A stretch of 64,000 bases of DNA from an endosymbiont of unidentified scaly snail isolate Monju (lineage in GTDB: Bacteria > Pseudomonadota > Gammaproteobacteria > Chromatiales > Chromatiaceae). Where the stretch lies: NCBI RefSeq assembly GCF_000801295.1, contig NZ_AP012978.1:1798001-1862000 (forward strand), in the 5' to 3' direction. Below the pieces are notes generated by a model that had not been told where the DNA came from, did no database searches, and was given only the letters and a program-made list of their open reading frames with translations. This document shows, one piece after another, positions 1 to 64,000 of the stretch. Within the stretch, counting starts at the first letter, position 1. Every line of letters starts with the position of its first letter. The translations under genes were made by a program, and so were the position numbers.

Positions 1-157
1 CGTTGATCACCCGCGCCTGCACCACCTTGGCATCCGAGGCCAGGGGTTTGGGCTTCTCGCGCCAGTCCACGCCGACCACCAGCAGGGCAACCAGCAACAG
101 GTGCAGCAGGGCCGCGACGAGAAAGGCCAGCGGGTTACGGCGAACGATATCCAGCAT
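1..157 (-). CDS. tolA: TolA, N-terminal fragment (cut by window edge)
   Basis: The first 52 codons of a protein that runs off the left edge. The visible part has a short basic start (MLDIVRRN), one strong membrane helix (about residues 10-27) and a charged linker, which is the TolA domain I layout: an inner-membrane anchor that contacts TolQ/TolR and passes proton-motive force to the Pal/TolB outer-membrane complex. The start ATG lies 6 nt after the tolR stop, so it is the next cistron of tolQRA. The identification rests on position plus the single-anchor topology, because the diagnostic helical and C-terminal domains are outside the window. Confidence 0.85.
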   Translation of the reverse strand, partial: MLDIVRRNPLAFLVAALLHLLLVALLVVGVDWREKPKPLASDAKVVQARVIN

Positions 158-163
158 CTCGGT

Positions 164-583
<420 letters not shown>

Positions 584-590
584 GACTTCC

Positions 591-1283
591 TCAGCGGCGC
601 TTCACGCGGACATGGGCCTGGCGTTGCAGGATATTGGAGAACTCCTCGACGAAGTCGTCGTAACGGTTCTCCAGGCACTGCACCATGTTGGCGTACTTGT
701 TGTAGGCGACCACTGCCGGGATGGCTGCGAACAGGCCCATGGCGGTGGCGATCAGCGCCTCGGCGATGCCCGGAGCCACCAGGTTGAGCGTGGCCTGTTT
801 GACATTGCCGAGCGCGTGAAAGGCATTCATGATGCCCCAAACGGTGCCGAACAGGCCGACATAGGGGCTGGTCGAACCGACCGTGGCCAGAAAGGACAGG
901 TGACGCTCCAGCTGGTCGAGCTCGCGGCTCATGGCCACCTTCATGGCCCGCCGTGCGCCCTCGACCAGGGCCATGGGCTCCACCGCCGGGTTCTCGCGCA
1001 GACGCGCGAACTCGCGGAAGCCGGCATGAAAGATGGCCGCCTCGCCGCTCAGGTCTTCACGTCCCAGGCGGCGGTACCGTTCGCCCAGGTCACCGCCCGA
1101 CCAGAAACGCTCCTCGAACTCCTCGGCCTCGCGCCGCGCCTTCTTCAGCACCCGCGAGCGATCGAAGATCACCGTCCAGGACAGCAGCGAGGCCAGGATC
1201 AGCGAGGCCATCACCAGCTGCACCAGCGGGCTGGCGTTGAGGATCAGGGTGAGAAAGGAAAGATCGGCACTGGCGGTCGGCAT
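591..1283 (-). CDS. tolQ: TolQ, MotA/TolQ/ExbB-family proton-channel subunit
   Basis: A 230-residue protein, the same length as E. coli TolQ. Three membrane helices are visible, near residues 14-35, 133-155 and 168-190. The second and third carry the small-residue and Thr-rich pattern of the TolQ/ExbB channel (ATVGSTSPYVGLFGTVWG). TolQ builds the inner-membrane pentamer around the TolR dimer and converts proton-motive force into movement of TolA. It starts 4 nt after the ybgC stop, which is the classic ybgC-tolQRA operon. Confidence 0.97.
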   Translation of the reverse strand: MPTASADLSFLTLILNASPLVQLVMASLILASLLSWTVIFDRSRVLKKARREAEEFEERFWSGGDLGERYRRLGREDLSGEAAIFHAGFREFARLRENPAVEPMALVEGARRAMKVAMSRELDQLERHLSFLATVGSTSPYVGLFGTVWGIMNAFHALGNVKQATLNLVAPGIAEALIATAMGLFAAIPAVVAYNKYANMVQCLENRYDDFVEEFSNILQRQAHVRVKRR

Positions 1284-1287
1284 GGAA

Positions 1288-1713
1288 TCAGTCTTCTCGT
1301 GTTGTCAGTCGTCTCTTGATCGCTGCGGGCAGGCGCGCCGGGCGCAGATCGTCCACGCGCAGGCAGGCCACCCGCACCCGCCCCCGACACAGCTCGGCGC
1401 CGTCGTCCAGGCGCACCACCGTCTGCGCAAAGTCCAGGCTGGCCCCGGCCAGCCGCGCGATACGGCTGTGCACCTCGAGCCGGTCGTTGAAGCGGGCCGG
1501 CAACAGGTAGTCCAGCTCGACCCGGCGCACCGCGAACAGCACGCCCGGATCGCGCATCAGGGCGTCCTGCTCGAAGCCGAGGTGGCGCAGCCACTCGGTG
1601 CGTGCCCGCTCGAGAAAGCGCAGGTAGTTGGCGTAGTACACCACGCCACCGGCATCGGTGTCCTCGTAATAGACGCGCACCGGCCAGACGAACCGGCTGC
1701 CTTCATACCCCAT
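1288..1713 (-). CDS. ybgC: Tol-Pal-associated acyl-CoA thioesterase YbgC
   Basis: A hot-dog-fold acyl-CoA thioesterase of about 141 residues. The active-site segment YYEDTDAGGVVYYANYL (Asp in DTDAGG) and the following RARTEWLRHLGF are typical of YbgC, which hydrolyses short-chain or phospholipid-linked acyl thioesters and is the usual first gene of the tol-pal operon. I prefer the ATG at 1713: it is preceded by a GGGAGAGG ribosome-binding sequence and begins shortly before the conserved WPVRVYYEDTD. A GTG at 1743 overlaps the ruvB stop by 4 nt and would add 10 residues, but it has no clear ribosome-binding site. Confidence 0.95.
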   Translation of the reverse strand: MGYEGSRFVWPVRVYYEDTDAGGVVYYANYLRFLERARTEWLRHLGFEQDALMRDPGVLFAVRRVELDYLLPARFNDRLEVHSRIARLAGASLDFAQTVVRLDDGAELCRGRVRVACLRVDDLRPARLPAAIKRRLTTRED

Positions 1714-1739
1714 CTCAGATGCCTCTCCCACGAACAAGT

Positions 1740-2780
1740 TCACTCGTCGAACAGATCGGACGCTACCGGCTCGTCACGGCGTGGCGGCGTCAGCCCGAAA
1801 TGGGTCCAGGCCGCACGGGTGGCCAGGCGCCCGCGCGGGGTACGAATCAGAAAGCCCTGCTGGATCAGGTAGGGCTCGACCACGTCCTCGAGGGTGCCGC
1901 GCTCCTCGCCGATGGCCGCCGCCAGGTTGTCCAACCCCACCGGGCCACCGTCGAACTTCTCGAGCACCGCGCGCAGCAGGCGGCGGTCCATGTGGTCGAA
2001 ACCGTTGCGATCGACCTTGAGCATCTCCAGCGCGGCATCCGCCACCTCGGCGGTGACCACGCCGTCGGTCTTCACCTGCGCATAGTCACGCACCCGTCGC
2101 AGCAGGCGGTTGGCGATGCGCGGGGTGCCGCGCGAGCGGCGGGCGATCTCGAAGGCCCCGGCCTGGTCCATCTGCATGCCCAGGATACCGGCGGACCGGC
2201 GCACGATGCGCGCCAGTTCCTCCACCGAGTAGAACTCGAGACGCTGCACGATACCGAAGCGGTCACGCAGCGGCGAGGTCAGCAGGCCAGCGCGGGTGGT
2301 CGCACCCACCAGGGTAAAGGGCGGCAGATCCACCTTGATCGAGCGCGCCGCCGGCCCCTCGCCGATCATGATGTCGAGCTGGTAGTCCTCCATCGCCGGA
2401 TAGAGCACTTCCTCGACTACCGGGCTCAGGCGATGGATCTCGTCGATGAACAGCACATCACGCGGCTCGAGGTTGGTGAGCAGGGCCGCCAGGTCACCCG
2501 GCTTCTCCAGTACCGGGCCGGAAGTCTGGCGCAGGTTGACCCCCATCTCGTTGGCGATGATGTGCGACAGCGTGGTCTTGCCCAGACCGGGCGGGCCAAA
2601 GATCAGCACGTGATCGAGCGCCTCGCCACGATCGCGCGCGGCGGGAATGAAGATCTCCATCTGCTCACGCACCGCCGGCTGGCCGACGTACTCGGCCAGG
2701 GTGCGCGGGCGGATGGCGCGGTCGATGACGGCGTCTTCCGAGGCCGCCTGCGCGGTCACCAGTCGATCGGCTTCACTCAT
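1740..2780 (-). CDS. ruvB: Holliday junction branch-migration ATPase RuvB
   Basis: A 346-residue AAA+ motor of normal family length. Walker A is [12 protein letters not shown] (near residue 64), Walker B is [10 protein letters not shown], sensor I lies in GATTRAGLL and the arginine finger in PLRDRFG. The C-terminal winged helix is present ([24 protein letters not shown]). RuvB hexamers pump DNA through the RuvA-bound Holliday junction. It follows ruvA on the same strand after a 130-nt gap with no evident gene, while ruvC and ruvA themselves overlap. Confidence 0.98.
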
Positions 2781-2910
2781 GAGATCCCCGCGAGGTGGAA
2801 ACGTCCCGCATTATGGCCGAATCCGCGAGCGCTTTCAGGTATCTGCGTCACCTGTGGGATGACATACCGGACCAAGGGTTCGCGGCGGGGACGCGGCTCC
2901 GGCCCAAGGC

Positions 2911-3528
2911 TCATTTTCCCTTGCCGGCCGCTCCCTGCAAGGCAGCCCGGATGATTTCCTCGGTGCCCATGCCCTCTGCCGCCACCGCACGCACCAGGCG
3001 CTGCGCTTCGGCCGGCTTGTAGCCGAGCGCCAGCAGGGCGGCGACGGCCTCCTCGCCGGCGGATTCGGCGGGCGGCGCGACGGCCTGCGCGGCCTCGCCG
3101 GCTACCGGCAGGCCCGTACCCTCGAGCTTGTCGAGGCGGTCGCGCATCTCCACGATCAGGCGCTCGGCGGTCTTCTTGCCGATACCCGGCAGGCGCGTGA
3201 GCGCGGCCACATCGGCGGCCTGCACGGTGAGCGAGAACTCCGCGGCGGTCATGCCCGAGAGGATGGCCAGCGCCATCTTGCCGCCTACCCCGCTGACCTT
3301 GAGCAGGGCGCGGAACAGGCTGCGGTCGGCGGCACTGGCAAAACCGTAGAGCACATGGGCATCGTCGCGGATCGCGAGGTGCGTGTGCAGGGTCACCGGG
3401 GCGTCATCCTCGGGCAGCACGTAGAAAGTGGACATGGGCGTCTCGATCTCGTAGCCCACACCATTGACATCCAGCAGCAGGAAGGGGGGGCGACGCTCGA
3501 CGATGCGCCCGTGCAGCCGGCCGATCAT
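2911..3528 (-). CDS. ruvA: Holliday junction DNA-binding protein RuvA
   Basis: 205 residues from the ATG of MIGRLHG. An upstream in-frame ATG would add 16 non-conserved residues overlapping ruvC and is less likely. The N-terminal OB-fold (MIGRLHGRIVER) is followed by two helix-hairpin-helix motifs (LKVSGVGGKMALAIL and LTRLPGIGKKTAERLI) and the flexible domain III that contacts RuvB. Tetramers clamp four-way junctions and load RuvB. The start overlaps the ruvC stop by 4 nt (ATGA), indicating translational coupling. Confidence 0.97.
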   Translation of the reverse strand: MIGRLHGRIVERRPPFLLLDVNGVGYEIETPMSTFYVLPEDDAPVTLHTHLAIRDDAHVLYGFASAADRSLFRALLKVSGVGGKMALAILSGMTAAEFSLTVQAADVAALTRLPGIGKKTAERLIVEMRDRLDKLEGTGLPVAGEAAQAVAPPAESAGEEAVAALLALGYKPAEAQRLVRAVAAEGMGTEEIIRAALQGAAGKGK

Positions 3529-4019
3529 GCCTTCCCCTCCAGGCGTGCCCGCGAGATCTGGTTGTGCGCATGGCACAGCGCAATCGCCAAGGCGTCGGAC
3601 TCGTCCAGCGGCATCCCGCCCTGCAGACCGAGCAGCAGTTGCACCATGTACTGTACCTGTTCCTTCTCGGCACCGCCCTTGCCCACCAGTGCCTGCTTGA
3701 CCTCGCGCGCACTGTATTCGTACACCGGCAGGTGGTGATCGACCGCCGCCACAATGGCCGCACCGCGCGCCTGCCCCAGCTTGAGCGCGGCCGAGGCATT
3801 CCTGGCCATGAACACCTGTTCCACGGCCACCTGTTGGGGCCCATGCGCCGCGATCACGGCATGCAGTTCGCGGTAGATCTCGCCGAGACGGGCCGGCAGG
3901 TTGTCACCCGCGGTACGCACGCAGCCACTGGCCACGTGGCGGCTGCGCGAACCGTCGCTGTCGATGATGCCGAATCCGGTCACCCGAGAGCCGGGGTCGA
4001 TGCCGAGGATGCGCACCAA
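3525..4019 (-). CDS. ruvC: Holliday junction resolvase RuvC
   Basis: 164 residues, slightly shorter than E. coli RuvC (173). The RNase H-like fold starts ILGIDPGSRVTGFG (first catalytic Asp). The Glu in VEQVF and the Asp residues of DESDALAIALCHAH complete the acidic metal-binding set. RuvC cuts RuvAB-bound Holliday junctions symmetrically. It lies 3 nt after yebC and overlaps ruvA by 4 nt, which gives the common yebC-ruvCAB order. Confidence 0.97.
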   Translation of the reverse strand: MVRILGIDPGSRVTGFGIIDSDGSRSRHVASGCVRTAGDNLPARLGEIYRELHAVIAAHGPQQVAVEQVFMARNASAALKLGQARGAAIVAAVDHHLPVYEYSAREVKQALVGKGGAEKEQVQYMVQLLLGLQGGMPLDESDALAIALCHAHNQISRARLEGKA

Positions 4020-4022
4020 GGC

Positions 4023-4769
4023 TCAGCCCGGCGCCTCGATCGCCTCCTCGGCGATGTCGGCGTTGGTGTAGACCTCCTGCACGTCGTCCAGGTCCTCGAG
4101 AAAATCGATCATCTTCAGCAGCTTCTCGGCGGCCTCGCCTTCCACCGCCACCAGGGTGTCGGCCTCGAAGGTGATCTCGGCATTGGCCGGCTCCAGGCCG
4201 GCGCCGGTCAGGCCATCGCGCACCGCCTCGAAATCGCTCGGCTCGGTATAGACATCGATGGAGCCATCGTCGTTGGTCACCACGTCCTCGGCCCCGGCCT
4301 CCAGCGCGGCCTCCATGATGGCGTCCTCGTCGGCGCCGGGAGCAAAGCTGATGACCCCGCGCTTCTTGAACATGTAGGCCACCGAGCCGTCGGTGCCCAG
4401 GTTGCCGCCGTGCTTGGTGAAGGCATGGCGGACTTCCGAGGCGGTACGGTTGCGGTTGTCGGTGAGGCAGTCCACGATCACCGCAATGCCGCCCGGGGCA
4501 TAGCCCTCGTAGCGGATCTCGTCATAGTTGCCCTGCTCCTCACCGCCGGCGCCGCGCTTGATGGCGCGTTCGATCGTGTCGCTGGGCATGTTGGCGCTCT
4601 TGGCCTTGTCCACCGCCAGGCGCAAGCGTGGGTTGGACTCCAGGTCACCCCCACCTTCCTTGGCCGCCACCGTGACCTCACGGATCAGCTTCGACCAGAG
4701 CTTGCCGCGCTTCTTGTCGTTGGCGGCCTTCTTGTGCTTGATGTTGGCCCACTTGCTGTGACCTGCCAT
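4023..4769 (-). CDS. yebC: YebC/PmpR-family regulator / translation factor
   Basis: A 248-residue protein opening with the family hallmark [15 protein letters not shown]. YebC proteins are known as DNA-binding regulators, and more recently as factors that help ribosomes through difficult proline stretches; which role applies here cannot be told from sequence. It is the first gene of the yebC-ruvCAB unit. The 138-nt gap upstream (4770-4907) separates it from a divergent HDOD gene and should hold both promoters. Confidence 0.96.
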
Positions 4770-4907
4770 GGGATACCTCGTTGTGCGTGGAATTCGGAAT
4801 CGCGGCGATTTTACCAGACCCGCCCACCGTCGGCCGCAGGCTCAAGTCCCCGCCACAGCGGCCGACAACCGGGAGCAGGAACCACCGCTGTCCGAACACG
4901 CCGTTTC

Positions 4908-6269
4908 ATGTCCCGTCGCCTTTCCACCCTGAGCCGCGCCCGCCCCCCCATCATGCCGGAGACGGCACGCCGGGTGCGTGCCCTGCTGGCCAGCCCGCGC
5001 AGCACCTACCAGGACCTCGAAGCGGTGTTGCTGTGCGATCCGGCGGCTACTCTGGCGCTGTACCGGGCCGCCGAACGCCTGCGACGAGGTACGGTGGACG
5101 AGTTGACCGGCCCGGCGCACGCGCTCTCGCTGATCGGGCGCGAGGCCTTTCGCCGCGCCTTCGAGCAACTGCCGGTGCTCGACCGCCCCCCCCTGCAACA
5201 CATCCTCTCGCCTGCCTTCGCCGCCAGCCAGGTCGCACATGCCGGCTGGTACGCCGAGCAGATCGGTCGGGTGATGGGCTTCAGTCACCCGGTGGAGATG
5301 CGCGTGGCTGCGCTGTTGCAGCACCCGGCCGTGCTGGCGCTGTGGGCCACGGACTTCGAGGCCGCGGCGCGCGCCACCAACGCCATGCGCGATGGCGTGA
5401 GCTTCTCGGTCGCCTTCACCGCCGAACTGGGACAGCCGCTGAAGAAGGTCAACCGGCGACTGGCGGCGGAGTGGACGCTGCCGCGCCTGGCACGCGAGGT
5501 GATCAGCGACTGGGACCCCGCCAACCGCCTGCCACAATCGGTCTCGCTGGCTTCACGCCTCGCGCTGGTCGGCGCCGCGGGCTGGCCGGAAGAAGAACAC
5601 CGCCTGCACATCGAGGTACTGGCCGGCCTGCTGCCACACCATCACCATGACGCTGCGGCCTGGTGGCACCGGCAGGCAGTAGAGGCCGCGCGCGTGCTGC
5701 ATCCCTTCGGCTACCCGCTGGCGGCACGCGAACTGATCCTTCTGCCCGGCGGCGAGCACGAGGTCGAAGTGCCGGCCCTGCGCGGACGCGACTACCGGCG
5801 CACACCGTCCCGCCAGGCAACCGGCAGGCTGCAACAACTGCTCGGCAGCCAGCTGCGCGAGATCCGCCAGGCCTGTGGCGTGGACCGCATCCTGCTGGCC
5901 ATGCCCGACCGCGAACGCAAGAGCCTGCGCGCCCGTCTGGTGATCGGCGGGCCGCCGGACAGCCCGATGCGCAAGCTGGCGCTCCCGCTGCGTGCCAGGC
6001 ACCTGTTCAGCCTGCTGCTGACCCAACCACGTGCGGTATGGGTCCGCGCGGAAAACCGCGAAAAATACCTGCCCCTGCTGCGCCCCCTGCCCCTGGATGC
6101 ACAATCGGCCGGTGGCTTCTTCGCCATGTCGCTGTTCGTGGAGCAACGCCCCCTGGGCGTGCTGTTCGCCGATGGTGGCAAGCTCGATGACGTGGCCTTT
6201 CGCGCCTTCCGCGAGGCCGGCCAGCGGCTCGCCGAGCACATCCGCGCACTGCGCCGCCAGGCCGCCTGA
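4908..6269 (+). CDS. HDOD-domain signalling protein
   Basis: About 453 residues from the ATG of MSRRLSTL; a second ATG at 4953 (MPETARR) is also possible. The N-terminal half has the HDOD pattern: a helical LLASPRSTYQDLEAVLLCDPA opening, then SLIGREAFRRAFEQLPV and a helical core. The usual HD residues are not obvious, as is normal for HDOD. The C-terminal part (about 300-450) resembles a degenerate GAF or sensory domain ending in a helix. HDOD proteins act in signal transduction, often near cyclic-di-GMP enzymes, but no partner is fixed here. It is divergent from yebC and about 80 nt before the next plus-strand gene. Confidence 0.8.
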   Translation: MSRRLSTLSRARPPIMPETARRVRALLASPRSTYQDLEAVLLCDPAATLALYRAAERLRRGTVDELTGPAHALSLIGREAFRRAFEQLPVLDRPPLQHILSPAFAASQVAHAGWYAEQIGRVMGFSHPVEMRVAALLQHPAVLALWATDFEAAARATNAMRDGVSFSVAFTAELGQPLKKVNRRLAAEWTLPRLAREVISDWDPANRLPQSVSLASRLALVGAAGWPEEEHRLHIEVLAGLLPHHHHDAAAWWHRQAVEAARVLHPFGYPLAARELILLPGGEHEVEVPALRGRDYRRTPSRQATGRLQQLLGSQLREIRQACGVDRILLAMPDRERKSLRARLVIGGPPDSPMRKLALPLRARHLFSLLLTQPRAVWVRAENREKYLPLLRPLPLDAQSAGGFFAMSLFVEQRPLGVLFADGGKLDDVAFRAFREAGQRLAEHIRALRRQAA

Positions 6270-6346
6270 TCCCACGCCGTCGGTTGAACCGACCCGCCCG
6301 GCATGCCAGCATTCACTCCCTGTCCCATCCCGTCAGACGAGAACCC

Positions 6347-7003
6347 ATGAGCGAGAACGAACACCCGGTCCCGACCGAGATCAACCTGCACCGCAAGTCC
6401 CGTCTGCTCAACATCACCTTCTCGGACGGGCAGTCCTTCTCCTACCCCTGCGAATACCTGCGGGTGTACTCGCGTGCCGCCGAAGAGGTCACGCGCGATG
6501 CCCCGGTAATGGGCAAGGAGCAGGTCAACATCGAGCGCATCGAGCCCCAGGGCACCTATGCCGTGCGCATCGTCTTCGACGACGGCCACGACACCAGCAT
6601 CTATTCCTGGGAGACGCTCTACGACCTGGGCATCCACCAGGAACGCTACTGGCAGGACTATCTCGAGCGCCTGGCCGCTGCCGGCTACAGCCGCCAGGGC
6701 GACCGCCTGGGCGATCAGCCCGAGGCGCAGCGCCGCATCACCGTGCTCTATTTCAACTACCTGGCGCGCATGATGCGCCGCGAGGCCGAGGAGCTGACCC
6801 CGCCTCCGAGCGTGACCGATGTGGACTCGCTGCTCACCTGGCTGCAGAAGGCCAAGGGCGAGCGCGGCTACCTGCTGGCACCGGAGCACGTGCGGGTGAC
6901 CGTCAACAAGCAGTTCGCCGAACCCTTCACCCGCCTCGATCCCGGCGACGAGGTGGCCATTGTGCCCAACTCGCCCAACCCGCCTGCCCCACCGAAGAAG
7001 TGA
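6347..7003 (+). CDS. DUF971 (GBBH-like N) domain fused to a MoaD/ThiS-like domain
   Basis: 218 residues from the ATG of MSENEHPVP. Residues about 8-110 match the DUF971 / gamma-butyrobetaine-hydroxylase-like N-terminal domain (INLHRKSRLLNITFSDG, YPCEYLRVYS, YAVRIVFDDGHDTSIYSW). Residues about 128-210 look like a beta-grasp MoaD/ThiS domain (RITVLYFNYLARMM, then VRVTVNKQF and GDEVAIVPNSP). The MoaD-type terminal Gly-Gly is absent and the tail is Pro-rich (NPPAPPKK), so sulfur-carrier chemistry would not be expected. The function is unknown to me. Its 3' end overlaps the convergent nudB by 77 nt. Confidence 0.8.
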   Translation: MSENEHPVPTEINLHRKSRLLNITFSDGQSFSYPCEYLRVYSRAAEEVTRDAPVMGKEQVNIERIEPQGTYAVRIVFDDGHDTSIYSWETLYDLGIHQERYWQDYLERLAAAGYSRQGDRLGDQPEAQRRITVLYFNYLARMMRREAEELTPPPSVTDVDSLLTWLQKAKGERGYLLAPEHVRVTVNKQFAEPFTRLDPGDEVAIVPNSPNPPAPPKK

Positions 7004-7445
7004 CGCCCGCGCGACAGGCCTCGGCATGACGCTCGATGGCCTCGCGGTTGGTCCAGGAAAAGACCCGTTGGGCCGCCTCGCGCGCCGGCAGCCAGCGCCA
7101 GCGCACATGCTCGGCGGGCCGTAGCCGGGGGATGCGGCGACCGCGTACACAGGCCAGGAAGCCGTGTTCAAGGTTGCTGTGCACCTCGGGCGCGTAACGC
7201 GCACGCCAAGGCGGCACGATGGGGAAACGCCGCTGCTCGCGCAGGTCGAACAGCGGTACCGCATGGTCGAAACCGGTCTCCTCGAACAGTTCGCGGCGCG
7301 CCGCCATGCGCAGGCTCTCGCCACGCCGCAGGCCGCCAGTCACCGATTGCCAGAAACCGGCCGGCGAGCGCCGCTCCAGCAGCAATGTTTCGCCGCGGTC
7401 ATTGCACACCAGCACCAGCACGGACTCGGGTCTGCGGAAGGTCAT
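6927..7445 (-). CDS. nudB: Dihydroneopterin triphosphate diphosphatase NudB (Nudix)
   Basis: A 172-residue Nudix hydrolase. The Nudix box reads GGLRRGESLRMAARRELFEE, preceded by the NudB-like PAGFWQSVTGG. In the folate pathway NudB removes pyrophosphate from dihydroneopterin triphosphate. E. coli NudB ends soon after SWSNRQAIEQF. Here the matching SWTNREAIERH is followed by about 30 extra Arg/Trp-rich residues that run into the oppositely oriented DUF971 gene, so the last part may be a lost stop codon. In E. coli nudB lies between aspS and yebC; the same order is kept here with other genes inserted. Confidence 0.88.
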   Translation of the reverse strand: MTFRRPESVLVLVCNDRGETLLLERRSPAGFWQSVTGGLRRGESLRMAARRELFEETGFDHAVPLFDLREQRRFPIVPPWRARYAPEVHSNLEHGFLACVRGRRIPRLRPAEHVRWRWLPAREAAQRVFSWTNREAIERHAEACRAGVTSSVGQAGWASWAQWPPRRRDRGG

Positions 7446-7863
7446 TCAAAAGTTCCCTGGATCCCAATGTTGCCCCCGGAAGCACGATAATCGTGCCGAG
7501 CCGGGCGTTCGCAGGCGGATATCCGGGCGAACCCTTGAACTGGGAACGGATTTCCGTGCGGTTGCACTTCGTTACCCCCGTGATGGTACCGCAATGGAAT
7601 CAGCTGGTTATCCCCCCATCCCGACGACCAGATGCGACACCGAGGTTAAAGATTCCGGCGATCCGGTCGCCAAACCACAGAAGTTTGAACGTACACAGGG
7701 CCTCGATGCCGATCATGCAACACTGGAATCGTCCGATCCCCTGTCATGCCGGAAGGGCTGCCGGCATGGTCCTGCGCATTGTTGCCTGCGACAAGCCTTG
7801 TCCGCGGCACCTGTCACCCGGGGCATTCCTCGCCTCTCGAGCCGGCTCCAGGGAGCGGAGCCG
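7446..7863. other. Intergenic region upstream of the PAS/GGDEF/EAL gene
   Basis: 418 nt between the divergent nudB and GGDEF/EAL genes. I see no conserved coding frame. It should carry both promoters. It contains one perfect short palindrome (7745-7768) and a good ribosome-binding site (GGGAGCGGAG) just before the ATG at 7864. Confidence 0.5.
7745..7768. repeat. Short perfect palindrome CATGCCGG-N8-CCGGCATG
   Basis: An 8-bp perfect inverted repeat with an 8-nt loop, 95 nt upstream of the GGDEF/EAL start. A close relative (ATGCCGG-N5-CCGGCAT) occurs at 15062-15080 in another divergent promoter gap. It could be a small mobile palindrome or a regulatory hairpin. No T-tract follows, so a terminator role is weak. 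Confidence 0.5.
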
Positions 7864-10291
7864 ATGACAGATGTTACGATGAATACCGAGCACTCGAGGA
7901 CTGCTCCGGGACTGGTCATCCTCGACGCACACAGCCGGATCCGCCTGTGGAACACGCAGATGGCCTGCTTCTGCCCTCCCTTTTCCGGCGAGATCCGAGG
8001 TGACCGGCTGGACCATCATTTTCCGAAACTGCCCGCATCGCTGCGGCTGGCCATCACGGACGCACTCGAGGCCGGCCGGGAGAGTCAGCTCGAAATCACC
8101 AACCCCTTTTGCGGCGACCACGGTGAGCGCTCCCCCCCCCCGGCTCTCGATCTCGGTCCAGCCGCTGGAGATCGAGGACGCCCCCTCGTGCCTGCTGGAG
8201 GTCACCCCCCTGATCGCAGACCAGGGGAAACGCGTCATGGCCACGCAGGCACACCGGATCATCGAGAACATCCGCGATGTCATCATCACACTCGACGATC
8301 GGCAACGCATCGTTGACATGAACCGGGCAGCCCACGAGCTGCTGGGCCTGGACGACGCGCAGATACTGGGAGCACATATCCATACCATCCTGCCTGGACT
8401 CTCCCTCGACCAGGTCCTGGCCGATGACAATAGCAACCGGCAACTCACCGCCATCCATGGCTCGGGCCGACACTTTCCTGCCGAGATCAGCGTGTCACAG
8501 ATCGAGTGCGATGTGGCCTCCTTCACCCTGCTCATCCTGCGCGACCTCACCGCCCAGAAAGAAACCGAAGAAACCCTGCATCGCGAAAAGGAGTTCGCCC
8601 AGATCACCCTGCAATCCATCCACGAGGCGGTGATCACCACCGACGCCCGTGGCCGCATCAACTCCGTCAATCGTGCGGCCTGTCGCCTGCTGCGGCGTAA
8701 CGAAGACGGCATCGTGGACCGCCTGCTCGCCGACCTGCTGCGCTTCACCGGCCTCGACCACCGGCGCAAGGTTCGCGAGTACCTGAAAAGCACTCTGGAA
8801 CACGGCCACTCGAACGAGATCGACGGTCAGCCGGAGATCCGCTTCGACGACCACGAAAGCATCTACATCAGCGGCCGCATCGCGCCCTTGCGCTCGGCAG
8901 CCGGGGAGATCATCGGCAGCGTAGTGGTGCTGCAAGACGTGACCTCGGAGAAACGCATGCGCGAGATCCTGTCCTGGCAGGCCTCGCACGACGATATCAC
9001 CTCGCTGATCAACCGCCGCGAGTTCGAACGCCGCCTGCAGGCATTGATCGCCGACCGCCCCGGCAATGCTCGCCACGTGCTGTTGTACCTCGACCTCGAC
9101 CAATTCAAGCTGATCAACGACAACTGCGGACACGATGCCGGCGACCAAATGCTACGCCAGCTTACCAGCCGCCTGGGAACGCGGCTGCGCGAGACCGACA
9201 CCCTGGCGCGACTCGGCGGGGACGAATTCGCTGTGCTGTTGCCCTATTGTGATGTGGAAGACGGACGTCGCATCGCCGAGGAGCTGCGCGAGCTGATCCG
9301 CAGCTTCCGTTTCGACTGGGAAGGCCGCACCTTCGGCGTGGGTGTCTCCATCGGCCTGGTCCTGATCGACCGGCACATCCTCAGCGTGACCGATGCGCTG
9401 ACCGCGGCCGATTCGGCCTGTTACATTGCCAAGGAGGGCGGCCGCGACCAGGTCGTGGTGTACCGTCCCGAGGGCAACGAGGAACAACGCCGTCGCGAGG
9501 AGATCTCGCAGACAGCGTTGATTCGCGAGGCGCTGGAACAGGACCGCTTCTGTCTCTGGGCACAGCCTATCCTTCCCATCCAGCACAACAGCGGCGACTG
9601 GGGCGCCGAGGTGCTGGTGCGCATGATCGGAGAGGACGGCCGCATCATCCCGCCCGGCGCCTTCATCCCCGGCGCCGAGCGCTACCACCTGATGACCCGG
9701 ATCGACCGCTGGGTGGTGCGCGCGGTATGCAAACACTGGAAGACCAATCCTGCCAGCTTCAAGCGCCTGGACAAGATCGCCATCAACCTCTCGGGCCAAT
9801 CGATCGCCAACAACGAGTTCCTGGAGTTCCTGATCCGCGAGATCGAACGTTTCCGTATCCCCTGGGGCAGCCTGTGCTTCGAGATCACTGAAACCGCAGC
9901 GATCACCAGTATCAAGAAGGCCCGGTACTTCATCCAGACACTGCGCGATCACGGCGCCCGCTTCGCGCTGGACGACTTCGGCAGCGGCCTGTCGTCCTTC
10001 GCCTACCTCAAGCACCTGCCGGTGGACTACCTGAAGATCGACGGCGCCTTCATCAAGGACATGGAACACGACCGTATCGATGCGGCCATGGTGCGTTCCA
10101 TCAGCGAGATCGGACGGGCCATGCAATTGCGCACCATCGCCGAGTTCATGGAGAACGAGCGCGTGGTGCACATGCTGCGCGAGGCCGGGGTGGACTTCGT
10201 CCAGGGTTACGGCATCTGCCGCCCCATGCCGATCGAGGAACTGGCAGCCTACGAGCCCCAGGCGCCGGGCCTGTCCCTGGCCAGCGGCTGA
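7864..10291 (+). CDS. PAS-PAS-GGDEF-EAL cyclic-di-GMP protein, frameshifted at a C10 tract
   Basis: Two frames together give one protein of about 808 residues. Frame 1 runs from the ATG at 7864 (MTDVTMNTEHS) through a PAS-like segment to the C run at 8132-8141; frame 2 continues with PPRLSISVQPLEIED, two PAS domains, GGDEF (RLGGDEFAVLL, with an RxxD inhibitory site, RETD, five residues upstream) and an EAL-type domain. EAL is written EVL (AEVLVRM), while NLSGQS, FEITET, DDFGSG and VQGYG are kept, so phosphodiesterase activity is plausible. Removing one C restores a single frame. If the shift is real, an internal ATG at 8237 could give a shorter product. The end is convergent with aspS. Confidence 0.8.
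8132..8141 (+). repeat. C10 homopolymer at the frameshift of the GGDEF/EAL gene
   Basis: Ten consecutive C residues directly at the point where the reading frame changes. With nine C the N-terminal PAS segment and the rest are in frame; with ten, translation continues about 60 codons in a wrong frame. Such tracts support slipped-strand phase variation but are also the commonest place for sequencing indels. Confidence 0.9.
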
Positions 10292-10304
10292 GACGGATCA
10301 GCCG
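10285..10304. terminator. Bidirectional hairpin containing both stop codons
   Basis: CGGCTGA-gacgga-TCAGCCG is a perfect 7-bp stem with a 6-nt loop. The left arm contains the TGA of the GGDEF/EAL gene (10289-10291) and the right arm the TGA of aspS on the other strand (10298-10300). It can fold in transcripts from either side. There is no long T-tract, so intrinsic termination is only suggested. Confidence 0.5.
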
Positions 10305-12079
10305 GACTTCTTCCCCTGTGTGCGCACGCGGATGTGCAGCTCGCGCAACTGCTCGGTCGACACCTCGGAAGGGGCCTGGGTGAGCAGGCAGCTCGCGCTC
10401 TGGGTCTTGGGGAAGGCCATCACGTCGCGGATCGAGTGCGCACCCGCCATCAGCATCACCAGCCGATCCAGGCCGAAGGCCAGGCCACCGTGCGGCGGGC
10501 AACCATACTTAAGCGCATCGAGCAGGAAACCGAACTTCTCGCGCGCCTCCTCCTCGCCGATGCCGAGCAGAGAAAAGATCTTCTCCTGCACCGCTTCCTG
10601 GTGGATACGGATGGAACCGCCGCCCACCTCGGTGCCATTGAGCACCATGTCGTAGGCGCGCGACAGACAGGCGCCGGGATCGCTCTCCAGCAGGTCGATC
10701 TGATCGGCCTTCGGCGCGGTGAAGGGGTGGTGCAGGGCGTGCCAGCGATCACTGCCCTCGTCCCATTCGAACATCGGGAAATCCACCACCCACAACGGCC
10801 GCCAGCCTTCTTCCATCAGGCCCAGGTCCTCGGCCAGCTTGACCCTCAGCGCGCCCAGGGCCTCGTTGACCACCTGCGCCTTGTCGGCACCGAAGAAGAC
10901 GATATCGCCATCCTCGGCACCGGTGCGCGCCATGATCTCCATCACCGCCTCGTCGGGGATGAACTTGAGAATGGGCGACTGCAGGCCGTTCACGCCATTG
11001 GCCAGCTCGTTGACCTTGATGTAGGCCAGGCCCTTGGCACCGTAGATGCCGACGAACTTGGTGTAGTCGTCGATCTCCTTGCGGCTCAGGCGACCGCCAC
11101 CGGGCAGGCGCAGCGCCGCGACCCGGCCCTTCGGATCCTTCGCCGGACCGGCGAACACCTTGAACTCGATGTCGGTGAGCAGGTCGGCCACGTCCACCAG
11201 CTCCAGCGAGCAGCGCAGGTCCGGGCGGTCGGAGCCAAAGCGGCGCATGGCCTCGGCATAGCTCATGCGGGGGAAGGGATCGGGCAGCTCCACACCCAGG
11301 GTCTCGCGGAACACTCCCCGGATCATCTCCTCCATGAGGGACATGATCTGCTCTTCGTCGATGAAGGACATCTCCAGATCGAGCTGGGTGAACTCGGGCT
11401 GGCGATCGGCGCGCAGGTCCTCGTCGCGGAAGCAGCGTACAACCTGGTAGTAGCGGTCCATGCCCGACATCATCAGCAACTGCTTGAACAATTGTGGCGA
11501 CTGCGGCAGGGCAAAGAACTTGCCGGCATGCACCCGGCTGGGCACCAGGTAGTCGCGCGCGCCCTCGGGAGTGGCGCGAGTAAGCATGGGTGTCTCGATA
11601 TCGAGGAAGCCCTGCTCGTCCAGATAGCGACGCAGGGCACGGGTGACCCGCGCACGCAACTGGATACGCTCCTGCATCACCGGCCGGCGCAGGTCGATGT
11701 AGCGATAACGCAGGCGCAATTCTTCGGAAGTATCCTCGTCGTCGAGCTGGAAGGGGGGCGTCTCGGCGCGGTTGAGGATCTCCAGCTCCTTGCCCAGGAT
11801 CTCGATCTCGCCAGTCGGCAGGTCGGGGTTCACCGTGCCTTCGGGGCGTGCCCGTACCCGGCCCTTGATGCGCAGCACGAACTCGTTGCGCACCTGCTCG
11901 GCAGTGGCAAACACGTCCTCCACATCGGGGTCGTAGACCACCTGCACCACCCCGCTGCGGTCACGCAGGTCGATGAAGATCACGCCGCCATGGTCACGAC
12001 GACGGTTGACCCAGCCACACAGTTCCACGGTCTGATCGATGAAGTCGGCATTGATTTCGCCACAATAGTGGGTGCGCAT
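10298..12079 (-). CDS. aspS: Aspartyl-tRNA synthetase
   Basis: 593 residues, the bacterial AspRS length. The anticodon-binding OB-fold ([19 protein letters not shown]) is followed by the class II catalytic core: motif 2 in [18 protein letters not shown] and motif 3 in [13 protein letters not shown]. The bacterial GAD insertion lies between. It charges tRNA-Asp with aspartate in the cytoplasm. It is transcribed after fmdB with a hairpin/T-tract between them, so it may have its own promoter. Confidence 0.98.
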
Positions 12080-12104
12080 GAAGAATGTCCTTGGATGAAA
12101 ACAA

Positions 12105-12127
12105 GACGCCCCGCCAGGCGGAGCGTC
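12105..12127 (-). terminator. Intrinsic terminator or attenuator between fmdB and aspS
   Basis: On the minus strand a GC-rich stem of about 10 bp (GACGCTCCGCC with GGCGGGGCGTC, one mismatch) is followed at once by TTGTTTT. This is the form of a rho-independent terminator. It lies about 30 nt after the fmdB stop and 25 nt before the aspS start, so it could limit read-through into aspS. Confidence 0.65.
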
Positions 12128-12157
12128 GCATGGAACGATCAGGGTTGTGAGCGCCGC

Positions 12158-12409
12158 CTATTCGCAGGCCGGACAGGCACCGCCCGTGCCACAGGCAGGC
12201 GCCTCGTCGGCGGGCTTGCCGCAACTGCCGCCCTTGAAATCGGTGGCATACCAGCCGCTGCCCTTGAGCTGAAAACCTGCTGCCGAGATCAGCTTGTCGA
12301 GCGCGGGCTTGCCGCATTCCGGGCAATCGCGCAGGGGGGCGTCGCTCATCTTTTGCATAGCCTCGAACTCGTGGCCGCATTCCGCGCAGCGATACTCGTA
12401 GAAAGGCAT
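12158..12409 (-). CDS. FmdB-family zinc-ribbon protein
   Basis: 83 residues. It opens MPFYEYRCAECGHEFE and has two zinc-knuckle pairs (CAEC, CPEC), as in the FmdB/CxxC_CXXC_SSSS family, then a Gly/Cys-rich tail (CGTGGACPACE) with two more possible metal ligands. The family is often called a putative regulator but its true role is unsettled. Its place directly upstream of aspS is common in gammaproteobacteria. Confidence 0.9.
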   Translation of the reverse strand: MPFYEYRCAECGHEFEAMQKMSDAPLRDCPECGKPALDKLISAAGFQLKGSGWYATDFKGGSCGKPADEAPACGTGGACPACE

Positions 12410-12484
12410 GTGATTACTCCGCTCTCCGGTACTGAAAACCGGCGAATTTTACCACACGCTGATATAGAGATTGAAGGGGACGGA

Positions 12485-12760
12485 TCAGAGCAGCATCGAG
12501 GTATCGGGGTCGCCACCTTCCTGCCGCCCACCTTCCTCGCGCAGGCGTTGCACCAGCCGCCGCAGCTGCGCCAGCTCGGGCTCGGCCATGCCGAAACGAA
12601 TGAAGCGCTCGGTGTACTTCAGCACCTCCTCGAGGCGCTGGTTGCGCTCATGCAGGTAGAGCACCGCTTGCGCCAGGTGATGCGGATCAACATCGTTGGC
12701 GCGCATGCGTTGTGCCGCCGCCAGGGCCTTCTCCAGTGCTTCCTCGCTCGGTTTTATCAT
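12485..12760 (-). CDS. Small conserved-looking hypothetical protein coupled to PilZ gene
   Basis: 91 residues from the ATG of MIKPSEEALEKA; I do not recognise the family. It is predicted to be almost all helical and charged (HLAQAVLYLHERNQRLEEVLKYTERFI and ELAQLRRLVQRLREE have heptad-like spacing), so a short coiled coil is likely, with an acidic tail. There is no signal peptide or membrane segment. Its ATG overlaps the stop of the PilZ gene by 4 nt (ATGA), and that gene follows the stator genes, so a role with PilZ or motility is inferred only from position. Confidence 0.75.
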   Translation of the reverse strand: MIKPSEEALEKALAAAQRMRANDVDPHHLAQAVLYLHERNQRLEEVLKYTERFIRFGMAEPELAQLRRLVQRLREEGGRQEGGDPDTSMLL

Positions 12761-13392
12761 GCATCGTCCGCCGGGTCTCCGTCCCCGCGCTGCCCCTGGC
12801 CCCGCAGGGCCTGGCTCTGGCAGCGCAGTACATGACGGATGACGATATCGCGATCCTGTTCGCGCAAGTGCGTGAATGCCATGCGTACCCGGTGACTGTA
12901 TCCCGCTCCCTTGTCCTCTGCTTCCACCGGATCGCAGGCCACCACGGTGCCGTACATGAGTACCCCGGTAAACGAGGAAAACAGCAGCATGCGGATCTCC
13001 ACCAACTGTCCCGGCTGGTAGCACTCGTTGACCAGCGCCGCCATGCCGCCGGCGCTGAGGTTGACCGGGTGCGCGGGCTGTTCGGCCAACTCCGATTCAC
13101 AGGCAATGAAGGCACGCCCCAGGATCTCGATCTTGCGATCCAACGCCTTGAGGTAGGCCGCCACGTCCGGATCGCTGTTCTCGATGCGGCGCATGTTCAC
13201 CACCATTTCGGCAGTCACCGCCGCCAGGCTGGACATGATGGTGAAACTGTCGGCCAGATTGCCTTCAAGCAGCTCGGACAGGTTCTGCGCCTGCTCGGGA
13301 GGCACAGGCCGCAGGCTGAGACGCACCGCGTCATCGACCCGGAAATATTCGCGCCGCTCATTTGCCGTCTGCTTGTCTTCATTCCGGTGCAT
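12757..13392 (-). CDS. PilZ-domain protein next to flagellar stator genes
   Basis: 211 residues from the ATG of MHRNEDKQT; a start further upstream would run into pomB. The cyclic-di-GMP-binding PilZ signature is split as usual: ERREYFRV near the N-terminus (RxxxR-type arginines) and NLSAGGMA further on (the D/NxSxxG motif), with about 110 helical residues between. It starts 19 nt after the pomB stop and overlaps the next small ORF. PilZ proteins such as YcgR brake flagella by binding the stator or rotor; such a role here is inferred from context. Confidence 0.85.
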   Translation of the reverse strand: MHRNEDKQTANERREYFRVDDAVRLSLRPVPPEQAQNLSELLEGNLADSFTIMSSLAAVTAEMVVNMRRIENSDPDVAAYLKALDRKIEILGRAFIACESELAEQPAHPVNLSAGGMAALVNECYQPGQLVEIRMLLFSSFTGVLMYGTVVACDPVEAEDKGAGYSHRVRMAFTHLREQDRDIVIRHVLRCQSQALRGQGQRGDGDPADDA

Positions 13393-13411
13393 CGTTCTCC
13401 TGCCCGCTGTA

Positions 13412-14272
13412 TCAATCGGTGGGAATGGTGATCTTTTCGCCGTTCTCATGGTCGCGCCCGCGCAGGATGATCAGCTCGACCCGACGGTTCTTGGCGCGTC
13501 CCTGCGGGGTGTCATTGTCGGCCACAGGCCGGGTGTCGGCAAAACCCTGCACCACCACCCGCCGCTGATCCAGCCTGGGATTACGCAACAGGGCATGCAG
13601 CACCGTCACTGCGCGTACCGAAGAGAGCTCCCAGTTGGAACGGAAACGCCCGGTGCGGATAGGGATGTTGTCGGTATGGCCGGCGACCAGGATCTTGCCC
13701 GGCCGGGTCGCCAGCACCTCGGAGATGCGGTCGATCACCTTGTAGAAACCGGGATCCAGCCGCGCACTGCCCGAACCGAAGGAGCCCTTTTCCTGGATAC
13801 GAATGATGATCTTCTTTTCTTCCTTGTCCAGACTGATCAACCCCTGGTCGATCTGCTCCTTGAGCGCCTCCTGCAACTCGGCCATCTGCCCCTGCAGCTC
13901 CTTCTCGATGATCTGGTCGGCCAGCTTCATGGCCTGTTCGGCGTCCATCTCGCCATCGTTCATCTTGAGGTTTTCCTTCTCCACGTCCGAGGTCTCCTGG
14001 CGAACCTCGTTGATCACCGACTGCTCGGACACCGAGGGACTCCATTCCTGCTTGATCACGCTCACGCCCTTGACGATCTCGGCCGCCGGGATCTCGCGCT
14101 GCACCCCGAAGGCGTCCTTCATCGACTCGGCCATCTTCTTGAAACGAATGGCATCTATGGTCGCGAACGACAGCAACAGCACGAAGAAGCACATCAGCAA
14201 CGACATCAGATCGGCAAAGGTCGCCAGATAGGCGGGCAGGCCTTCTTCGCAGGGCGGGCACTTGTCGGCCAT
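13412..14272 (-). CDS. PomB/MotB-type flagellar stator protein
   Basis: 286 residues. The N-terminus CPPCEEGLPAYLATFADLM followed by SLLMCFFVLLLSFA contains the single membrane helix with the ion-binding Asp (FADLM). The CPPC..GLP start is typical of Na+-type PomB rather than E. coli MotB. A charged helical linker follows, then the OmpA/MotB peptidoglycan-binding domain (VAGHTDNIPI, NWELSSVRA, QGFADTRP, NRRVEL). With PomA it forms the torque-generating stator. It starts one base after the pomA stop. Confidence 0.93.
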   Translation of the reverse strand: MADKCPPCEEGLPAYLATFADLMSLLMCFFVLLLSFATIDAIRFKKMAESMKDAFGVQREIPAAEIVKGVSVIKQEWSPSVSEQSVINEVRQETSDVEKENLKMNDGEMDAEQAMKLADQIIEKELQGQMAELQEALKEQIDQGLISLDKEEKKIIIRIQEKGSFGSGSARLDPGFYKVIDRISEVLATRPGKILVAGHTDNIPIRTGRFRSNWELSSVRAVTVLHALLRNPRLDQRRVVVQGFADTRPVADNDTPQGRAKNRRVELIILRGRDHENGEKITIPTD

Positions 14273-14273
14273 A

Positions 14274-15029
14274 TCACTCGTCTCCCGGGCGCTTCTTCTT
14301 CGGCAGGTAGGTCGAGAGCAGCTGCTCGAGCACCTTGGGATTCATGCCCTCCTGGAGGCCAGCGATGGTCTCCATGATGAGCGACTTGTTGGTACGTTCG
14401 ATGGCGGTGGCGCGCGCCAGCTTGTCTGCCATCGGCTGCGCAAAGGCGTTGGCGATCACCGCGCCATAGAGGGTAGTCAGCAGAGCCACCGCCATGGCCG
14501 GGCCGATAGCCGCCGGATCGGACATGTTGGCCAGCATCTGCACCAGGCCGACCAGGGTGCCGATCATGCCCATGGCAGGCGCCATGGTGGCCATGTTCTT
14601 GAACATGCTGATGCCCACCTCGTGACGCTCGAGCATCTGATCGATCTCCTTGGAGAGCATGCGCTGTACCAGAGCCGGGTCGTGTCCGTCCACGCACAGG
14701 CTGATAGCGCGCTTCATGAAATCGTTGCTGATCTCCTGCCCCTCGAACGCCAACAGGCCGTTCTTGCGTGCGATGTCTGCCAGCGCCACGCCCTCCTCGA
14801 TCAGCTTCTTCGGATCATCGACCTTGTAGAAGAAGGCCTTCATGCCCACCGCGAAGGAACCGAGAAAGTCGCCCAGCGACACCTGCATCAGCGTGACCAT
14901 GAAGGTGCCACCGATAACGATCAGCACCGACGGCACGTCCACGAACATCATCACATCGCCGCCACTGGCAATGGCCCCGATGATGACGCCGAACCCGCCC
15001 AGCAGGCCGACCAGAGTTGCGATATCCAC
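14274..15029 (-). CDS. PomA/MotA-type flagellar stator protein
   Basis: 251 residues, matching Na+-type PomA (about 253) rather than E. coli MotA (295). Four membrane segments are visible, near residues 5-22, 30-52, 148-170 and 178-200, with a cytoplasmic loop of about 100 residues. Conserved channel residues lie in MAPAMGMIGTLVGLVQML and ALLTTLYGAVIANAF. It pairs with the following gene. A 125-nt gap with two palindromes separates it from the divergent SDR gene. Confidence 0.93.
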   Translation of the reverse strand: MDIATLVGLLGGFGVIIGAIASGGDVMMFVDVPSVLIVIGGTFMVTLMQVSLGDFLGSFAVGMKAFFYKVDDPKKLIEEGVALADIARKNGLLAFEGQEISNDFMKRAISLCVDGHDPALVQRMLSKEIDQMLERHEVGISMFKNMATMAPAMGMIGTLVGLVQMLANMSDPAAIGPAMAVALLTTLYGAVIANAFAQPMADKLARATAIERTNKSLIMETIAGLQEGMNPKVLEQLLSTYLPKKKRPGDE

Positions 15030-15108
15030 GCGTTACCTCCCTCGCATCGTCAAGTCGTATCATGCCGGGAAGACCGGCATTCCTGACCGGGATAGCGGTC
15101 GATACCGT

Positions 15109-15124
15109 CAGAACTTTAGTTCTG
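15109..15124. promoter_or_regulatory. Perfect palindrome CAGAACTTTAGTTCTG, candidate operator
   Basis: A 6-4-6 perfect inverted repeat in the divergent gap between pomA and the SDR gene, 30 nt before the SDR start. A similar element with the same TTTA centre (TTAGACTTTAGTCGAA) lies at 38201-38216 in front of the CrbR-like regulator. A shared DNA-binding protein is possible but unproven. Confidence 0.45.
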
Positions 15125-15154
15125 TCGGCGGCATTTTTTCCAGCAGGAGGCGCC

Positions 15155-16007
15155 ATGAAAGACATACCCGGTCCCGTACTGATCACGGGCTGCTCCAGCG
15201 GCATCGGCCACCATGTGGCACATGGCCTGCAACGGCGGGGCTGGCCGGTGATCGCCAGCGCACGCCGCGCCGACGACGAGGCCCGGCTGCGCGCGGAGGG
15301 GCTGGAGACAGTGCGCCTCGACCTCGACGACCCGGACAGCGTGCAATCGGGGTTCGAGCAGGCCATGCAGCTCACCGGGGGCCATCTCTACGGCCTGTTC
15401 AACAACGGCGCCTGGGGCCTGCCCGGCGCGGTCGAAGACCTCTCGCGCGAGGCCCTGCTGGCGCAATTGCAGACCAATCTGCTCGGCTGGCACCAGCTCA
15501 CCGGCCTGGCCATCCCGGTGATGCGCGCCGCCGGCCGCGGACGCATCATCCACAACAGCTCGGTGCTCGGGCTGGTCGCCATGCCCTTTCGCGGCGCCTA
15601 CAACTGCTCGAAGTTCGCGCTCGAGGGACTGGCCGATACACTGCGCCTGGAACTGCACGGCAGCGGCATCCATGTCAGCCTGATCGAGCCCGGCCCCATC
15701 CGCAGTCGCTTCCGCGTCAACGCCGAAGCTGCCTGGCGCCGCTGGATCGACGCGGAACACAGCGTGCACCGCGTTGCCTACCAGGCCATGGAACGCCGCC
15801 TGAAAAAGGCGGGCGACGCCGCCCCCTTCACCCTGGGACCGGAAGCACTCCTGGAGAAGGTGATCCATGCCCTGGAGAGTCCACGCCCGCGGCCCACGCT
15901 ACGCGGTGACCGTCCCCACCCACGCCTTTGCCCTGCTGCGCCGCCTGCTGCCCACCCGCGCGCTGGACGCCCTGCTGCGCCGCGCCTCCGGCGGCGGTGC
16001 GCGCTGA
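15155..16007 (+). CDS. Short-chain dehydrogenase/reductase, frameshifted near its C-terminus
   Basis: A classical SDR of about 283 residues: cofactor loop TGCSSGIG, NNGAWG (NNAG variant), catalytic Ser in NSSVLG and YNCSK (YxxxK). The substrate is unknown. In frame, translation reaches VIHALESPRPR and then goes astray into the downstream repeats. Skipping one C at 15893-15895 gives PRPRYAVTVPTHAFALLRR and a proper end at 16007, which matches the conserved tail of this SDR group. So the gene is either truly frameshifted or has a one-base sequence error. The start has an upstream GCAGGAGG. Confidence 0.8.
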
Positions 16008-16009
16008 TC

Positions 16010-16133
16010 TTCGCGGCGAGGACACCGCTCCCACATGTAGGAGGCCCGTCCCCGGGCCGAACCTACGCGGCAGATCATTCACGGCGAGGACGTCGATCCT
16101 ACAGCCGTAGGAGGCCCGTCCCCAGGCCGAACC
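16010..16133. repeat. REP-like palindromes between SDR and gshA
   Basis: Four hairpin units in about 125 nt, alternating two types. Type 1 has TTCGCGGCGAGGAC..GCTCC (partly degraded here); type 2 is GTAGGAGGCCCGTCC then CCGGGCCGAA (CAGGCCGAA in the second copy). The block fills the gap between the convergent SDR and gshA genes and belongs to the family also found at 24557, 44250, 49038, 53491 and 60442. Confidence 0.85.
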
Positions 16134-16151
16134 TACGCGGCGGGGACGTCC

Positions 16152-17744
16152 CTAAGCGGTCTCGAGTGCCTGGTAGGTCTGGGCAAAGTATTCGGCGAGA
16201 AAGCTGTCGAAATCGCGGTCGTCGGTCGTCTCCAGGCTGGCCTGGTCAGCGAAGGATTGCTCGACCAGCCGGTCGAACTCATCGACTCTCTCTGGCGCCA
16301 GAGCGCGTTCACGGAAATAGCGGTGGTGCGCGGTCGAGAGCCGGCGCGCAAACTGGTAGAAGCTCTCGCCACGTTCGCCCATTTCGTCGAGCATGCGTGC
16401 CGAGGGGGTAAGGTCGACGTGCATCAGCTTGCGCAACTGATCGTCCACCGCGTCTTCGTAGCGATGGTCACCATGCAGGCGATCGAGGAACTCGGCCACC
16501 GGCATCACCGCGTCCATGATGCGCTGCCCCCAGTCGTACAGCCGTACGGGGTCGCCGCAGCAGCGCAGCTTCAAGCCTGGCTCGCGCCCGCGGTGCGCCA
16601 CGCGCAGGATGTTCTCATTGATCTCGAGCAGTTCGTCGCCGGACAGCCCCGGGCTGTCGGCCAGCAGGCAGGCAAACATCAGCGCTTCGAGGAAGCGCAG
16701 CTGGGTCTCGTCCACGCCCAGGGGATGATAGGCATTGACATCCAGCGAACGCAGCTCGACATAGCGCACGCCGCGCTGCAGCAGGGCGACCGCCGGCACC
16801 TCCATGCGGCCGAGCACCTGCTTGGGACGCACCGTGTTGTAATACTCATTCTCGATCTGCAACAGGTTGGCATTGAGCTGGCGGTATTCGCCATCCACCT
16901 TGACGCCGATGCGTTCCCAGGCCTCGGCAGGCGTGGTCACCGCATACAGCAGCGATTGCGCATAGGTCGCCACGTCGCGGTAACAGACGTGGATACCGAG
17001 GCCATCTTCCTTCTTGTTCTGGTACCCGATGTCGCCCATGCGCAACGAGGTGGCGTAGGGTTCGAAGAAGGTGTCCTCGTCGAACACCGAAAGATGGCTG
17101 GTGCCGTCGGCGAAGAAGGATTTGCACACCGCCGGCGAGGCGCCGAACAGGTAGGGGACGATCCAGCCGATGCGTTGCAGGTTACGCACCATGCCCATGT
17201 AGGCGTCGTTGCGCAGGGCGTCTGCATCCGGCTCGCCCAGCAGCTGGGCGTAGGCGGGCCAGAAGGACTCGGATAACGACCAGTTGAAATGCACACCGGC
17301 AATCACCTGCATCACCCGTCCATAGCGCCAGCCCAGGCCCACGCGATAGACGTGTTTCATGCGTCCCAGGTTGGAATCGCCATACTCGGCGATGGGGATG
17401 CTCTGCCCGCCAGCAAGAATGCAAGGCATGCTGGTGGCCCAGAGAAACTCACCCTCGAGGCGGCGGTAGGCGTAGCTCTGCAGATCGGCCAGGAAGTCCA
17501 GCGCCGCGCCCGAGCTGGCGAGTGGCGGGGTGATGAACTCGGCCAGTGCCTCGGAGTAGTCGGTGGTGATCCAGGGATGGGTGAGCGCCGCGCCCCAGGC
17601 GCGCGGATGCGGGGTGGTGGCGATGCCGCCATCGCGCGCCACGCGCAGGCTCTCCTTCTCCAGCCCCATGCGGGTCTGGCGAATGACTTCGGGCGACATG
17701 GCCTCGCGCAGGCGCGCCAGGCGCTCACCGGTCAGCGTAAACAA
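16152..17744 (-). CDS. gshA: Glutamate-cysteine ligase (E. coli GshA type)
   Basis: 530 residues, close to E. coli GshA (518). Family segments include MGLEKESLRV near the N-terminus, ITTDYSEALAEFITPP, MPCILAGGQSIPIAEYG, VQVIAGVHFNWS-like VMQVIAGVHFN, and VELRSLDVNAYHPLGV. It makes gamma-glutamylcysteine from Glu, Cys and ATP, the first step of glutathione synthesis. No gshB is in the window. It lies 30 nt after the prc stop on the same strand. Confidence 0.97.
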   Translation of the reverse strand: MFTLTGERLARLREAMSPEVIRQTRMGLEKESLRVARDGGIATTPHPRAWGAALTHPWITTDYSEALAEFITPPLASSGAALDFLADLQSYAYRRLEGEFLWATSMPCILAGGQSIPIAEYGDSNLGRMKHVYRVGLGWRYGRVMQVIAGVHFNWSLSESFWPAYAQLLGEPDADALRNDAYMGMVRNLQRIGWIVPYLFGASPAVCKSFFADGTSHLSVFDEDTFFEPYATSLRMGDIGYQNKKEDGLGIHVCYRDVATYAQSLLYAVTTPAEAWERIGVKVDGEYRQLNANLLQIENEYYNTVRPKQVLGRMEVPAVALLQRGVRYVELRSLDVNAYHPLGVDETQLRFLEALMFACLLADSPGLSGDELLEINENILRVAHRGREPGLKLRCCGDPVRLYDWGQRIMDAVMPVAEFLDRLHGDHRYEDAVDDQLRKLMHVDLTPSARMLDEMGERGESFYQFARRLSTAHHRYFRERALAPERVDEFDRLVEQSFADQASLETTDDRDFDSFLAEYFAQTYQALETA

Positions 17745-17774
17745 GGCAACCTCGTCCGGCCGGTATGGCCATGA

Positions 17775-19874
17775 TCAGCGGTCATGTTCAGTCACCTGCA
17801 CTGTCAGAGGCCGGCTGGCGCGAATCCAGTCGGCGAGGATGTGTGCCGTCTCCTCCAGCATGATGCGATCGACCCCTTCCGGGTCTTCGTCGGCATGCGC
17901 CAGGCGCTCGTCCTCGTCCTCTTCATCCAGCCGCTCGAGCGGCGGCAGACCGCGCCAGGTACGCAGGCGATTGCGCAGGGCGAGCAGGCGCTGCTCGCGC
18001 GCCTCGCGCTCGGCACGGCGGGTCTGCTCGTTGAGCGAGGCGCTCTTGACCTCGCGGATCTTCATGAACTCCCGTTCGCGATCGATCAAGTAACGGAAGC
18101 CGGGATTGCCGCGGATGCGCTTCTCGCTCTGTTCGCGCAACCAGGCGACCGGAAAGGTGGTGCGCGGCGGATCGATCACCGGCTGGATGGCTGCCCAGGG
18201 TATGGCGTGCTCGAGTGCCCGCTCGCCGTGATCCGTGGCACCCATGGCGGTGGGGAATTCGATATCGGGCTCCACGCCCCGGTGCTGGGTGCTGGCGCCA
18301 AGCACGCGGAAGAACTGCGCCATGGTCAGGCGCAACCGCCCCAGGTCTTCGTTGCTGCGCAGGTAGCGCGCCAGGTTGACCAGGGTCTGTACCGTGCCCT
18401 TGCCGAAGGTCGGCTCGCCCACGATGAGGCCGCGCCCGTAGTCCTTGATGGCACCGGAGAAGATCTCGGAGGCCGAAGCACTGTTGCGATCGACCAGAAC
18501 GACCAGCGGCCCGTCATAGACCTCGCCGGGGTCCCTGTCTCGCTCCAGCTCGACGTGCCCGGCGGCATCCTTGATCTGCACCACGGGTCCCTTGTCGATG
18601 AACAGGCCGGTCAACTCGGCGGCCTCGGTCAGGGAGCCGCCACCGTTCTGGCGCAGGTCGATGATGATGCCGTCCACGCCCTGCTGTTCCAGGTCGAGCA
18701 ACAGGCGTCGCACATCGCGCGTGGTACTGCGGAAGTTGCGCTTGCCCGCCGCCTGGGCGGCAAAATCACGGTAGAAGGCCGGGATGTCGATCACACCGAT
18801 CTTGAGCCCGCCGTACTCCGGCCCCTCGAGCACCTTGGCCTTGGCCGCCTTGTCCTCGAGCTTGATGGTATCGCGTACCAGCACCACCTCCCGCGCACGC
18901 CCGCCGATGCCCTCGCTCTTGGGGATCACGTTGAGCCGCACCACCGAACCCTTGGGGCCACGGATCAGCTCCACCACGTCCTGCAGGCGCCAGCCGACCA
19001 CGTCTTCCATCGGCCCGTCGCGCCCCTGCGCCACACCGACGATGTGATCGCCGGGATGCAGCTTGCCGCTGCGCGCCGCGGGGCCACCCACCACGGTACG
19101 GATGATCTTGGTGTAGCCGTCCTCGCTGCGCAGCACCGCACCGATGCCCTGCAACGACAGGCGCATGCCGATGTCGAAATTCTCGGACACCTCGGGCGAC
19201 ATGTAGCTGGTGTGCGGCTCGATGCTCAGGGTGATGGCGTTGACAAAGGCCTGGAACACGTCACCGGCGTTCATCTGCTGCACCCGGTCGCGCATGCCCT
19301 CGTAGCGTTTGACCAGCTTCTCCAGCTCGAAGGGCTTGTCGCTCAAACGCTCGATGAGGATGTCGTTCTTCACCCGCTTGCGCCACAAATCGTCCAGTTC
19401 GACCTCGTCACGCACCCAGGGTTGATCCTCGCGGTCGAAGACATACTCCTCGTCGCGACTGAAGTCGAAATCGTGGTTGTTCAGCAGGTCGATGGCGTAG
19501 GCCGCGCGCTGTTCCACCTTGTGTCGGAACAGGCGGAAGATCTCGAACGGCACTTCCAGCCGCCCCTTGACCAGAGCGTCATCGAAGCGGTCGCGATAAG
19601 CCTCGAAGCGGGCAATGTCCTGCTGCGTGAAGAAACTGCGATTGGGGTCCAGGGTTTCCAGATAACGCTCGAAGGCGTCATGGGAGAGGTGATCGTCGAT
19701 GTGTGGCCGGGTGTAATGGAACCCCTCAAGTACCTGCGCGATCACCAGCGCTGTACGCCGCTGCTGTTCGTCTGCATGCAGTGATTCCACTGCCACCGTC
19801 TGTGGACGCGCCCAGGCCCCCAGGCACCACAGCACGCCCAGCACCACCAGTATCCTGTCGAATGTCCTGCTCAT
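17775..19874 (-). CDS. prc: Tail-specific periplasmic protease Prc (Tsp)
   Basis: 699 residues, near the 682 of E. coli Prc. It has an N-terminal signal peptide, a long helical N-domain (HIDDHLSHDAFERYLETLDPN), a PDZ domain (about 235-330; GPAARSGKLHPGDHIVGV), and the S41 protease core with Ser in RNSASASEIF and Lys in TFGKGTVQT. The C-terminal DUF3340-like region is acidic (DEEDEDERL). It degrades periplasmic proteins with nonpolar C-termini and controls peptidoglycan hydrolases. The start overlaps the upstream Nudix gene by 4 nt. Confidence 0.96.
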   Translation of the reverse strand: MSRTFDRILVVLGVLWCLGAWARPQTVAVESLHADEQQRRTALVIAQVLEGFHYTRPHIDDHLSHDAFERYLETLDPNRSFFTQQDIARFEAYRDRFDDALVKGRLEVPFEIFRLFRHKVEQRAAYAIDLLNNHDFDFSRDEEYVFDREDQPWVRDEVELDDLWRKRVKNDILIERLSDKPFELEKLVKRYEGMRDRVQQMNAGDVFQAFVNAITLSIEPHTSYMSPEVSENFDIGMRLSLQGIGAVLRSEDGYTKIIRTVVGGPAARSGKLHPGDHIVGVAQGRDGPMEDVVGWRLQDVVELIRGPKGSVVRLNVIPKSEGIGGRAREVVLVRDTIKLEDKAAKAKVLEGPEYGGLKIGVIDIPAFYRDFAAQAAGKRNFRSTTRDVRRLLLDLEQQGVDGIIIDLRQNGGGSLTEAAELTGLFIDKGPVVQIKDAAGHVELERDRDPGEVYDGPLVVLVDRNSASASEIFSGAIKDYGRGLIVGEPTFGKGTVQTLVNLARYLRSNEDLGRLRLTMAQFFRVLGASTQHRGVEPDIEFPTAMGATDHGERALEHAIPWAAIQPVIDPPRTTFPVAWLREQSEKRIRGNPGFRYLIDREREFMKIREVKSASLNEQTRRAEREAREQRLLALRNRLRTWRGLPPLERLDEEDEDERLAHADEDPEGVDRIMLEETAHILADWIRASRPLTVQVTEHDR

Positions 19875-20743
19875 AACCCCCTACTCGTCTCGGGCATGCC
19901 CACTGCCGGATGCAAGCCGATGACGATCGCCAGGTAATCCGGGTCGTCCGGGCCGATCACCCCGTGACGCACCAGGAAGTCGATGATCACCAGGTTGCAG
20001 TTGAGCTTGAATTCATCGGTCTCGCGCACGATGCGCGCCACCTCTTCCAGCGGCAGGAGAAGAAATTCCTCCACCTCACCGTCGGTGTTGCGGGGCACGA
20101 AGTCCACCGGCAGTTCCAGATCGTAACAATACAGCACATCGGGACGAAAACCGCGCTCGGCCACGCGATTGTACGTCAGCGCGCCGACCGGACGGGCGCG
20201 GCGGGCCAGTGCTTCGGGCATACCGGCCTCCTCGGCGCATTCCTTGACCAGGTTCTCCCACAGATCGACGCCGTGCGGCAGACCACCGGCGACCAGCTGA
20301 TCCAGCGCACCAGGAAAGATCAGGCGGTCGCGCGCGCGTCGGCCGATCCACATCAGGATGCGCCCGCCGTCGCGTACATAGCCGTTGAGGTGCTGGCCAA
20401 AGGAACGCAGACCCAGCGGCGCGGCCAGGGCGCGATCCACCGTGGCCACGGCTTGCTCGCGCCCGTCGGCGGTGACCGGGTAGGGTTCGTCGAGCAGTGC
20501 CGTCACCACGCCCCGGGCTGCCAGTTCGCGGGCCACCTCGGTCAGTCGCCCGGTGAGCTCCGGCACCATTGCCGAGGGCGTGTGCAAGGCCTGGTCACGG
20601 CGCTCGAACAGGTCTGGCCAGTCGGCCAGATGGGCAGCCAAGGCCGGACGGATCCATCCATGCACCCGGCCGTCGATGTACCAGGGCAGGAAGGGCTCGG
20701 TGACCGGGGCATTGCAGGCCCGTATGTGTCGCAGGTAACTCAC
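19871..20743 (-). CDS. DUF4743 + Nudix hydrolase
   Basis: 290 residues. An N-terminal DUF4743-type domain (about 1-115; FLPWYIDGRVHGWIRP) precedes a Nudix domain (about 120-270) with a variant box GLPHGVDLWENLVKECAEEA followed by GM. This arrangement is the one seen in the plant and yeast thiamin-pyrophosphokinase-related Nudix proteins (for example Tnr3-like N-domains), proposed to remove damaged thiamine diphosphates. The substrate here is inferred only from family. The stop overlaps the prc start (ATGA). Confidence 0.85.
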   Translation of the reverse strand: MSYLRHIRACNAPVTEPFLPWYIDGRVHGWIRPALAAHLADWPDLFERRDQALHTPSAMVPELTGRLTEVARELAARGVVTALLDEPYPVTADGREQAVATVDRALAAPLGLRSFGQHLNGYVRDGGRILMWIGRRARDRLIFPGALDQLVAGGLPHGVDLWENLVKECAEEAGMPEALARRARPVGALTYNRVAERGFRPDVLYCYDLELPVDFVPRNTDGEVEEFLLLPLEEVARIVRETDEFKLNCNLVIIDFLVRHGVIGPDDPDYLAIVIGLHPAVGMPETSRGL

Positions 20744-20753
20744 GTGCCCCTCC

Positions 20754-22308
20754 TCAGCGCACCGGGCGCGCCGCGATCACTCGCGCCACCAGGCCGCGTG
20801 CCTCGGCGGCATCGCGCAACTGCAAGCCGGTATCGAGGCGCTGTTCGCGCCCGGCGGGCAAGCGGCCACGCAGACGCAAGGTGCGCAGTGGTTCAAAGCG
20901 CCGCCCCACAGGACGGCCGATCACCACCCGTATGCCGCGCACCGGCACCGCGCTGGCATTGCGCAACCGCAACAGCAGCCGGCCGTCCTTGCGCAACCCC
21001 AGACTGGCCTTCAGGTAGCTGTCGGGATGATCGGCCAGGTCCAGCAGCGCCAGGCGCCGCGCCGCGTCCTTGCTCATCTCCGACTCGGAGGTCGCCACCG
21101 CCTGGAAATAGCCCAACGCTTCGCGGGTCCGGCCACGCTGCTCGGCGATCAGCCCCAGGCCATAGTAGGCCTCGGCGGTGGGCAGCAGCGCGATGCTGGC
21201 CTCGAGATCACGCTCGGCGGCGGTCTGTCGACCCAGCTCGCGCTCGAGCAGGCTGCGCTGTACCCGCGGCAGGTAGTAGTCGGGGTTGAGCGCCAGCGCG
21301 CGGTCGAAGTCACGCAGGGCCTCGCGGCGGCGACCGCGGCGCTTGTGGATCTCGCCGCGCAGGGTGGGAAACAGCGCCTCCTTCGGCTCGATACGCATCG
21401 CCTTGTCCACCAGCCCGAGCGCACGCTGCATGTCGCCGGCATCGAGCGCCTTGCGCGCCTGGGCATAGGCCTCGTAGGCCGGCTGCACCTGCCGCAGGTG
21501 GGCGATCGCCCGCTGATAGCGCTCACGACCGCGCTCGCCCCCCGGGTTGCCCAGCTCGGCAAGCAGACGACGGTTGGCAGCCACCCGCTCGCGCGAGGGC
21601 GGGTGCGAGGCGAACAGGCCGGCCAGCCAGCCGGGCGACTTGTCCTCGAACAGGCGCACGAAGGTCTCCTGCAGGCTGACCGCGGCGGCCGGATCGTAGC
21701 CCGCACGCACCATGTAGCGCATGCCATAGACGTCGGCCTCGGACTCCGCCTCGCGACTGAAGCGGCTCTTCACCAGGTTGGCGCCGATGGCCGCACCCAG
21801 GTTGCCCAGCTGCTGGTAGTTCGAACCCTGCAGGGCCCACGCCCGCCGCCATCAGTGCCCCCTGCAGGAAGATGCCGCGCTGCATGGACTGCGCGGTATG
21901 CCGTGCCGCGGCGTGCACGATCTCGTGCGCCAGCACCGCTGCCAGCTCGGCCTCGTCCCGCAGCGCCAGCAACAGGCCACGGTTGACCGCGATCTTGCCG
22001 CCGGGCAATGCCCAGGCATTGGGCGTGCCGTCGTTGACCACCCGGAACTCGTAGGGCAGCTGGCGATCGGACACCGCCGCGATGCGCTGCCCCACCCGCT
22101 GCACATAGGCGACCAGCGCCGGGTCGGCGGTGTAGTCGCCACCCTGGGCCTGGCGGTACGGGCCGTAGTTCTTCTTGCCGATGGCCAGTTCCTGGGCCTC
22201 GCCGATCAGTGCCAGCTCCTTCTTGCCGGTAACCGGGTTGACCGCACAGCCGGCGAGCAGCACCAGCAGGAAGGCGACCCAGAACCCCTTCCACTTTACA
22301 GGCATCAT
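20754..22308 (-). CDS. M48 metalloprotease lipoprotein with TPR tail (BepA-like), frameshifted
   Basis: Two frames combine to about 517 residues. Frame 1 starts MMPVKWKGF with a lipobox LLAGC, so a lipoprotein is likely. It has the zinc site AHEIVHAAARH and runs to ALMAAGVG. After the GGGCCC at 21833-21838, dropping one base gives LQGSNYQQLGNLGAAIGAN and then KSRFSREAESEADVYG (third zinc ligand Glu), followed by TPR-like repeats. BepA-type proteases check outer-membrane protein assembly. As written the frame-1 product loses the third ligand and the TPRs. Its start overlaps the mazG stop (ATGA). Confidence 0.85.
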
Positions 22309-23099
22309 TCCTCCTCTTTGACCGCCGGCCAGGCGGCTTCCATCTGCTCCAGCGACAAGGCATCCAGGTCCTGGTGACCGGCAGCCGCCAGCCGGCGTTC
22401 CATGGCACGGAAACGGCGCTCGAACTTGTCGTTGGCGCGGCGCAGGGTGTGCTCGGCCTGGAAGCCGTGCAGACGCACCAGGTTGACCACCGCGAACAGC
22501 AGGTCGCCCAGTTCCTCCTCGAGGTGATCGGCATCCCCCGCCTCCGCGGCCTGCGCGACCTCCGTGAGTTCCTCGTGCACCTTGGCGTGCGCGCCCGCCG
22601 GATCGGGCCAGTCGAAGCCGGCATCGCGTGCCCGCTTCTGCAACTTGTGGGCGCGCACCAGGGCCGGCAGGGCACGCGCGATGCCCTCCAGGCGGCTGGC
22701 ATCCTCGGTCTTGTCGGCACGCTCGGCGGCCTTGGCTGCCTCCCAGGCACGGTGCAGGCTGTCGGCATCGCGGGCCGTGCTGTCGCCGAACACGTGCGGA
22801 TGCCGGCGCACCATCTTTTCGGTGATGCCGCGCGCCACCTCGGCAAAATCGAATTGCCCGGCCTCTTGCGCGATCTGCGCGTAGAACACCACCTGGAACA
22901 GCAGGTCGCCCAGTTCCTCGCGCAGGGCATCCGGGTCGTCCTGCTCGATGGCGTCGGCTACCTCGTAGGCCTCTTCCAGGGCATAGGGGATCAGGCTGTG
23001 CCAGTCCTGGGCGCGGTCCCAGGGACAACCGTCCTGCGAGTCGCGCAGGCGTGCCATCAGTTCGAGCAGGGCCTCGACAGCCTCGCCACCGCCGGCCAT
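22305..23099 (-). CDS. mazG: Nucleoside triphosphate pyrophosphohydrolase MazG
   Basis: 264 residues, the full two-domain MazG length. Both all-alpha NTP-PPase domains are visible: EEAYEVADAIEQDD with ELGDLLFQVVFYAQIA, and EELTEVAQAAEAGD with ELGDLLFAVVNLVR (metal-binding EExxE..ExxD). MazG hydrolyses all (d)NTPs to monophosphates and lowers ppGpp in starvation. It sits between a dGTPase-like gene (2-nt gap) and the M48 gene (overlap), so the three are probably one operon. Confidence 0.96.
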   Translation of the reverse strand: MAGGGEAVEALLELMARLRDSQDGCPWDRAQDWHSLIPYALEEAYEVADAIEQDDPDALREELGDLLFQVVFYAQIAQEAGQFDFAEVARGITEKMVRRHPHVFGDSTARDADSLHRAWEAAKAAERADKTEDASRLEGIARALPALVRAHKLQKRARDAGFDWPDPAGAHAKVHEELTEVAQAAEAGDADHLEEELGDLLFAVVNLVRLHGFQAEHTLRRANDKFERRFRAMERRLAAAGHQDLDALSLEQMEAAWPAVKEEE

Positions 23100-23100
23100 C

Positions 23101-24471
23101 TCAGCCTCCCGGCAACGAGATGCCGGTGACCTTCTTATACAGGCTCACCGCGTAGGAATCGGTCATGCCCGAGACGAAATCGGTCAGCATTAGCAGACGC
23201 AGGTAGGGATCGGGCGACGGTACCCGGTGGTGGCCGATGAATTGCTCGGGGATCAGGCGAATCAGCATCTGGCTGCGCGGCGAAGCCTGTTCGCCGTGCT
23301 CGGCCACGTCGTCGAGCACCTGCACGAAGCGCTCGAGCAGATCGTGGATCACCTGGAAACCCGCCGCCTGGATACTGACCACCTCGGGCGCGCAATAGAT
23401 GCGCTGGCACGCCATCTCGATCAGCACGTCGGCCTGGGCGCGCGCCGGGATCTCGTCGAGCAACGGCCGGTCGAAACGACCGGCCCGAATATCCTGCTCG
23501 TTGTCCATGAAGCAGGCCAGCGCCTGTTCGATGACCTGGTTGATGACCTTGGCGCGCAGGAACTCGATACGGTCCTTGGGCTCGCGGATGCCACCGAGCC
23601 GCGCAGCCTGGCGCTCGCGATCGGGCAGCAGGTCGAGAAACGCACCGGTCACCTCGTCGTAGCTGAAGTGGCCCAGACGGTAGCCGTCCTCGATGTCGAT
23701 CACGCGGTAGGCGATGTCGTCTGCCGCCTCCACCAGGAAGGCCAGCGGGTGCCGGTACCAGATGGCATAGCGCTCGTCCCTGCGGAGCAGCCCGACCTCC
23801 TTCGCCACCTGCTCGAAGGACTCGCGATCGGCGGCAGTAAAGCCCTGCTTGCGGGCGCTCACCCCCTCGAAGCGGTTGCCCGCCAGGCAGGACTCGCGTG
23901 GGTACTTGGTGAAGGCTGCCAGAGTGGCGCAGGTGAGCTGCAGGCCGCCCGGGTTGTCGGGGTTCTGCAGGCGGGTGACGATGCGAAAGCCCTGGGCGTT
24001 GCCCTCGAAGGCCAGGAAATCCTCGCGCTGGCTGCCGCGCAGCCCGGCGACCCGGCGCGCGCCATAGTCGGCGCTCTCGGCCCAGTGCCGGATGGCGTCC
24101 TCCCCGGAATGCCCGAAGGGCGGGTTGCCGATGTCGTGCGCCAGGCAGGCCGCGGCGCAGATGTTGCCGAAGTCTGCCGACTCGAAATCATGCAGCCCAT
24201 GACGCGCGATCACCTGCTCCCCCACCAGGGTGCCGAGAGAACGGCCGATGCACGAGGCCTCGAGGCTGTGCGTCAGGCGAGTACGTACATAGTCCACCTT
24301 GGACAGGGGGAACACCTGGGTCTTGTCCTGCATGCGCCGGAACGCCGAGGAAAACACCACGCGGTCGAAGTCGCGCTGAAAATCCGTGCGCGCAGTGCTC
24401 AGCGATGGCTCGGCATCCGAGCCCAGGCGCTTGCGCGAGAGCAGGCGCGGCCACTGCATGGGCGTGTTCAC
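23101..24471 (-). CDS. dgt: dGTP triphosphohydrolase-like HD protein
   Basis: 456 residues. HD-superfamily metal ligands are seen in RTRLTHSLEASCIGR (His), CLAHDIGNPPFGHSGEDAI (His-Asp) and the later DIAYRVIDIEDG (Asp). The segment AFRRMQDKTQVFPL is typical of the dGTPase family. It hydrolyses dNTPs to deoxynucleoside plus triphosphate; preference for dGTP is from the family only. Together with mazG it suggests a nucleotide-pool function for this operon. Confidence 0.92.
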   Translation of the reverse strand: MNTPMQWPRLLSRKRLGSDAEPSLSTARTDFQRDFDRVVFSSAFRRMQDKTQVFPLSKVDYVRTRLTHSLEASCIGRSLGTLVGEQVIARHGLHDFESADFGNICAAACLAHDIGNPPFGHSGEDAIRHWAESADYGARRVAGLRGSQREDFLAFEGNAQGFRIVTRLQNPDNPGGLQLTCATLAAFTKYPRESCLAGNRFEGVSARKQGFTAADRESFEQVAKEVGLLRRDERYAIWYRHPLAFLVEAADDIAYRVIDIEDGYRLGHFSYDEVTGAFLDLLPDRERQAARLGGIREPKDRIEFLRAKVINQVIEQALACFMDNEQDIRAGRFDRPLLDEIPARAQADVLIEMACQRIYCAPEVVSIQAAGFQVIHDLLERFVQVLDDVAEHGEQASPRSQMLIRLIPEQFIGHHRVPSPDPYLRLLMLTDFVSGMTDSYAVSLYKKVTGISLPGG

Positions 24472-24829
24472 CGACGGACTGTGGAAACGACGGGCTGCAT
24501 ATGCGCCGGGACTTTACACCACCCGGCGACGATTCCCCAGTCCCGAGCCGTGGGTCTTTCGCGGCGAGGACGCCGCTCCTGCCGCAGGAGGCCCGTCCCC
24601 GGGCCGAACCGAGCGGTACCGCCCATGCGCCGCGACTTAACTCAAGTTATGCAAACCCCTGTCGCGCCTTGCCATTCCCCGACATTTTCAGTAGTTTCTG
24701 GCGCTTCCACGTGTTGCCGGGACCCGACAGGCTGGAAAAGATCGGCTCGGTATCCAACCATTGTCGGTGGCCAGGGATGCCAAGACGCCCCGCCGCTACC
24801 AGGAACCAAAGGCCCGGAGGTCTGCCAAG
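24472..24829. other. Intergenic region with REP pair (24557-24609)
   Basis: 358 nt between the divergent dgt and RND adaptor genes. It contains one REP-like pair: type 1 (TTCGCGGCGAGGACGCCGCT) then type 2 (GGAGGCCCGTCCCCGGGCCG). The rest (24620-24810) has no convincing gene and should hold the RND promoter. A GGAGG precedes the ATG at 24830. Confidence 0.7.
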
Positions 24830-26038
24830 ATGCGTACCCTTTCCCTCCTCGCTGCTGTCGGCCTGGCGCTGGCCGTGCAGGTCTCGCCCGCCGCCGAGCC
24901 GACTGCCACGCCGGATCTCCGCATCGTGCCGGTGGAGCGCCGGCAGGCAGATCTCACCGTCTCCATCGCGGCCACGATCACGCCCTTCCGTACGGTGCAG
25001 CTCACGGCACAGACGCCGGGCAGGGTGAAGCACATTGCAGGACGCGAGGGCGACGCCTTCGTCCGCGGCGCGGTGTTGATCGAACTCGACGACGCGGCCC
25101 TGCTGGCCCGGCGCGAATCGGCTTTCGCCGCGCGCGAATCGGCGCTGGCCGCCATTCAGAGCGCCCAGGCACAATACCAGCAGGAGCTGTATTCGCCGCG
25201 CTCGGACGCGGTACGCACCGCGCCGGGCGGCTTCGGATTCCCGGCCATGATGGACCAGATGTTCGGGGTGCCCATGCAGGATGCCCTGGGCCTGCGCGAG
25301 CAGGGCGTGCAGCGCTACACCGACATGATCGACGTGCAGACCCGGCTGGCGCAGGCACGGAACCAGCTGCGCCAGGCGGATGCCAGCATCCGCGAGATCG
25401 ATGCGCAGCTGCGCGACACCCGCAGCGTGGCGCCGTTCGACGGGGTGATCGACAAGGTACACGTGGAAGAAGGCGACACCGTGCAACCCGGCCAGCCGCT
25501 GGTGGACTACAGCCAGGCCGGCCTGTTCAAGGTCGAGGCCGATCTGCCGGTGCACCTGGCCCGTCACCTGATGCCCGACCAGGCCCTGCCGGTGCGCCTG
25601 GACAACGGCGGCGAGCCGGTCTCGGTCCGGGTGCGCCGCATCCACCCCAGTGCCGATCTGCGCCGCCACACCATTCACGTGGAACTGGCACTGCCGCCGG
25701 GCGCCCACGCCACCGCCGGGCAGTATGCGGAGGTGCTGGTCACCGACCGCGGCGCCGAAGTGACCGCGCAGCTGGCCATCCCCACCAGCGCGGTGATCCG
25801 CAAGGGCGGCATGCCGCTGGTGTTCAGCGTGGACGAGCAAGGCATCGCGCACCTGCGGGTGGTGCGCCTGGGCGAGGAACTCGCCCAGGGCCAGGTGGCG
25901 GTCCTGTCCGGCCTGCACGAGGGGGACCGCGTCATCGACCAGCCGCCGGCGGGCCTGAAGGCCGGCCGCCAGGTGATTGCATCGGAGGCGCCAGCCGACC
26001 CGGCCACGCCCGCCCCGAACACCGCGAACGAAGGCTGA
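24830..26038 (+). CDS. RND efflux periplasmic adaptor (membrane fusion protein)
   Basis: 402 residues from the ATG of MRTLSLLAAVG, which starts a clear signal peptide (cleavage near VSPAAE). The lipoyl half-motifs flank a helical hairpin (GRVKHIAGREGDAFVRGAVL, then SVAPFDGVIDKVHVEEGDTV), followed by beta-barrel and membrane-proximal domains. The hairpin contains an unusual Gly/Met-rich patch (GGFGFPAMMDQMFGVPMQ). It links the inner-membrane pump to an outer-membrane channel, which is not encoded nearby. It ends 4 nt before the pump gene. Confidence 0.92.
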   Translation: MRTLSLLAAVGLALAVQVSPAAEPTATPDLRIVPVERRQADLTVSIAATITPFRTVQLTAQTPGRVKHIAGREGDAFVRGAVLIELDDAALLARRESAFAARESALAAIQSAQAQYQQELYSPRSDAVRTAPGGFGFPAMMDQMFGVPMQDALGLREQGVQRYTDMIDVQTRLAQARNQLRQADASIREIDAQLRDTRSVAPFDGVIDKVHVEEGDTVQPGQPLVDYSQAGLFKVEADLPVHLARHLMPDQALPVRLDNGGEPVSVRVRRIHPSADLRRHTIHVELALPPGAHATAGQYAEVLVTDRGAEVTAQLAIPTSAVIRKGGMPLVFSVDEQGIAHLRVVRLGEELAQGQVAVLSGLHEGDRVIDQPPAGLKAGRQVIASEAPADPATPAPNTANEG

Positions 26039-26042
26039 GGCC

Positions 26043-29000
26043 ATGCCCGGCGAGATTTCCGTGAACAAGCACCAGCAACTCGGCCTGGCCGGCGCCATCG
26101 CCCGGTCGTTCATCCACTCCCCGCTGTCGCCATTGCTGTTCCTGGCCATGCTGGGCATGGGCATCATCGGCCTGATCGCCACCCCGCGCCAGGAAGATCC
26201 GCAGATCTCGGTGCCCCTGGTGGACATCTTTCTCGCCTATCCCGGTGCCTCGGCGGAGCAGGTGGCGGCCAAGGGGATCGAGCCGCTGGAGCGCATCATG
26301 TCCGAGATCCCGGGCGTCAAGCACGTCTATTCGGCGAGCATGCGCGAACAGGGCATCGTCACCGTGCGCTTCCGCGTGGGCGAAGAGGCCGGTCCCTCGA
26401 TCATCAAGGTGCACGACAAGCTGGCCTCGCACCTCGACCGGATACCGCCCGGCATCCAGGGCCCGCCGCTGGTAAAGGTGAAAGGCATCGACGACGTGCC
26501 CATCGTCACCCTCACCCTGTGGAGCCGCGAGCTCGACAGTGCCAACCTGCGCAAGCTGGCGAACAACGTACTGCAACAGCTCAAGCAAATCCCGGACACC
26601 GGCCAGGGCTTCATCGTCGGCGGCCAGCACGACCAGATCCGCATCCAGATCCGGCCCGAGAAGCTTTCCAGCCATGGCGTCACCGCCGACGAGATCGTGG
26701 CGCGCATCCGCCATGCCAACCTAGAGCGCCGGGTCGGCCGCGGCGAGCAGGACAACCACGACTTCCGCATCTATGCCGGAGCCTTCCTGCGCACCCCGCA
26801 GGACGTGCAGAACCTCGTGCTGCGGGTAGAAGACGGCGCGCCGGTCTATGTGCGCGACGTGGCCGAGGTGAGCTGGGCGCCGGAAGAAACCCGGCACTAT
26901 GTCAATTACTTCACCGGCCCGGCGACCGCCGCCTCGCTGGCGGACGAACGCATCGCCGACGGCGAGAACGCGATAACCATCGCCATCGCCAAGAAGCAGG
27001 GCAGCAACGGCGTGACCGCGGCCGAGGCCATCCTCGAACGGATGGAGATGCTGAAGGGCGACCTGATCCCCGAGCAGGTCGAGGTGGCGGTCACCCGCAA
27101 CTACGGCCAGACCGCCGCCGACAAGGTGAACGCCCTGCTCATGAAACTGGTGATCGCCACCGGCATCGTCACCCTGCTGGTGTGGTGGACGCTGGGCTTC
27201 AAGCCGGCGCTGGTGGTGACCATCGTCATTCCGGTGGTCATCCTGATGACCGTGTTCGCTGCCTTCGTGATGGGCTTCAGCATCGACCGGGTGTCGCTGT
27301 TTGCGCTGATCTTCTCCATCGGCATCCTGGTGGACGACGCCATCGTGGTGGTCGAAAACATCTACCGACGCTGGCTGCTCAAGGGCGAACCCTCTACCGA
27401 GATCGCCATCGACGCGGTGCGCGAAGTGGGCAACCCCACCATTGTCGCCACCTTCACCGTGGTCGCCGCGCTGATGCCCATGGCCTTTGTGCGCGGCCTG
27501 ATGGGGCCCTACATGGCTCCCATCCCGGTGCTCGGCTCGGTGGCCATGATCATCTCCCTGTTCGCGGCCTCCGCCTTCACCTCGTACCTGGTGATGCGCA
27601 TCCGCCCCTCCATGGCGCGGCTGGAACAGGCCGAGGGAAAGGAACACGCCACCAACGCGCGCCTCGAGCGCCTGTTCCGCCGCATCCTGCCGCCGCTGCT
27701 CGACAACCGCCTGCTCGGGTATGGCTTTCTGTTCGCCCTGATCGGCGCCTTCTTCGCGGTCTGCGCCCTGTTCTACACCACCGCGGTCACGGTGAAGATG
27801 CTGCCGTATGACAACAAGCCCGAGTTCGCCGTTGTCATCGACCTGCCGGAAGGCACCGCCCTGCCGGTGACCGCCAACGTGGCGCGCGAGATGGCCGAGA
27901 CATTGCGCGGCATCGACGAGGTGACCGCCCTGCAAACCTACGCCGGCACCGCACGCCCCTTCGACTTCAACGGCATGGTGCGTCACTACTACCTGCGCGA
28001 ACAGCCCTGGCAGGCGGAGATTCAGGTGCAACTGGTGGACAAGCACGCGCGTAGCGCCTCCATCCACGAGCTGGCCGAACGCGCGCGTGCCCTGCTCAAG
28101 CCCATCGCTGACGCTTATGGCGCCCACATCACCGTGGCCGAGATGCCGCCCGGGCCGCCGGTGCTGCAATCGGTGGTAGCCGAGATCTACGGTCCCGATG
28201 CCGAGACCCGGCGCGAGGTCGCACGCCACATGACCGAGGTCTTCGAGCAGACCGAGGGCATGGCCGACGTGGACAATTACATGACCGAGCCCCACGCCTC
28301 CTGGCGCTTCGTCATCAATGCCCAGAAGGCCTCGACCAAGGGCGTGACCACCGCCCGCATCGTCGAGAATCTGGCCATGGTGATGGGCGAGTACAAGATC
28401 ACCGACCGACGCACCGACAACGCGCTGGAGCCCACCTGGATCACCATCCAGGCCCCGCTGGCGTTGCGCGCCAACCCGCAGGCCCTGGGCGACCTGCCGA
28501 TCGCCGCACCGGGCGGGGTGACCATCCCGCTGGCCGAACTGGGCCACTGGGAACGCATCAGCGAGGACCCGATCATCTATCACAAGGATCTGAGGCCGGT
28601 GGAATACGTGGTCGGCGACGCGGTTGGCCGCCTGGGCGCGCCCATCTATCCCATGATGAAAATCGACGAGGCCCTGCAGGACTACGTCACCCCCGACGGC
28701 CAGACGCTCTCCGGAACCATGACCGGCCCGCCGCCGGCCAACGGCCTGTCGGGCTTCGAGTGGGCCGGCGAATGGACCGTCACTTACGAGACCTTCCGCG
28801 ACATGGGGGCAGCCTTCGGCGTGGCCCTGGTGCTGATCTACATGCTGGTGGTGGGCATGTTCGGCAACTTCACCGTGCCGGCCATCATCATGGCGCCCAT
28901 CCCCCTGACCCTGCTGGGCATCGTCCCGGGACACTGGATCATCACCCAGATCACCGGCACCAATGCCTATTTCACCGCCACCTCGATGATCGGCTTCATC

Positions 29001-29336
29001 GCCCTGGCCGGCATCATCGTACGCAACTCCATCCTGCTGGTGGACTTCGCCGTGGAAGAGATCCGCTGCGGGCGCGACGTGCGCGAGGCGGTGCTGTTGT
29101 CGTGCAAGGCGCGTACCCGGCCGATCCTGATCACCGCCTTCGCCCTGATCGGCGGCGCCAGCGTGATCCTGTTCGACCCCATCTTCCAGGGCATGGCCAT
29201 CTCGCTGATGTTCGGCGTCTTCGTCTCCACCCTGCTCACCCTGCTGGTGATCCCACTGGGCTGTGTGAGCGCGGCCAGGAGCATGCGGGCCATCGCCGAT
29301 GCACGTGACACCAAGGGCGCGCCGCGGGCGATCTGA
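26043..29336 (+). CDS. RND efflux transporter, inner-membrane pump
   Basis: 1097 residues with the 12-helix RND plan: one helix near residues 25-45, a large periplasmic loop, helices 2-6 (about 370-560), a second loop, and helices 8-12 near the C-terminus. The helix 4 proton-relay motif is SIGILVDDAIVVVENIYRR, and GNFTVPAIIMAPIPLTLLGI and AGIIVRNSILLVDFAVEEIR mark the second half. This is the HAE/AcrB-like branch rather than the CzcA metal branch (DGAVVMVEN). The substrate cannot be inferred. A hairpin (29358-29377) follows the stop. Confidence 0.94.
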   Translation: MPGEISVNKHQQLGLAGAIARSFIHSPLSPLLFLAMLGMGIIGLIATPRQEDPQISVPLVDIFLAYPGASAEQVAAKGIEPLERIMSEIPGVKHVYSASMREQGIVTVRFRVGEEAGPSIIKVHDKLASHLDRIPPGIQGPPLVKVKGIDDVPIVTLTLWSRELDSANLRKLANNVLQQLKQIPDTGQGFIVGGQHDQIRIQIRPEKLSSHGVTADEIVARIRHANLERRVGRGEQDNHDFRIYAGAFLRTPQDVQNLVLRVEDGAPVYVRDVAEVSWAPEETRHYVNYFTGPATAASLADERIADGENAITIAIAKKQGSNGVTAAEAILERMEMLKGDLIPEQVEVAVTRNYGQTAADKVNALLMKLVIATGIVTLLVWWTLGFKPALVVTIVIPVVILMTVFAAFVMGFSIDRVSLFALIFSIGILVDDAIVVVENIYRRWLLKGEPSTEIAIDAVREVGNPTIVATFTVVAALMPMAFVRGLMGPYMAPIPVLGSVAMIISLFAASAFTSYLVMRIRPSMARLEQAEGKEHATNARLERLFRRILPPLLDNRLLGYGFLFALIGAFFAVCALFYTTAVTVKMLPYDNKPEFAVVIDLPEGTALPVTANVAREMAETLRGIDEVTALQTYAGTARPFDFNGMVRHYYLREQPWQAEIQVQLVDKHARSASIHELAERARALLKPIADAYGAHITVAEMPPGPPVLQSVVAEIYGPDAETRREVARHMTEVFEQTEGMADVDNYMTEPHASWRFVINAQKASTKGVTTARIVENLAMVMGEYKITDRRTDNALEPTWITIQAPLALRANPQALGDLPIAAPGGVTIPLAELGHWERISEDPIIYHKDLRPVEYVVGDAVGRLGAPIYPMMKIDEALQDYVTPDGQTLSGTMTGPPPANGLSGFEWAGEWTVTYETFRDMGAAFGVALVLIYMLVVGMFGNFTVPAIIMAPIPLTLLGIVPGHWIITQITGTNAYFTATSMIGFIALAGIIVRNSILLVDFAVEEIRCGRDVREAVLLSCKARTRPILITAFALIGGASVILFDPIFQGMAISLMFGVFVSTLLTLLVIPLGCVSAARSMRAIADARDTKGAPRAI

Positions 29337-29775
29337 GGCGCCCGGAATACCGGCCCACCCCTTGCTCGCGCAAGGGGCAAACCGCGAAGGGCTCCAGGAG
29401 GCTTCCAACCGCCCCCTCCGCCCGCAGTGCCTCGTACGGACACCGCCAGGCCCACTCCTCCCCCGCTCGCGGGGGAGGCCGGGAGGGGGCAAACCACACA
29501 ACAGCTGCGAATTCCCCCGGCTCTCGGGATGTTGGTGAAACATCCGGACTGGAAGCACTCGATCAGGCCATTGGCCTGGCAATGCCGCAAGTCAGCTACA
29601 CAAATGGCGACCCGAGGCCGGGTTGATTCAGACCTTGGTATGGATGGTCGCGGCCATGTCGCTTATCCTGCCCCTCCTTGCCAACGCACGCGTCGATCAG
29701 CGCTCGAGCCAAGATAACCGTTCCCGGCCCAGAGGGACCTGGTTACGCGGGAGCTGACAACCTGAGGGGATAGAA
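29337..29775. other. Gene-free stretch with GC-rich palindromes
   Basis: 439 nt between the RND and NYN genes. Besides the hairpin at 29358 it holds CCTCCCCCGC-TC-GCGGGGGAGG (29457-29478), related to the longer palindrome at 50811-50859, and a small hairpin GGATGTT..AACATCC (29528-29545). No conserved reading frame is visible. Base composition becomes less GC-rich towards the right, marking entry into an accessory patch. Confidence 0.6.
29358..29377 (+). terminator. Hairpin after the RND operon
   Basis: CCCCTTGC-TCGC-GCAAGGGG, an 8-bp perfect stem with a 4-nt loop, 21 nt after the pump stop codon. No T-tract follows, so it may act as a 3' stabiliser or a weak terminator. Confidence 0.5.
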
Positions 29776-30309
29776 GTGAGCAGAATAGTCTGGATCGCCG
29801 ATGCCGGGTATCTGATAAAAGCCTGTCCGGGAAAGTTTGATTATCTGAAGCTGAAGGAATTGCTGGAATCGGAATGCGGGGGAACCTTTGCCGAATCGTT
29901 CTACCTCAATTCAACACCCTATCCGCCGACCGATGCACAGGACTCGTTCCACTCATGGCTGAAGACGGCTCCTCCCCGGGGGCCCAAGATGCGGGTAAAG
30001 CTGTACAAGCTGAAGGACATGCATCATCAATGTCCCAACTGCAACCACTCGTTTGATCGCCCGGTGCAAAAGGGGGTTGATGTCGGGATTGCGACCTTGA
30101 TCGTAAAGTTGGCGGCACAGGACCAGTACTCCCGATTGATTCTGTCCGCCGGCGATGGCGATTTTGAAGATGCCATTGCCTTTGCCAAGGAAGAACTCCA
30201 CAAGGAAATCTGGATTTCAGGATTCCCGGAGAGCTTGTCTCCCGATCTTCAATCCTATGCCGACAAGGTGATCTGGCTCGACGAGCACTGGGATGCGTTC
30301 AAGAAGTAG
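29776..30309 (+). CDS. NYN-domain (LabA/DUF88-like) putative ribonuclease
   Basis: 177 residues starting with GTG, preceded by GAGGGG at good spacing. The PIN-like NYN fold shows an early acidic residue (VWIADAGYL), KGVDVGIATLIVKLAAQ with the central Asp, and SAGDGDFEDAI with two more acidic residues, a plausible metal-binding site. A single CPNC knuckle lies near residue 93. NYN proteins are RNA-processing or RNA-cleaving enzymes; the bacterial LabA group is mostly uncharacterised. No antitoxin-like partner adjoins it. Its codon use is less GC-biased than that of genes on either side, which suggests transfer. Confidence 0.85.
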   Translation: MSRIVWIADAGYLIKACPGKFDYLKLKELLESECGGTFAESFYLNSTPYPPTDAQDSFHSWLKTAPPRGPKMRVKLYKLKDMHHQCPNCNHSFDRPVQKGVDVGIATLIVKLAAQDQYSRLILSAGDGDFEDAIAFAKEELHKEIWISGFPESLSPDLQSYADKVIWLDEHWDAFKK

Positions 30310-30625
30310 CACATGGCAACGTGCCCTGCCCGATCGCCATTCCGCTGTGCCCCATAGGGGGGGGGGAGGCGAGCCTTTGCCGTCAGGAGTCGGCAGGCCA
30401 GACTCGAGTGCAAGTACAACCCGCGGAAATAATAGGGGATCGACCACGATTTCTCGTTCTCAGGAACAGCTTGCGGCCATACTCAATAGACGGGTAACAC
30501 CTGGCAAACCGGTCATTCTCACAAATGGAAGGAGGCAGCAGGTTGGTGGTTTTCTGCACATCATGACGAGTAAGCCTGGCCTGCCCCCTGTTTTCCTCCC
30601 GAATTCGGGATACAAAACGACGGAG
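30310..30625. other. Gene-free stretch with a G10 run
   Basis: 316 nt between the NYN and DUF3592 genes. It has a G10 homopolymer at 30357-30366 and no ORF with recognisable protein features. An open frame in phase with the next gene crosses it, but that peptide is low-complexity and unlike a protein domain, so I do not extend the gene into it. Confidence 0.5.
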
Positions 30626-31060
30626 ATGGCATTGAAATCACTCTTGGGAATATTCTTCTTGATTGGCGCTTGCCTTCTTGGAGTCGACCTGCTCGCCGGA
30701 ATAAAAATGCTCAACGCTCAGAGTTGGCCGCGAGCAGATGGAACAATAGAATCGTCTTCATTTGTTCTGGCAGGAAGCAAACCATCAACAACTTCTGAAA
30801 AAGTATCTTATTCATACCAAGTTGATGGAAAGATACATGAGAATGATAGAATTTATTTTGGTATGGTGATTTCGAGCAGGAACAAGCCATTGTCCTACAG
30901 GAAGGGCGAGCACGTATATGTCTTTTACAACCCAGATGACCCTTCCGAATCTGTCCTCAGGACAGATGACACTCACTCCGTGATATTTGTTGGCTTTGCT
31001 GGCATGGCTTTCATTGGGTTTTCCCTGTTTGGGTATTGGCTTGAGCGAAGAAAAGCGTGA
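30626..31060 (+). CDS. DUF3592-like two-helix membrane protein
   Basis: 144 residues from the ATG of MALKSLLGIFF, preceded by CGGAG. It has a membrane helix at each end (about 5-25 and 115-135) and a beta-rich central part with WPRADGTIESS, VSYSYQVDGK and YRKGEHVYVFYNPDDP, the DUF3592 pattern. The function of that family is unknown. Low-GC codon use matches the neighbouring NYN gene rather than the core genome. Confidence 0.8.
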   Translation: MALKSLLGIFFLIGACLLGVDLLAGIKMLNAQSWPRADGTIESSSFVLAGSKPSTTSEKVSYSYQVDGKIHENDRIYFGMVISSRNKPLSYRKGEHVYVFYNPDDPSESVLRTDDTHSVIFVGFAGMAFIGFSLFGYWLERRKA

Positions 31061-31088
31061 CAAACCACCTCACCTGATCGCTATTCCT

Positions 31089-31524
31089 TAGCGCTGCGCA
31101 GCAGCGACTGAGTTTAGTCTTCGGATAATCGGGCAACAGAGAAGGTCACGGCTTCTCCAGCTCCTGGATAGCTCAGGTCAAAAAATCGGAGATGGAACGG
31201 AGTATATCCTGGAAGGTACAGATCAAAAAAAATACGGAAAACATATTTCCAGCGGATGGCTTTCACGTGAACCAGACACCCATTCAGAGAATACCTTCAT
31301 GCTTTCCATATCTCCACGAGGAGATCTGATGCCTGGTGAAATCTCTGTCCCCAACGACTTTCGGGCAATGAAGGGCGGTCCACTTGTTCATTGCCGCACA
31401 GAAAAAGGCATTCGACCAACGAAAAGGCGGTTGACAAACGGCATCCGACAGTTCACTTCAGCGGACACACCAACGCATACCGCCAGGGTTGGCGTCGTGC
31501 ATCATTTCAATACGGCAGGTATCC
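31089..31524 (+). pseudogene. Possible decayed coding fragment of unknown family
   Basis: About 140 codons are open between 31092 and the next gene without a plausible start. The part translating LLQLLDSSGQKIGDGTEYIL then EGTDQKKYGKHISSGWLSRE then PDTHSENTFMLSISPRGDL reads like an authentic protein end, whereas the following part does not. I do not recognise the family. The most likely reading is a remnant of a transferred gene. Otherwise the region is empty. Confidence 0.3.
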
Positions 31525-32048
31525 ATGAAAATCAGGAACAAATACACAGTATCGGCGCTTTTACTCCTGTCTGTCGTCTTGCTGGGTGTACTTGTCCCTG
31601 GCGGACCAGTGGAAACAAGAAGTTTTGCGCATATCAATCCAGCAATATTGTTGGCATTCAACACATTCCTCACCTCATTGGGCATAATCAGCATCCTGCT
31701 TGTCTACTTTGTCCTGAAGGACAGAAAATGGGCATTCATTGTTTCAGCGATATGCGGAATCTCTTATTTTATTGTATATGCCATGGACTTGGGGGAAATA
31801 TTCCCGGTCTCGCCAGACTCGATGCCTCGATCACTGTTAACAATAGAGCTGACAGGTTCAGCCGCCTTTCTTCCTCTGATTTTTTCTCCATCCTGGAGGC
31901 TTTCAAAACCGTCAGCAATGAGAAAGAACAAGTCGGCGATCATGTGGCGATTTCCAGAAAGCTTGCACTCTTTATCGTCTTTCTGGTTATTGTCGGCATT
32001 GTTGTTATTGCCTTTGCCACGAGATCTGCGATGGATGGCAATGCATAA
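31525..32048 (+). pseudogene. Small four-helix membrane protein, frameshifted at T6
   Basis: The first frame (MKIRNKYTVSALLLL) has three membrane helices, with VPGGPVETRSFAHINP between the first and second, to about residue 115. At the T6 run 31880-31885 the better continuation is in another frame (FSILEAFKTVSNEKEQVGDH, then a fourth strong helix ALFIVFLVIVGIVVIAFA) ending at 32048. One extra T would join them into about 174 residues. I do not recognise the family. Either true decay or a one-base error explains it. Confidence 0.6.
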
Positions 32049-32169
32049 CAAGGAGGATTCACTCGGACGCCACAAGGCGCCGATTGTTCCTCGCTCTGCC
32101 TTTTGGCATCGCTGATCTGCGACATCGGGCGGCAAAGGAGTGCTCTCGCCATAACCAGAGAGGGGAAAA

Positions 32170-32394
32170 ATGAGAATTGCAGTGTTTGGGAGCACAGGCG
32201 GTACGGGGCTTTCCTTGCTCGAGCAGGCAGGTCAACGCGGATATCAGGTAGTCGACAACCCGGAGACAGGCCGTTACAAGATAGGCACCGTTCTGAATAC
32301 CGGCCTCAGTTCAAGTATCGCACGTGCAGCCCTGGCAACGGCTCTACTCGACCAGTTGGAGAACAATGAGTTCATCGGGAAATGCAGTCGTTGA
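32170..32394 (+). pseudogene. Internally deleted NAD(P)-binding (atypical SDR) gene
   Basis: 74 codons. The start MRIAVFGSTGGTGLSLLEQA is the Rossmann nucleotide-binding loop of NAD(P)H-binding epimerase-like proteins, normally about 210 residues. After GYQVV the sequence jumps to ETGRYKIGTVLNTGLSSSIA and LLDQLENNEFIGK, which resemble the family's C-terminal end. The middle, including the YxxxK-equivalent core, is gone. It is therefore a remnant, although it is still an open frame with a ribosome-binding site (AGGGG). Confidence 0.7.
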
Positions 32395-32454
32395 CCGAAT
32401 GTCGCCCAACAAGAATCCGCACCAGGGCGCCCAGGTCTCCCCCGAAAGAGTTGA

Positions 32455-32900
32455 CACCTCCAGCTAACGAAAAGGAGGTGACAAATGCCCGGGATCAAGG
32501 GGCCAAGAAGGGTTCATCAGTACCGTAAGGAATTCAAGGTGACGGCGGCGCGGCGCGGCCACCGGCCTGAAATTCAGGTCAAGGACGTGGCGACCGAACC
32601 GAACATCCATCCCTTCATGTTGTCACGATGGCGCAAGGAATACCGGGAAGACAAACTGCAGGGGAATGTGAAGAAATCCATTGCCCCTGGGGCCGCGGCG
32701 GGGCTTTAAGCGGCTGCAACAGTGGAACGGGAGCATGCCCGGCTATAGCGGGAGCATGAATTCGTGAGAAGACCCCCCGGATTCTGTTCGAAACGAAGAG
32801 GGTAATCTTCGAATTCATGGGGCAGAATCGGGGAAATCCCGGCATCGATCCCCTGTGCCGGGTGTATGACGTTACCCGTGAAGTCGAGTCCGCGGTCCTT
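32455..32900 (+). mobile_element. IS3-family insertion sequence remnant
   Basis: A first ORF (32485-32709) encodes an OrfA-type transposase start: HQYRKEFKVTAARR, then VKDVATEPNIHPFMLSRWRK, an IS3-group helix-turn-helix. It is then scrambled; pieces such as REHEFVRR and GFCSKR appear in other frames (32735-32805). An OrfB-like start (FEFMGQNRGNPGIDPLCRVY) is visible at about 32808-32870. No catalytic DDE core remains. The left end may be near 32447, where GACACCTCC pairs with GGAGGTGAC just before OrfA. The element is dead. Confidence 0.75.
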
Positions 32901-32909
32901 CGCGGGCTC
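32886..32909 (-). terminator. Hairpin at the end of the ABC importer operon
   Basis: GAGTCCGCG-gtcctt-CGCGGGCTC, a 9-bp stem with one mismatch, lies directly beyond the stop codon of the last ABC gene on the minus strand. There is no clear T-tract. It is likely a 3' end or a weak terminator. Confidence 0.4.
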
Positions 32910-32910
32910 C

Positions 32911-33675
32911 CTAGATCGCCAGGTACTCCTCGCGCAGCTCGTGGTTGTCGAGGACTTCCTGGGCGGTGCCGTCGAACACCACCTGCCCCATGTCGAGGAT
33001 GACCGCGCGATCGGCCAGGTTGAGGGCAGCGATGGCGTTCTGTTCGACGATGATGGTGGTGATGCCGAGCTCGCGGATGCCTTCGAGGATGCGTTCGATC
33101 TCCTGCACGATGACCGGCGCCAGGCCCTCGTAGGGCTCGTCGAGCAGCAACAGCTTCACATCGCGCGCCAGCGCGCGGGCCACGGCCAGCATCTGCTGCT
33201 CGCCGCCCGAGAGGGTGACCGCTTCCTGTTGCCGACGCTCGGCCAGGCGCGGGAAGTGTTCGTAGATGCGCTCCTTGGTCCAGCCGTGTGGCGGGGCGAT
33301 CTGCGCCAGGTCCAGCGATTCCTCGACGGTGAGCCCGGGGATGATACGCCGGTCCTCGGGCACCAGTTGAATGCCGGCGCGCGCGGCCTGCCAGCAGGCC
33401 ATCTCGTGTATCGGCTGGTGATCCAGCCAGACCTCGCCGTGTTTCATCTCGGGCGCCTCCACCCGGGCAATGGTACGCAGGGTGGAGGTCTTGCCGGCGC
33501 CGTTACGGCCCAGCAGGGCCAGGATCTCGCCCTCGCGGATGTCGAAGCTCACCCCCTGCACGATATAGCTCTCGCCGTAGTAGCTGTGCAGCTCCCAGGC
33601 CGAGAAAAAGGCCGGCGAGGGGCCGCGCGCCTTGATCGGCGGGGTCTTGGGTGCTCGCTTGGTGGTGAAAGTCAT
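32911..33675 (-). CDS. ABC importer ATP-binding protein, LivF type
   Basis: 254 residues. Walker A is GRNGAGKTSTLRTIA, the signature is TLSGGEQQMLAVARAL and Walker B is [14 protein letters not shown]. The LivF/BraG form is recognised from SYYGESYIVQGVSFDI and the short C-terminus (DNHELREEYLAI). About 25 residues precede the usual start. It works with the upstream LivG-type ATPase as a heterodimer. Its start overlaps that gene's stop by 4 nt (ATGA). Confidence 0.93.
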   Translation of the reverse strand: MTFTTKRAPKTPPIKARGPSPAFFSAWELHSYYGESYIVQGVSFDIREGEILALLGRNGAGKTSTLRTIARVEAPEMKHGEVWLDHQPIHEMACWQAARAGIQLVPEDRRIIPGLTVEESLDLAQIAPPHGWTKERIYEHFPRLAERRQQEAVTLSGGEQQMLAVARALARDVKLLLLDEPYEGLAPVIVQEIERILEGIRELGITTIIVEQNAIAALNLADRAVILDMGQVVFDGTAQEVLDNHELREEYLAI

Positions 33676-34451
33676 ATCTCTGCACTCCCCAGGTAGGCCT
33701 CGCGCACCTTGGGGTGTCCCTTGATCTCGTCGGGCTCACCCTCGGCGATGATGGCGCCCTGCGCCAGCACGCTGATGCGGTCGGCCAGGCTGAACACCAC
33801 GTGCATGTCGTGTTCGATGATGACCTTGGTCATGCCGCTCTGCTTGATCTTCTTGAGCAGTTCAATGGTGCGGTTGGTATCGTGCCGCGCCATGCCGGCG
33901 GTGGGTTCGTCGAGCAGCAACAGCTTGGGATGCTGGATCAGGCACATCGCCAGCTCCAGGCGCCGCTTGTTGCCGCGCGACAGGTTGCCCGCATGATGGT
34001 GCGCCTGATCGGCCATGCCGAAGTCCTCGAGCAGGCTCATGGCCTCTTCCTCGATGGCCTTTTCATTGCGCAGGGCCGAGAATGGGTTGAAACGGAAGGT
34101 CCCCTCCTTGTGCGCAAAGGCCGGGATCATCACGTTGTTCAGCAGCGACAGCTCGGGAAAGATCTCCGGCGTCTGGAACACGCGCGAGATACCGAGCTGG
34201 TTGATGTCGTGCGGCTTCATGTCGCCGCCGGTCAGGTCGTGATCGAGGAAACGGATACTCCCGCTGTCGGGGCGGATGCGACCGATGCAGGTGTTGAGCA
34301 GGGTCGACTTGCCGGCCCCGTTGGGCCCGATGATGGCGTGCGTCTTGCCCTCCTCGATCTCGAGGTCGATGTTGGACAGCGCCTTGAGTCCCCCGAAGGT
34401 CTTGTTCACCCCGCGGATGGACAGGACGATGTTGCGCGAAGTCTCGCTCAT
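33672..34451 (-). CDS. ABC importer ATP-binding protein, LivG type
   Basis: 259 residues. Walker A is [14 protein letters not shown], the signature [16 protein letters not shown] (Ser-Arg-Gly-Asn in place of the usual SGGQ) and Walker [17 protein letters not shown]. The SRGNKR form of the signature is less common than LSYGQQR and marks a subgroup of the HAAT importers. Both ends overlap neighbours by 4 nt, so it is translationally coupled with the permease and the second ATPase. Confidence 0.93.
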
Positions 34452-35575
34452 GCGTGGCCCTCCTCCGCCGGCTTGCGGCCAAACAGCCCGGCGATGCGCC
34501 GGAAGCCCTCCATGATGCCACCCGGCAGGAAGATGATGATGACCATGAAGAGCACACCCAGCGTCAGGTGCCAGCCGTCACCCACGAAGGGCGAGGTGAT
34601 GGTGACCATGAAGTCTGCCAGCCAGCCGGGCAGGAAATCAAAGGCCTGTTGCAGCACCTGATCGTTGAACGACGAGAAGATGTTCTCGAAATACTTGATG
34701 GTGGCCGCACCGATGATGGGGCCGATCAGGGTCCCCACCCCGCCGAGGATGGTCATCAGCACCACCTCGCCCGAGGCGGTCCACTGCATGCGCTCGGCGC
34801 CGGCCAGCGGATCGACGATGGCCATCAGCGAACCGGCCAGGCCAGCATACATGCCCGAGATCACGAAGGCGCTCAGCAGGTAGGGCCGCGGATTGAACCC
34901 GGTGTACTCCATGCGCGTCTGGTTGCTCTTGATCGCCACCAGCTTCATGCCGAAGGGCGAGCGGAAGATGCGCAGCGACACCCAGAAGCCGAGGATCAAC
35001 AGGGCCGCGCAGAAGTAGAAGCCGCTGTAGCCGGTGAGCGTGACGCCGAACAGGTCGGCCAGCGGCGAGCCTTCAACCTGCACGCCCAGGGCCGCATCGA
35101 GCACGCGCGGATCGGTGCGCAGCACGCGCAGGCCGGTCTCGCCATTGGTGATCGGGGTGAGCACCGAATAGGCCAGGTTGTACGACATCTGCGCAAAGGC
35201 CAGGGTGAGAATCGAAAAGTAGATACCGGTGCGGCGCAGGCTGAGGAAGCCGATCACCAGCGCGAACAGGGCCGAGATGGCCACCGCCAGCAACACCGCC
35301 GGGATCACATTCATGGTCAGCAGCTTGAACGACCAGACGGTGGCGTAGGAACCGACACCGAGAAAGGCCGCGTGACCGAAGGACAGGTAGCCGGTGAGCC
35401 CGAACAGCAGGTTGTAGCCGATGGCGAACAGGCCAAAGATGGCGAACTTCTGCAGCAGGTCCGGGTAGCCGGCGCCGATAGTCGTCGCCCACAAGGGCGC
35501 GGTCAGCACCACGACCGAGAACAGTGCCAGCAGCAGGATGTCTCGTGCTCGCGAAGATGCGACGATGGTTTGCAT
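34448..35575 (-). CDS. ABC importer permease, LivM type
   Basis: 375 residues with about ten membrane helices and the LivM core ([20 protein letters not shown], then [20 protein letters not shown], and [16 protein letters not shown]). The region between about residues 155 and 215 carries an added periplasmic loop. It forms the translocation pore with the LivH-type permease. It starts 9 nt after that gene's stop and overlaps the ATPase gene. Confidence 0.93.
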
Positions 35576-35584
35576 GTCGATACC

Positions 35585-36580
35585 TCAGTCCTTGCCCAGC
35601 AGGCCCTTGGGACGCACCAGCAGGATAATGACCGCCACCAGGTAGACGATGATCTGGTCGATGCCCGGCAGGTAGGCCTTGATCTCGTTCATCGAGAAGA
35701 AGGATTGCAATATGCCCAGCAGGAAACCGGCGGCCACCGCGCCAGGGAGCGAGCCCATGCCGCCGACCACCACCACGAAGGACAGCACCAGGAACTCCAT
35801 GCCCATGTGATAGTCGGGCGACAGGATGGGGGTGTACATGGTGCCCGCCACGCCGGCCACCACCGCCGCCAGGCCGAACACGATGGTGAAACGCTTCTGG
35901 ATATTGATACCCAGCAGGCCAACCATTTCGCGGTCGTGCATGCCGGCCCGCACCACCATGCCGAAGGTGGTGAAATGCAGAAAGGCGAACACCCCGCCGA
36001 TGACTGCCAGCGAGAAGCCCAGGTAGATCAGGCGCCACCAGGGATAGGTGATGCCTTCCAGCCCGAACAGCGAACCGATGTCCACGCTGGTGGCCACCAC
36101 CTGCGGCGCATTGACCGGGATGGGATTGGCGCCGAAGAAGCCCTTGACGATCTCCTGCAGCACGATGGCCAGACCGAAGGTGACCAGGATCTGATCGGCA
36201 TGGTCACGCTTGTAGAAGTGGCGGATCAGTCCGCGCTCCATGGCCAGGCCAACAAGCAGCATCACCGGAATGGCCACGATCACCGAGATGGGCACCGCAT
36301 AGTCGATGATGGTGCGCCCGACATCGCCCCACCACAACTCCAGGTAAGGTGTCTCCTTGTAGGCCTCGAAGAAGGTGATACTGGTATCGCGCACCCGCGC
36401 CGAGATGGTCAGCAGGTTCTGTACTCCCACCGCCACGAAGGCGCCCATCATGAACAGGGCGCCGTGCGCAAAGTTCACCACGCCCAGCGTGCCGAACACC
36501 AGGGTGAGTCCCAGCGCGATCAGCGCGTAGGCCGCCCCCTTGTCCAGGCCATTGAGGATCTGCAGCAGGATCGCTTCCAT
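35585..36580 (-). CDS. ABC importer permease, LivH type
   Basis: 331 residues with about eight membrane helices. LivH marks are GAAYALIALGLTLVFGTLGV then VNFAHGALFMMGAF, and VVVVGGMGSLPGAVAAGFLL. Residues about 60-90 form an extra soluble loop (RVRDTSITFFEAYKETP) not found in short LivH proteins. It is separated from the upstream binding-protein gene by 111 nt that contain a strong hairpin. Confidence 0.93.
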   Translation of the reverse strand: MEAILLQILNGLDKGAAYALIALGLTLVFGTLGVVNFAHGALFMMGAFVAVGVQNLLTISARVRDTSITFFEAYKETPYLELWWGDVGRTIIDYAVPISVIVAIPVMLLVGLAMERGLIRHFYKRDHADQILVTFGLAIVLQEIVKGFFGANPIPVNAPQVVATSVDIGSLFGLEGITYPWWRLIYLGFSLAVIGGVFAFLHFTTFGMVVRAGMHDREMVGLLGINIQKRFTIVFGLAAVVAGVAGTMYTPILSPDYHMGMEFLVLSFVVVVGGMGSLPGAVAAGFLLGILQSFFSMNEIKAYLPGIDQIIVYLVAVIILLVRPKGLLGKD

Positions 36581-36654
36581 AGATATCGTCTTCTTCAGAA
36601 AAAGATGACCTGAAGAACATCAGGCCATCGCAAACTCGTGCGTCACTCGGACGA

Positions 36655-36681
36655 GGGGCCGGCCGACAGGCGACCGGCCCC
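36655..36681 (-). terminator. Hairpin between binding-protein and permease genes
   Basis: GGGGCCGG-N11-CCGGCCCC, a perfect 8-bp GC stem 10 nt after the substrate-binding-protein stop. In ABC operons such hairpins typically protect the 5' mRNA and reduce read-through, so the binding protein is made in excess over the permeases. That role is inferred. Confidence 0.5.
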
Positions 36682-36691
36682 GGACGGTGGA

Positions 36692-38035
36692 TCAGGCGTT
36701 GCAGCTGCCCAGTTCGCCACCGAAGATCTTCGGATCATATTCGACCTGGGAACGCGGCACTTCCTTCACCACCTCGAGCAGATCGAACTGCGACGTGGGG
36801 TTCTGGTTGCCGCGCACCACCAGCACGTTCTTGAAGCACTGGTGATCGGCCGCACGGTACTCGGTCGGACCGTTGCCCATGCCGTCGAACTTGAAGCCCT
36901 CGAGGGCCTCGATCACGCCGCAGGGATTGAAGGTGCCGGCCATCTCGCAGGCGTTGGCATACAGCAGGGTCTGCACGTAGCAGGTGTGCGCAGCCTGCGA
37001 CGGCGGGAAGCCGTACTCGGCGCCAAAGGACTTCACGAAGGCCTTGGAGCCCTCGTCGGTCAGCGACCAGTTCCAGTTGGTGGAACCCAGGATGCCCTTG
37101 ATGGCATCGCCCGCACCCTGCGCCATCAGGCGCGAGAACAGCGGCACCACGATCTCGAACTTCTTGCCGTTGACCATCTTGTCGCGCAGACCGAACTGCA
37201 CGGCCTGGGTCAGCGAGTTGACCATGTCCTTGCCGTAGTGGTTGAGGATCAGCACGTCGGCGCCGGAGTTGAGCACCGGGGTGATGTACTGCGAGAAGTC
37301 GCCGGCGCCCAGCGGCGTGCGCACCGTGGCCACGGTCTTCCAGCCCAGCGCCTCGGTGGCGTTCTTGATCGACTCTTCCTGGGTCCAGCCCCAGGTGTAG
37401 TCGGCGGTCAGGTGATAGGCCCTGCGGTCGGTGCCATATTCCTCGGCGAGCACCGGGGCAAGCGCCTGACCGGACATGTAGGCATTGAAGAAGTGGCGGA
37501 AACCGTGCTTGCGCTTGTCCTTGCCGGTGGTGTCGTTGGAGTGGGTCAGGCCGGCCATGAAGATCACGCCCGCCTCCTGGCACAGCGACTGCACCGCAAT
37601 GGCCACGCCCGAGGAGGAACCACCGGAGATCATCAGCGCACCGTCCTTCTCGATCATGCGCTTGGCCGAGGCGCGCGCCGCGTCGGACTTGGTCTGGGTG
37701 TCACCGGTCACATAGACCACTTTCTTGCCCAGGATGCCGTTGCCCTTCAGGCTGAGCGGCTTCATGGTGTTGAGCATGCCGCCGTCGCCCTCGCCATTGA
37801 GGTGCTTGACTGCCAGCTTGAAGGCGCGCAGCTCGTCGGCACCCTCGTCGGCGTAGGCGCCGGTCTGGGGCACGTTGAAGCCCAGGGTCACGGTCGCCCC
37901 CTTGGGCTCGTTGACGAAGGCGTGTGCGTTGCGGATCAGGATGGTGGGGGCAGCGGCGGCCGCTGCGGTGGCAATGGATGCCTTGAGGAATCCACGGCGG
38001 GACAAGGTCCCGAACTTCTTGTTGTCGTCAGACAT
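36692..38035 (-). CDS. ABC importer substrate-binding protein with Tat signal
   Basis: 447 residues. I use the ATG at 38035 (MSDDNKKF), 10 nt after GGAGG; a TTG three codons earlier is too close to that site. The twin-arginine signal SRRGFLKAS is followed by an Ala-rich helix and cleavage near NAHA. The mature part is a Peripla_BP_6-type domain (TVTLGFNVPQTGAYADEGAD, ISGGSSSGVAIA, HLTADYTWGWTQEES). Tat export suggests folding or cofactor binding before export. The ligand is unknown: branched-chain amino acids, amides or short-chain acids are all possible. Confidence 0.9.
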   Translation of the reverse strand: MSDDNKKFGTLSRRGFLKASIATAAAAAAPTILIRNAHAFVNEPKGATVTLGFNVPQTGAYADEGADELRAFKLAVKHLNGEGDGGMLNTMKPLSLKGNGILGKKVVYVTGDTQTKSDAARASAKRMIEKDGALMISGGSSSGVAIAVQSLCQEAGVIFMAGLTHSNDTTGKDKRKHGFRHFFNAYMSGQALAPVLAEEYGTDRRAYHLTADYTWGWTQEESIKNATEALGWKTVATVRTPLGAGDFSQYITPVLNSGADVLILNHYGKDMVNSLTQAVQFGLRDKMVNGKKFEIVVPLFSRLMAQGAGDAIKGILGSTNWNWSLTDEGSKAFVKSFGAEYGFPPSQAAHTCYVQTLLYANACEMAGTFNPCGVIEALEGFKFDGMGNGPTEYRAADHQCFKNVLVVRGNQNPTSQFDLLEVVKEVPRSQVEYDPKIFGGELGSCNA

Positions 38036-38200
38036 GTTCTGCAATCCTCCCGGTTCTGCCGGCCCGCCACGGGACGCCGCTGAGATGGTGGTCCTTGCAC
38101 GGACGCGTCCGACACCGTGCGGCGGGAGTCGCCCCGTGGGACGGCGCGCAGCTTCACGGTGTCACCGCGCGACTATGGCAACGGGCAGGCCGGCGAACAA

Positions 38201-38216
38201 TTAGACTTTAGTCGAA
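38201..38216. promoter_or_regulatory. Near-palindrome TTAGACTTTAGTCGAA, candidate operator
   Basis: A 6-4-6 inverted repeat with one mismatch in the divergent gap between the ABC binding-protein gene and the CrbR-like regulator. It is a good place for regulation of both. The same centre (TTTA) and spacing recur in a perfect palindrome at 15109-15124. Confidence 0.45.
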
Positions 38217-38295
38217 TATCCCGAAAGCCCCCCGTGGCACCATAATCGCGGAACGGCGCCTCACCGGCCGGCACCGGTTGCAGATACGGAAGATC

Positions 38296-38940
38296 ATGAG
38301 TACACATATCATCGTAGCCGACGACCATCCCCTGTTCCGGGACGCCGTGACTCACTTGCTGGAGCGCAGCATCCCGGGCGTGTGCGTCACCCAGGTCGAG
38401 ACCCTGGGACAGCTCAGCGCGACCCTGTCCGGCAACGCCCTGCCCAGCCTAGTGCTGCTGGATCTCAAGCTCGACGACACCCGCGGCCTGGACGGCCTGC
38501 TGTTGCTCAAGAAGCAATATCCCTCGCTGCCCATCCTCATCATCTCGGCCTATGACGACGGCAAGGTAGTGCAGATGAGCATGCAGTGTGGTGCCAGCGG
38601 CTTCGTGCCCAAGAGCCTGGAGATGGAACGCATGGCCGAGGCCATCCAGGCGGTGCTGGCCGGCGACATGTGGTTCCCCGAACTGGGCGCTTCGGAAGAC
38701 GAAACGCCCGCAGACATCCACACCCTGGTCGAGACCCTCACCCCGGCCCAGTTGCGCGTGCTGGCCCTGCTGCGCGACGGCAAGCCGAGCAAGAAAATGG
38801 CGGCCATCATGTCGGTCACCGAAGCGACCGTCAAGGCGCACCTCACCGAGATCTTCCGCAAGCTGAAGGTCAAGAACCGCACCCAGGCGGTGCTCGCCAC
38901 ACGCGATCTGGACCTGCCGGACCCCAGGGTGACCGACTGA
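38296..38940 (+). CDS. CrbR/ErdR-like LuxR-family response regulator
   Basis: 214 residues from the ATG of MSTHIIVADDHP. The receiver domain (1-125) has the acidic pair ADDHPLF, the phospho-acceptor Asp in VLLDLKLDD and Lys in GFVPKS. The LuxR-type helix-turn-helix follows (LTPAQLRVLALLRDGKPSKK, TEATVKAHLTEIFRKL). This form, next to a symporter-linked sensor kinase, matches CrbR (ErdR in pseudomonads), which activates acetyl-CoA synthetase and C2 metabolism. That match is from architecture and position; target genes are not shown. Confidence 0.85.
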   Translation: MSTHIIVADDHPLFRDAVTHLLERSIPGVCVTQVETLGQLSATLSGNALPSLVLLDLKLDDTRGLDGLLLLKKQYPSLPILIISAYDDGKVVQMSMQCGASGFVPKSLEMERMAEAIQAVLAGDMWFPELGASEDETPADIHTLVETLTPAQLRVLALLRDGKPSKKMAAIMSVTEATVKAHLTEIFRKLKVKNRTQAVLATRDLDLPDPRVTD

Positions 38941-38978
38941 GCCCCGGCACGCGCACCTCCCTTGCCGAGAAGACGCAT

Positions 38979-40988
38979 TTACCGGGAAGCCCCTCCCTCC
39001 TGCCGTTGCCAGGCCGATTCCTGCCTCTGGCCCAGCATGGCCGCATGCAGCACCGAGCGCAGCTTGGCCGGCTCCACCGGCTTGGCGAGGAACTGGAAAC
39101 CGGCCTCCAGCGCAGTGTGCTCCACCGCCGGGTCCTGCTCGGCGGTGATGAGCACACCCAGGAAGCCATCGCCGTGACGCGCGCGGTAATGATGCAGCAG
39201 ATCCAGACCATAGGTCCGGTCGTTCAGACGATAGTCCATGAGCACGATGTCATGCACCGGCTGGCCCTCGGCGGCATCGAGGAAGGCCTCGGCGCTGTCC
39301 AGGCAACGCACTTCCCCGCCCCAGCGTTCGAGTACGGTGCGCGTGGCCTCGAGGATGTCGGGGTCGTCGTCCACGCAGAGGATGCGTCGACCCTCCAGCC
39401 AGCGGGTCTTGAAACTTCGGCTGTCGCCGGCACGGGCCGGACGCTCGGCCACCTGGACACGTGGCACGATCACACTGAAGGTACTGCCCTCGCCCTCGCG
39501 TGAACGCACCTGCAGGCGGTGCCCCAGCAGCTCGGCCATGCGCTCGCAGATCGCCAGTCCCAGGCCCACACCCTCGGTGGCGTGATCGAGCTGCTGGAAC
39601 TCGCGGAAGATGGCCTCCAGCTTGTCCGGCGGGATGCCGCGCCCGGAATCGCGTACCTCGATGCGGATGGCGTCGGCACCGGCGCGGCGGCACACCACCA
39701 GGATACTGCCCTCGCTGGTGTAGCGGATGGCATTGGAGAGGAAGTTCTGCAGGATGGAGCGCAGCAGGTTGCGGTCCGAGCGGGTACCGCATTCGCTGCC
39801 GCGGATGCGCAGGTTCAGCCCCTTCTGGCGAGCCAGCACCGAGAACTCGTTGTACAGGACGTCGAACAGCGGCTGGATGGGGAACTCGGTGATCTCGGGA
39901 TGCATGGCGCCCGCATCCAGCTTGGAGATGTCGAGCAGCGCGCGCAGCAGGTTCTCCGCCGAGGACAGGGCCGAGAGCGCGTTGCGCGCCAGCGCCTGGC
40001 GCTCGTCGCCCGCCAGGTCCTCGTACAGCGCGCCCAGATACAGCTTGGAAGCACCCAGCGGCTGGGTGAGGTCGTGGCTGGCCGCCGCCAGAAAGCGGGA
40101 CTTGCTGCGCGTCGCCTCCTCGAGCTGGGCATTGAGCTCGGACAGGCGGCGGGTGCGTTCGGCGACCTTGGATTCCAGGCTCTCGTTGACCCGCGCCAGC
40201 TCGCGCTCGGCGGCCTTGATCGCGGTGATGTCGGTGAAGGTGGTGATGAACCCTCCATCCGGGAGGCGCGCCCCCTGGGTCTGGATCACCCGGCCATCGC
40301 GCCACTCGCGCACATAGGTATAGGGCCGGCCATGACGCAGGAAATCCAGGCGCTTGCGCACATTCTGCTCCACAGACCCTTCCAGCAGCGGCCCCAGGCC
40401 CCGCGTGACATTGAAACGGATCACCTCCTCGATCGGCTTGCCCACATAGAGAAAATCCGGCGGAAACTCGAACAGTTCCAGGTACAACCGGTTCCAGGCC
40501 AGAAGACGCAGGTCGATGTCCACCACGCTCACCGCCTGGCCGATGTGATCGAACGTCACCTGCAGGATCTCGCGGTTGAACTGCAGGGCCTGACCGGCGG
40601 TATCCAGCAGGCGGTAGAGATTGTCCGGTCCCTCGTCCACGCTGCCGCGCAGTGCGGTCTCCACCAGATGCCCGGCGGTGGCGGTGCCGATGCTGCCGGC
40701 CAGCAGGTGCTGGGCCTGGCGCAGCAGCTCGTCGGTCACCCGCTCGTTGTGCTGACGCGCCGGATCCCAGCCCTGTTCCAGGAAGAAATGGCGGGTGCGC
40801 TCCTCGCCGGTGAAACGGCTGCACAGCTCGAACAGGTCGGCCACCCGCAGGCGATGACCGGGCCGCTCGTGCGGGGCCTCGTGCAGGTCGACATAAGCCG
40901 AGGCCTGCAGGCGGTCGATGAAGGAATGCCGCGCGCGCAGCGACACCAGCACATAGAGCACCAGGTTGGCGCCCAGGCTCCAGAACAC
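38979..40988 (-). CDS. CrbS-like sensor kinase, PAS-HisKA-HATPase-REC part
   Basis: 669 residues from the first ATG (MFWSLGANLVLYVL), which is within the last membrane helix. A STAC-like linker (about 45-130) is followed by a PAS domain (150-260), coiled coil, H-box ASHDLTQPL, N-box QNFLSNAIRY, G-boxes (DSGRGIP, GVGLGLAI) and a C-terminal receiver (CVDDDPDILE, VLMDYRLND). In CrbS/MxtR this is one chain with the SLC5-like symporter encoded just upstream (40997-42328). Here the two frames are offset and a segment seems missing, so the true protein is probably a fusion. Confidence 0.85.
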   Translation of the reverse strand: MFWSLGANLVLYVLVSLRARHSFIDRLQASAYVDLHEAPHERPGHRLRVADLFELCSRFTGEERTRHFFLEQGWDPARQHNERVTDELLRQAQHLLAGSIGTATAGHLVETALRGSVDEGPDNLYRLLDTAGQALQFNREILQVTFDHIGQAVSVVDIDLRLLAWNRLYLELFEFPPDFLYVGKPIEEVIRFNVTRGLGPLLEGSVEQNVRKRLDFLRHGRPYTYVREWRDGRVIQTQGARLPDGGFITTFTDITAIKAAERELARVNESLESKVAERTRRLSELNAQLEEATRSKSRFLAAASHDLTQPLGASKLYLGALYEDLAGDERQALARNALSALSSAENLLRALLDISKLDAGAMHPEITEFPIQPLFDVLYNEFSVLARQKGLNLRIRGSECGTRSDRNLLRSILQNFLSNAIRYTSEGSILVVCRRAGADAIRIEVRDSGRGIPPDKLEAIFREFQQLDHATEGVGLGLAICERMAELLGHRLQVRSREGEGSTFSVIVPRVQVAERPARAGDSRSFKTRWLEGRRILCVDDDPDILEATRTVLERWGGEVRCLDSAEAFLDAAEGQPVHDIVLMDYRLNDRTYGLDLLHHYRARHGDGFLGVLITAEQDPAVEHTALEAGFQFLAKPVEPAKLRSVLHAAMLGQRQESAWQRQEGGASR

Positions 40989-40996
40989 CCCGTGGG

Positions 40997-42328
40997 TCAG
41001 GTAGTCGTCGAAAGACCAGCCGAACAGGGCGCGCGCCGCCAGTACAGCCCTCCGACCAGTGCCGGCAGGAACTGGATGGCCGCGGCAAAGGACAACAGGC
41101 CGATGCTGTAGAGCGACTTGCCGCTACCGCCTGCCAGGTAGTAGCCATAGGCCAGCAGCATCAGGCCGAGGATGGTCAGGCGCCGGATGAGCAACAGACG
41201 GCGATGCAGCTCCTGTCCTTCGGAACGTCGTCCGTAACGCACCATCAGCGGGAAGATCAGGTCGTTCGAGACCATGGTGCTCAACGCCAGGGTGGAGACG
41301 ATCACCATGCCGGTGGCGGCCGAAAAGCCCCCCAGGTAGGCCAGCACGGTGAGCAGCTCGTGATCGGTGCGCAACGGCAGGAACAGCACGAACAGGTCGG
41401 CGTTGCCGCTGTTCCCCAACAGCTGCAGGCCGGCGGCGGTAATCGGAATCACCGCGACGCTGAACAGCAGCAGGTACAGCGGGAAGCCCCAGCGCGCGAA
41501 CGGCAGTTCGTTGCCCCGCCCCTCCACCGCGAGTACGTGAAACTGGCGCGGCAGGCAAAGGATGGCAGCGGCCGCCAGCAGGGTACGGGTGAGGAAACCG
41601 GTATCCAGCGTCCAGTCACGGAAAGGGGCGGCAGCCATGGACAGGGCGGCGAGCCGGTCGGGCGTGGCCGCCAGGCGGGTCAGCAGATGCCAGGCCAGCA
41701 CCGCGATGGCCAAAAAGGCCGCCAACTTGATGATCGATTCGAAGGCGATGGCGTGGATCATGCCACGGTGGTGCACCGTGGCATCAATGGTGCGTGCGCC
41801 GAACAGGATGGCGAACACCGCCAGGATCAGGGTCAGCACGAAGGCGGTGTCCAGGTTGGGCAACAACGGCAGTGCGGAGGAACCCGCAGGGCCCAGGGCG
41901 TCGTAGGCGCTGGCCACCGCCTTGATCTGCAGGGAGATGTAGGGCAGCGTGCCGAGCAGCGCGATCAGGGTCACCAGCGCCGCCACCAGGTGACTCTTGC
42001 CATAGCGGCTGGCGATGAAGTCGGCGATGGTGGTCGCCTTCTGGCGCTTGGCCACGCGCAGCAGTTTCTTGACGAAGGGCGCGAACAGCACGAATACCAG
42101 GATGGGCCCCAGATAGATGGCAAAGAACGAAAAGCCACCCTGGGCGGCATTGCCGACCGCGCCGAAGAAGGTCCAGGAGGTGCAGTAGACGGTCAGCGAC
42201 AGGGTATAGATCAGCGGCTGATGACGCGAGACGTGGCCCTCGGGCTGGGCATCGCCACGATAGGCGATATAGAACAGCACCCCCAGGTAGAGGGCGACGA
42301 CCGCGACGATCAGCTCGGCGCCAAGCAA
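40997..42328 (-). CDS. CrbS-like sensor, SLC5/sodium:solute symporter part (truncated)
   Basis: 443 residues with about 12 membrane helices of the SSS/SLC5 fold (VYCTSWTFFGAVGNAAQGG, GRRSEGQELHRRL between late helices). It ends QFLPALVGGLYWRRA and then an out-of-frame APCSAGLSTTT. In CrbS relatives the YW.(R/K).A position is followed by roughly 50-60 more residues and two helices before the FWSLGAN segment that here opens the kinase ORF. So about 150 nt or more are missing and the frame is shifted near 41040. It starts 23 nt after ilvD on the same strand. Confidence 0.8.
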   Translation of the reverse strand: MLGAELIVAVVALYLGVLFYIAYRGDAQPEGHVSRHQPLIYTLSLTVYCTSWTFFGAVGNAAQGGFSFFAIYLGPILVFVLFAPFVKKLLRVAKRQKATTIADFIASRYGKSHLVAALVTLIALLGTLPYISLQIKAVASAYDALGPAGSSALPLLPNLDTAFVLTLILAVFAILFGARTIDATVHHRGMIHAIAFESIIKLAAFLAIAVLAWHLLTRLAATPDRLAALSMAAAPFRDWTLDTGFLTRTLLAAAAILCLPRQFHVLAVEGRGNELPFARWGFPLYLLLFSVAVIPITAAGLQLLGNSGNADLFVLFLPLRTDHELLTVLAYLGGFSAATGMVIVSTLALSTMVSNDLIFPLMVRYGRRSEGQELHRRLLLIRRLTILGLMLLAYGYYLAGGSGKSLYSIGLLSFAAAIQFLPALVGGLYWRRAPCSAGLSTTT

Positions 42329-42351
42329 GGCCCCGCCTCAGCAGACCCGCC

Positions 42352-44211
42352 TCAGGACTTGCACCGCAGCTGCGACAGGTCGCGCACGGCACCACGCGCC
42401 GCCGAGGTGGTCAGTGCCGCATAGGCCTGCAACGCCTGCGACACCGAACGCTCCCGGTTCAACGGCTGCCAGGCTGCCTCCCCGCGCGCCTCCATGGCCG
42501 CGCGCCGCCGCGCCAACTCCTCGTCGCTCACCGCGATGCGGATACGGCGATTGGGGATGTCGATCTCGATGGTGTCGCCTTCCTCGACCAGACCGATGTT
42601 GCCACCCTCGGCCGCCTCGGGCGAGCAGTGACCGATCGACAGCCCCGAGGTCCCGCCCGAGAAGCGCCCGTCGGTGATCAGGGCACAGGCCTTGCCCAGC
42701 CCCTTGGACTTGAGATAGCTGGTGGGATAGAGCATCTCCTGCATGCCCGGCCCACCCTTGGGGCCTTCGTAGCGGATGATGACCACATCGCCCGGCTGGA
42801 TGCGGTCGCCGAGGATGGCCTCCACGGCCGCATCCTGGCTCTCGAAGATGCGCGCCGGCCCCGAGAACACCAGGATGGACTCGTCCACCCCGGCGGTCTT
42901 GACGATGCAGCCGTCCTCGGCGAGGTTGCCGTAGAGCACCGCCAGCCCACCATCGCGTGAATAGGCATGTTCCAGGTCGCGGATGCAGCCATTGGCGCGG
43001 TCGGTGTCCAGATCCGGCCATTGTGCGCTCTGGCTGAAGGCCACTTGGGTGGGAACACCGCCCGGGCCGGCCAGGTAGCGCTGGCGCACCGTCTCGTCGG
43101 GATCACGCCGGATGTCCCAGGCCTCCAGCGCCTCGCCCATCGAGGGCGCGTGCACCGTGGGTACGTCACGGTGGACGAGTCCGGCTCGGTCCAGCTCACC
43201 CAGGATACCCATTACCCCACCCGCGCGGTGCACGTCCTCCATGTGGTACTGCGGCGTCGAGGGCGCCACCTTGCACAGGTGCGGCACCTTGCGGCTCATG
43301 CGGTCGATGTCACTCATGGTGAAGTCCACCCCGGCCTCGTGCGCCGCGGCCAACAAGTGCAGCACGGTATTGGTCGAGCCGCCCATGGCAATGTCCAGCG
43401 CCATGGCGTTCTCGAAGGCCTCGAAGGTGGCAATGTTGCGCGGCAGCGCCGTCTCGTCGTCCTGCTCGTAATAGCGCCTTGCGAGCTCGACGATGCGCCG
43501 CCCCGCCTCAAGGAACAACTCGCGGCGCTCGGTGTGGGTAGCCACCAACGAGCCATTACCCGGCAGCGAGAGCCCCAGCGCCTCGGTCAGGCAGTTCATG
43601 GAATTGGCGGTGAACATGCCCGAGCAGGAACCGCAGGTGGGACAGGCGGAACGCTCGATCTGCTCGACCTCCTCGTCCGTCTCGCGGTCGTCGGCGGCGG
43701 CAACCATGGCATCCACCAGGTCGAGCTTGATCTCGCCCCTGCTCGCCAGCCGCACCTTGCCCGCCTCCATGGGTCCGCCTGAGACGAAGATCACCGGGAT
43801 GTTCAGGCGCAGCGCGGCCATCAGCATGCCAGGGGTGATCTTGTCGCAGTTGGAGATGCATACCAATGCATCGGCGCAGTGCGCGTTGACCATGTACTCG
43901 ACCGAGTCGGCAATGAGATCGCGCGAGGGCAGCGAATAGAGCATGCCGCCATGCCCCATGGCGATGCCGTCGTCCACCGCGATGGTGTTGAACTCCTTGG
44001 CCACGCCCCCGACCCTCTCGATCTCGCGCGCCACCAGTTGCCCCATGTCCTTGAGGTGCACGTGCCCGGGCACGAACTGGGTGAAGGAATTGGCAATCGC
44101 GATGATGGGCTTGTCGAAATCGCCTTCCTTCATGCCAGTGGCGCGCCACAGCGCGCGGGCGCCGGCCATGTTGCGACCGTGAGTGGTGGTGCGGGAACGA
44201 TACTGCGGCAT
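42352..44211 (-). CDS. ilvD: Dihydroxy-acid dehydratase IlvD
   Basis: 619 residues, as in E. coli IlvD (616). Iron-sulfur ligands lie in [11 protein letters not shown] and [17 protein letters not shown], a third in the N-terminal region. Family segments [20 protein letters not shown] and [15 protein letters not shown] are intact. It dehydrates dihydroxy-isovalerate and dihydroxy-methylvalerate in valine and isoleucine synthesis. It lies alone upstream of the CrbS genes; other ilv genes are not in the window. Confidence 0.98.
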
Positions 44212-44249
44212 GCCAGACTCTCCAGAACGGGTTGGGTAAGAAGGGCATT

Positions 44250-44612
44250 ATCGGCCCGGGGACGGGCCTCCTACAAGGGCAAGGACGATTCAGCCCGGGG
44301 GACGGGCCTCCTGCGGCAGAAGCGACCTCCTCACCGCGAACGATTCGGCCCGGGGACGGGCCTCCTACGGTGGGAGCGGCATCCCCGCCGCGAACGATTC
44401 GGCCCGGGGACGGACCGCCTACGGTGGGAGCGGCATCCCCGCCGCGAACATTCGGCCCGGGGACGGACCGCCTACGGTGGGAGCGGCATCCCCGCCGCGA
44501 ACGATTCGGCCCGAGGACGGGCCTCCTGCGGCAGGAGCGGCGTCCTCACCGCGAACATTCGGCCCGAGGACGGGCCTCCTACGTGTAGGAGCGGCGTCCC
44601 CGCCGCGAACCG
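44250..44612. repeat. Tandem array of REP-like palindromes (BIME-like)
   Basis: About 360 nt made of seven type 2 hairpins (TTCGGCCCGGGGACGGGCC then TCCTAC) alternating with six type 1 hairpins (GGGAGCGGC..CCGCCGCGAA), giving a unit of about 54 bp. Copies at 44343-44504 are nearly identical, older ones at the ends have diverged. It sits between the upstream side of ilvD and the end of the GGDEF/EAL gene. It is the largest cluster of the family in the window. Confidence 0.9.
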
Positions 44613-44630
44613 ATCCGTCCGGAGAGGATC

Positions 44631-46469
44631 TCAATCGCCTTGCACGATGTGCAGGCGCCCGGTGACCGGCAGGGGCTCGGGGCGGGCCAGATGGAAACCC
44701 TGCAGGTAGTCTACCCCGAAGCCGCGCATGCACTGCACCGTCTTCTGATCCTCGATCATCTCCGCGACCGTCTCCACGCCCAACACGCGAGCGATCTCGC
44801 AGATCATGCGCACCGACACCGCCGACAAGGGGTCAGACAAGGCACGGCGCACGAACTGGCCGTCGATCTTGATGAAATCCACCTGGATCTGGTGCAGGTA
44901 TCCCAGTGAGCTCATGCCCGCGCCGAAATCGTCCAGCATCAGTCGGTAACCGCGCTCGCGCAACTGCTGCGCCAGGCGCCCCGCAACCTGCAGATTGCTG
45001 ATCGCCACGGTCTCTGTGACCTCGAAACAGACCCGCTGCGGGTCCACGCCATGATGCTGTGCCTGGGCATGGATATGGTCCAGCAGGTTCTCGTCGGTCA
45101 GGGTCTGGCCCGACAGGTTGATGGTGCAGATGCTTTCCCGCGGCATCACCGATGGATCGCTCATCGCCTGCATCGCCAGCTCGATCACGTGGTGGTCGAT
45201 GGCGCGCATCAGGTCGAAGCGCTCGGCCGAGGGGAGAAAGACGCCAGGCAGCAGATCGTTGCCCTCGGCATCGCGCAGCCTCAACAGCAACTCGTACATG
45301 GCGGGCTCGCCATCCTGGGCCAGTGCACGCCAGATCGGCTGCCGATAGAGCACGAAACGATTCTCGTCCAATGCCTCCTGCAGGCGCGGCAGCCACTGGA
45401 TCTGACGCTTGCGTTCACCGATCACGCGATCGTCGGCACGCGACACGTGCACCGTGTTGCGTCCGGCCTCCTTGGCCGCATGGCAGGCGAGATCCACGTT
45501 GGTCATCAGCTCCTCGAAAGAGCCGGAAGTCGCGTCCACCGGCACCACACCCAGGCTGGCGTGGATCTCCATGGCCTGGCCGCCCCACAGGAAGCGGATG
45601 GTCTGCAAACGCTCGCGCAGCCGGTGCGCCATCTCCGATGCTGCCTCGAGATCGGGGGTGCGCATGAGCACCGCAAACTCGTCACCTCCCAGGCGTCCCA
45701 GACAATCCTCTTCGCGTAGAACGTGCTGCAGAACCTCGGCCACCTGCTTGAGCAGGCGGTCCCCGGCCTGGTGACCATGCGTGTCGTTGATGAGCTTGAA
45801 ACGATCAAGGTCGATGAAGATCAGGGCATGCGACACACCCTCCTCGATCGAAAGCACCAGCGCACTGCGTACCCGCGCCTCGAAGGCCGTGCGATTGAGC
45901 AGCCCGGTGAGCGCATCATGGTTGGCCTGGTAGGTGAGGCGTGCCGTCAGCTCGTGTTCGTGACTGATGTCGCGGATCGCCACCACGACTCCCTGGCGCT
46001 CGATCTCGCGAAGCCGGGAGACCCGGATGTTCACCGGGATGCGATCGCGTGCTGGCGTGTGCAGCAGCAGATCCGGAAACTGCTCTTGCCCGCTCATCCG
46101 TTGCAGCCAGCCATGCAGGGCCTCCAGGGGCGCCCGGGTACGCGTATCCAGCAGCACCAGGACGTCTTCGGCACGGCGCCCCGAGAGTGCCGCGGCATCC
46201 AAGCCCAGCATGCGTTCTGCCACCCGGTTGGCATAACGAATGCGAAAGTTCTCGTCGAGCATCAGGATGGCATCCGAGATGGAGCGCATCGCCCCATCGG
46301 CCCGCCGCCGTTCCTCCTCGAGCTCGCGTTCCTTGCGCGCCAGTTGTACGCGGACCTCCTCCCGCTTCTGCAAGGCCACGAGCAGGGACAACGAGGCCAG
46401 TCCGACGAACAAGGGCAGAAAGAACGCAGAGGGGGACAGCAGCTCATCCGTTCGCAGATAACGACTCAT
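44631..46469 (-). CDS. PAS-GGDEF-EAL protein (probably the second half of a CHASE receptor)
   Basis: 612 residues from MSRYLRTDELLS. A membrane helix (about 13-33), coiled coil, PAS (60-170), GGDEF (RLGGDEFAVLM, with RxxD site REED five residues before) and EAL domain follow. EAL is written ELL (YELLLRL); NLSGQT, FEVTET, DDFGAG and LQGFH are kept. Both synthesis and breakdown of cyclic-di-GMP are possible. The start overlaps the CHASE ORF stop by 4 nt. Adding one base in C6 at 46476-46481 would fuse them into the classic TM-CHASE-TM-PAS-GGDEF-EAL receptor. Confidence 0.88.
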   Translation of the reverse strand: MSRYLRTDELLSPSAFFLPLFVGLASLSLLVALQKREEVRVQLARKERELEEERRRADGAMRSISDAILMLDENFRIRYANRVAERMLGLDAAALSGRRAEDVLVLLDTRTRAPLEALHGWLQRMSGQEQFPDLLLHTPARDRIPVNIRVSRLREIERQGVVVAIRDISHEHELTARLTYQANHDALTGLLNRTAFEARVRSALVLSIEEGVSHALIFIDLDRFKLINDTHGHQAGDRLLKQVAEVLQHVLREEDCLGRLGGDEFAVLMRTPDLEAASEMAHRLRERLQTIRFLWGGQAMEIHASLGVVPVDATSGSFEELMTNVDLACHAAKEAGRNTVHVSRADDRVIGERKRQIQWLPRLQEALDENRFVLYRQPIWRALAQDGEPAMYELLLRLRDAEGNDLLPGVFLPSAERFDLMRAIDHHVIELAMQAMSDPSVMPRESICTINLSGQTLTDENLLDHIHAQAQHHGVDPQRVCFEVTETVAISNLQVAGRLAQQLRERGYRLMLDDFGAGMSSLGYLHQIQVDFIKIDGQFVRRALSDPLSAVSVRMICEIARVLGVETVAEMIEDQKTVQCMRGFGVDYLQGFHLARPEPLPVTGRLHIVQGD

Positions 46470-47335
46470 GTGCAGCCCCCCAGTCCATCCAGCGTGGCCT
46501 GTATGGTGGTCAGGCGCAGTCCCAGGTCGCCGTCTTCGAATACCGGCCTCACTATCACACCACCGCCCGTTGCCTTCCCAGCAGGCACGGGACCGAGCAC
46601 CAAGGTAACCTCCGGGTGCAACCTTTCGAGCTTGCTGACCATGACCTGCGGGTCCACCCCGAACAGGAACAGGCCGTCGAGCTGAACCAGGCGGCCGTGC
46701 GTGTCGATCGGCGCGAAAAACCCCCGGTAAGTGGGCATGACATAGAACACCAGCCCATTGGCCACAGGTTCCGGACGCCACCCTTCGAGCACGGCCGGCA
46801 TGCCCGCGGCAGCCAACTCGCGCACCTGGGAAACGGTGTTGCCATCCAGGAGCACATCAAACCCCAGCAGGCGCAACAACCGGGGACTGTTCGGCTCGAT
46901 GAAGCGGATCGGCAGGCGCCCGCGCTTGCCGGGTATCAGCTCCCGTGCTTCCTGACTGCGGATACGATAGGTGGGATAGCCATGCTCGATCATCTCCGCC
47001 ACGAAAGCGTCTTCTTCACCCTGGTCCACCCAGGCGGCGAAGGCCACCAGCTGCACCCCCGGGGTGTTGTAACGCATGGAGCTGGCCAGCGCGGAAAGAC
47101 GCGAGGCATCGAATTCGTTCATCACCTGGTAGCTGGAACCGATGGCCGTGAGCATAGCCGCGGTGGTGGCACGTACCTGCTGCAGTTCCTCGATCGCACT
47201 CTGCCCGGCGTGCAGAAAGGCCTGACGATAACCCTCGACACGGGCCGCCAGCACCATGACCAGAGTGAGCAGCCCCGGCAGCAGGAACGCCATCACGCGA
47301 CCGGACCAGCGCGCTGTCCAGCGCCGCCGGTTCAT
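46466..47335 (-). CDS. CHASE-type periplasmic sensor domain protein
   Basis: 289 residues. One N-terminal membrane helix (about 12-32) is followed by a periplasmic domain with CHASE features (MLTAIGSSYQVMNEFDASRL, YPTYRI, GFDVLLDGNTVSQVRELAAAGM-like segment, YRGFFAPID). It lacks a second membrane helix and an output domain; these are supplied by the next ORF. Overlaps of 4 nt on both sides tie it to the binding protein before and the GGDEF/EAL protein after. It may be one broken gene with the latter. Confidence 0.82.
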   Translation of the reverse strand: MNRRRWTARWSGRVMAFLLPGLLTLVMVLAARVEGYRQAFLHAGQSAIEELQQVRATTAAMLTAIGSSYQVMNEFDASRLSALASSMRYNTPGVQLVAFAAWVDQGEEDAFVAEMIEHGYPTYRIRSQEARELIPGKRGRLPIRFIEPNSPRLLRLLGFDVLLDGNTVSQVRELAAAGMPAVLEGWRPEPVANGLVFYVMPTYRGFFAPIDTHGRLVQLDGLFLFGVDPQVMVSKLERLHPEVTLVLGPVPAGKATGGGVIVRPVFEDGDLGLRLTTIQATLDGLGGCT

Positions 47336-48294
47336 TGCAGGGTCTCGAAACGCTTGGCCCTGCCGCGCAACCTGAGCGGCAACTCGATACCTGCCTCGCG
47401 CAACAGGGACTCGTTCATCCACAGATCCCATCGCTGGTTCGCAATGATGGGGATCTCCGAGGGCTTCACCCCCTCGAGGATCGCCAGTGCGGCCTCGGCC
47501 GCCCAGCGCCCCTGCTCCGCCGGGATCTTGGTGAATCCCAGCATGCTCATGGACATCATCCACTCGTGGCTGGTTACGCTTAGCCGCCGCGTATGCCCGG
47601 CAATCGCCCGCCTCGCCGCAGCGAAGTTCCAGTCGGCGATACCGGCATGACTGCCGATCACCAGATAGGGATGGTCCTGGGCCTGCCGGTAAGCCGCCAC
47701 CCATTGATCACGACGGGAGACCAGACGGTACTCGACGCTCAGGCCCAGTGCCTCGGCGACCTTCTGGAAACGCGCAAGATTCTTGCGTTCCGTGGCAGTG
47801 TCAGCGGCCAGGTAGAAGAAATGGTCGCCATTGCCCGTGAGCAACTGCGCCTCGCGGATCAGGGGACGAACCGGGGCGACCTCGATCATGCCGGTCACGT
47901 TGCTGTAGGGGAAACCGTACTCGGCGACCGACCAGTTCACCCCGCAGAACACGAAGGGGATGGCGGCATCGCGGAAATAGGGCGCGATGAGATAACGCGC
48001 GGCATTGTCGTCCGCAGCAATCACCACCTGGGGATGCCATTGCTCGATCAGCGCCCTGGCACGCCGGGCTGCGGCTTCCTTGTCCGCCTGCGTCTTGTGG
48101 CGCTTGGTGTCCATGTCGAACTGACGCAGCTCACAACGCCCTCTCAATACCGCATCGATGCCTCGTTGCACGCCATCCGACCAGGCATAACCCGGGTGAT
48201 AGGACGACACGAAAAGGCAGCGAGGAAGATCTGCCCAAGACGGGGAAGCCAAGCAAAATGCCAGGCAGGCGAGCCAGAACCAGCGCTGTCTCAT
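47332..48294 (-). CDS. ABC_sub_bind-family periplasmic binding protein
   Basis: 320 residues from the ATG of MRQRWFWLA, which opens a signal peptide cleaved near PSWA. The mature part has the PF04392-type two-lobe fold (CLFVSSYHPGYAWSDGVQRG, VIAADDNAARYLIAPYFRD, IPFVFCGVNWS, YLVIGSHAGIADWN). There is no permease or ATPase nearby, while a CHASE and a GGDEF/EAL ORF follow with 4-nt overlaps. It probably serves as a ligand-binding input to cyclic-di-GMP signalling rather than transport. The ligand is unknown. Confidence 0.85.
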   Translation of the reverse strand: MRQRWFWLACLAFCLASPSWADLPRCLFVSSYHPGYAWSDGVQRGIDAVLRGRCELRQFDMDTKRHKTQADKEAAARRARALIEQWHPQVVIAADDNAARYLIAPYFRDAAIPFVFCGVNWSVAEYGFPYSNVTGMIEVAPVRPLIREAQLLTGNGDHFFYLAADTATERKNLARFQKVAEALGLSVEYRLVSRRDQWVAAYRQAQDHPYLVIGSHAGIADWNFAAARRAIAGHTRRLSVTSHEWMMSMSMLGFTKIPAEQGRWAAEAALAILEGVKPSEIPIIANQRWDLWMNESLLREAGIELPLRLRGRAKRFETLQ

Positions 48295-48416
48295 GAGAGC
48301 ACACCCTTCCCTGGTGACAGGCAGGGGCCTGAACCCATAACGGCAACGGCACCTCATCCTTGATACCACCACACTCCGAGAGCACCGCACTATAATTCAA
48401 GATCAACGACTAGTAC

Positions 48417-49025
48417 ATGATCCCCCCTTTGTCCATGGTCCGAAAGAGCGAACGCACCCGGCAACGCATCGTGGAAGCAGCCAACCGGCTGTTCTATCAC
48501 CAGGGGTACCACAACACCTCATTCAGCGACGTGGTGCGTGCCGCCGGCGTGCCGCGCGGCAATATCTACTACTACTTCAAGACCAAGGACGCCATCCTGC
48601 ATGCGGCCATCGACTACCGGCTGGAACGCATCCGCAGCATGCTCGAGGGCTGGAACGGCCAGTTCCGCACGCCCATCGAACGCCTGCAGCGCTTCGTTGC
48701 CCTGCTCGACGACACCAGCGAGGCCCTGGTGCAATACGGCTGCCCCATGGGCTCGCTCAACGCCGAGCTGGGCAAGACCGACCTCGCCCTGCAGGAGCAC
48801 GCCGCCCAGCTGTTCCAGGTATTCCAGGAATGGCTGACCGACCAGTTCGCGGAACTGGGCTATGCCGGGCGCGCCAACGAACTGGCGCTCCGAGTGATGG
48901 CCATCGGCCAGGGCATCAGCATGATGGCGCACGTCCATCACGACACCAATCTGCTGAAACGCGAACGCCAGCGCCTCCGGCGCTGGATCGATCAGCTCGC
49001 CGACGGCAGCGGGGACTGTCTCTGA
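48417..49025 (+). CDS. TetR-family transcriptional regulator
   Basis: 202 residues from the ATG at 48417; an ATG at 48435 (MVRKSER) is equally possible and neither has a clear ribosome-binding site. The N-terminal helix-turn-helix is typical (RQRIVEAANRLFYHQGYHNT, VPRGNIYYYFKTKDAIL). The ligand domain has one Cys (YGCPMGSLNAELG), the layout of AcuR/NemR-like TetR proteins that respond to reactive compounds. Targets are unknown; the divergent periplasmic-binding operon (122-nt gap) is the nearest candidate. Confidence 0.9.
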   Translation: MIPPLSMVRKSERTRQRIVEAANRLFYHQGYHNTSFSDVVRAAGVPRGNIYYYFKTKDAILHAAIDYRLERIRSMLEGWNGQFRTPIERLQRFVALLDDTSEALVQYGCPMGSLNAELGKTDLALQEHAAQLFQVFQEWLTDQFAELGYAGRANELALRVMAIGQGISMMAHVHHDTNLLKRERQRLRRWIDQLADGSGDCL

Positions 49026-49037
49026 GGTCATCGAAAG

Positions 49038-49105
49038 GTTCGCGGCGGGGACGCCGCTCCCACTTGTAGGAGGCCCGTCCCCGGGCCGAACATTCGCGGC
49101 GGGGA
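49038..49105. repeat. REP-like palindromes after the TetR gene
   Basis: One complete type 1 plus type 2 pair (TTCGCGGCGGGGACGCCGCT, then GTAGGAGGCCCGTCC and CCGGGCCGAA) and half of a further type 1 unit. It lies in the gap between the convergent TetR and DUF6499 genes. Confidence 0.85.
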
Positions 49106-49112
49106 CGCCGGT

Positions 49113-49832
49113 TCAGACCGGTAACAGCGGCAGGTCGAGATAACCACCGTCACGCCGTGCCATGGCCGAATCGAGCACCGCCTGCCCGCCCAGGCGCTCG
49201 ATGACCGCCTCCCCGGCATCGGCGGCGAGCGCGTCGAGCAGGCGCAATTCACGCACCAGTTTCGGCTCGAGGCTCCTGATGCGGTGCATTTCCAGCCCTT
49301 CCTCGCGGCTGCGCCGGCGCTGTTCCAGTTGCAGGGCACGCTTGGCCTCCTCGAGCTGTTCGCGCAGCGGCAGGGCCAGGTCGAAACATACCAGGGCCTC
49401 GCGCCGGGAATCGAGCACGCCGGCCTCGCCCGGCTCGACCAGGCGCGCCACCAACTGCTCGCGCGGTCGCCAGCTCAGTCGTTCCGCGACCACGGCATCG
49501 TCGTCGCGCGGGTCGGGCGGAAACTTGTGGAAGCCCCAGCGGGCGCCCAGGGCACACTCGATAAGCACCTTGTCCTGGTCGATGCGACAGTCACCGGCCG
49601 TCTCGTCGCTCACCCGCACCCAGGCACGAGGATCGTTCTTCCAGGCACAGAAGTCACGGTCCGGCGGCCGGCCATAGGCCGCCTCCAGGGCTTCCCAGGT
49701 GTGCATGAAGGCCTGCCATTCACGCTGGTAGTCGGGGTTGCGGCGCAGAAACTCCCAGGCCCAGGCCGCGCCGCCGCAGCCGCGCAGCGCCTGGTAGCCG
49801 GTCTCGTCACGCCAGTCGGCAATTCGCATCAT
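49113..49832 (-). CDS. DUF6499-type (transcriptional-regulator-like) protein
   Basis: 239 residues. The N-terminus MMRIADWRDETGYQALRG then AAWAWEFLRRNPDYQREW is the short DUF6499 'WRD..WEFLRRNP' domain found in DUF2285-linked proteins of proteobacteria. The rest is an unassigned alpha/beta region ending in charged helices (EQLEEAKRALQLEQRRRSRE). Function is unknown; DNA binding has been presumed for the family. Two adjacent ATG codons (49832, 49829) are possible starts. It is divergent from argE with a 45-nt gap. Confidence 0.75.
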   Translation of the reverse strand: MMRIADWRDETGYQALRGCGGAAWAWEFLRRNPDYQREWQAFMHTWEALEAAYGRPPDRDFCAWKNDPRAWVRVSDETAGDCRIDQDKVLIECALGARWGFHKFPPDPRDDDAVVAERLSWRPREQLVARLVEPGEAGVLDSRREALVCFDLALPLREQLEEAKRALQLEQRRRSREEGLEMHRIRSLEPKLVRELRLLDALAADAGEAVIERLGGQAVLDSAMARRDGGYLDLPLLPV

Positions 49833-49877
49833 GCGCCCATACTGGACGAAACCCCGTGACTGGTGCAATCTCGACAC

Positions 49878-50788
49878 ATGCCCTACCCCGACCTGCCAGA
49901 GATGATGCGGCGGCTGATCGGCTCGCCCTCGGTGAACAGCGTCAGCCCCGATACGGCCTGGGCACCGCCGACATGAAGGGCTTCTTCGCGGTGGTGCTCG
50001 AGGCGGTCCGCGATCTCGACCTGCACACCCTGAAACAGCCGCTGGTGCTGCTGGCCACCGCCGACGAAGAGAGCAGCATGTGCGGCGCACGCAGCCTGCT
50101 CGACCTGCACCGCCGGCTGGGGCGCCATGCGGTGATCGGCGAGCCCACCGGCCTGCGCCCGGTCCGCCTGCACAAGGGCATCACCATGGAGGCGATCCAC
50201 GTCATCGGCCGCTCCGGGCATTCCAGCGATCCCGCGCTGGGCAACAATGCACTCGAGGGCATGTACCGGGTGATCGGCGAACTGCTGGCCTGGCGCGACG
50301 AACTGCAACGACATCACCACAACCCGCTGTTCGCGGTCGAGGTGCCGACACTCAACCTCGGCCATATCCACGGCGGCGACAACCCCAACCGCATCTGCGG
50401 CCAGTGCGAGCTGCACTTCGACATCCGTCCCCTGCCCGGCATGTCGCTCCAGGGGCTGCGCGAGGAACTGGACAGCCGCCTGGCACGCCTGCAGGAGACG
50501 ACCGGCCTGCGCATCCACCGCGAGTCCCTGTTCGCGGGCGTGCCCGCCATGGAGACACCCGCCGAGGCCGAGATCGTGCGCGCGGTCGAGGCGCTCACCG
50601 GGTATCCTGCGGGGGCGGTCGCCTTCGCTACCGAGGGCCCCTTCCTCAACGCCATGGGCATGGACACCGTGATCCTCGGGCCCGGTCACATCGACCAGGC
50701 CCACCAGCCCGACGAGTACATCGAACTCACCCAGCTCGAACCGGCGCAGCAGATCGTCCGCCGGCTGATCGAGCGGTTTTGCCTGTAA
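49878..50788 (+). pseudogene. argE: Acetylornithine deacetylase ArgE with internal deletion
   Basis: The ATG at 49878 begins a good ArgE start (MPYPDLPEMMRRLIGSPSVN then SVSP). At about 49949 the sequence jumps, in another frame, to RYGLGTADMKGFFAVVLEAV and continues with an intact ArgE body: ATADEESSMCGARSL (catalytic Glu pair), GEPTGLRPVRLHKG, the dimerisation domain, and FATEGPFLNAMGMDTVILGPGHIDQ. Roughly 80 residues are absent, including the metal-binding GHTDTVP segment. As written no complete enzyme can be made. ArgE frees ornithine from acetylornithine in arginine synthesis; argA lies nearby. Confidence 0.85.
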
Positions 50789-50810
50789 AGGCGTCGGGCT
50801 GGGGTTCGGC

Positions 50811-50859
50811 CTGCCCCCTCCCGGCCTCCCCCGCAAGCGGGGGAGGCCGGGAGGGGCAG
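50811..50859. terminator. Long GC-rich palindrome between convergent argE and nfeD
   Basis: Left arm 50811-50834 and right arm 50837-50859 pair over about 23 bp with one bulged C, around a 2-nt loop (CCCCCGC-AA-GCGGGGG at the tip). It lies 22 nt after argE and 47 nt beyond the nfeD stop, so it can serve as a two-way terminator. Shorter relatives occur at 29457-29478 and near 56148-56165, so it may also be a repeat family. Confidence 0.7.
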
Positions 50860-50906
50860 AAGCCGCAAGCCGGAGTGCAAAGAGATTGGAAAGATTCCCC
50901 TGGGCC

Positions 50907-51350
50907 CTACACCAGCTCGACGCGAAACACGGTACCGTCCACGCCGACCACGCGTACCCGGCTGCCGGCCGGGGCGTCCGGGCCTTCCACCCGCCACAGC
51001 GTATCATCCACGCGCACCCGACCGACACCGTTCTCGATGGGTTCGCTGAGAGTGAGCACGCGCTCGAAATACTGCTCACCGCGCCGGTTGAGCGTCGGTT
51101 CGTCGGTGGCGATGGGGCGGCGCCGCAGCAGCCCCCGCGCCACACCGATGCTGAGCACCGAGAACACCGCGAAGATCACCAGTTGCGTCTGCCACACGAG
51201 ATCGGGCATCCACCACAGGATGCCGCCGACACCAGCAGCGGCCAGCCCCAGCCGCAGGAAGAATACGCCGGGCGAGACGATCTCCAGCACCACCAGGACC
51301 ACCGCCAGCACCAGCCATTGCCAGTAGTCGATATGTTCCAGCCAGCTCAT
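50907..51350 (-). CDS. NfeD-like membrane protein (YbbJ type)
   Basis: 147 residues: two or three membrane helices (about 10-65) and a C-terminal OB-fold (GVGRVRVDDTLWRVEGPDAP, RVRVVGVDGTVFRVELV), the short NfeD form without a protease domain. It pairs with the stomatin-like SPFH gene just upstream, overlapping it by 4 nt, as qmcA-ybbJ does in E. coli. Such pairs are thought to organise membrane microdomains and protein quality control. Confidence 0.93.
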   Translation of the reverse strand: MSWLEHIDYWQWLVLAVVLVVLEIVSPGVFFLRLGLAAAGVGGILWWMPDLVWQTQLVIFAVFSVLSIGVARGLLRRRPIATDEPTLNRRGEQYFERVLTLSEPIENGVGRVRVDDTLWRVEGPDAPAGSRVRVVGVDGTVFRVELV

Positions 51351-51988
51351 TGGGCGTCCTCTTTCTGGCCGACTTGCCTGGCGATCTCGGCGATGCCGGC
51401 CACCGAGCCGATCAGGCTGGCCGCCTCCAGCGGCATCATGATGACCTTCTGGTTCTCGGCCGAGGCGATGGCCTGCAGGGCCTCGGTGTATTTCTGCGCG
51501 ACGAAGTAGTTGATGGCATTGATGTCGCCCTTGGCGATGGCCTGCGACACCATGGCGGTGGCGCGCGCCTCGGCCTCGGCCAGACGTTCGCGCGCCTCGG
51601 CCTCGCGGAAGGCGGCCTCCTTCTCGCCCTCGGCGGTGAGGATGGCCGACTGCTTCTCGCCCTCGGCCTTGAGGATCTCGGCCTGGCGCAGGTCCTCGGC
51701 TTCGAGGATGGCGGCGCGCTTGTCACGCTCGGCCTTCATCTGCCGGGCCATGGCGTTGTCGCAGGTGATGACCTCCTGAGAGGGCACATCGAGCACCTGT
51801 TCCATCATGTTCTGGCGACGCCCGATCTGGTCGATGACCGGCACGATCAGGTTCAGGCCAGGACGCAGGGTGCGGGTGTAACGCCCGAAACGCTCGACCG
51901 TGTATTCCATGCCCTGCGGCACCCGCTTGACGCCCAGCACCACGAGCATGACGGCAAGGACAACGAGGGCGACGACAAAGATATCCAT
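51347..51988 (-). CDS. QmcA-like SPFH/band-7 protein with internal in-frame deletion
   Basis: 213 residues, against about 305 for E. coli QmcA. It has an N-terminal membrane helix and the SPFH start (VPQGMEYTVERFGRYTRTL, MMEQVLDVPSQEVITCDNA). Then it jumps straight to MARQMKAERDKRAAILEAE and the Ala/Glu-rich coiled coil, and ends with NYFVAQKYTEALQAI and the tail. About 90 residues, most of the SPFH domain core, are missing, yet the frame is kept. The junction contains CCATGG, a likely short repeat. Whether the product works is unclear. It is coupled to nfeD. Confidence 0.85.
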   Translation of the reverse strand: MDIFVVALVVLAVMLVVLGVKRVPQGMEYTVERFGRYTRTLRPGLNLIVPVIDQIGRRQNMMEQVLDVPSQEVITCDNAMARQMKAERDKRAAILEAEDLRQAEILKAEGEKQSAILTAEGEKEAAFREAEARERLAEAEARATAMVSQAIAKGDINAINYFVAQKYTEALQAIASAENQKVIMMPLEAASLIGSVAGIAEIARQVGQKEDAQ

Positions 51989-52096
51989 GGCTCTGACTCC
52001 CTTTGCACTTGGGTGAAGACGGCCGGCCGGGTGCTTTCCCTGGCGGCGTGCGGCCGATATGCTTGTTTGCAAACGGCATTCTAATGGACCCTTCGC

Positions 52097-53416
52097 ATGC
52101 CTGCACAAAGCGACAACCCGGACTTCGTGCACTGGTTCCGCCAGTCTTCGCCCTACATCCACGCTCATCGCGGCAAGGTCCTGGTGCTGTCTTTCGCCGG
52201 CGAGGCACTGCAGGACGACAGCTTCCCGCACCTGATCCACGACATCGCCCTGCTCGACGGTCTGGGCATGAAGCTGGTGCTGGTACCCGGTGCGCGCCCG
52301 CAGATCGAGGAGCGCCTGCGCCTGCGCGGCGCCGACATGCAGATCGTCAACGGCCTGCGGGTGACCGACGAGACCGCGCTGCAATGCGTGAAGGATGCGG
52401 CCGGTGCGGTACGCGTCGAGATCGAGGCCCTGCTGTCGATGGGCCTGGCCAATTCGCCCATGGCCGGCACGCGCATCCGCGTGGCCTCGGGCAATCACGT
52501 CACCGCGCGCCCCATCGGCGTGCTCGACGGCGTCGATTACCAGCACACCGGCGAGGTACGGCGCATCGATGCCGAGGCCATCCGCCGCCACCTGGACAAC
52601 GAGCAAATCGTGCTGCTGCCGCCGCTGGGCTATTCGCCGACCGGCGAGGTGTTCAACCTCAACGCCACCGACGTGGCCGCCGCGGTGGCCGAGGCCCTGT
52701 CCGCCGACAAACTGGTCTACCTGACCGAGGGCCCACCGCTGGGACGCGGCAAGGCTGCCGCCAGCAGCCTGATCCCCAGCGAGGTCGAGGCCCTGGTCCG
52801 TCGGCGGCGCAGCCTGCGCGAGGGCCTGCGCCGGGTGCTCGAACGCGCGGCCGCCGCCAGCCGGGCCGGGGTGCGTCGGGTACACGTACTCGACCGCCAG
52901 CACGACGGCGTGCTGCTGCGCGAGCTGTTTACCCGCGACGGCGCCGGCCTGCTGATCACCCAGGAGCCCTACGAACAGATCCATTCGGCAAGCATCGACG
53001 ACGTGGCCGGCATCCTCGAACTGATCGAGCCGCTGGAGCAGGCCGGTACACTGGCACGGCGCTCGCGCGAGCGCCTGGAACAGGAGATCGACCGCTTCGT
53101 GGTGATCGAACGCGACGGCGGCATCATCGGCTGTGCCGCGCTCTATCCCTTCGAGAAGGAGGCCATGGGCGAGCTGGCCTGCCTGGCCGTACACCCCGAC
53201 TACCGGGGCGAGGGCCGCGCCGCGCAACTGCTCGAGCGCATCGAGTGGCAGGCACGCACCCAGGGCCTGCGCGAGCTGTTCGTGCTCAGCACCCGCACCG
53301 CGCACTGGTTCCGCGAACGCGGCTTCCAGCCGGCCGGCGTCGAACGCCTGCCCGGTCGCCGGCGCGATCTCTACAACTGGCAGCGCCGCAGCAAGGTGTT
53401 CATCAAGCCGCTCTGA
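52097..53416 (+). CDS. argA: N-acetylglutamate synthase ArgA
   Basis: 439 residues, as in E. coli ArgA (443). The amino-acid-kinase-like domain (about 1-285; VLVPGARPQIEERLRLRG, NLNATDVAAAVAEAL) binds the arginine feedback inhibitor. The C-terminal GNAT domain makes N-acetylglutamate from acetyl-CoA and Glu (ACLAVHPDYRGEGRAAQLLE, VLSTRTAHWFRERGF). This is the first step of arginine synthesis. It is divergent from the qmcA gene with a 108-nt gap. Confidence 0.97.
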   Translation: MPAQSDNPDFVHWFRQSSPYIHAHRGKVLVLSFAGEALQDDSFPHLIHDIALLDGLGMKLVLVPGARPQIEERLRLRGADMQIVNGLRVTDETALQCVKDAAGAVRVEIEALLSMGLANSPMAGTRIRVASGNHVTARPIGVLDGVDYQHTGEVRRIDAEAIRRHLDNEQIVLLPPLGYSPTGEVFNLNATDVAAAVAEALSADKLVYLTEGPPLGRGKAAASSLIPSEVEALVRRRRSLREGLRRVLERAAAASRAGVRRVHVLDRQHDGVLLRELFTRDGAGLLITQEPYEQIHSASIDDVAGILELIEPLEQAGTLARRSRERLEQEIDRFVVIERDGGIIGCAALYPFEKEAMGELACLAVHPDYRGEGRAAQLLERIEWQARTQGLRELFVLSTRTAHWFRERGFQPAGVERLPGRRRDLYNWQRRSKVFIKPL

Positions 53417-53490
53417 CCGCGCACGACGCGCCCGAAGGCCATTGATGGGCACGGCGCGATGCGCCTTTGCCCATCCGGCCTGTACGGATT

Positions 53491-53672
53491 GTTCGCGGCG
53501 GGAATGTTCACCTGTAGGAGGCCCGTCCTCGGGCCGAACATTCGCGGCGAGGACGCCGCTCCCACAGGTGATGCAGGAAGCCTGTCCTCGGGCCGAATGT
53601 TCGCGACGGGGACGTCGCTCCTACCGTAGGAGGCCCGTCCCCGGGCCGAATCTTCGCGGCGAGGACGCTGCC
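53491..53672. repeat. REP-like palindrome cluster between argA and BKACE gene
   Basis: About seven hairpin units of both types, some degraded (for example TTCGCGGCGGGAATGTTCA), ending right at the stop codon of the next minus-strand gene. It separates the convergent argA and BKACE genes, as in the other REP-containing gaps. Confidence 0.85.
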
Positions 53673-53673
53673 C

Positions 53674-54480
53674 CTACATGGCGACCGGGCGCATCAGTGC
53701 CCTGCAGGTCGCGGCGTTGGCCAATGACCGGCCCCGGGAGCGCAGGGCACGAGCCGCTGCGTCGACCAGCGCGGCATTGCCGGGCGCGCGACGCCCGTCC
53801 GGCAGCGCCAGTCCGTTTTCGAAACCGACCCGCACATGTCCCCCCTTCGCGGCGGCATCGAGTACCGCGGGCAGCTGCTGCTCGCCAAAGGCGCATGCCA
53901 TCCAGTTGGGGCCGGGACTTCCCTCGCGCAGAAAATTCTCGAGCGTGCCTTCCGGGAAACGCCCCAGGACCAGCAACAGCGGCAGGGAAACAGCCGGCAC
54001 CAGTCCCTCCGCCTGCCAGTGCCGGTAACGGCGCAGATCGTCCGGGTGATAGACGATCAGCTGTGGCAGGCAACCGGCTTCGAGCAATGCCCGCAGCAGG
54101 AACCCCGTCTCCCGCGCCTGATCCCGGTCCGGCATCAACTCGCGAATCGCCAGCGACACGGCCTCCGGCATCAGGGTACGCACGCTGTCGCGCTGCTCTT
54201 CGGACCCATAGCGCCCCGCGGCCTCGGAGGTGACCTGGATCAGCAGGCTGTCTCCCGCCGCCTCCCGGATCGCCGAGATGGCCTCGCGGTAGCGCCCGGG
54301 ATCCAGGCTATGCCGGCCGGCCGCGTCGCGCACGTGAAGATGGAACAGACAGGCACCCGCCGCGGCACAGGCGACCGCCACGCGTGCCAGTGCTTCGGGG
54401 GTCAGCGGCAGGGCCGGGTGATCCGCTGCCGTACGGCGCGCCCCGTTGGGGGCGACCGCCACGATGACGGGCTCAGCCAT
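53674..54480 (-). CDS. Beta-keto acid cleavage enzyme (BKACE, DUF849)
   Basis: 268 residues, in the lower range of the family. BKACE features: an early PNGARRTAADHPALPLTP, the zinc-binding HLHVRDAAGRHSLD (two His), and GGHVRVGFENGLALPDG (Glu). The family condenses a beta-keto acid with acetyl-CoA to give acetoacetate and a new acyl-CoA; 3-keto-5-aminohexanoate and dehydrocarnitine are known substrates. The specificity here is not deducible. The start overlaps the aminotransferase stop by 8 nt, and the other cluster genes dispose of acetoacetate. Confidence 0.9.
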   Translation of the reverse strand: MAEPVIVAVAPNGARRTAADHPALPLTPEALARVAVACAAAGACLFHLHVRDAAGRHSLDPGRYREAISAIREAAGDSLLIQVTSEAAGRYGSEEQRDSVRTLMPEAVSLAIRELMPDRDQARETGFLLRALLEAGCLPQLIVYHPDDLRRYRHWQAEGLVPAVSLPLLLVLGRFPEGTLENFLREGSPGPNWMACAFGEQQLPAVLDAAAKGGHVRVGFENGLALPDGRRAPGNAALVDAAARALRSRGRSLANAATCRALMRPVAM

Positions 54481-55843
54481 CGCCGCTCCCGGCAATCGCC
54501 TGCTCGATGGCCGGGGCGAGACGGTCGACGATCTCGTCGAGCTGCTCCTCGGTGACGATGAACGGCGGCGCAAGCAGCACATGGTGCCCCTGGCGGCCAT
54601 CGATGGTGCCGTGCATGGGATAGCACATCAGCCCGCGCTCGAGCGCCAGTGCACGAATCCGCGCGTCCAGGCGGGTCTCGGGCGCAAAGGGTTCACGCCT
54701 GGCGCGGTCACGCACCAGCTCCAGCCCGAGCAACAGCCCGCGTCCCCGGATATCCCCCACGTGCGGATGATCGCCGAAGCGCGCGACAAGGCGCTGCTGC
54801 AACTGCTGCCCGCGCAGACGCACCTGCCCGACCAGCCCTTCTTCCAGGATCGTCTGTCCCACGGCCAGGGCGGCGGCCAGCGCAGAGGCATGCGCCATGT
54901 AGGTGTGGCCATGCTGGAAATAGCCGGTGCCGCTACGGATGCGCTCGTGGATCGCCTCGGATACCAGCAGGGCCGCGACCGGCTGGTAGCCGGCGCCCAG
55001 CCCCTTGGCCAACACCACGATATCCGGCACCACGCCTTCCTGTTCGAAGGCGTAGAAGCTGCCGGTGCGGCCTATACCGCACATCACCTCGTCGAAGATC
55101 AGCAACACCCCGTGACGATCGCAGATCTCGCGGATGCGGCGGAAATACCCCGGTGCCGGCGGCACGGCCCCCGCGGTAGCGCCCACCACTGGCTCGGCAA
55201 TGAAGGCGATGACATTCTCCGGCCCGAGTTCCTGCAGCTTGCGTTCCAGCTCGTCTGCCGCGCGCCGCCCATAGGCTTCCGGTGTCTCGTCAGGCCGCCG
55301 ATGCCGGTAGGCATAACAGGGCGGGATGTGATGCGAGGGCATCAGCAAGGGGTCGAAGGGTTCTCGCCGCCAGCGATTGCCGCCCACCGCCAGGGCGCCC
55401 AGCGTATTGCCGTGATAGCTCTGTTCACGTGCCACGAACCAGCGCCGCTGCGACTCGCCGGCCTCGAGGTGATACTGGCGGGCCAGCTTGAGTGCGGCCT
55501 CCACCGCCTCGGAACCGCCGGACAGGTAATACACGCGTTCGAGTCCCGGAGGCGCCTGTTCCACCAGCAGTTCAGCGAGGCGCTCGCAGGGTTCGGTGGT
55601 GAAGAAGCTCGAATGCACATAGGGCATGGTCGCCATCTGGCGCTGTACCGCCTCCACTACCCGCGGATGGCCATAGCCCAGCGAACAGACCGCCGCGCCG
55701 CCACAGGCATCGAGGTAGCGCCGGCCCTGGTCGTCGATCACCCAGGGACCTTCGCCTGTCACGGCCAGCGGCAATGCCGCATCGCAACGACGGTGAAAGA
55801 CTCGACTCGGAGGCTCCTCGGCAATGGCGGTCTTCTGAAGCAT
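54473..55843 (-). CDS. Class III PLP-dependent aminotransferase
   Basis: 456 residues from the ATG of MLQKTAIAEEPPSR, preceded closely by AAGGA. PLP site: Lys in VLAKGLGAGYQPVAA, the cofactor Asp in LLIFDEVMCGIGRTG, and SGGSEAVEAALKLARQYH. The class covers omega-amino acid, beta-amino acid and diamine transaminases. Placed directly before BKACE, it most simply supplies the beta-keto acid from a beta-amino acid; this is inference. A 357-nt gap with repeated short motifs lies upstream. Confidence 0.93.
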   Translation of the reverse strand: MLQKTAIAEEPPSRVFHRRCDAALPLAVTGEGPWVIDDQGRRYLDACGGAAVCSLGYGHPRVVEAVQRQMATMPYVHSSFFTTEPCERLAELLVEQAPPGLERVYYLSGGSEAVEAALKLARQYHLEAGESQRRWFVAREQSYHGNTLGALAVGGNRWRREPFDPLLMPSHHIPPCYAYRHRRPDETPEAYGRRAADELERKLQELGPENVIAFIAEPVVGATAGAVPPAPGYFRRIREICDRHGVLLIFDEVMCGIGRTGSFYAFEQEGVVPDIVVLAKGLGAGYQPVAALLVSEAIHERIRSGTGYFQHGHTYMAHASALAAALAVGQTILEEGLVGQVRLRGQQLQQRLVARFGDHPHVGDIRGRGLLLGLELVRDRARREPFAPETRLDARIRALALERGLMCYPMHGTIDGRQGHHVLLAPPFIVTEEQLDEIVDRLAPAIEQAIAGSGDG

Positions 55844-56200
55844 TTCCTTTTTGCATCCTCTTGGTTGGTGACACCCTCGAAAAGGGACCGGCACGACGGG
55901 CCATTTCCTGCAGAACATCCGTCATGATCGCGACAAGAGACCGAAAGCCACACATGACGATATGCACTGCGGATTTGCATGACTTATAGCCAACGCAAAA
56001 TGCTATTGCAACTGGAAATGCAGAAAAAATGTCGATTTGCGTACAGGATGCAATGTCGGCCCCCTGACAGGGGGGCGCATTCCCCTCCCCCGTGAAATCG
56101 GGGCGGTTGGAAAGGGATCTTCAAACAAGGACTCGAGCCCCCGCCTGCCTCCCGCACGCGGGGGAGAAACTGGTTCGGGGAACCTTGGGGAAAGGGGCGA
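55844..56200. promoter_or_regulatory. Promoter region of the aminotransferase-BKACE operon
   Basis: 357 nt without a gene. The stretch 55970-56045 is AT-rich relative to its surroundings and has three similar octamers: ATTTGCAT (55973-55980), ACGCAAAA (55993-56000) and ATTTGCGT (56035-56042). The last is the exact reverse complement of ACGCAAAT at 60366-60373, in front of acetoacetyl-CoA synthetase. They are candidate half-sites for the RpiR-type regulator. The part 56070-56170 holds degraded GC-rich hairpins (CTCCCGCACGCGGGGGAG). Confidence 0.45.
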
Positions 56201-57193
56201 TCAGGGAGAGGGACTGATGCGCAGGTCGGTCACGAGTTTTTCGTGCAGCTTCAGCCGCTCCACCGCCCGCGGCCCCAGGCGAGTGGCCGTCTCCAGCAGC
56301 AGCGCCTCGGAGAGAATGAACGAGGAAGCGACGTTGTTGGCGAAGAACGCGCCGGAGGTGTTGGCAATCAGGGTCTGCTCGGCATGCTGGGCCAACGGTG
56401 AACTGTAGGCATCGGTCAGTGCCACCACGCGAATCCCCTGCTCGCGCGCCAGCTGGGCCAGCTCGCGCGCCGAGCTGGTGTAGGGCGCCGTGCCGATCAG
56501 GAACAGCAGGTCGCCGGGTCGCAACTGCAGCAGGCCGTGAGCCAGCCCCTCGCTGGAGTCGGCAAGCAGCGCGACCTCCTCGCGTATCAGGCCCAGGCAG
56601 TAAGCGATGAACGAGGCCAGCGAATGGAACAGCCGCGCGCCGTAGATGCGGATCCGCTCGGCCTCGACCAGCATGCCCGCCACCCGGTCGAACACCTCGG
56701 GGTCGAGATGCGACATCAGGATCTGCAGGTTGTTCAGCTCGTCCTTCGCCACCCTCTGCAGGGTATCCAGCGGCGATTCGACGTTGAGCCAGTGACTGGC
56801 CCGTTCGGAGAACGGTGCCCCCGGATGCGTCAGCTCTGCGCGGAACAGGGCCTGGAAGGCGGAAAACCCCGGGAATCCCAGGAGCTTCGCCAGGCGGGTC
56901 AGAGTGGACGGATTGACCCCCAGTTCCTCGGCCAGGCGCGAGATCGAGTACACCGCCGCCTCGGTCGGGTTGTCCAGCATGAAGGACAGGGCGGCGATGC
57001 TTTTCTCGCCCGGCGTGGCCAGCCCCTCGCCGGCACGGAACCGGGCCAGCAGCTCGCGCAGTTCCTGCAGCGAGGCGGGGGCGCGACGCAGGCGGCGCTT
57101 TCGGGTTGTCTGCTTGCGGGCCAAGATCCCCAATCCGTCGATGACATCTTCGAGATACCGGGGATTATGCGTTCCCGCCGCGCGCAATGCCAT
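56201..57193 (-). CDS. RpiR-family regulator (HTH + SIS)
   Basis: 330 residues from the ATG at 57193; a GTG one codon earlier is possible. The N-terminal helix-turn-helix is RpiR-like (ISRLAEELGVNPSTLTRLAK, LLGFPGFSAFQALFRAEL). The SIS sugar-phosphate-type domain (about 150-290) includes ERIRIYGARLFHSLASFIAY and DLLFLIGTAPYTSSARELAQ. It starts 10 nt after the thiolase stop. Being inside a keto-acid cluster, it likely senses a pathway acyl-CoA or acid, as some RpiR members do; this is inferred. Confidence 0.9.
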   Translation of the reverse strand: MALRAAGTHNPRYLEDVIDGLGILARKQTTRKRRLRRAPASLQELRELLARFRAGEGLATPGEKSIAALSFMLDNPTEAAVYSISRLAEELGVNPSTLTRLAKLLGFPGFSAFQALFRAELTHPGAPFSERASHWLNVESPLDTLQRVAKDELNNLQILMSHLDPEVFDRVAGMLVEAERIRIYGARLFHSLASFIAYCLGLIREEVALLADSSEGLAHGLLQLRPGDLLFLIGTAPYTSSARELAQLAREQGIRVVALTDAYSSPLAQHAEQTLIANTSGAFFANNVASSFILSEALLLETATRLGPRAVERLKLHEKLVTDLRISPSP

Positions 57194-57202
57194 CACCGGG
57201 GG

Positions 57203-58377
57203 TCAGCGCAACAGATTCTCGACCACCAGCGCCGCCCCCTGGCCGCCGCCGATACAGAGCGTGGCCAGGCCGTAACGACCGCCGCGGCGTGCCAGTTCAC
57301 GCACCAGCTTGGTGACGAGGATGGCGCCGGTGGCGCCGATCGGGTGTCCCAGCGCAATCGCGCCGCCATTCGGATTGACGATGGCGGCATCCAGCCCCAG
57401 CTCACGGCTGACCGCACAGGCCTGGGCGGCGAATGCCTCGTTCGACTCGACGACATCCAGGTCGTCCGCCTCCAGGCCGGCACGCTGCAAGGCCTGGCGG
57501 CTGGCGCCGACCGGCCCGATGCCCATCAGCCGGGGATCGGTACCCGCATGCCCCCAGGCAAGCACCCGGGCCATGGGCCGCAGCCCGGCCACCGCGTCCT
57601 CATCGGCCAGCACCAGGGCGCTGGCCGCGTCGTTGATCCCCGAACTGTTGCCGGCCGTCACCCGCCCCCCTTCACGGAAGGCCGGCGGCAGGGCGGCCAG
57701 CCGTTCGGGCGTGACGTCGGCACGCGGATGCTCGTCGCGTGCGAACGCGTGGCGCCGCCCCGGGGGGCCCACCTCGATCGGCACGATCTGCCCCTCGAAA
57801 CGACCGGCCTCGATGGCCGCGAGCGCCTTGCGCTGGGAATCCAGTGCGAAGGCGTCCATGGTCTCGCGGTCGATACCGAAGTGTTCGGCCAGGTACTCGG
57901 CCGTCTCGCCCATGTGACCGTGGCCGAACGGATCGGTCAGCGGCCCGGGAAGCATGTCGAGCAGGCCCACGTCCCCGAGCTTCCTGCCGAACCGCAAGTC
58001 CGGCAGTACATGGGGCGCGCGGCTCATCGACTCCACCCCCGCGGCAATGCCGGCACGGACTTCGCCAAGGCGGATCCGCATGCCCAGATCGATGATTGCC
58101 TCCAGCGAGCTGCCGCACAGCCGGTTGATCGCCAACGCGGTGGCCGCCTGCGGCTGGCCGGCCTCGATCGAGCAACGACGCGCCAGGTAGGGATCACCGG
58201 GCGCGGTGTGCAGCACATTGCCCAGGATGGCCGTCTCCAGCCGCCCGGCCGGCAGCCCCGAGCGTTCGATGGCGGCCCGCATCACCGGGGTGAGCAACTC
58301 GGCCGGCGGCACATCGCGCAGGCTGCCGCCGAAGCGGCCGATAGCGGTGCGCACCGCAGAGAGGATGTAAACCGCTT

Positions 58378-58381
<4 letters not shown>
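57203..58381 (-). CDS. Acetyl-CoA C-acyltransferase (thiolase)
   Basis: 392 residues, the normal thiolase length. The nucleophile Cys is in NRLCGSSLEAI, the catalytic His in GHPIGATGAI and the second Cys in LCIGGGQGAA. It splits acetoacetyl-CoA with CoA to two acetyl-CoA (or the reverse). It overlaps the acetoacetyl-CoA synthetase stop by 4 nt, which supports acetoacetyl-CoA as its substrate in this pathway. Confidence 0.95.
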
Positions 58382-60339
<1,958 letters not shown>

Positions 60340-60677
60340 TGATACCGCCGCAATCCAGGAATAACACGCAAATATTTAATGCATGGCAGCCCGAATTGCA
60401 AATCCCGTGGCGTCCGGAGCGTCAGGGAAGCTTCTGACAAATAGGAGGCCCGTCCTCGGGCCAAATGTTCGCGGCGGGGACGCTCCTACACGCAGGAGAC
60501 CCGTCCACGGGCCGAACCTTGCGCGGCGGGGACGCCGCGCCTGCCGGGCGTTGTCCATGCTGGGGTGAGATATCCGCAGGTCTGGGATCGCCCCCTTCGT
60601 CATCCCGACCGGGCGAGGGATTCGATCGGGATTGCCCGACCACTGCTGCGAAGCGGAGGCCCCTCGACTGCTCCAGT
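60340..60677. other. Intergenic region: promoter of the keto-acid operon plus REP cluster (60442-60541)
   Basis: 338 nt. The 30-65 nt nearest to acetoacetyl-CoA synthetase are AT-rich and contain ACGCAAAT (60366-60373) and TTGCAAAT (60396-60403), like the motifs at 55973-56042. From 60442 to 60541 four REP-like units of both types follow, partly degraded. The remaining 60545-60677 shows no gene; it lies just beyond the asmA stop codon. Confidence 0.6.
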
Positions 60678-62816
60678 TCAACGCCCGAACAGGCCCCTGA
60701 GCTTGTCGCCCAGCGCACCTTTGAGCTTTTCCTGCACCTTCTGCTCGACCTTGGTGCGCAGCTTGGCCTTTTCCCGCTCCAGCCGTTGCCTGGCCTTGGC
60801 GCGGAGCAACGCCTCCACATCCAGTGTATAGCCGGGCTTGTCCAGCGCCCCCTGGATGCGCACCGGGATGGGAACACCAGCCAACTGGTCGGCCTCGGCC
60901 CCACCTTGCCCCTGCAACGACGCCACCAGCTTGGCGGTCACCGTGTAGTCGATGCGGTTGGCCGGCAGGTCGACATCACCCTTGCCGGCGACACGCAGCA
61001 GCGGCGACTTGGCAGAGAGATCGTGATTGCTGATCACCCCGTTGCGCGCAGTGAAGGAACCGCGCATCTCGGTGAACTCGGTCTGCTCGGCCGTGTTGCC
61101 CGTCTGCGTGGTATTGCGTCCCTGGCCCGTAGCGGTGCGGATCAGCTTCACCAGGTCCACACCCTTGTAGGCGCCTTCACGGAACACGAAGCTGCCGTTG
61201 CCATTCAGGCTACGGCGCACCTCGGCCTCGCTCAGACCGGTGAGACGCAGGTCCAGTTTTAGGTCGCCGGTGCCCACCAGCTTGTCCTGGCCGGCCACAT
61301 CGGCGAGCAGCGGGCCAATCTGCACACCTTGCAGATTTTCGACCAGATGCAGGCGCGGCGTCTTCTTGCGGGCATCCAGCGTCACCTTGCCGTTGAATTT
61401 TCCCTGGTAGAGACGGGCCGCGACCGGCGCGGCCTTGAGCACTCCACCCTTGCTGACCAGGCGTACGGTCACGTCCTGCAAGCGGGCCTTGTTCACCGTC
61501 AGCTTGCCGATCTTCAGGTCGGCCTCCAGGTCGAGAGATCGCAGACCGGCAAAGGGATCATCAGCCGGATCGGCTGCGGCCTTCCCCGCTGCCTTGTCGC
61601 CACCACTCGCCTTGCCGGACGCCTTGTCGGTCTGCGCGCGCGGCGGCAGGTAACGGTCCAGATCGATGCCATCCACGTCCAGCCGTGCACGCAGCACCGG
61701 CCCGCGGGCATCCAGCAGGCGCACGAAACCCTTGGCATGGGTGTCGTCCAGGGTGATCTCGAACGGCTCGATGCGCGTGGCCTTGCCTTCGTGTGACAGG
61801 TCGGCCTTCAGGCTCACCTGCGTGAGCGCCCGGGGATCGGTCGTCTCGATGCGATTGCCGAACAGCGCTGCCAGCTGCTTCAGGTTGGTATCCGCCAGCT
61901 CCAGGTGCCCCTTGAGCCGCGGGGCCTGCTGCAGACCGGCCACGTCGAGTTGCCCGGTGATCGCCACCGCCGGCCCCTGGACCGTCAGGCCCGATACCGC
62001 CAGGGTGTCGGCGTCCACGTCGGCGGCCACCTCGACACGCATGCCGGAGGACGGCAGCCCCTCGCCCTTGCCGTCGGCCACCAGGCGCAATCCTTTCAGG
62101 CTGAAGCGGCGCAGGTCCTCGCTCACGCGCGCCTCGGTGTTCAGTTCCAGGGTCACGTCCACGCGCGGTCGGCTGCTCGACAGGGTGAAGCCCGCCGCCA
62201 CGGGCACCTGCGCACCCGGTGCCAGGGCGCCAGTCTCCAGGCGTACCTTGTCGAGCACGTAACTCGCCCCAGTCTGCTCGTCACGCCAGCTGATACGCGC
62301 ATCGCGCAGCTGGATACCCTGGACCTTCAACGAAACGATCGCCGGTCCGCCTCCGGCCCTGCCACCTTCGGCCTTGCCGCCACCGGCCGGCTCGTCCGAG
62401 GCCTGCTCGCCCTTGCCGGCCAGGTCATCCCAGTTGGTCTGGCCATCGGCGTTGCGCGCCAGGTTGATCTCGGCACCCTCCAGCACCAGGGTATCGACCT
62501 CGATATTGCGGCTGAGCAAGGGCAGCAGTTTCACGCGCACGCCCAGGCGCCGGACCTGCGCAAAGGGCTGTTTGCCGAAGCCCGGGGCATTGCCCAGGGT
62601 CACGCCGCCGGTCTCGACGCCCAGCCAGGGAAAGACCGACAGTTTCAGCGGCTGCTCGATGGCAAGGTCACGACCGGTCTGCTGCTTCACCTCGGCGACG
62701 AGCCGGTCCTTGTAGTCGTTGGGGTCCACCACCATCGGCAGAACGACCACTGCCGCCGCGATCAGCACGACCAGGACCAGTACCACACCAAGCACGATCT
62801 TCAAGAACTTGCCCAT
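60678..62816 (-). CDS. AsmA-family inner-membrane-anchored protein
   Basis: 712 residues from the ATG of MGKFLKIVLG, which has GGAGGGAGC before it. One N-terminal membrane helix (5-30) is followed by the AsmA start DPNDYKDRLVAEVKQQTGR, and long beta-rich repeats of the bridge-like lipid-transfer type. The C-terminal AsmA_2 part (SEAEVRRSLNGNGSFVFREG, AYKGVDLVKLI, NHDLSAKSPLLRVAGKGDVD) is complete. An Ala/Lys/Gly-rich linker lies near residue 410. AsmA-like proteins move phospholipid to the outer membrane or affect its assembly. Confidence 0.93.
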   Translation of the reverse strand: MGKFLKIVLGVVLVLVVLIAAAVVVLPMVVDPNDYKDRLVAEVKQQTGRDLAIEQPLKLSVFPWLGVETGGVTLGNAPGFGKQPFAQVRRLGVRVKLLPLLSRNIEVDTLVLEGAEINLARNADGQTNWDDLAGKGEQASDEPAGGGKAEGGRAGGGPAIVSLKVQGIQLRDARISWRDEQTGASYVLDKVRLETGALAPGAQVPVAAGFTLSSSRPRVDVTLELNTEARVSEDLRRFSLKGLRLVADGKGEGLPSSGMRVEVAADVDADTLAVSGLTVQGPAVAITGQLDVAGLQQAPRLKGHLELADTNLKQLAALFGNRIETTDPRALTQVSLKADLSHEGKATRIEPFEITLDDTHAKGFVRLLDARGPVLRARLDVDGIDLDRYLPPRAQTDKASGKASGGDKAAGKAAADPADDPFAGLRSLDLEADLKIGKLTVNKARLQDVTVRLVSKGGVLKAAPVAARLYQGKFNGKVTLDARKKTPRLHLVENLQGVQIGPLLADVAGQDKLVGTGDLKLDLRLTGLSEAEVRRSLNGNGSFVFREGAYKGVDLVKLIRTATGQGRNTTQTGNTAEQTEFTEMRGSFTARNGVISNHDLSAKSPLLRVAGKGDVDLPANRIDYTVTAKLVASLQGQGGAEADQLAGVPIPVRIQGALDKPGYTLDVEALLRAKARQRLEREKAKLRTKVEQKVQEKLKGALGDKLRGLFGR

Positions 62817-62936
62817 GCTCCCTCCAGCAAGCAGACGAACGAACGACTGAAACTCTTGCACAAACCCCGGGCCGGTGCCACCGTCCGAAATGCAACCGGG
62901 CGACCGGTAGCCGCCTGTTGCCGTCGGCGATCCCGG

Positions 62937-63773
62937 TCAGGCCCGTTTCTCCTCGTAGACATGGATGTCCCGGGTCGGATAGGGGATGCCGATGCCTTCC
63001 TGGTCGAAGCGCAGCTTGACCTTTTCGGTGACATCGAAGAACACCCCCCAGTAATCGCTGGACTTCACCCAGGCGCGCACCACGAAATTGATGCTGCTAT
63101 CGGCCAGCTCGCCGACGGCGATCAACGGTGCCGGATCGTCGAGTACGCGCCCGTCCTCCTGCAGGATCTCCTCGAGTACACGCTTCACGTGCACGATGTC
63201 GGCGTCGTAGGCCGCCCCCACGGTGAGGTCGACCCGCCGGGTCTCACGCGCCGAATAGTTGACGATGTTGTCGTTGCACAGTCTGGCGTTGGGCACGATG
63301 ATGATCTTGTTGTCACCGGTACGCAGCGTGGTGGTGAACATCTCGATCTTCTCCACGGTGCCACTCACGCCCGCACCCTCGATGAAATCGCCGACCTTGA
63401 ACGGACGAAAGACGATCATCAGAAAACCGGCGGCAAAATTGGACAGCGAACCCTGCAGGGCCAGGCCAATGGCCAGGCCAATGGCCAGGCCGGCAGCACC
63501 CAGAATGGCGATGAAGGAGGTCGTCTGGATACCCAGTTGCCCGAGAGCGGCGAGCACCACGAAGGCCATCATGCCAATATAGGCCAGGCTGGTGACGAAA
63601 CCGGTAATGGTGGGGTCGACCGAGCGGCGGTCCATCATCCCCTGGATCAATCGTTTCAAGCAACCGGCGAGGATGCGACCGACCACCAGGATGGCGATCG
63701 CGGCCACCACCTTCAGGCCGTACTCCACTGCAACGGTTTGAACGAGTTCGACGATCTTCCCTGTACCCTCCAT
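62937..63773 (-). CDS. Small-conductance mechanosensitive channel MscS
   Basis: 278 residues, near E. coli MscS (286). Three membrane helices (about 17-38, 60-80, 85-115), the beta domain (FRPFKVGDFIEGAGVSGTVE, IIIVPNARLCNDNIVNYS) and the C-terminal alpha/beta domain are present. It opens under membrane tension to release solutes. The pore helix reads GAAGLAIGLAIGLALQGSL, with GLAI duplicated compared with the usual GAAGLAVGLALQGSL: a four-residue insertion caused by a 12-bp tandem repeat. Confidence 0.94.
   Translation of the reverse strand: MEGTGKIVELVQTVAVEYGLKVVAAIAILVVGRILAGCLKRLIQGMMDRRSVDPTITGFVTSLAYIGMMAFVVLAALGQLGIQTTSFIAILGAAGLAIGLAIGLALQGSLSNFAAGFLMIVFRPFKVGDFIEGAGVSGTVEKIEMFTTTLRTGDNKIIIVPNARLCNDNIVNYSARETRRVDLTVGAAYDADIVHVKRVLEEILQEDGRVLDDPAPLIAVGELADSSINFVVRAWVKSSDYWGVFFDVTEKVKLRFDQEGIGIPYPTRDIHVYEEKRA
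63459..63491. repeat. 12-bp tandem repeat in the MscS pore helix
   Basis: The unit GGCCAGGCCAAT occurs twice in full (63459-63470, 63471-63482) and once in part. Each copy encodes Ile-Gly-Leu-Ala. It adds four residues, about one helical turn, to the pore-lining helix. Confidence 0.85.
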
Positions 63774-63826
63774 GCCCCCTCCTCCGATCTTTGTTGGTTG
63801 TTTCGTCCTGGCTCGAACCCTCTACC

Positions 63827-64000
63827 TCAACGCCCGAACACCTGCTTGAGCAGTTCGGTACTGCGCGCGACCGGGTTGGTACGGATGGCCTTCTCCTCGG
63901 CCGCCAGCTTGAGGAACAGGCCGTTCAGTGCCTTTTCGGTCACGTAGTCGTCCAGGTCGAGATTCACCTGCCCGCCGAGCAGGCCACCGAGCCCTCCCAG
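63827..64000 (-). CDS. DUF4197 protein, C-terminal fragment (cut by window edge)
   Basis: The last 57 codons of a protein entering from the right edge. The segment [20 protein letters not shown] then [20 protein letters not shown] is the conserved end of DUF4197, a periplasmic, helical family of unknown function. A Gly/Leu-rich part precedes it (GGLGGLLGG). It ends 53 nt before the mscS start on the same strand. Confidence 0.9.

Follow-up and report, generated by a model that had tools for sequence, protein, structure and literature searches.

What does a periplasmic binding protein do when its gene is followed by a sensory receptor and has no transporter gene beside it? A stretch of 64,000 nucleotides from an endosymbiont genome (the window) poses this question through three consecutive open reading frames on its minus strand. 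ORF1 (48294-47332, 320 aa) encodes a PF04392-type periplasmic binding protein with a hydrophobic, signal-peptide-like N-terminus; the assignment comes from fold matching and from Pfam, where the protein scores 30.9 bits against PF04392 (ABC_sub_bind), above the curated cut-off of 25.9. ORF2 (47335-46466, 289 aa in the window) carries an N-terminal membrane helix and a CHASE domain, recognised by fold and by Pfam (PF03924, 48.9 bits, cut-off 25). ORF3 (46469-44631, 612 aa in the window) carries a membrane helix and PAS, GGDEF and EAL domains (Pfam: PAS_4 45.8, GGDEF 143.9, and EAL 196.1 bits). ATGA overlaps join ORF1 to ORF2 and ORF2 to ORF3. The ORF list and Pfam results thus contain the frames, domains and overlaps that an earlier note on this DNA described. 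That note read them as three genes, with the binding protein presenting a ligand to a separate CHASE protein as an input for cyclic-di-GMP (c-di-GMP). We consider it probable that the locus is instead a two-gene sensory unit, in which the binding protein would load a CHASE receptor and shift c-di-GMP, and that the receptor is split here by a one-base indel.

The nearest relative of the locus is in congener G429 (CP037918.1, Chromatiaceae bacterium CTD079), whose binding protein is 87% identical. Its receptor is a single open frame of 1024 aa, running from CHASE to TM-PAS-GGDEF-EAL, with 82% identity in the CHASE part and 92% in the rest. When the DNA of the two was aligned, the receptor frames of the window parted at a run of six G on the minus strand (46476-46481), which is one base shorter than in G429. 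Each of the four same-genus genomes in which the binding protein matched at full length (G428, G429, G431, and G433) has the receptor in one frame, and the CHASE domain between two membrane helices and the cytoplasmic output, which occupy two frames in the window, form one protein in relatives. Over 56,922 aligned window bases, six of 41 G429 ORFs had a split or a gap in the window, as did three of 37 in the converse comparison, counting ORFs of at least 120 aa and at least 75% identity by mechanical calls, some of which are perhaps spurious. One of the six damaged ORFs, presumably an acetylornithine deacetylase-like gene (49329-50788), lacks about 235 internal bases that include the HTD motif in G429; the missing stretch may be a genuine lesion or may reflect misassembly. 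The symporter-like and kinase parts of a single 1163-aa frame in G429 fall in two frames at 38985-42328 of the window, with a gap of some 130 bases.

Because the G run differs by one base and other gene-breaking lesions are present relative to G429, the split between ORF2 and ORF3 is less likely to mark a natural boundary between genes than a one-base indel, introduced in assembly or by recent mutation. Likewise, the second ATGA is most likely a by-product of the frameshift, since the congeners carry one frame and the G run differs by a single base. A real split, in which coupled translation over ATGA would give a two-subunit receptor with CHASE free and PAS-GGDEF-EAL in the membrane, or a G run that serves as a frame switch, would fit the observations that both frames are open and overlapping and that the CHASE part encoded by ORF2 yields a confident fold model. 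We regard it as quite improbable, given the single frame in every same-genus relative that has the locus, the one-base difference between the frames within the G run, and the similar damage to other ORFs of the window. An operon of three genes, its CHASE subunit free, was disfavored on the same grounds of congener frames and G run. Neither the three separate genes of the earlier note nor its division into a CHASE protein and a membrane PAS-GGDEF-EAL protein was borne out, as ORF2 and ORF3 are one frame in the four congeners and relatives have a single receptor. The locus is best read as two genes, one for a PF04392 binding protein and one for a CHASE-TM-PAS-GGDEF-EAL receptor, and the seeming split of the CHASE receptor in this genome is no ground for proposing a new architecture.

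The gene downstream of the receptor (42352-44211) encodes what we take, from its sequence, to be a dihydroxy-acid dehydratase-like protein. Between the two, some six 54-base units are repeated in tandem (44285-44610), and the matching stretch in the congener differs by several indels. Upstream of the binding-protein gene, and divergent from it, is a TetR-type gene (48417-49025). As its close matches beside the locus are confined to two congeners (97% and 85% identity), we left it out of the sensory unit; its sole further match is weak (35% identity).

Homologues of the binding protein were found in 37 of 369 genomes of an even class sample (E 1e-10), in 65 of 210 genomes of the family and, in an order search that returned largely the same genomes, in 62 of 195, all of these counts taking in weak, distant matches. 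For the named-genome set we used the best 80 of 109 binding-protein relatives and called a gene directly downstream when the next same-strand ORF started within 400 bases. Among these best 80 of 109, a transmembrane receptor lay directly downstream of the binding-protein gene at 69 loci, 44 with CHASE receptors and 25 with other membrane receptors, mostly chemoreceptors and kinases. Pfam assigned CHASE to all 44 of the former, GGDEF to 27, EAL to 26, HisKA to 15, and SpoIIE to one; among the other 25 it found HAMP in 20, MCPsignal in 15, dCache_1 in 11, HisKA in eight, and SpoIIE in one. A few receptors were incomplete: L189 was frame-broken and lacked an output, L214 was frame-broken, and L194 and L205 were cut by contig ends. 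At three of the same best 80 of 109 (L202, L215, and L219), a kinase or chemoreceptor lay directly upstream instead, and at eight (L168, L220, L221, L224, L238, L240, L242, and L243) no recognised receptor adjoined the gene, the locus of L220 lying at a contig end. By a cruder script criterion, a receptor adjoined the gene downstream at 66 of 79 loci versus upstream at five of 63. The pairing is far above chance, and the loci span Gammaproteobacteria, Alphaproteobacteria, Thermodesulfobacteriota, Myxococcota, Campylobacterota, Bdellovibrionota, and Ignavibacteriota. On a tree of 79 binding proteins the receptor labels were clustered, with 21 changes versus a mean of 45.5 after shuffling. CHASE-linked rows fell together on one side of the tree as drawn; among them the outputs switched repeatedly, several of the forks being weak.

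Paralogues of lower conservation that stand alone were few, notably those of one Thiotrichaceae genome; Thiotrichaceae bacterium STC_44 has several paralogous binding proteins without a recognised adjoining receptor (L063-L067 and L242). SpoIIE-type receptors follow the binding-protein gene in L198 (6907-8715) and L216 (6993-8594), one with CHASE and the other with a different sensor part. Tandem double binding-protein domains occur in proteins of 618-636 aa (L123, L124, L125, L218, and L238). In L123-L125 the double-domain gene is preceded by a soluble-looking GGDEF gene and followed by a gene for a two-helix membrane protein.

The pairing was also examined from the receptor side, with a CHASE profile that matched 93 of 339 class genomes. 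A binding-protein match adjoined 23 of the 28 strong matches (150 bits or more), a result biased towards paired loci because the profile was derived from them; four strong matches had no binding-protein gene alongside (G310, G064, G313, and G212) and one was at a contig edge (G187). Weaker matches had no adjoining binding-protein gene at any of the 16 loci read (L279-L294), and at least four others (G292, G245, G192, and G317) lay beside a binding-protein match. In L277 and L278 the receptor comes directly after a gene of 676-689 aa with no binding-protein gene between, while in L040, L047, and L051 a gene of 673-678 aa is followed by the binding protein. The arrangement in L277 and L278 looks like loss of the binding-protein gene, if the long ORFs are homologous.

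PF04392 domains also occur fused to receptors. Pfam identified PF04392 joined to PAS, GGDEF and EAL in L135, a TM-PAS-GGDEF-EAL receptor with no CHASE match, and to a hybrid kinase in L137. Script matches suggest the same kind of fusion in L136, L138, L140, L141, and L142. The fused PF04392 domains are more distant relatives of the window binding protein.

Within the pair, the binding protein is the more conserved partner. Nearly all of its homologues (77 of 79) match PF04392 at E 0.001, and across 27 GGDEF-EAL rows median pairwise identity was highest for the binding protein (0.52), intermediate for GGDEF-EAL (0.39), and lowest for CHASE (0.20), with the binding protein above CHASE in 351 of 351 pairs. 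This difference is as expected if the binding protein is the part that recognises the ligand. Binding-protein and CHASE identities were correlated at 0.73 (none of 5000 permutations was as high) and at 0.51 after allowing for GGDEF-EAL, both values being inflated by shared ancestry. Columns invariant over the 79 binding-protein rows include Y32, D95, D96, N120, W121, and E260, which may line a putative pocket. The model of the binding protein (pLDDT 94.3) best matches the PF04392 structures 6hnj, 3lkv, 6hni, and 3lft (Z 26.2 to 22.0); its N-terminal half gave no profile alignment to 3lft and 6hni. According to the portion of the source that we draw on, three such proteins, CD0873, VC_1101, and SP1069 (6hnj, 3lkv, 3lft), bind Tyr, Phe, and Trp (PMC6816091). 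They share family and fold with the window protein, in which their two selectivity positions align to H243 and A259; over the 79 rows these columns hold His in 41 and Glu in 62. Because the selectivity positions differ, ligand identity cannot carry over from these relatives, and we rejected Tyr, Phe, and Trp as ligands by transfer. Among NCBIfam models only TrpX matched, far below its cut-off (21 versus 390 bits).

As the earlier note had said, no ABC permease or ATPase genes adjoin the binding-protein gene in its window neighborhood. A partner transporter is a feature of the PF04392 family name and no requirement of the profile. The note had also named, as the finding that would count against it, a transporter partner elsewhere combined with no contact with the receptor. 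Searching the genome for PF04392 and for PF02653, which we take to be the likely permease family for such a partner, revealed no fitting transporter. The only PF02653 matches fall in a Liv-type operon at 32.9-38.0 kb of the window. There are two PF04392 matches in the genome in total, and the second gene overlaps one for a HAMP hybrid kinase (L073 5351-8700; C1 about 1918350-1921700). It is preceded by a broken gene, presumably TonB-receptor-like, that is divided into two ORFs.

These results bear on two other accounts of the binding protein. That it is an ordinary ABC transporter component, with a permease elsewhere and a place beside the receptor that reflects co-regulation only, is very hard to reconcile with a receptor pairing conserved across phyla, with PF02653 permease matches confined to an operon that has its own binding protein, and with a second PF04392 protein whose gene overlaps a kinase gene; we give this account almost no weight. 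A better case can be made for a CHASE domain that binds a small molecule directly, like a cytokinin receptor, with the binding protein buffering, delivering, scavenging or serving otherwise. The CHASE model (pLDDT 87.6) matches the PcrK and AHK4 sensor domains, as does the CHASE sequence profile, and the AHK4 entries are cytokinin complexes. CHASE domains with solved structures, PcrK and AHK4, are direct small-molecule sensors, which weighs against the proposed sensory unit, and four of the 28 strong CHASE matches lack a neighboring binding-protein gene. However, CHASE is far more variable than the binding protein, the same binding-protein family is paired with non-CHASE receptors, and PF04392 domains are fused to receptors. 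On balance, direct sensing by CHASE seems unlikely.

The proposed two-gene unit is supported by the receptors directly downstream at 69 of the best 80 of 109 loci, the PF04392 fusions and the 23 of 28 strong CHASE matches that are paired. It is weakened by the four unpaired strong matches, the eight of the best 80 of 109 loci without a receptor and the paralogues (L063-L067) that stand alone in one Thiotrichaceae genome. At the output end, the residues of the I-site (RxxD), GGDEF, and EAL are intact in the window receptor at all 17 positions checked. Across the 27 rows, catalytic residues are present in 27 of 27 for GGDEF and 26-27 of 27 for EAL (25-27 of 27 over all positions). Since all checked catalytic residues are present, both synthesis and breakdown of c-di-GMP are possible. 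In the mechanism that we propose, the PF04392 protein would catch a small molecule in the periplasm and, once liganded, dock on the CHASE domain of the two-pass membrane receptor. From there the signal would travel through the second membrane helix and then PAS to shift the balance between GGDEF (synthesis) and EAL (breakdown), changing cytoplasmic c-di-GMP. We infer the secretion, ligand binding, docking on CHASE, and sign of the switch. The idea of a ligand-sensing c-di-GMP input with the binding protein as carrier appears strengthened by the conserved pairing, the fusions, and the lack of a partner transporter; the part of the original proposal that fell away is the separate CHASE and PAS-GGDEF-EAL proteins.

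Receptors driven by binding proteins are thought to be common, and few are characterised. The principle is known, with about ten sensor-kinase cases, and the PF04392 profile is among the search signatures used, in the portion of the survey that we draw on (PMC9602780). In the open-licence literature, outside which most subscription papers lie, we found no account that joins a PF04392 binding protein to a CHASE GGDEF-EAL receptor, nor one in which a single clade of binding proteins serves such varied types of receptor. More tentatively, a transporter-free PF04392 clade might read one conserved signal, environmental or bacterial, and feed at least four outputs across several phyla, namely c-di-GMP turnover, histidine kinases, chemoreceptors, and SpoIIE phosphatases; the ligand reader would stay fixed while receptors change. 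By gene order the clade would be a large one with known receptors, and identifying one ligand of its conserved binding protein could link many receptors, whether of c-di-GMP, kinase, or chemotaxis type, to their signals at once.

Known systems resemble the unit in different parts. PcrK and AHK4 (6k62, 3t4j) have the same sensor fold as the window CHASE domain, but they are histidine kinases whereas the window receptor is GGDEF-EAL, and the AHK4 entries hold cytokinin in CHASE itself; we know of no binding-protein partner for either. In TorT-TorS (3o1i) and XylFII-LytS (5xsd), as in the proposed unit, a type I binding-protein fold is complexed with a sensor protein; these belong to other binding-protein and sensor families and have kinase outputs. 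NspS, too, probably belongs to another binding-protein family, the polyamine type, and the periplasmic domain of MbaA is not known to be CHASE; ScrB is probably of a different family from PF04392. In Vibrio cholerae, as the available portion of one report describes, liganded NspS associates with the MbaA periplasmic domain and switches net activity, and, as in the window, the binding-protein gene lies immediately upstream of the gene for a membrane GGDEF-EAL receptor (PMC8079147). The motifs given there for MbaA are SGDEF and EVL, versus GGDEF and ELL in the window receptor. In Vibrio parahaemolyticus, according to an equally partial source, the periplasmic binding protein ScrB acts on the GGDEF/EAL receptor ScrC, and the ScrABC operon has a signal-making gene, scrA, of a kind not seen at the window locus (PMC11315295). 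Between them, NspS-MbaA and ScrB-ScrC provide both signs of output in nature, as far as these portions go (PMC8079147, PMC11315295). As in those systems, the binding-protein gene adjoins the receptor gene at the window locus and in its relatives, and by this likeness we propose that the unit may work in the manner of NspS-MbaA or ScrB-ScrC.
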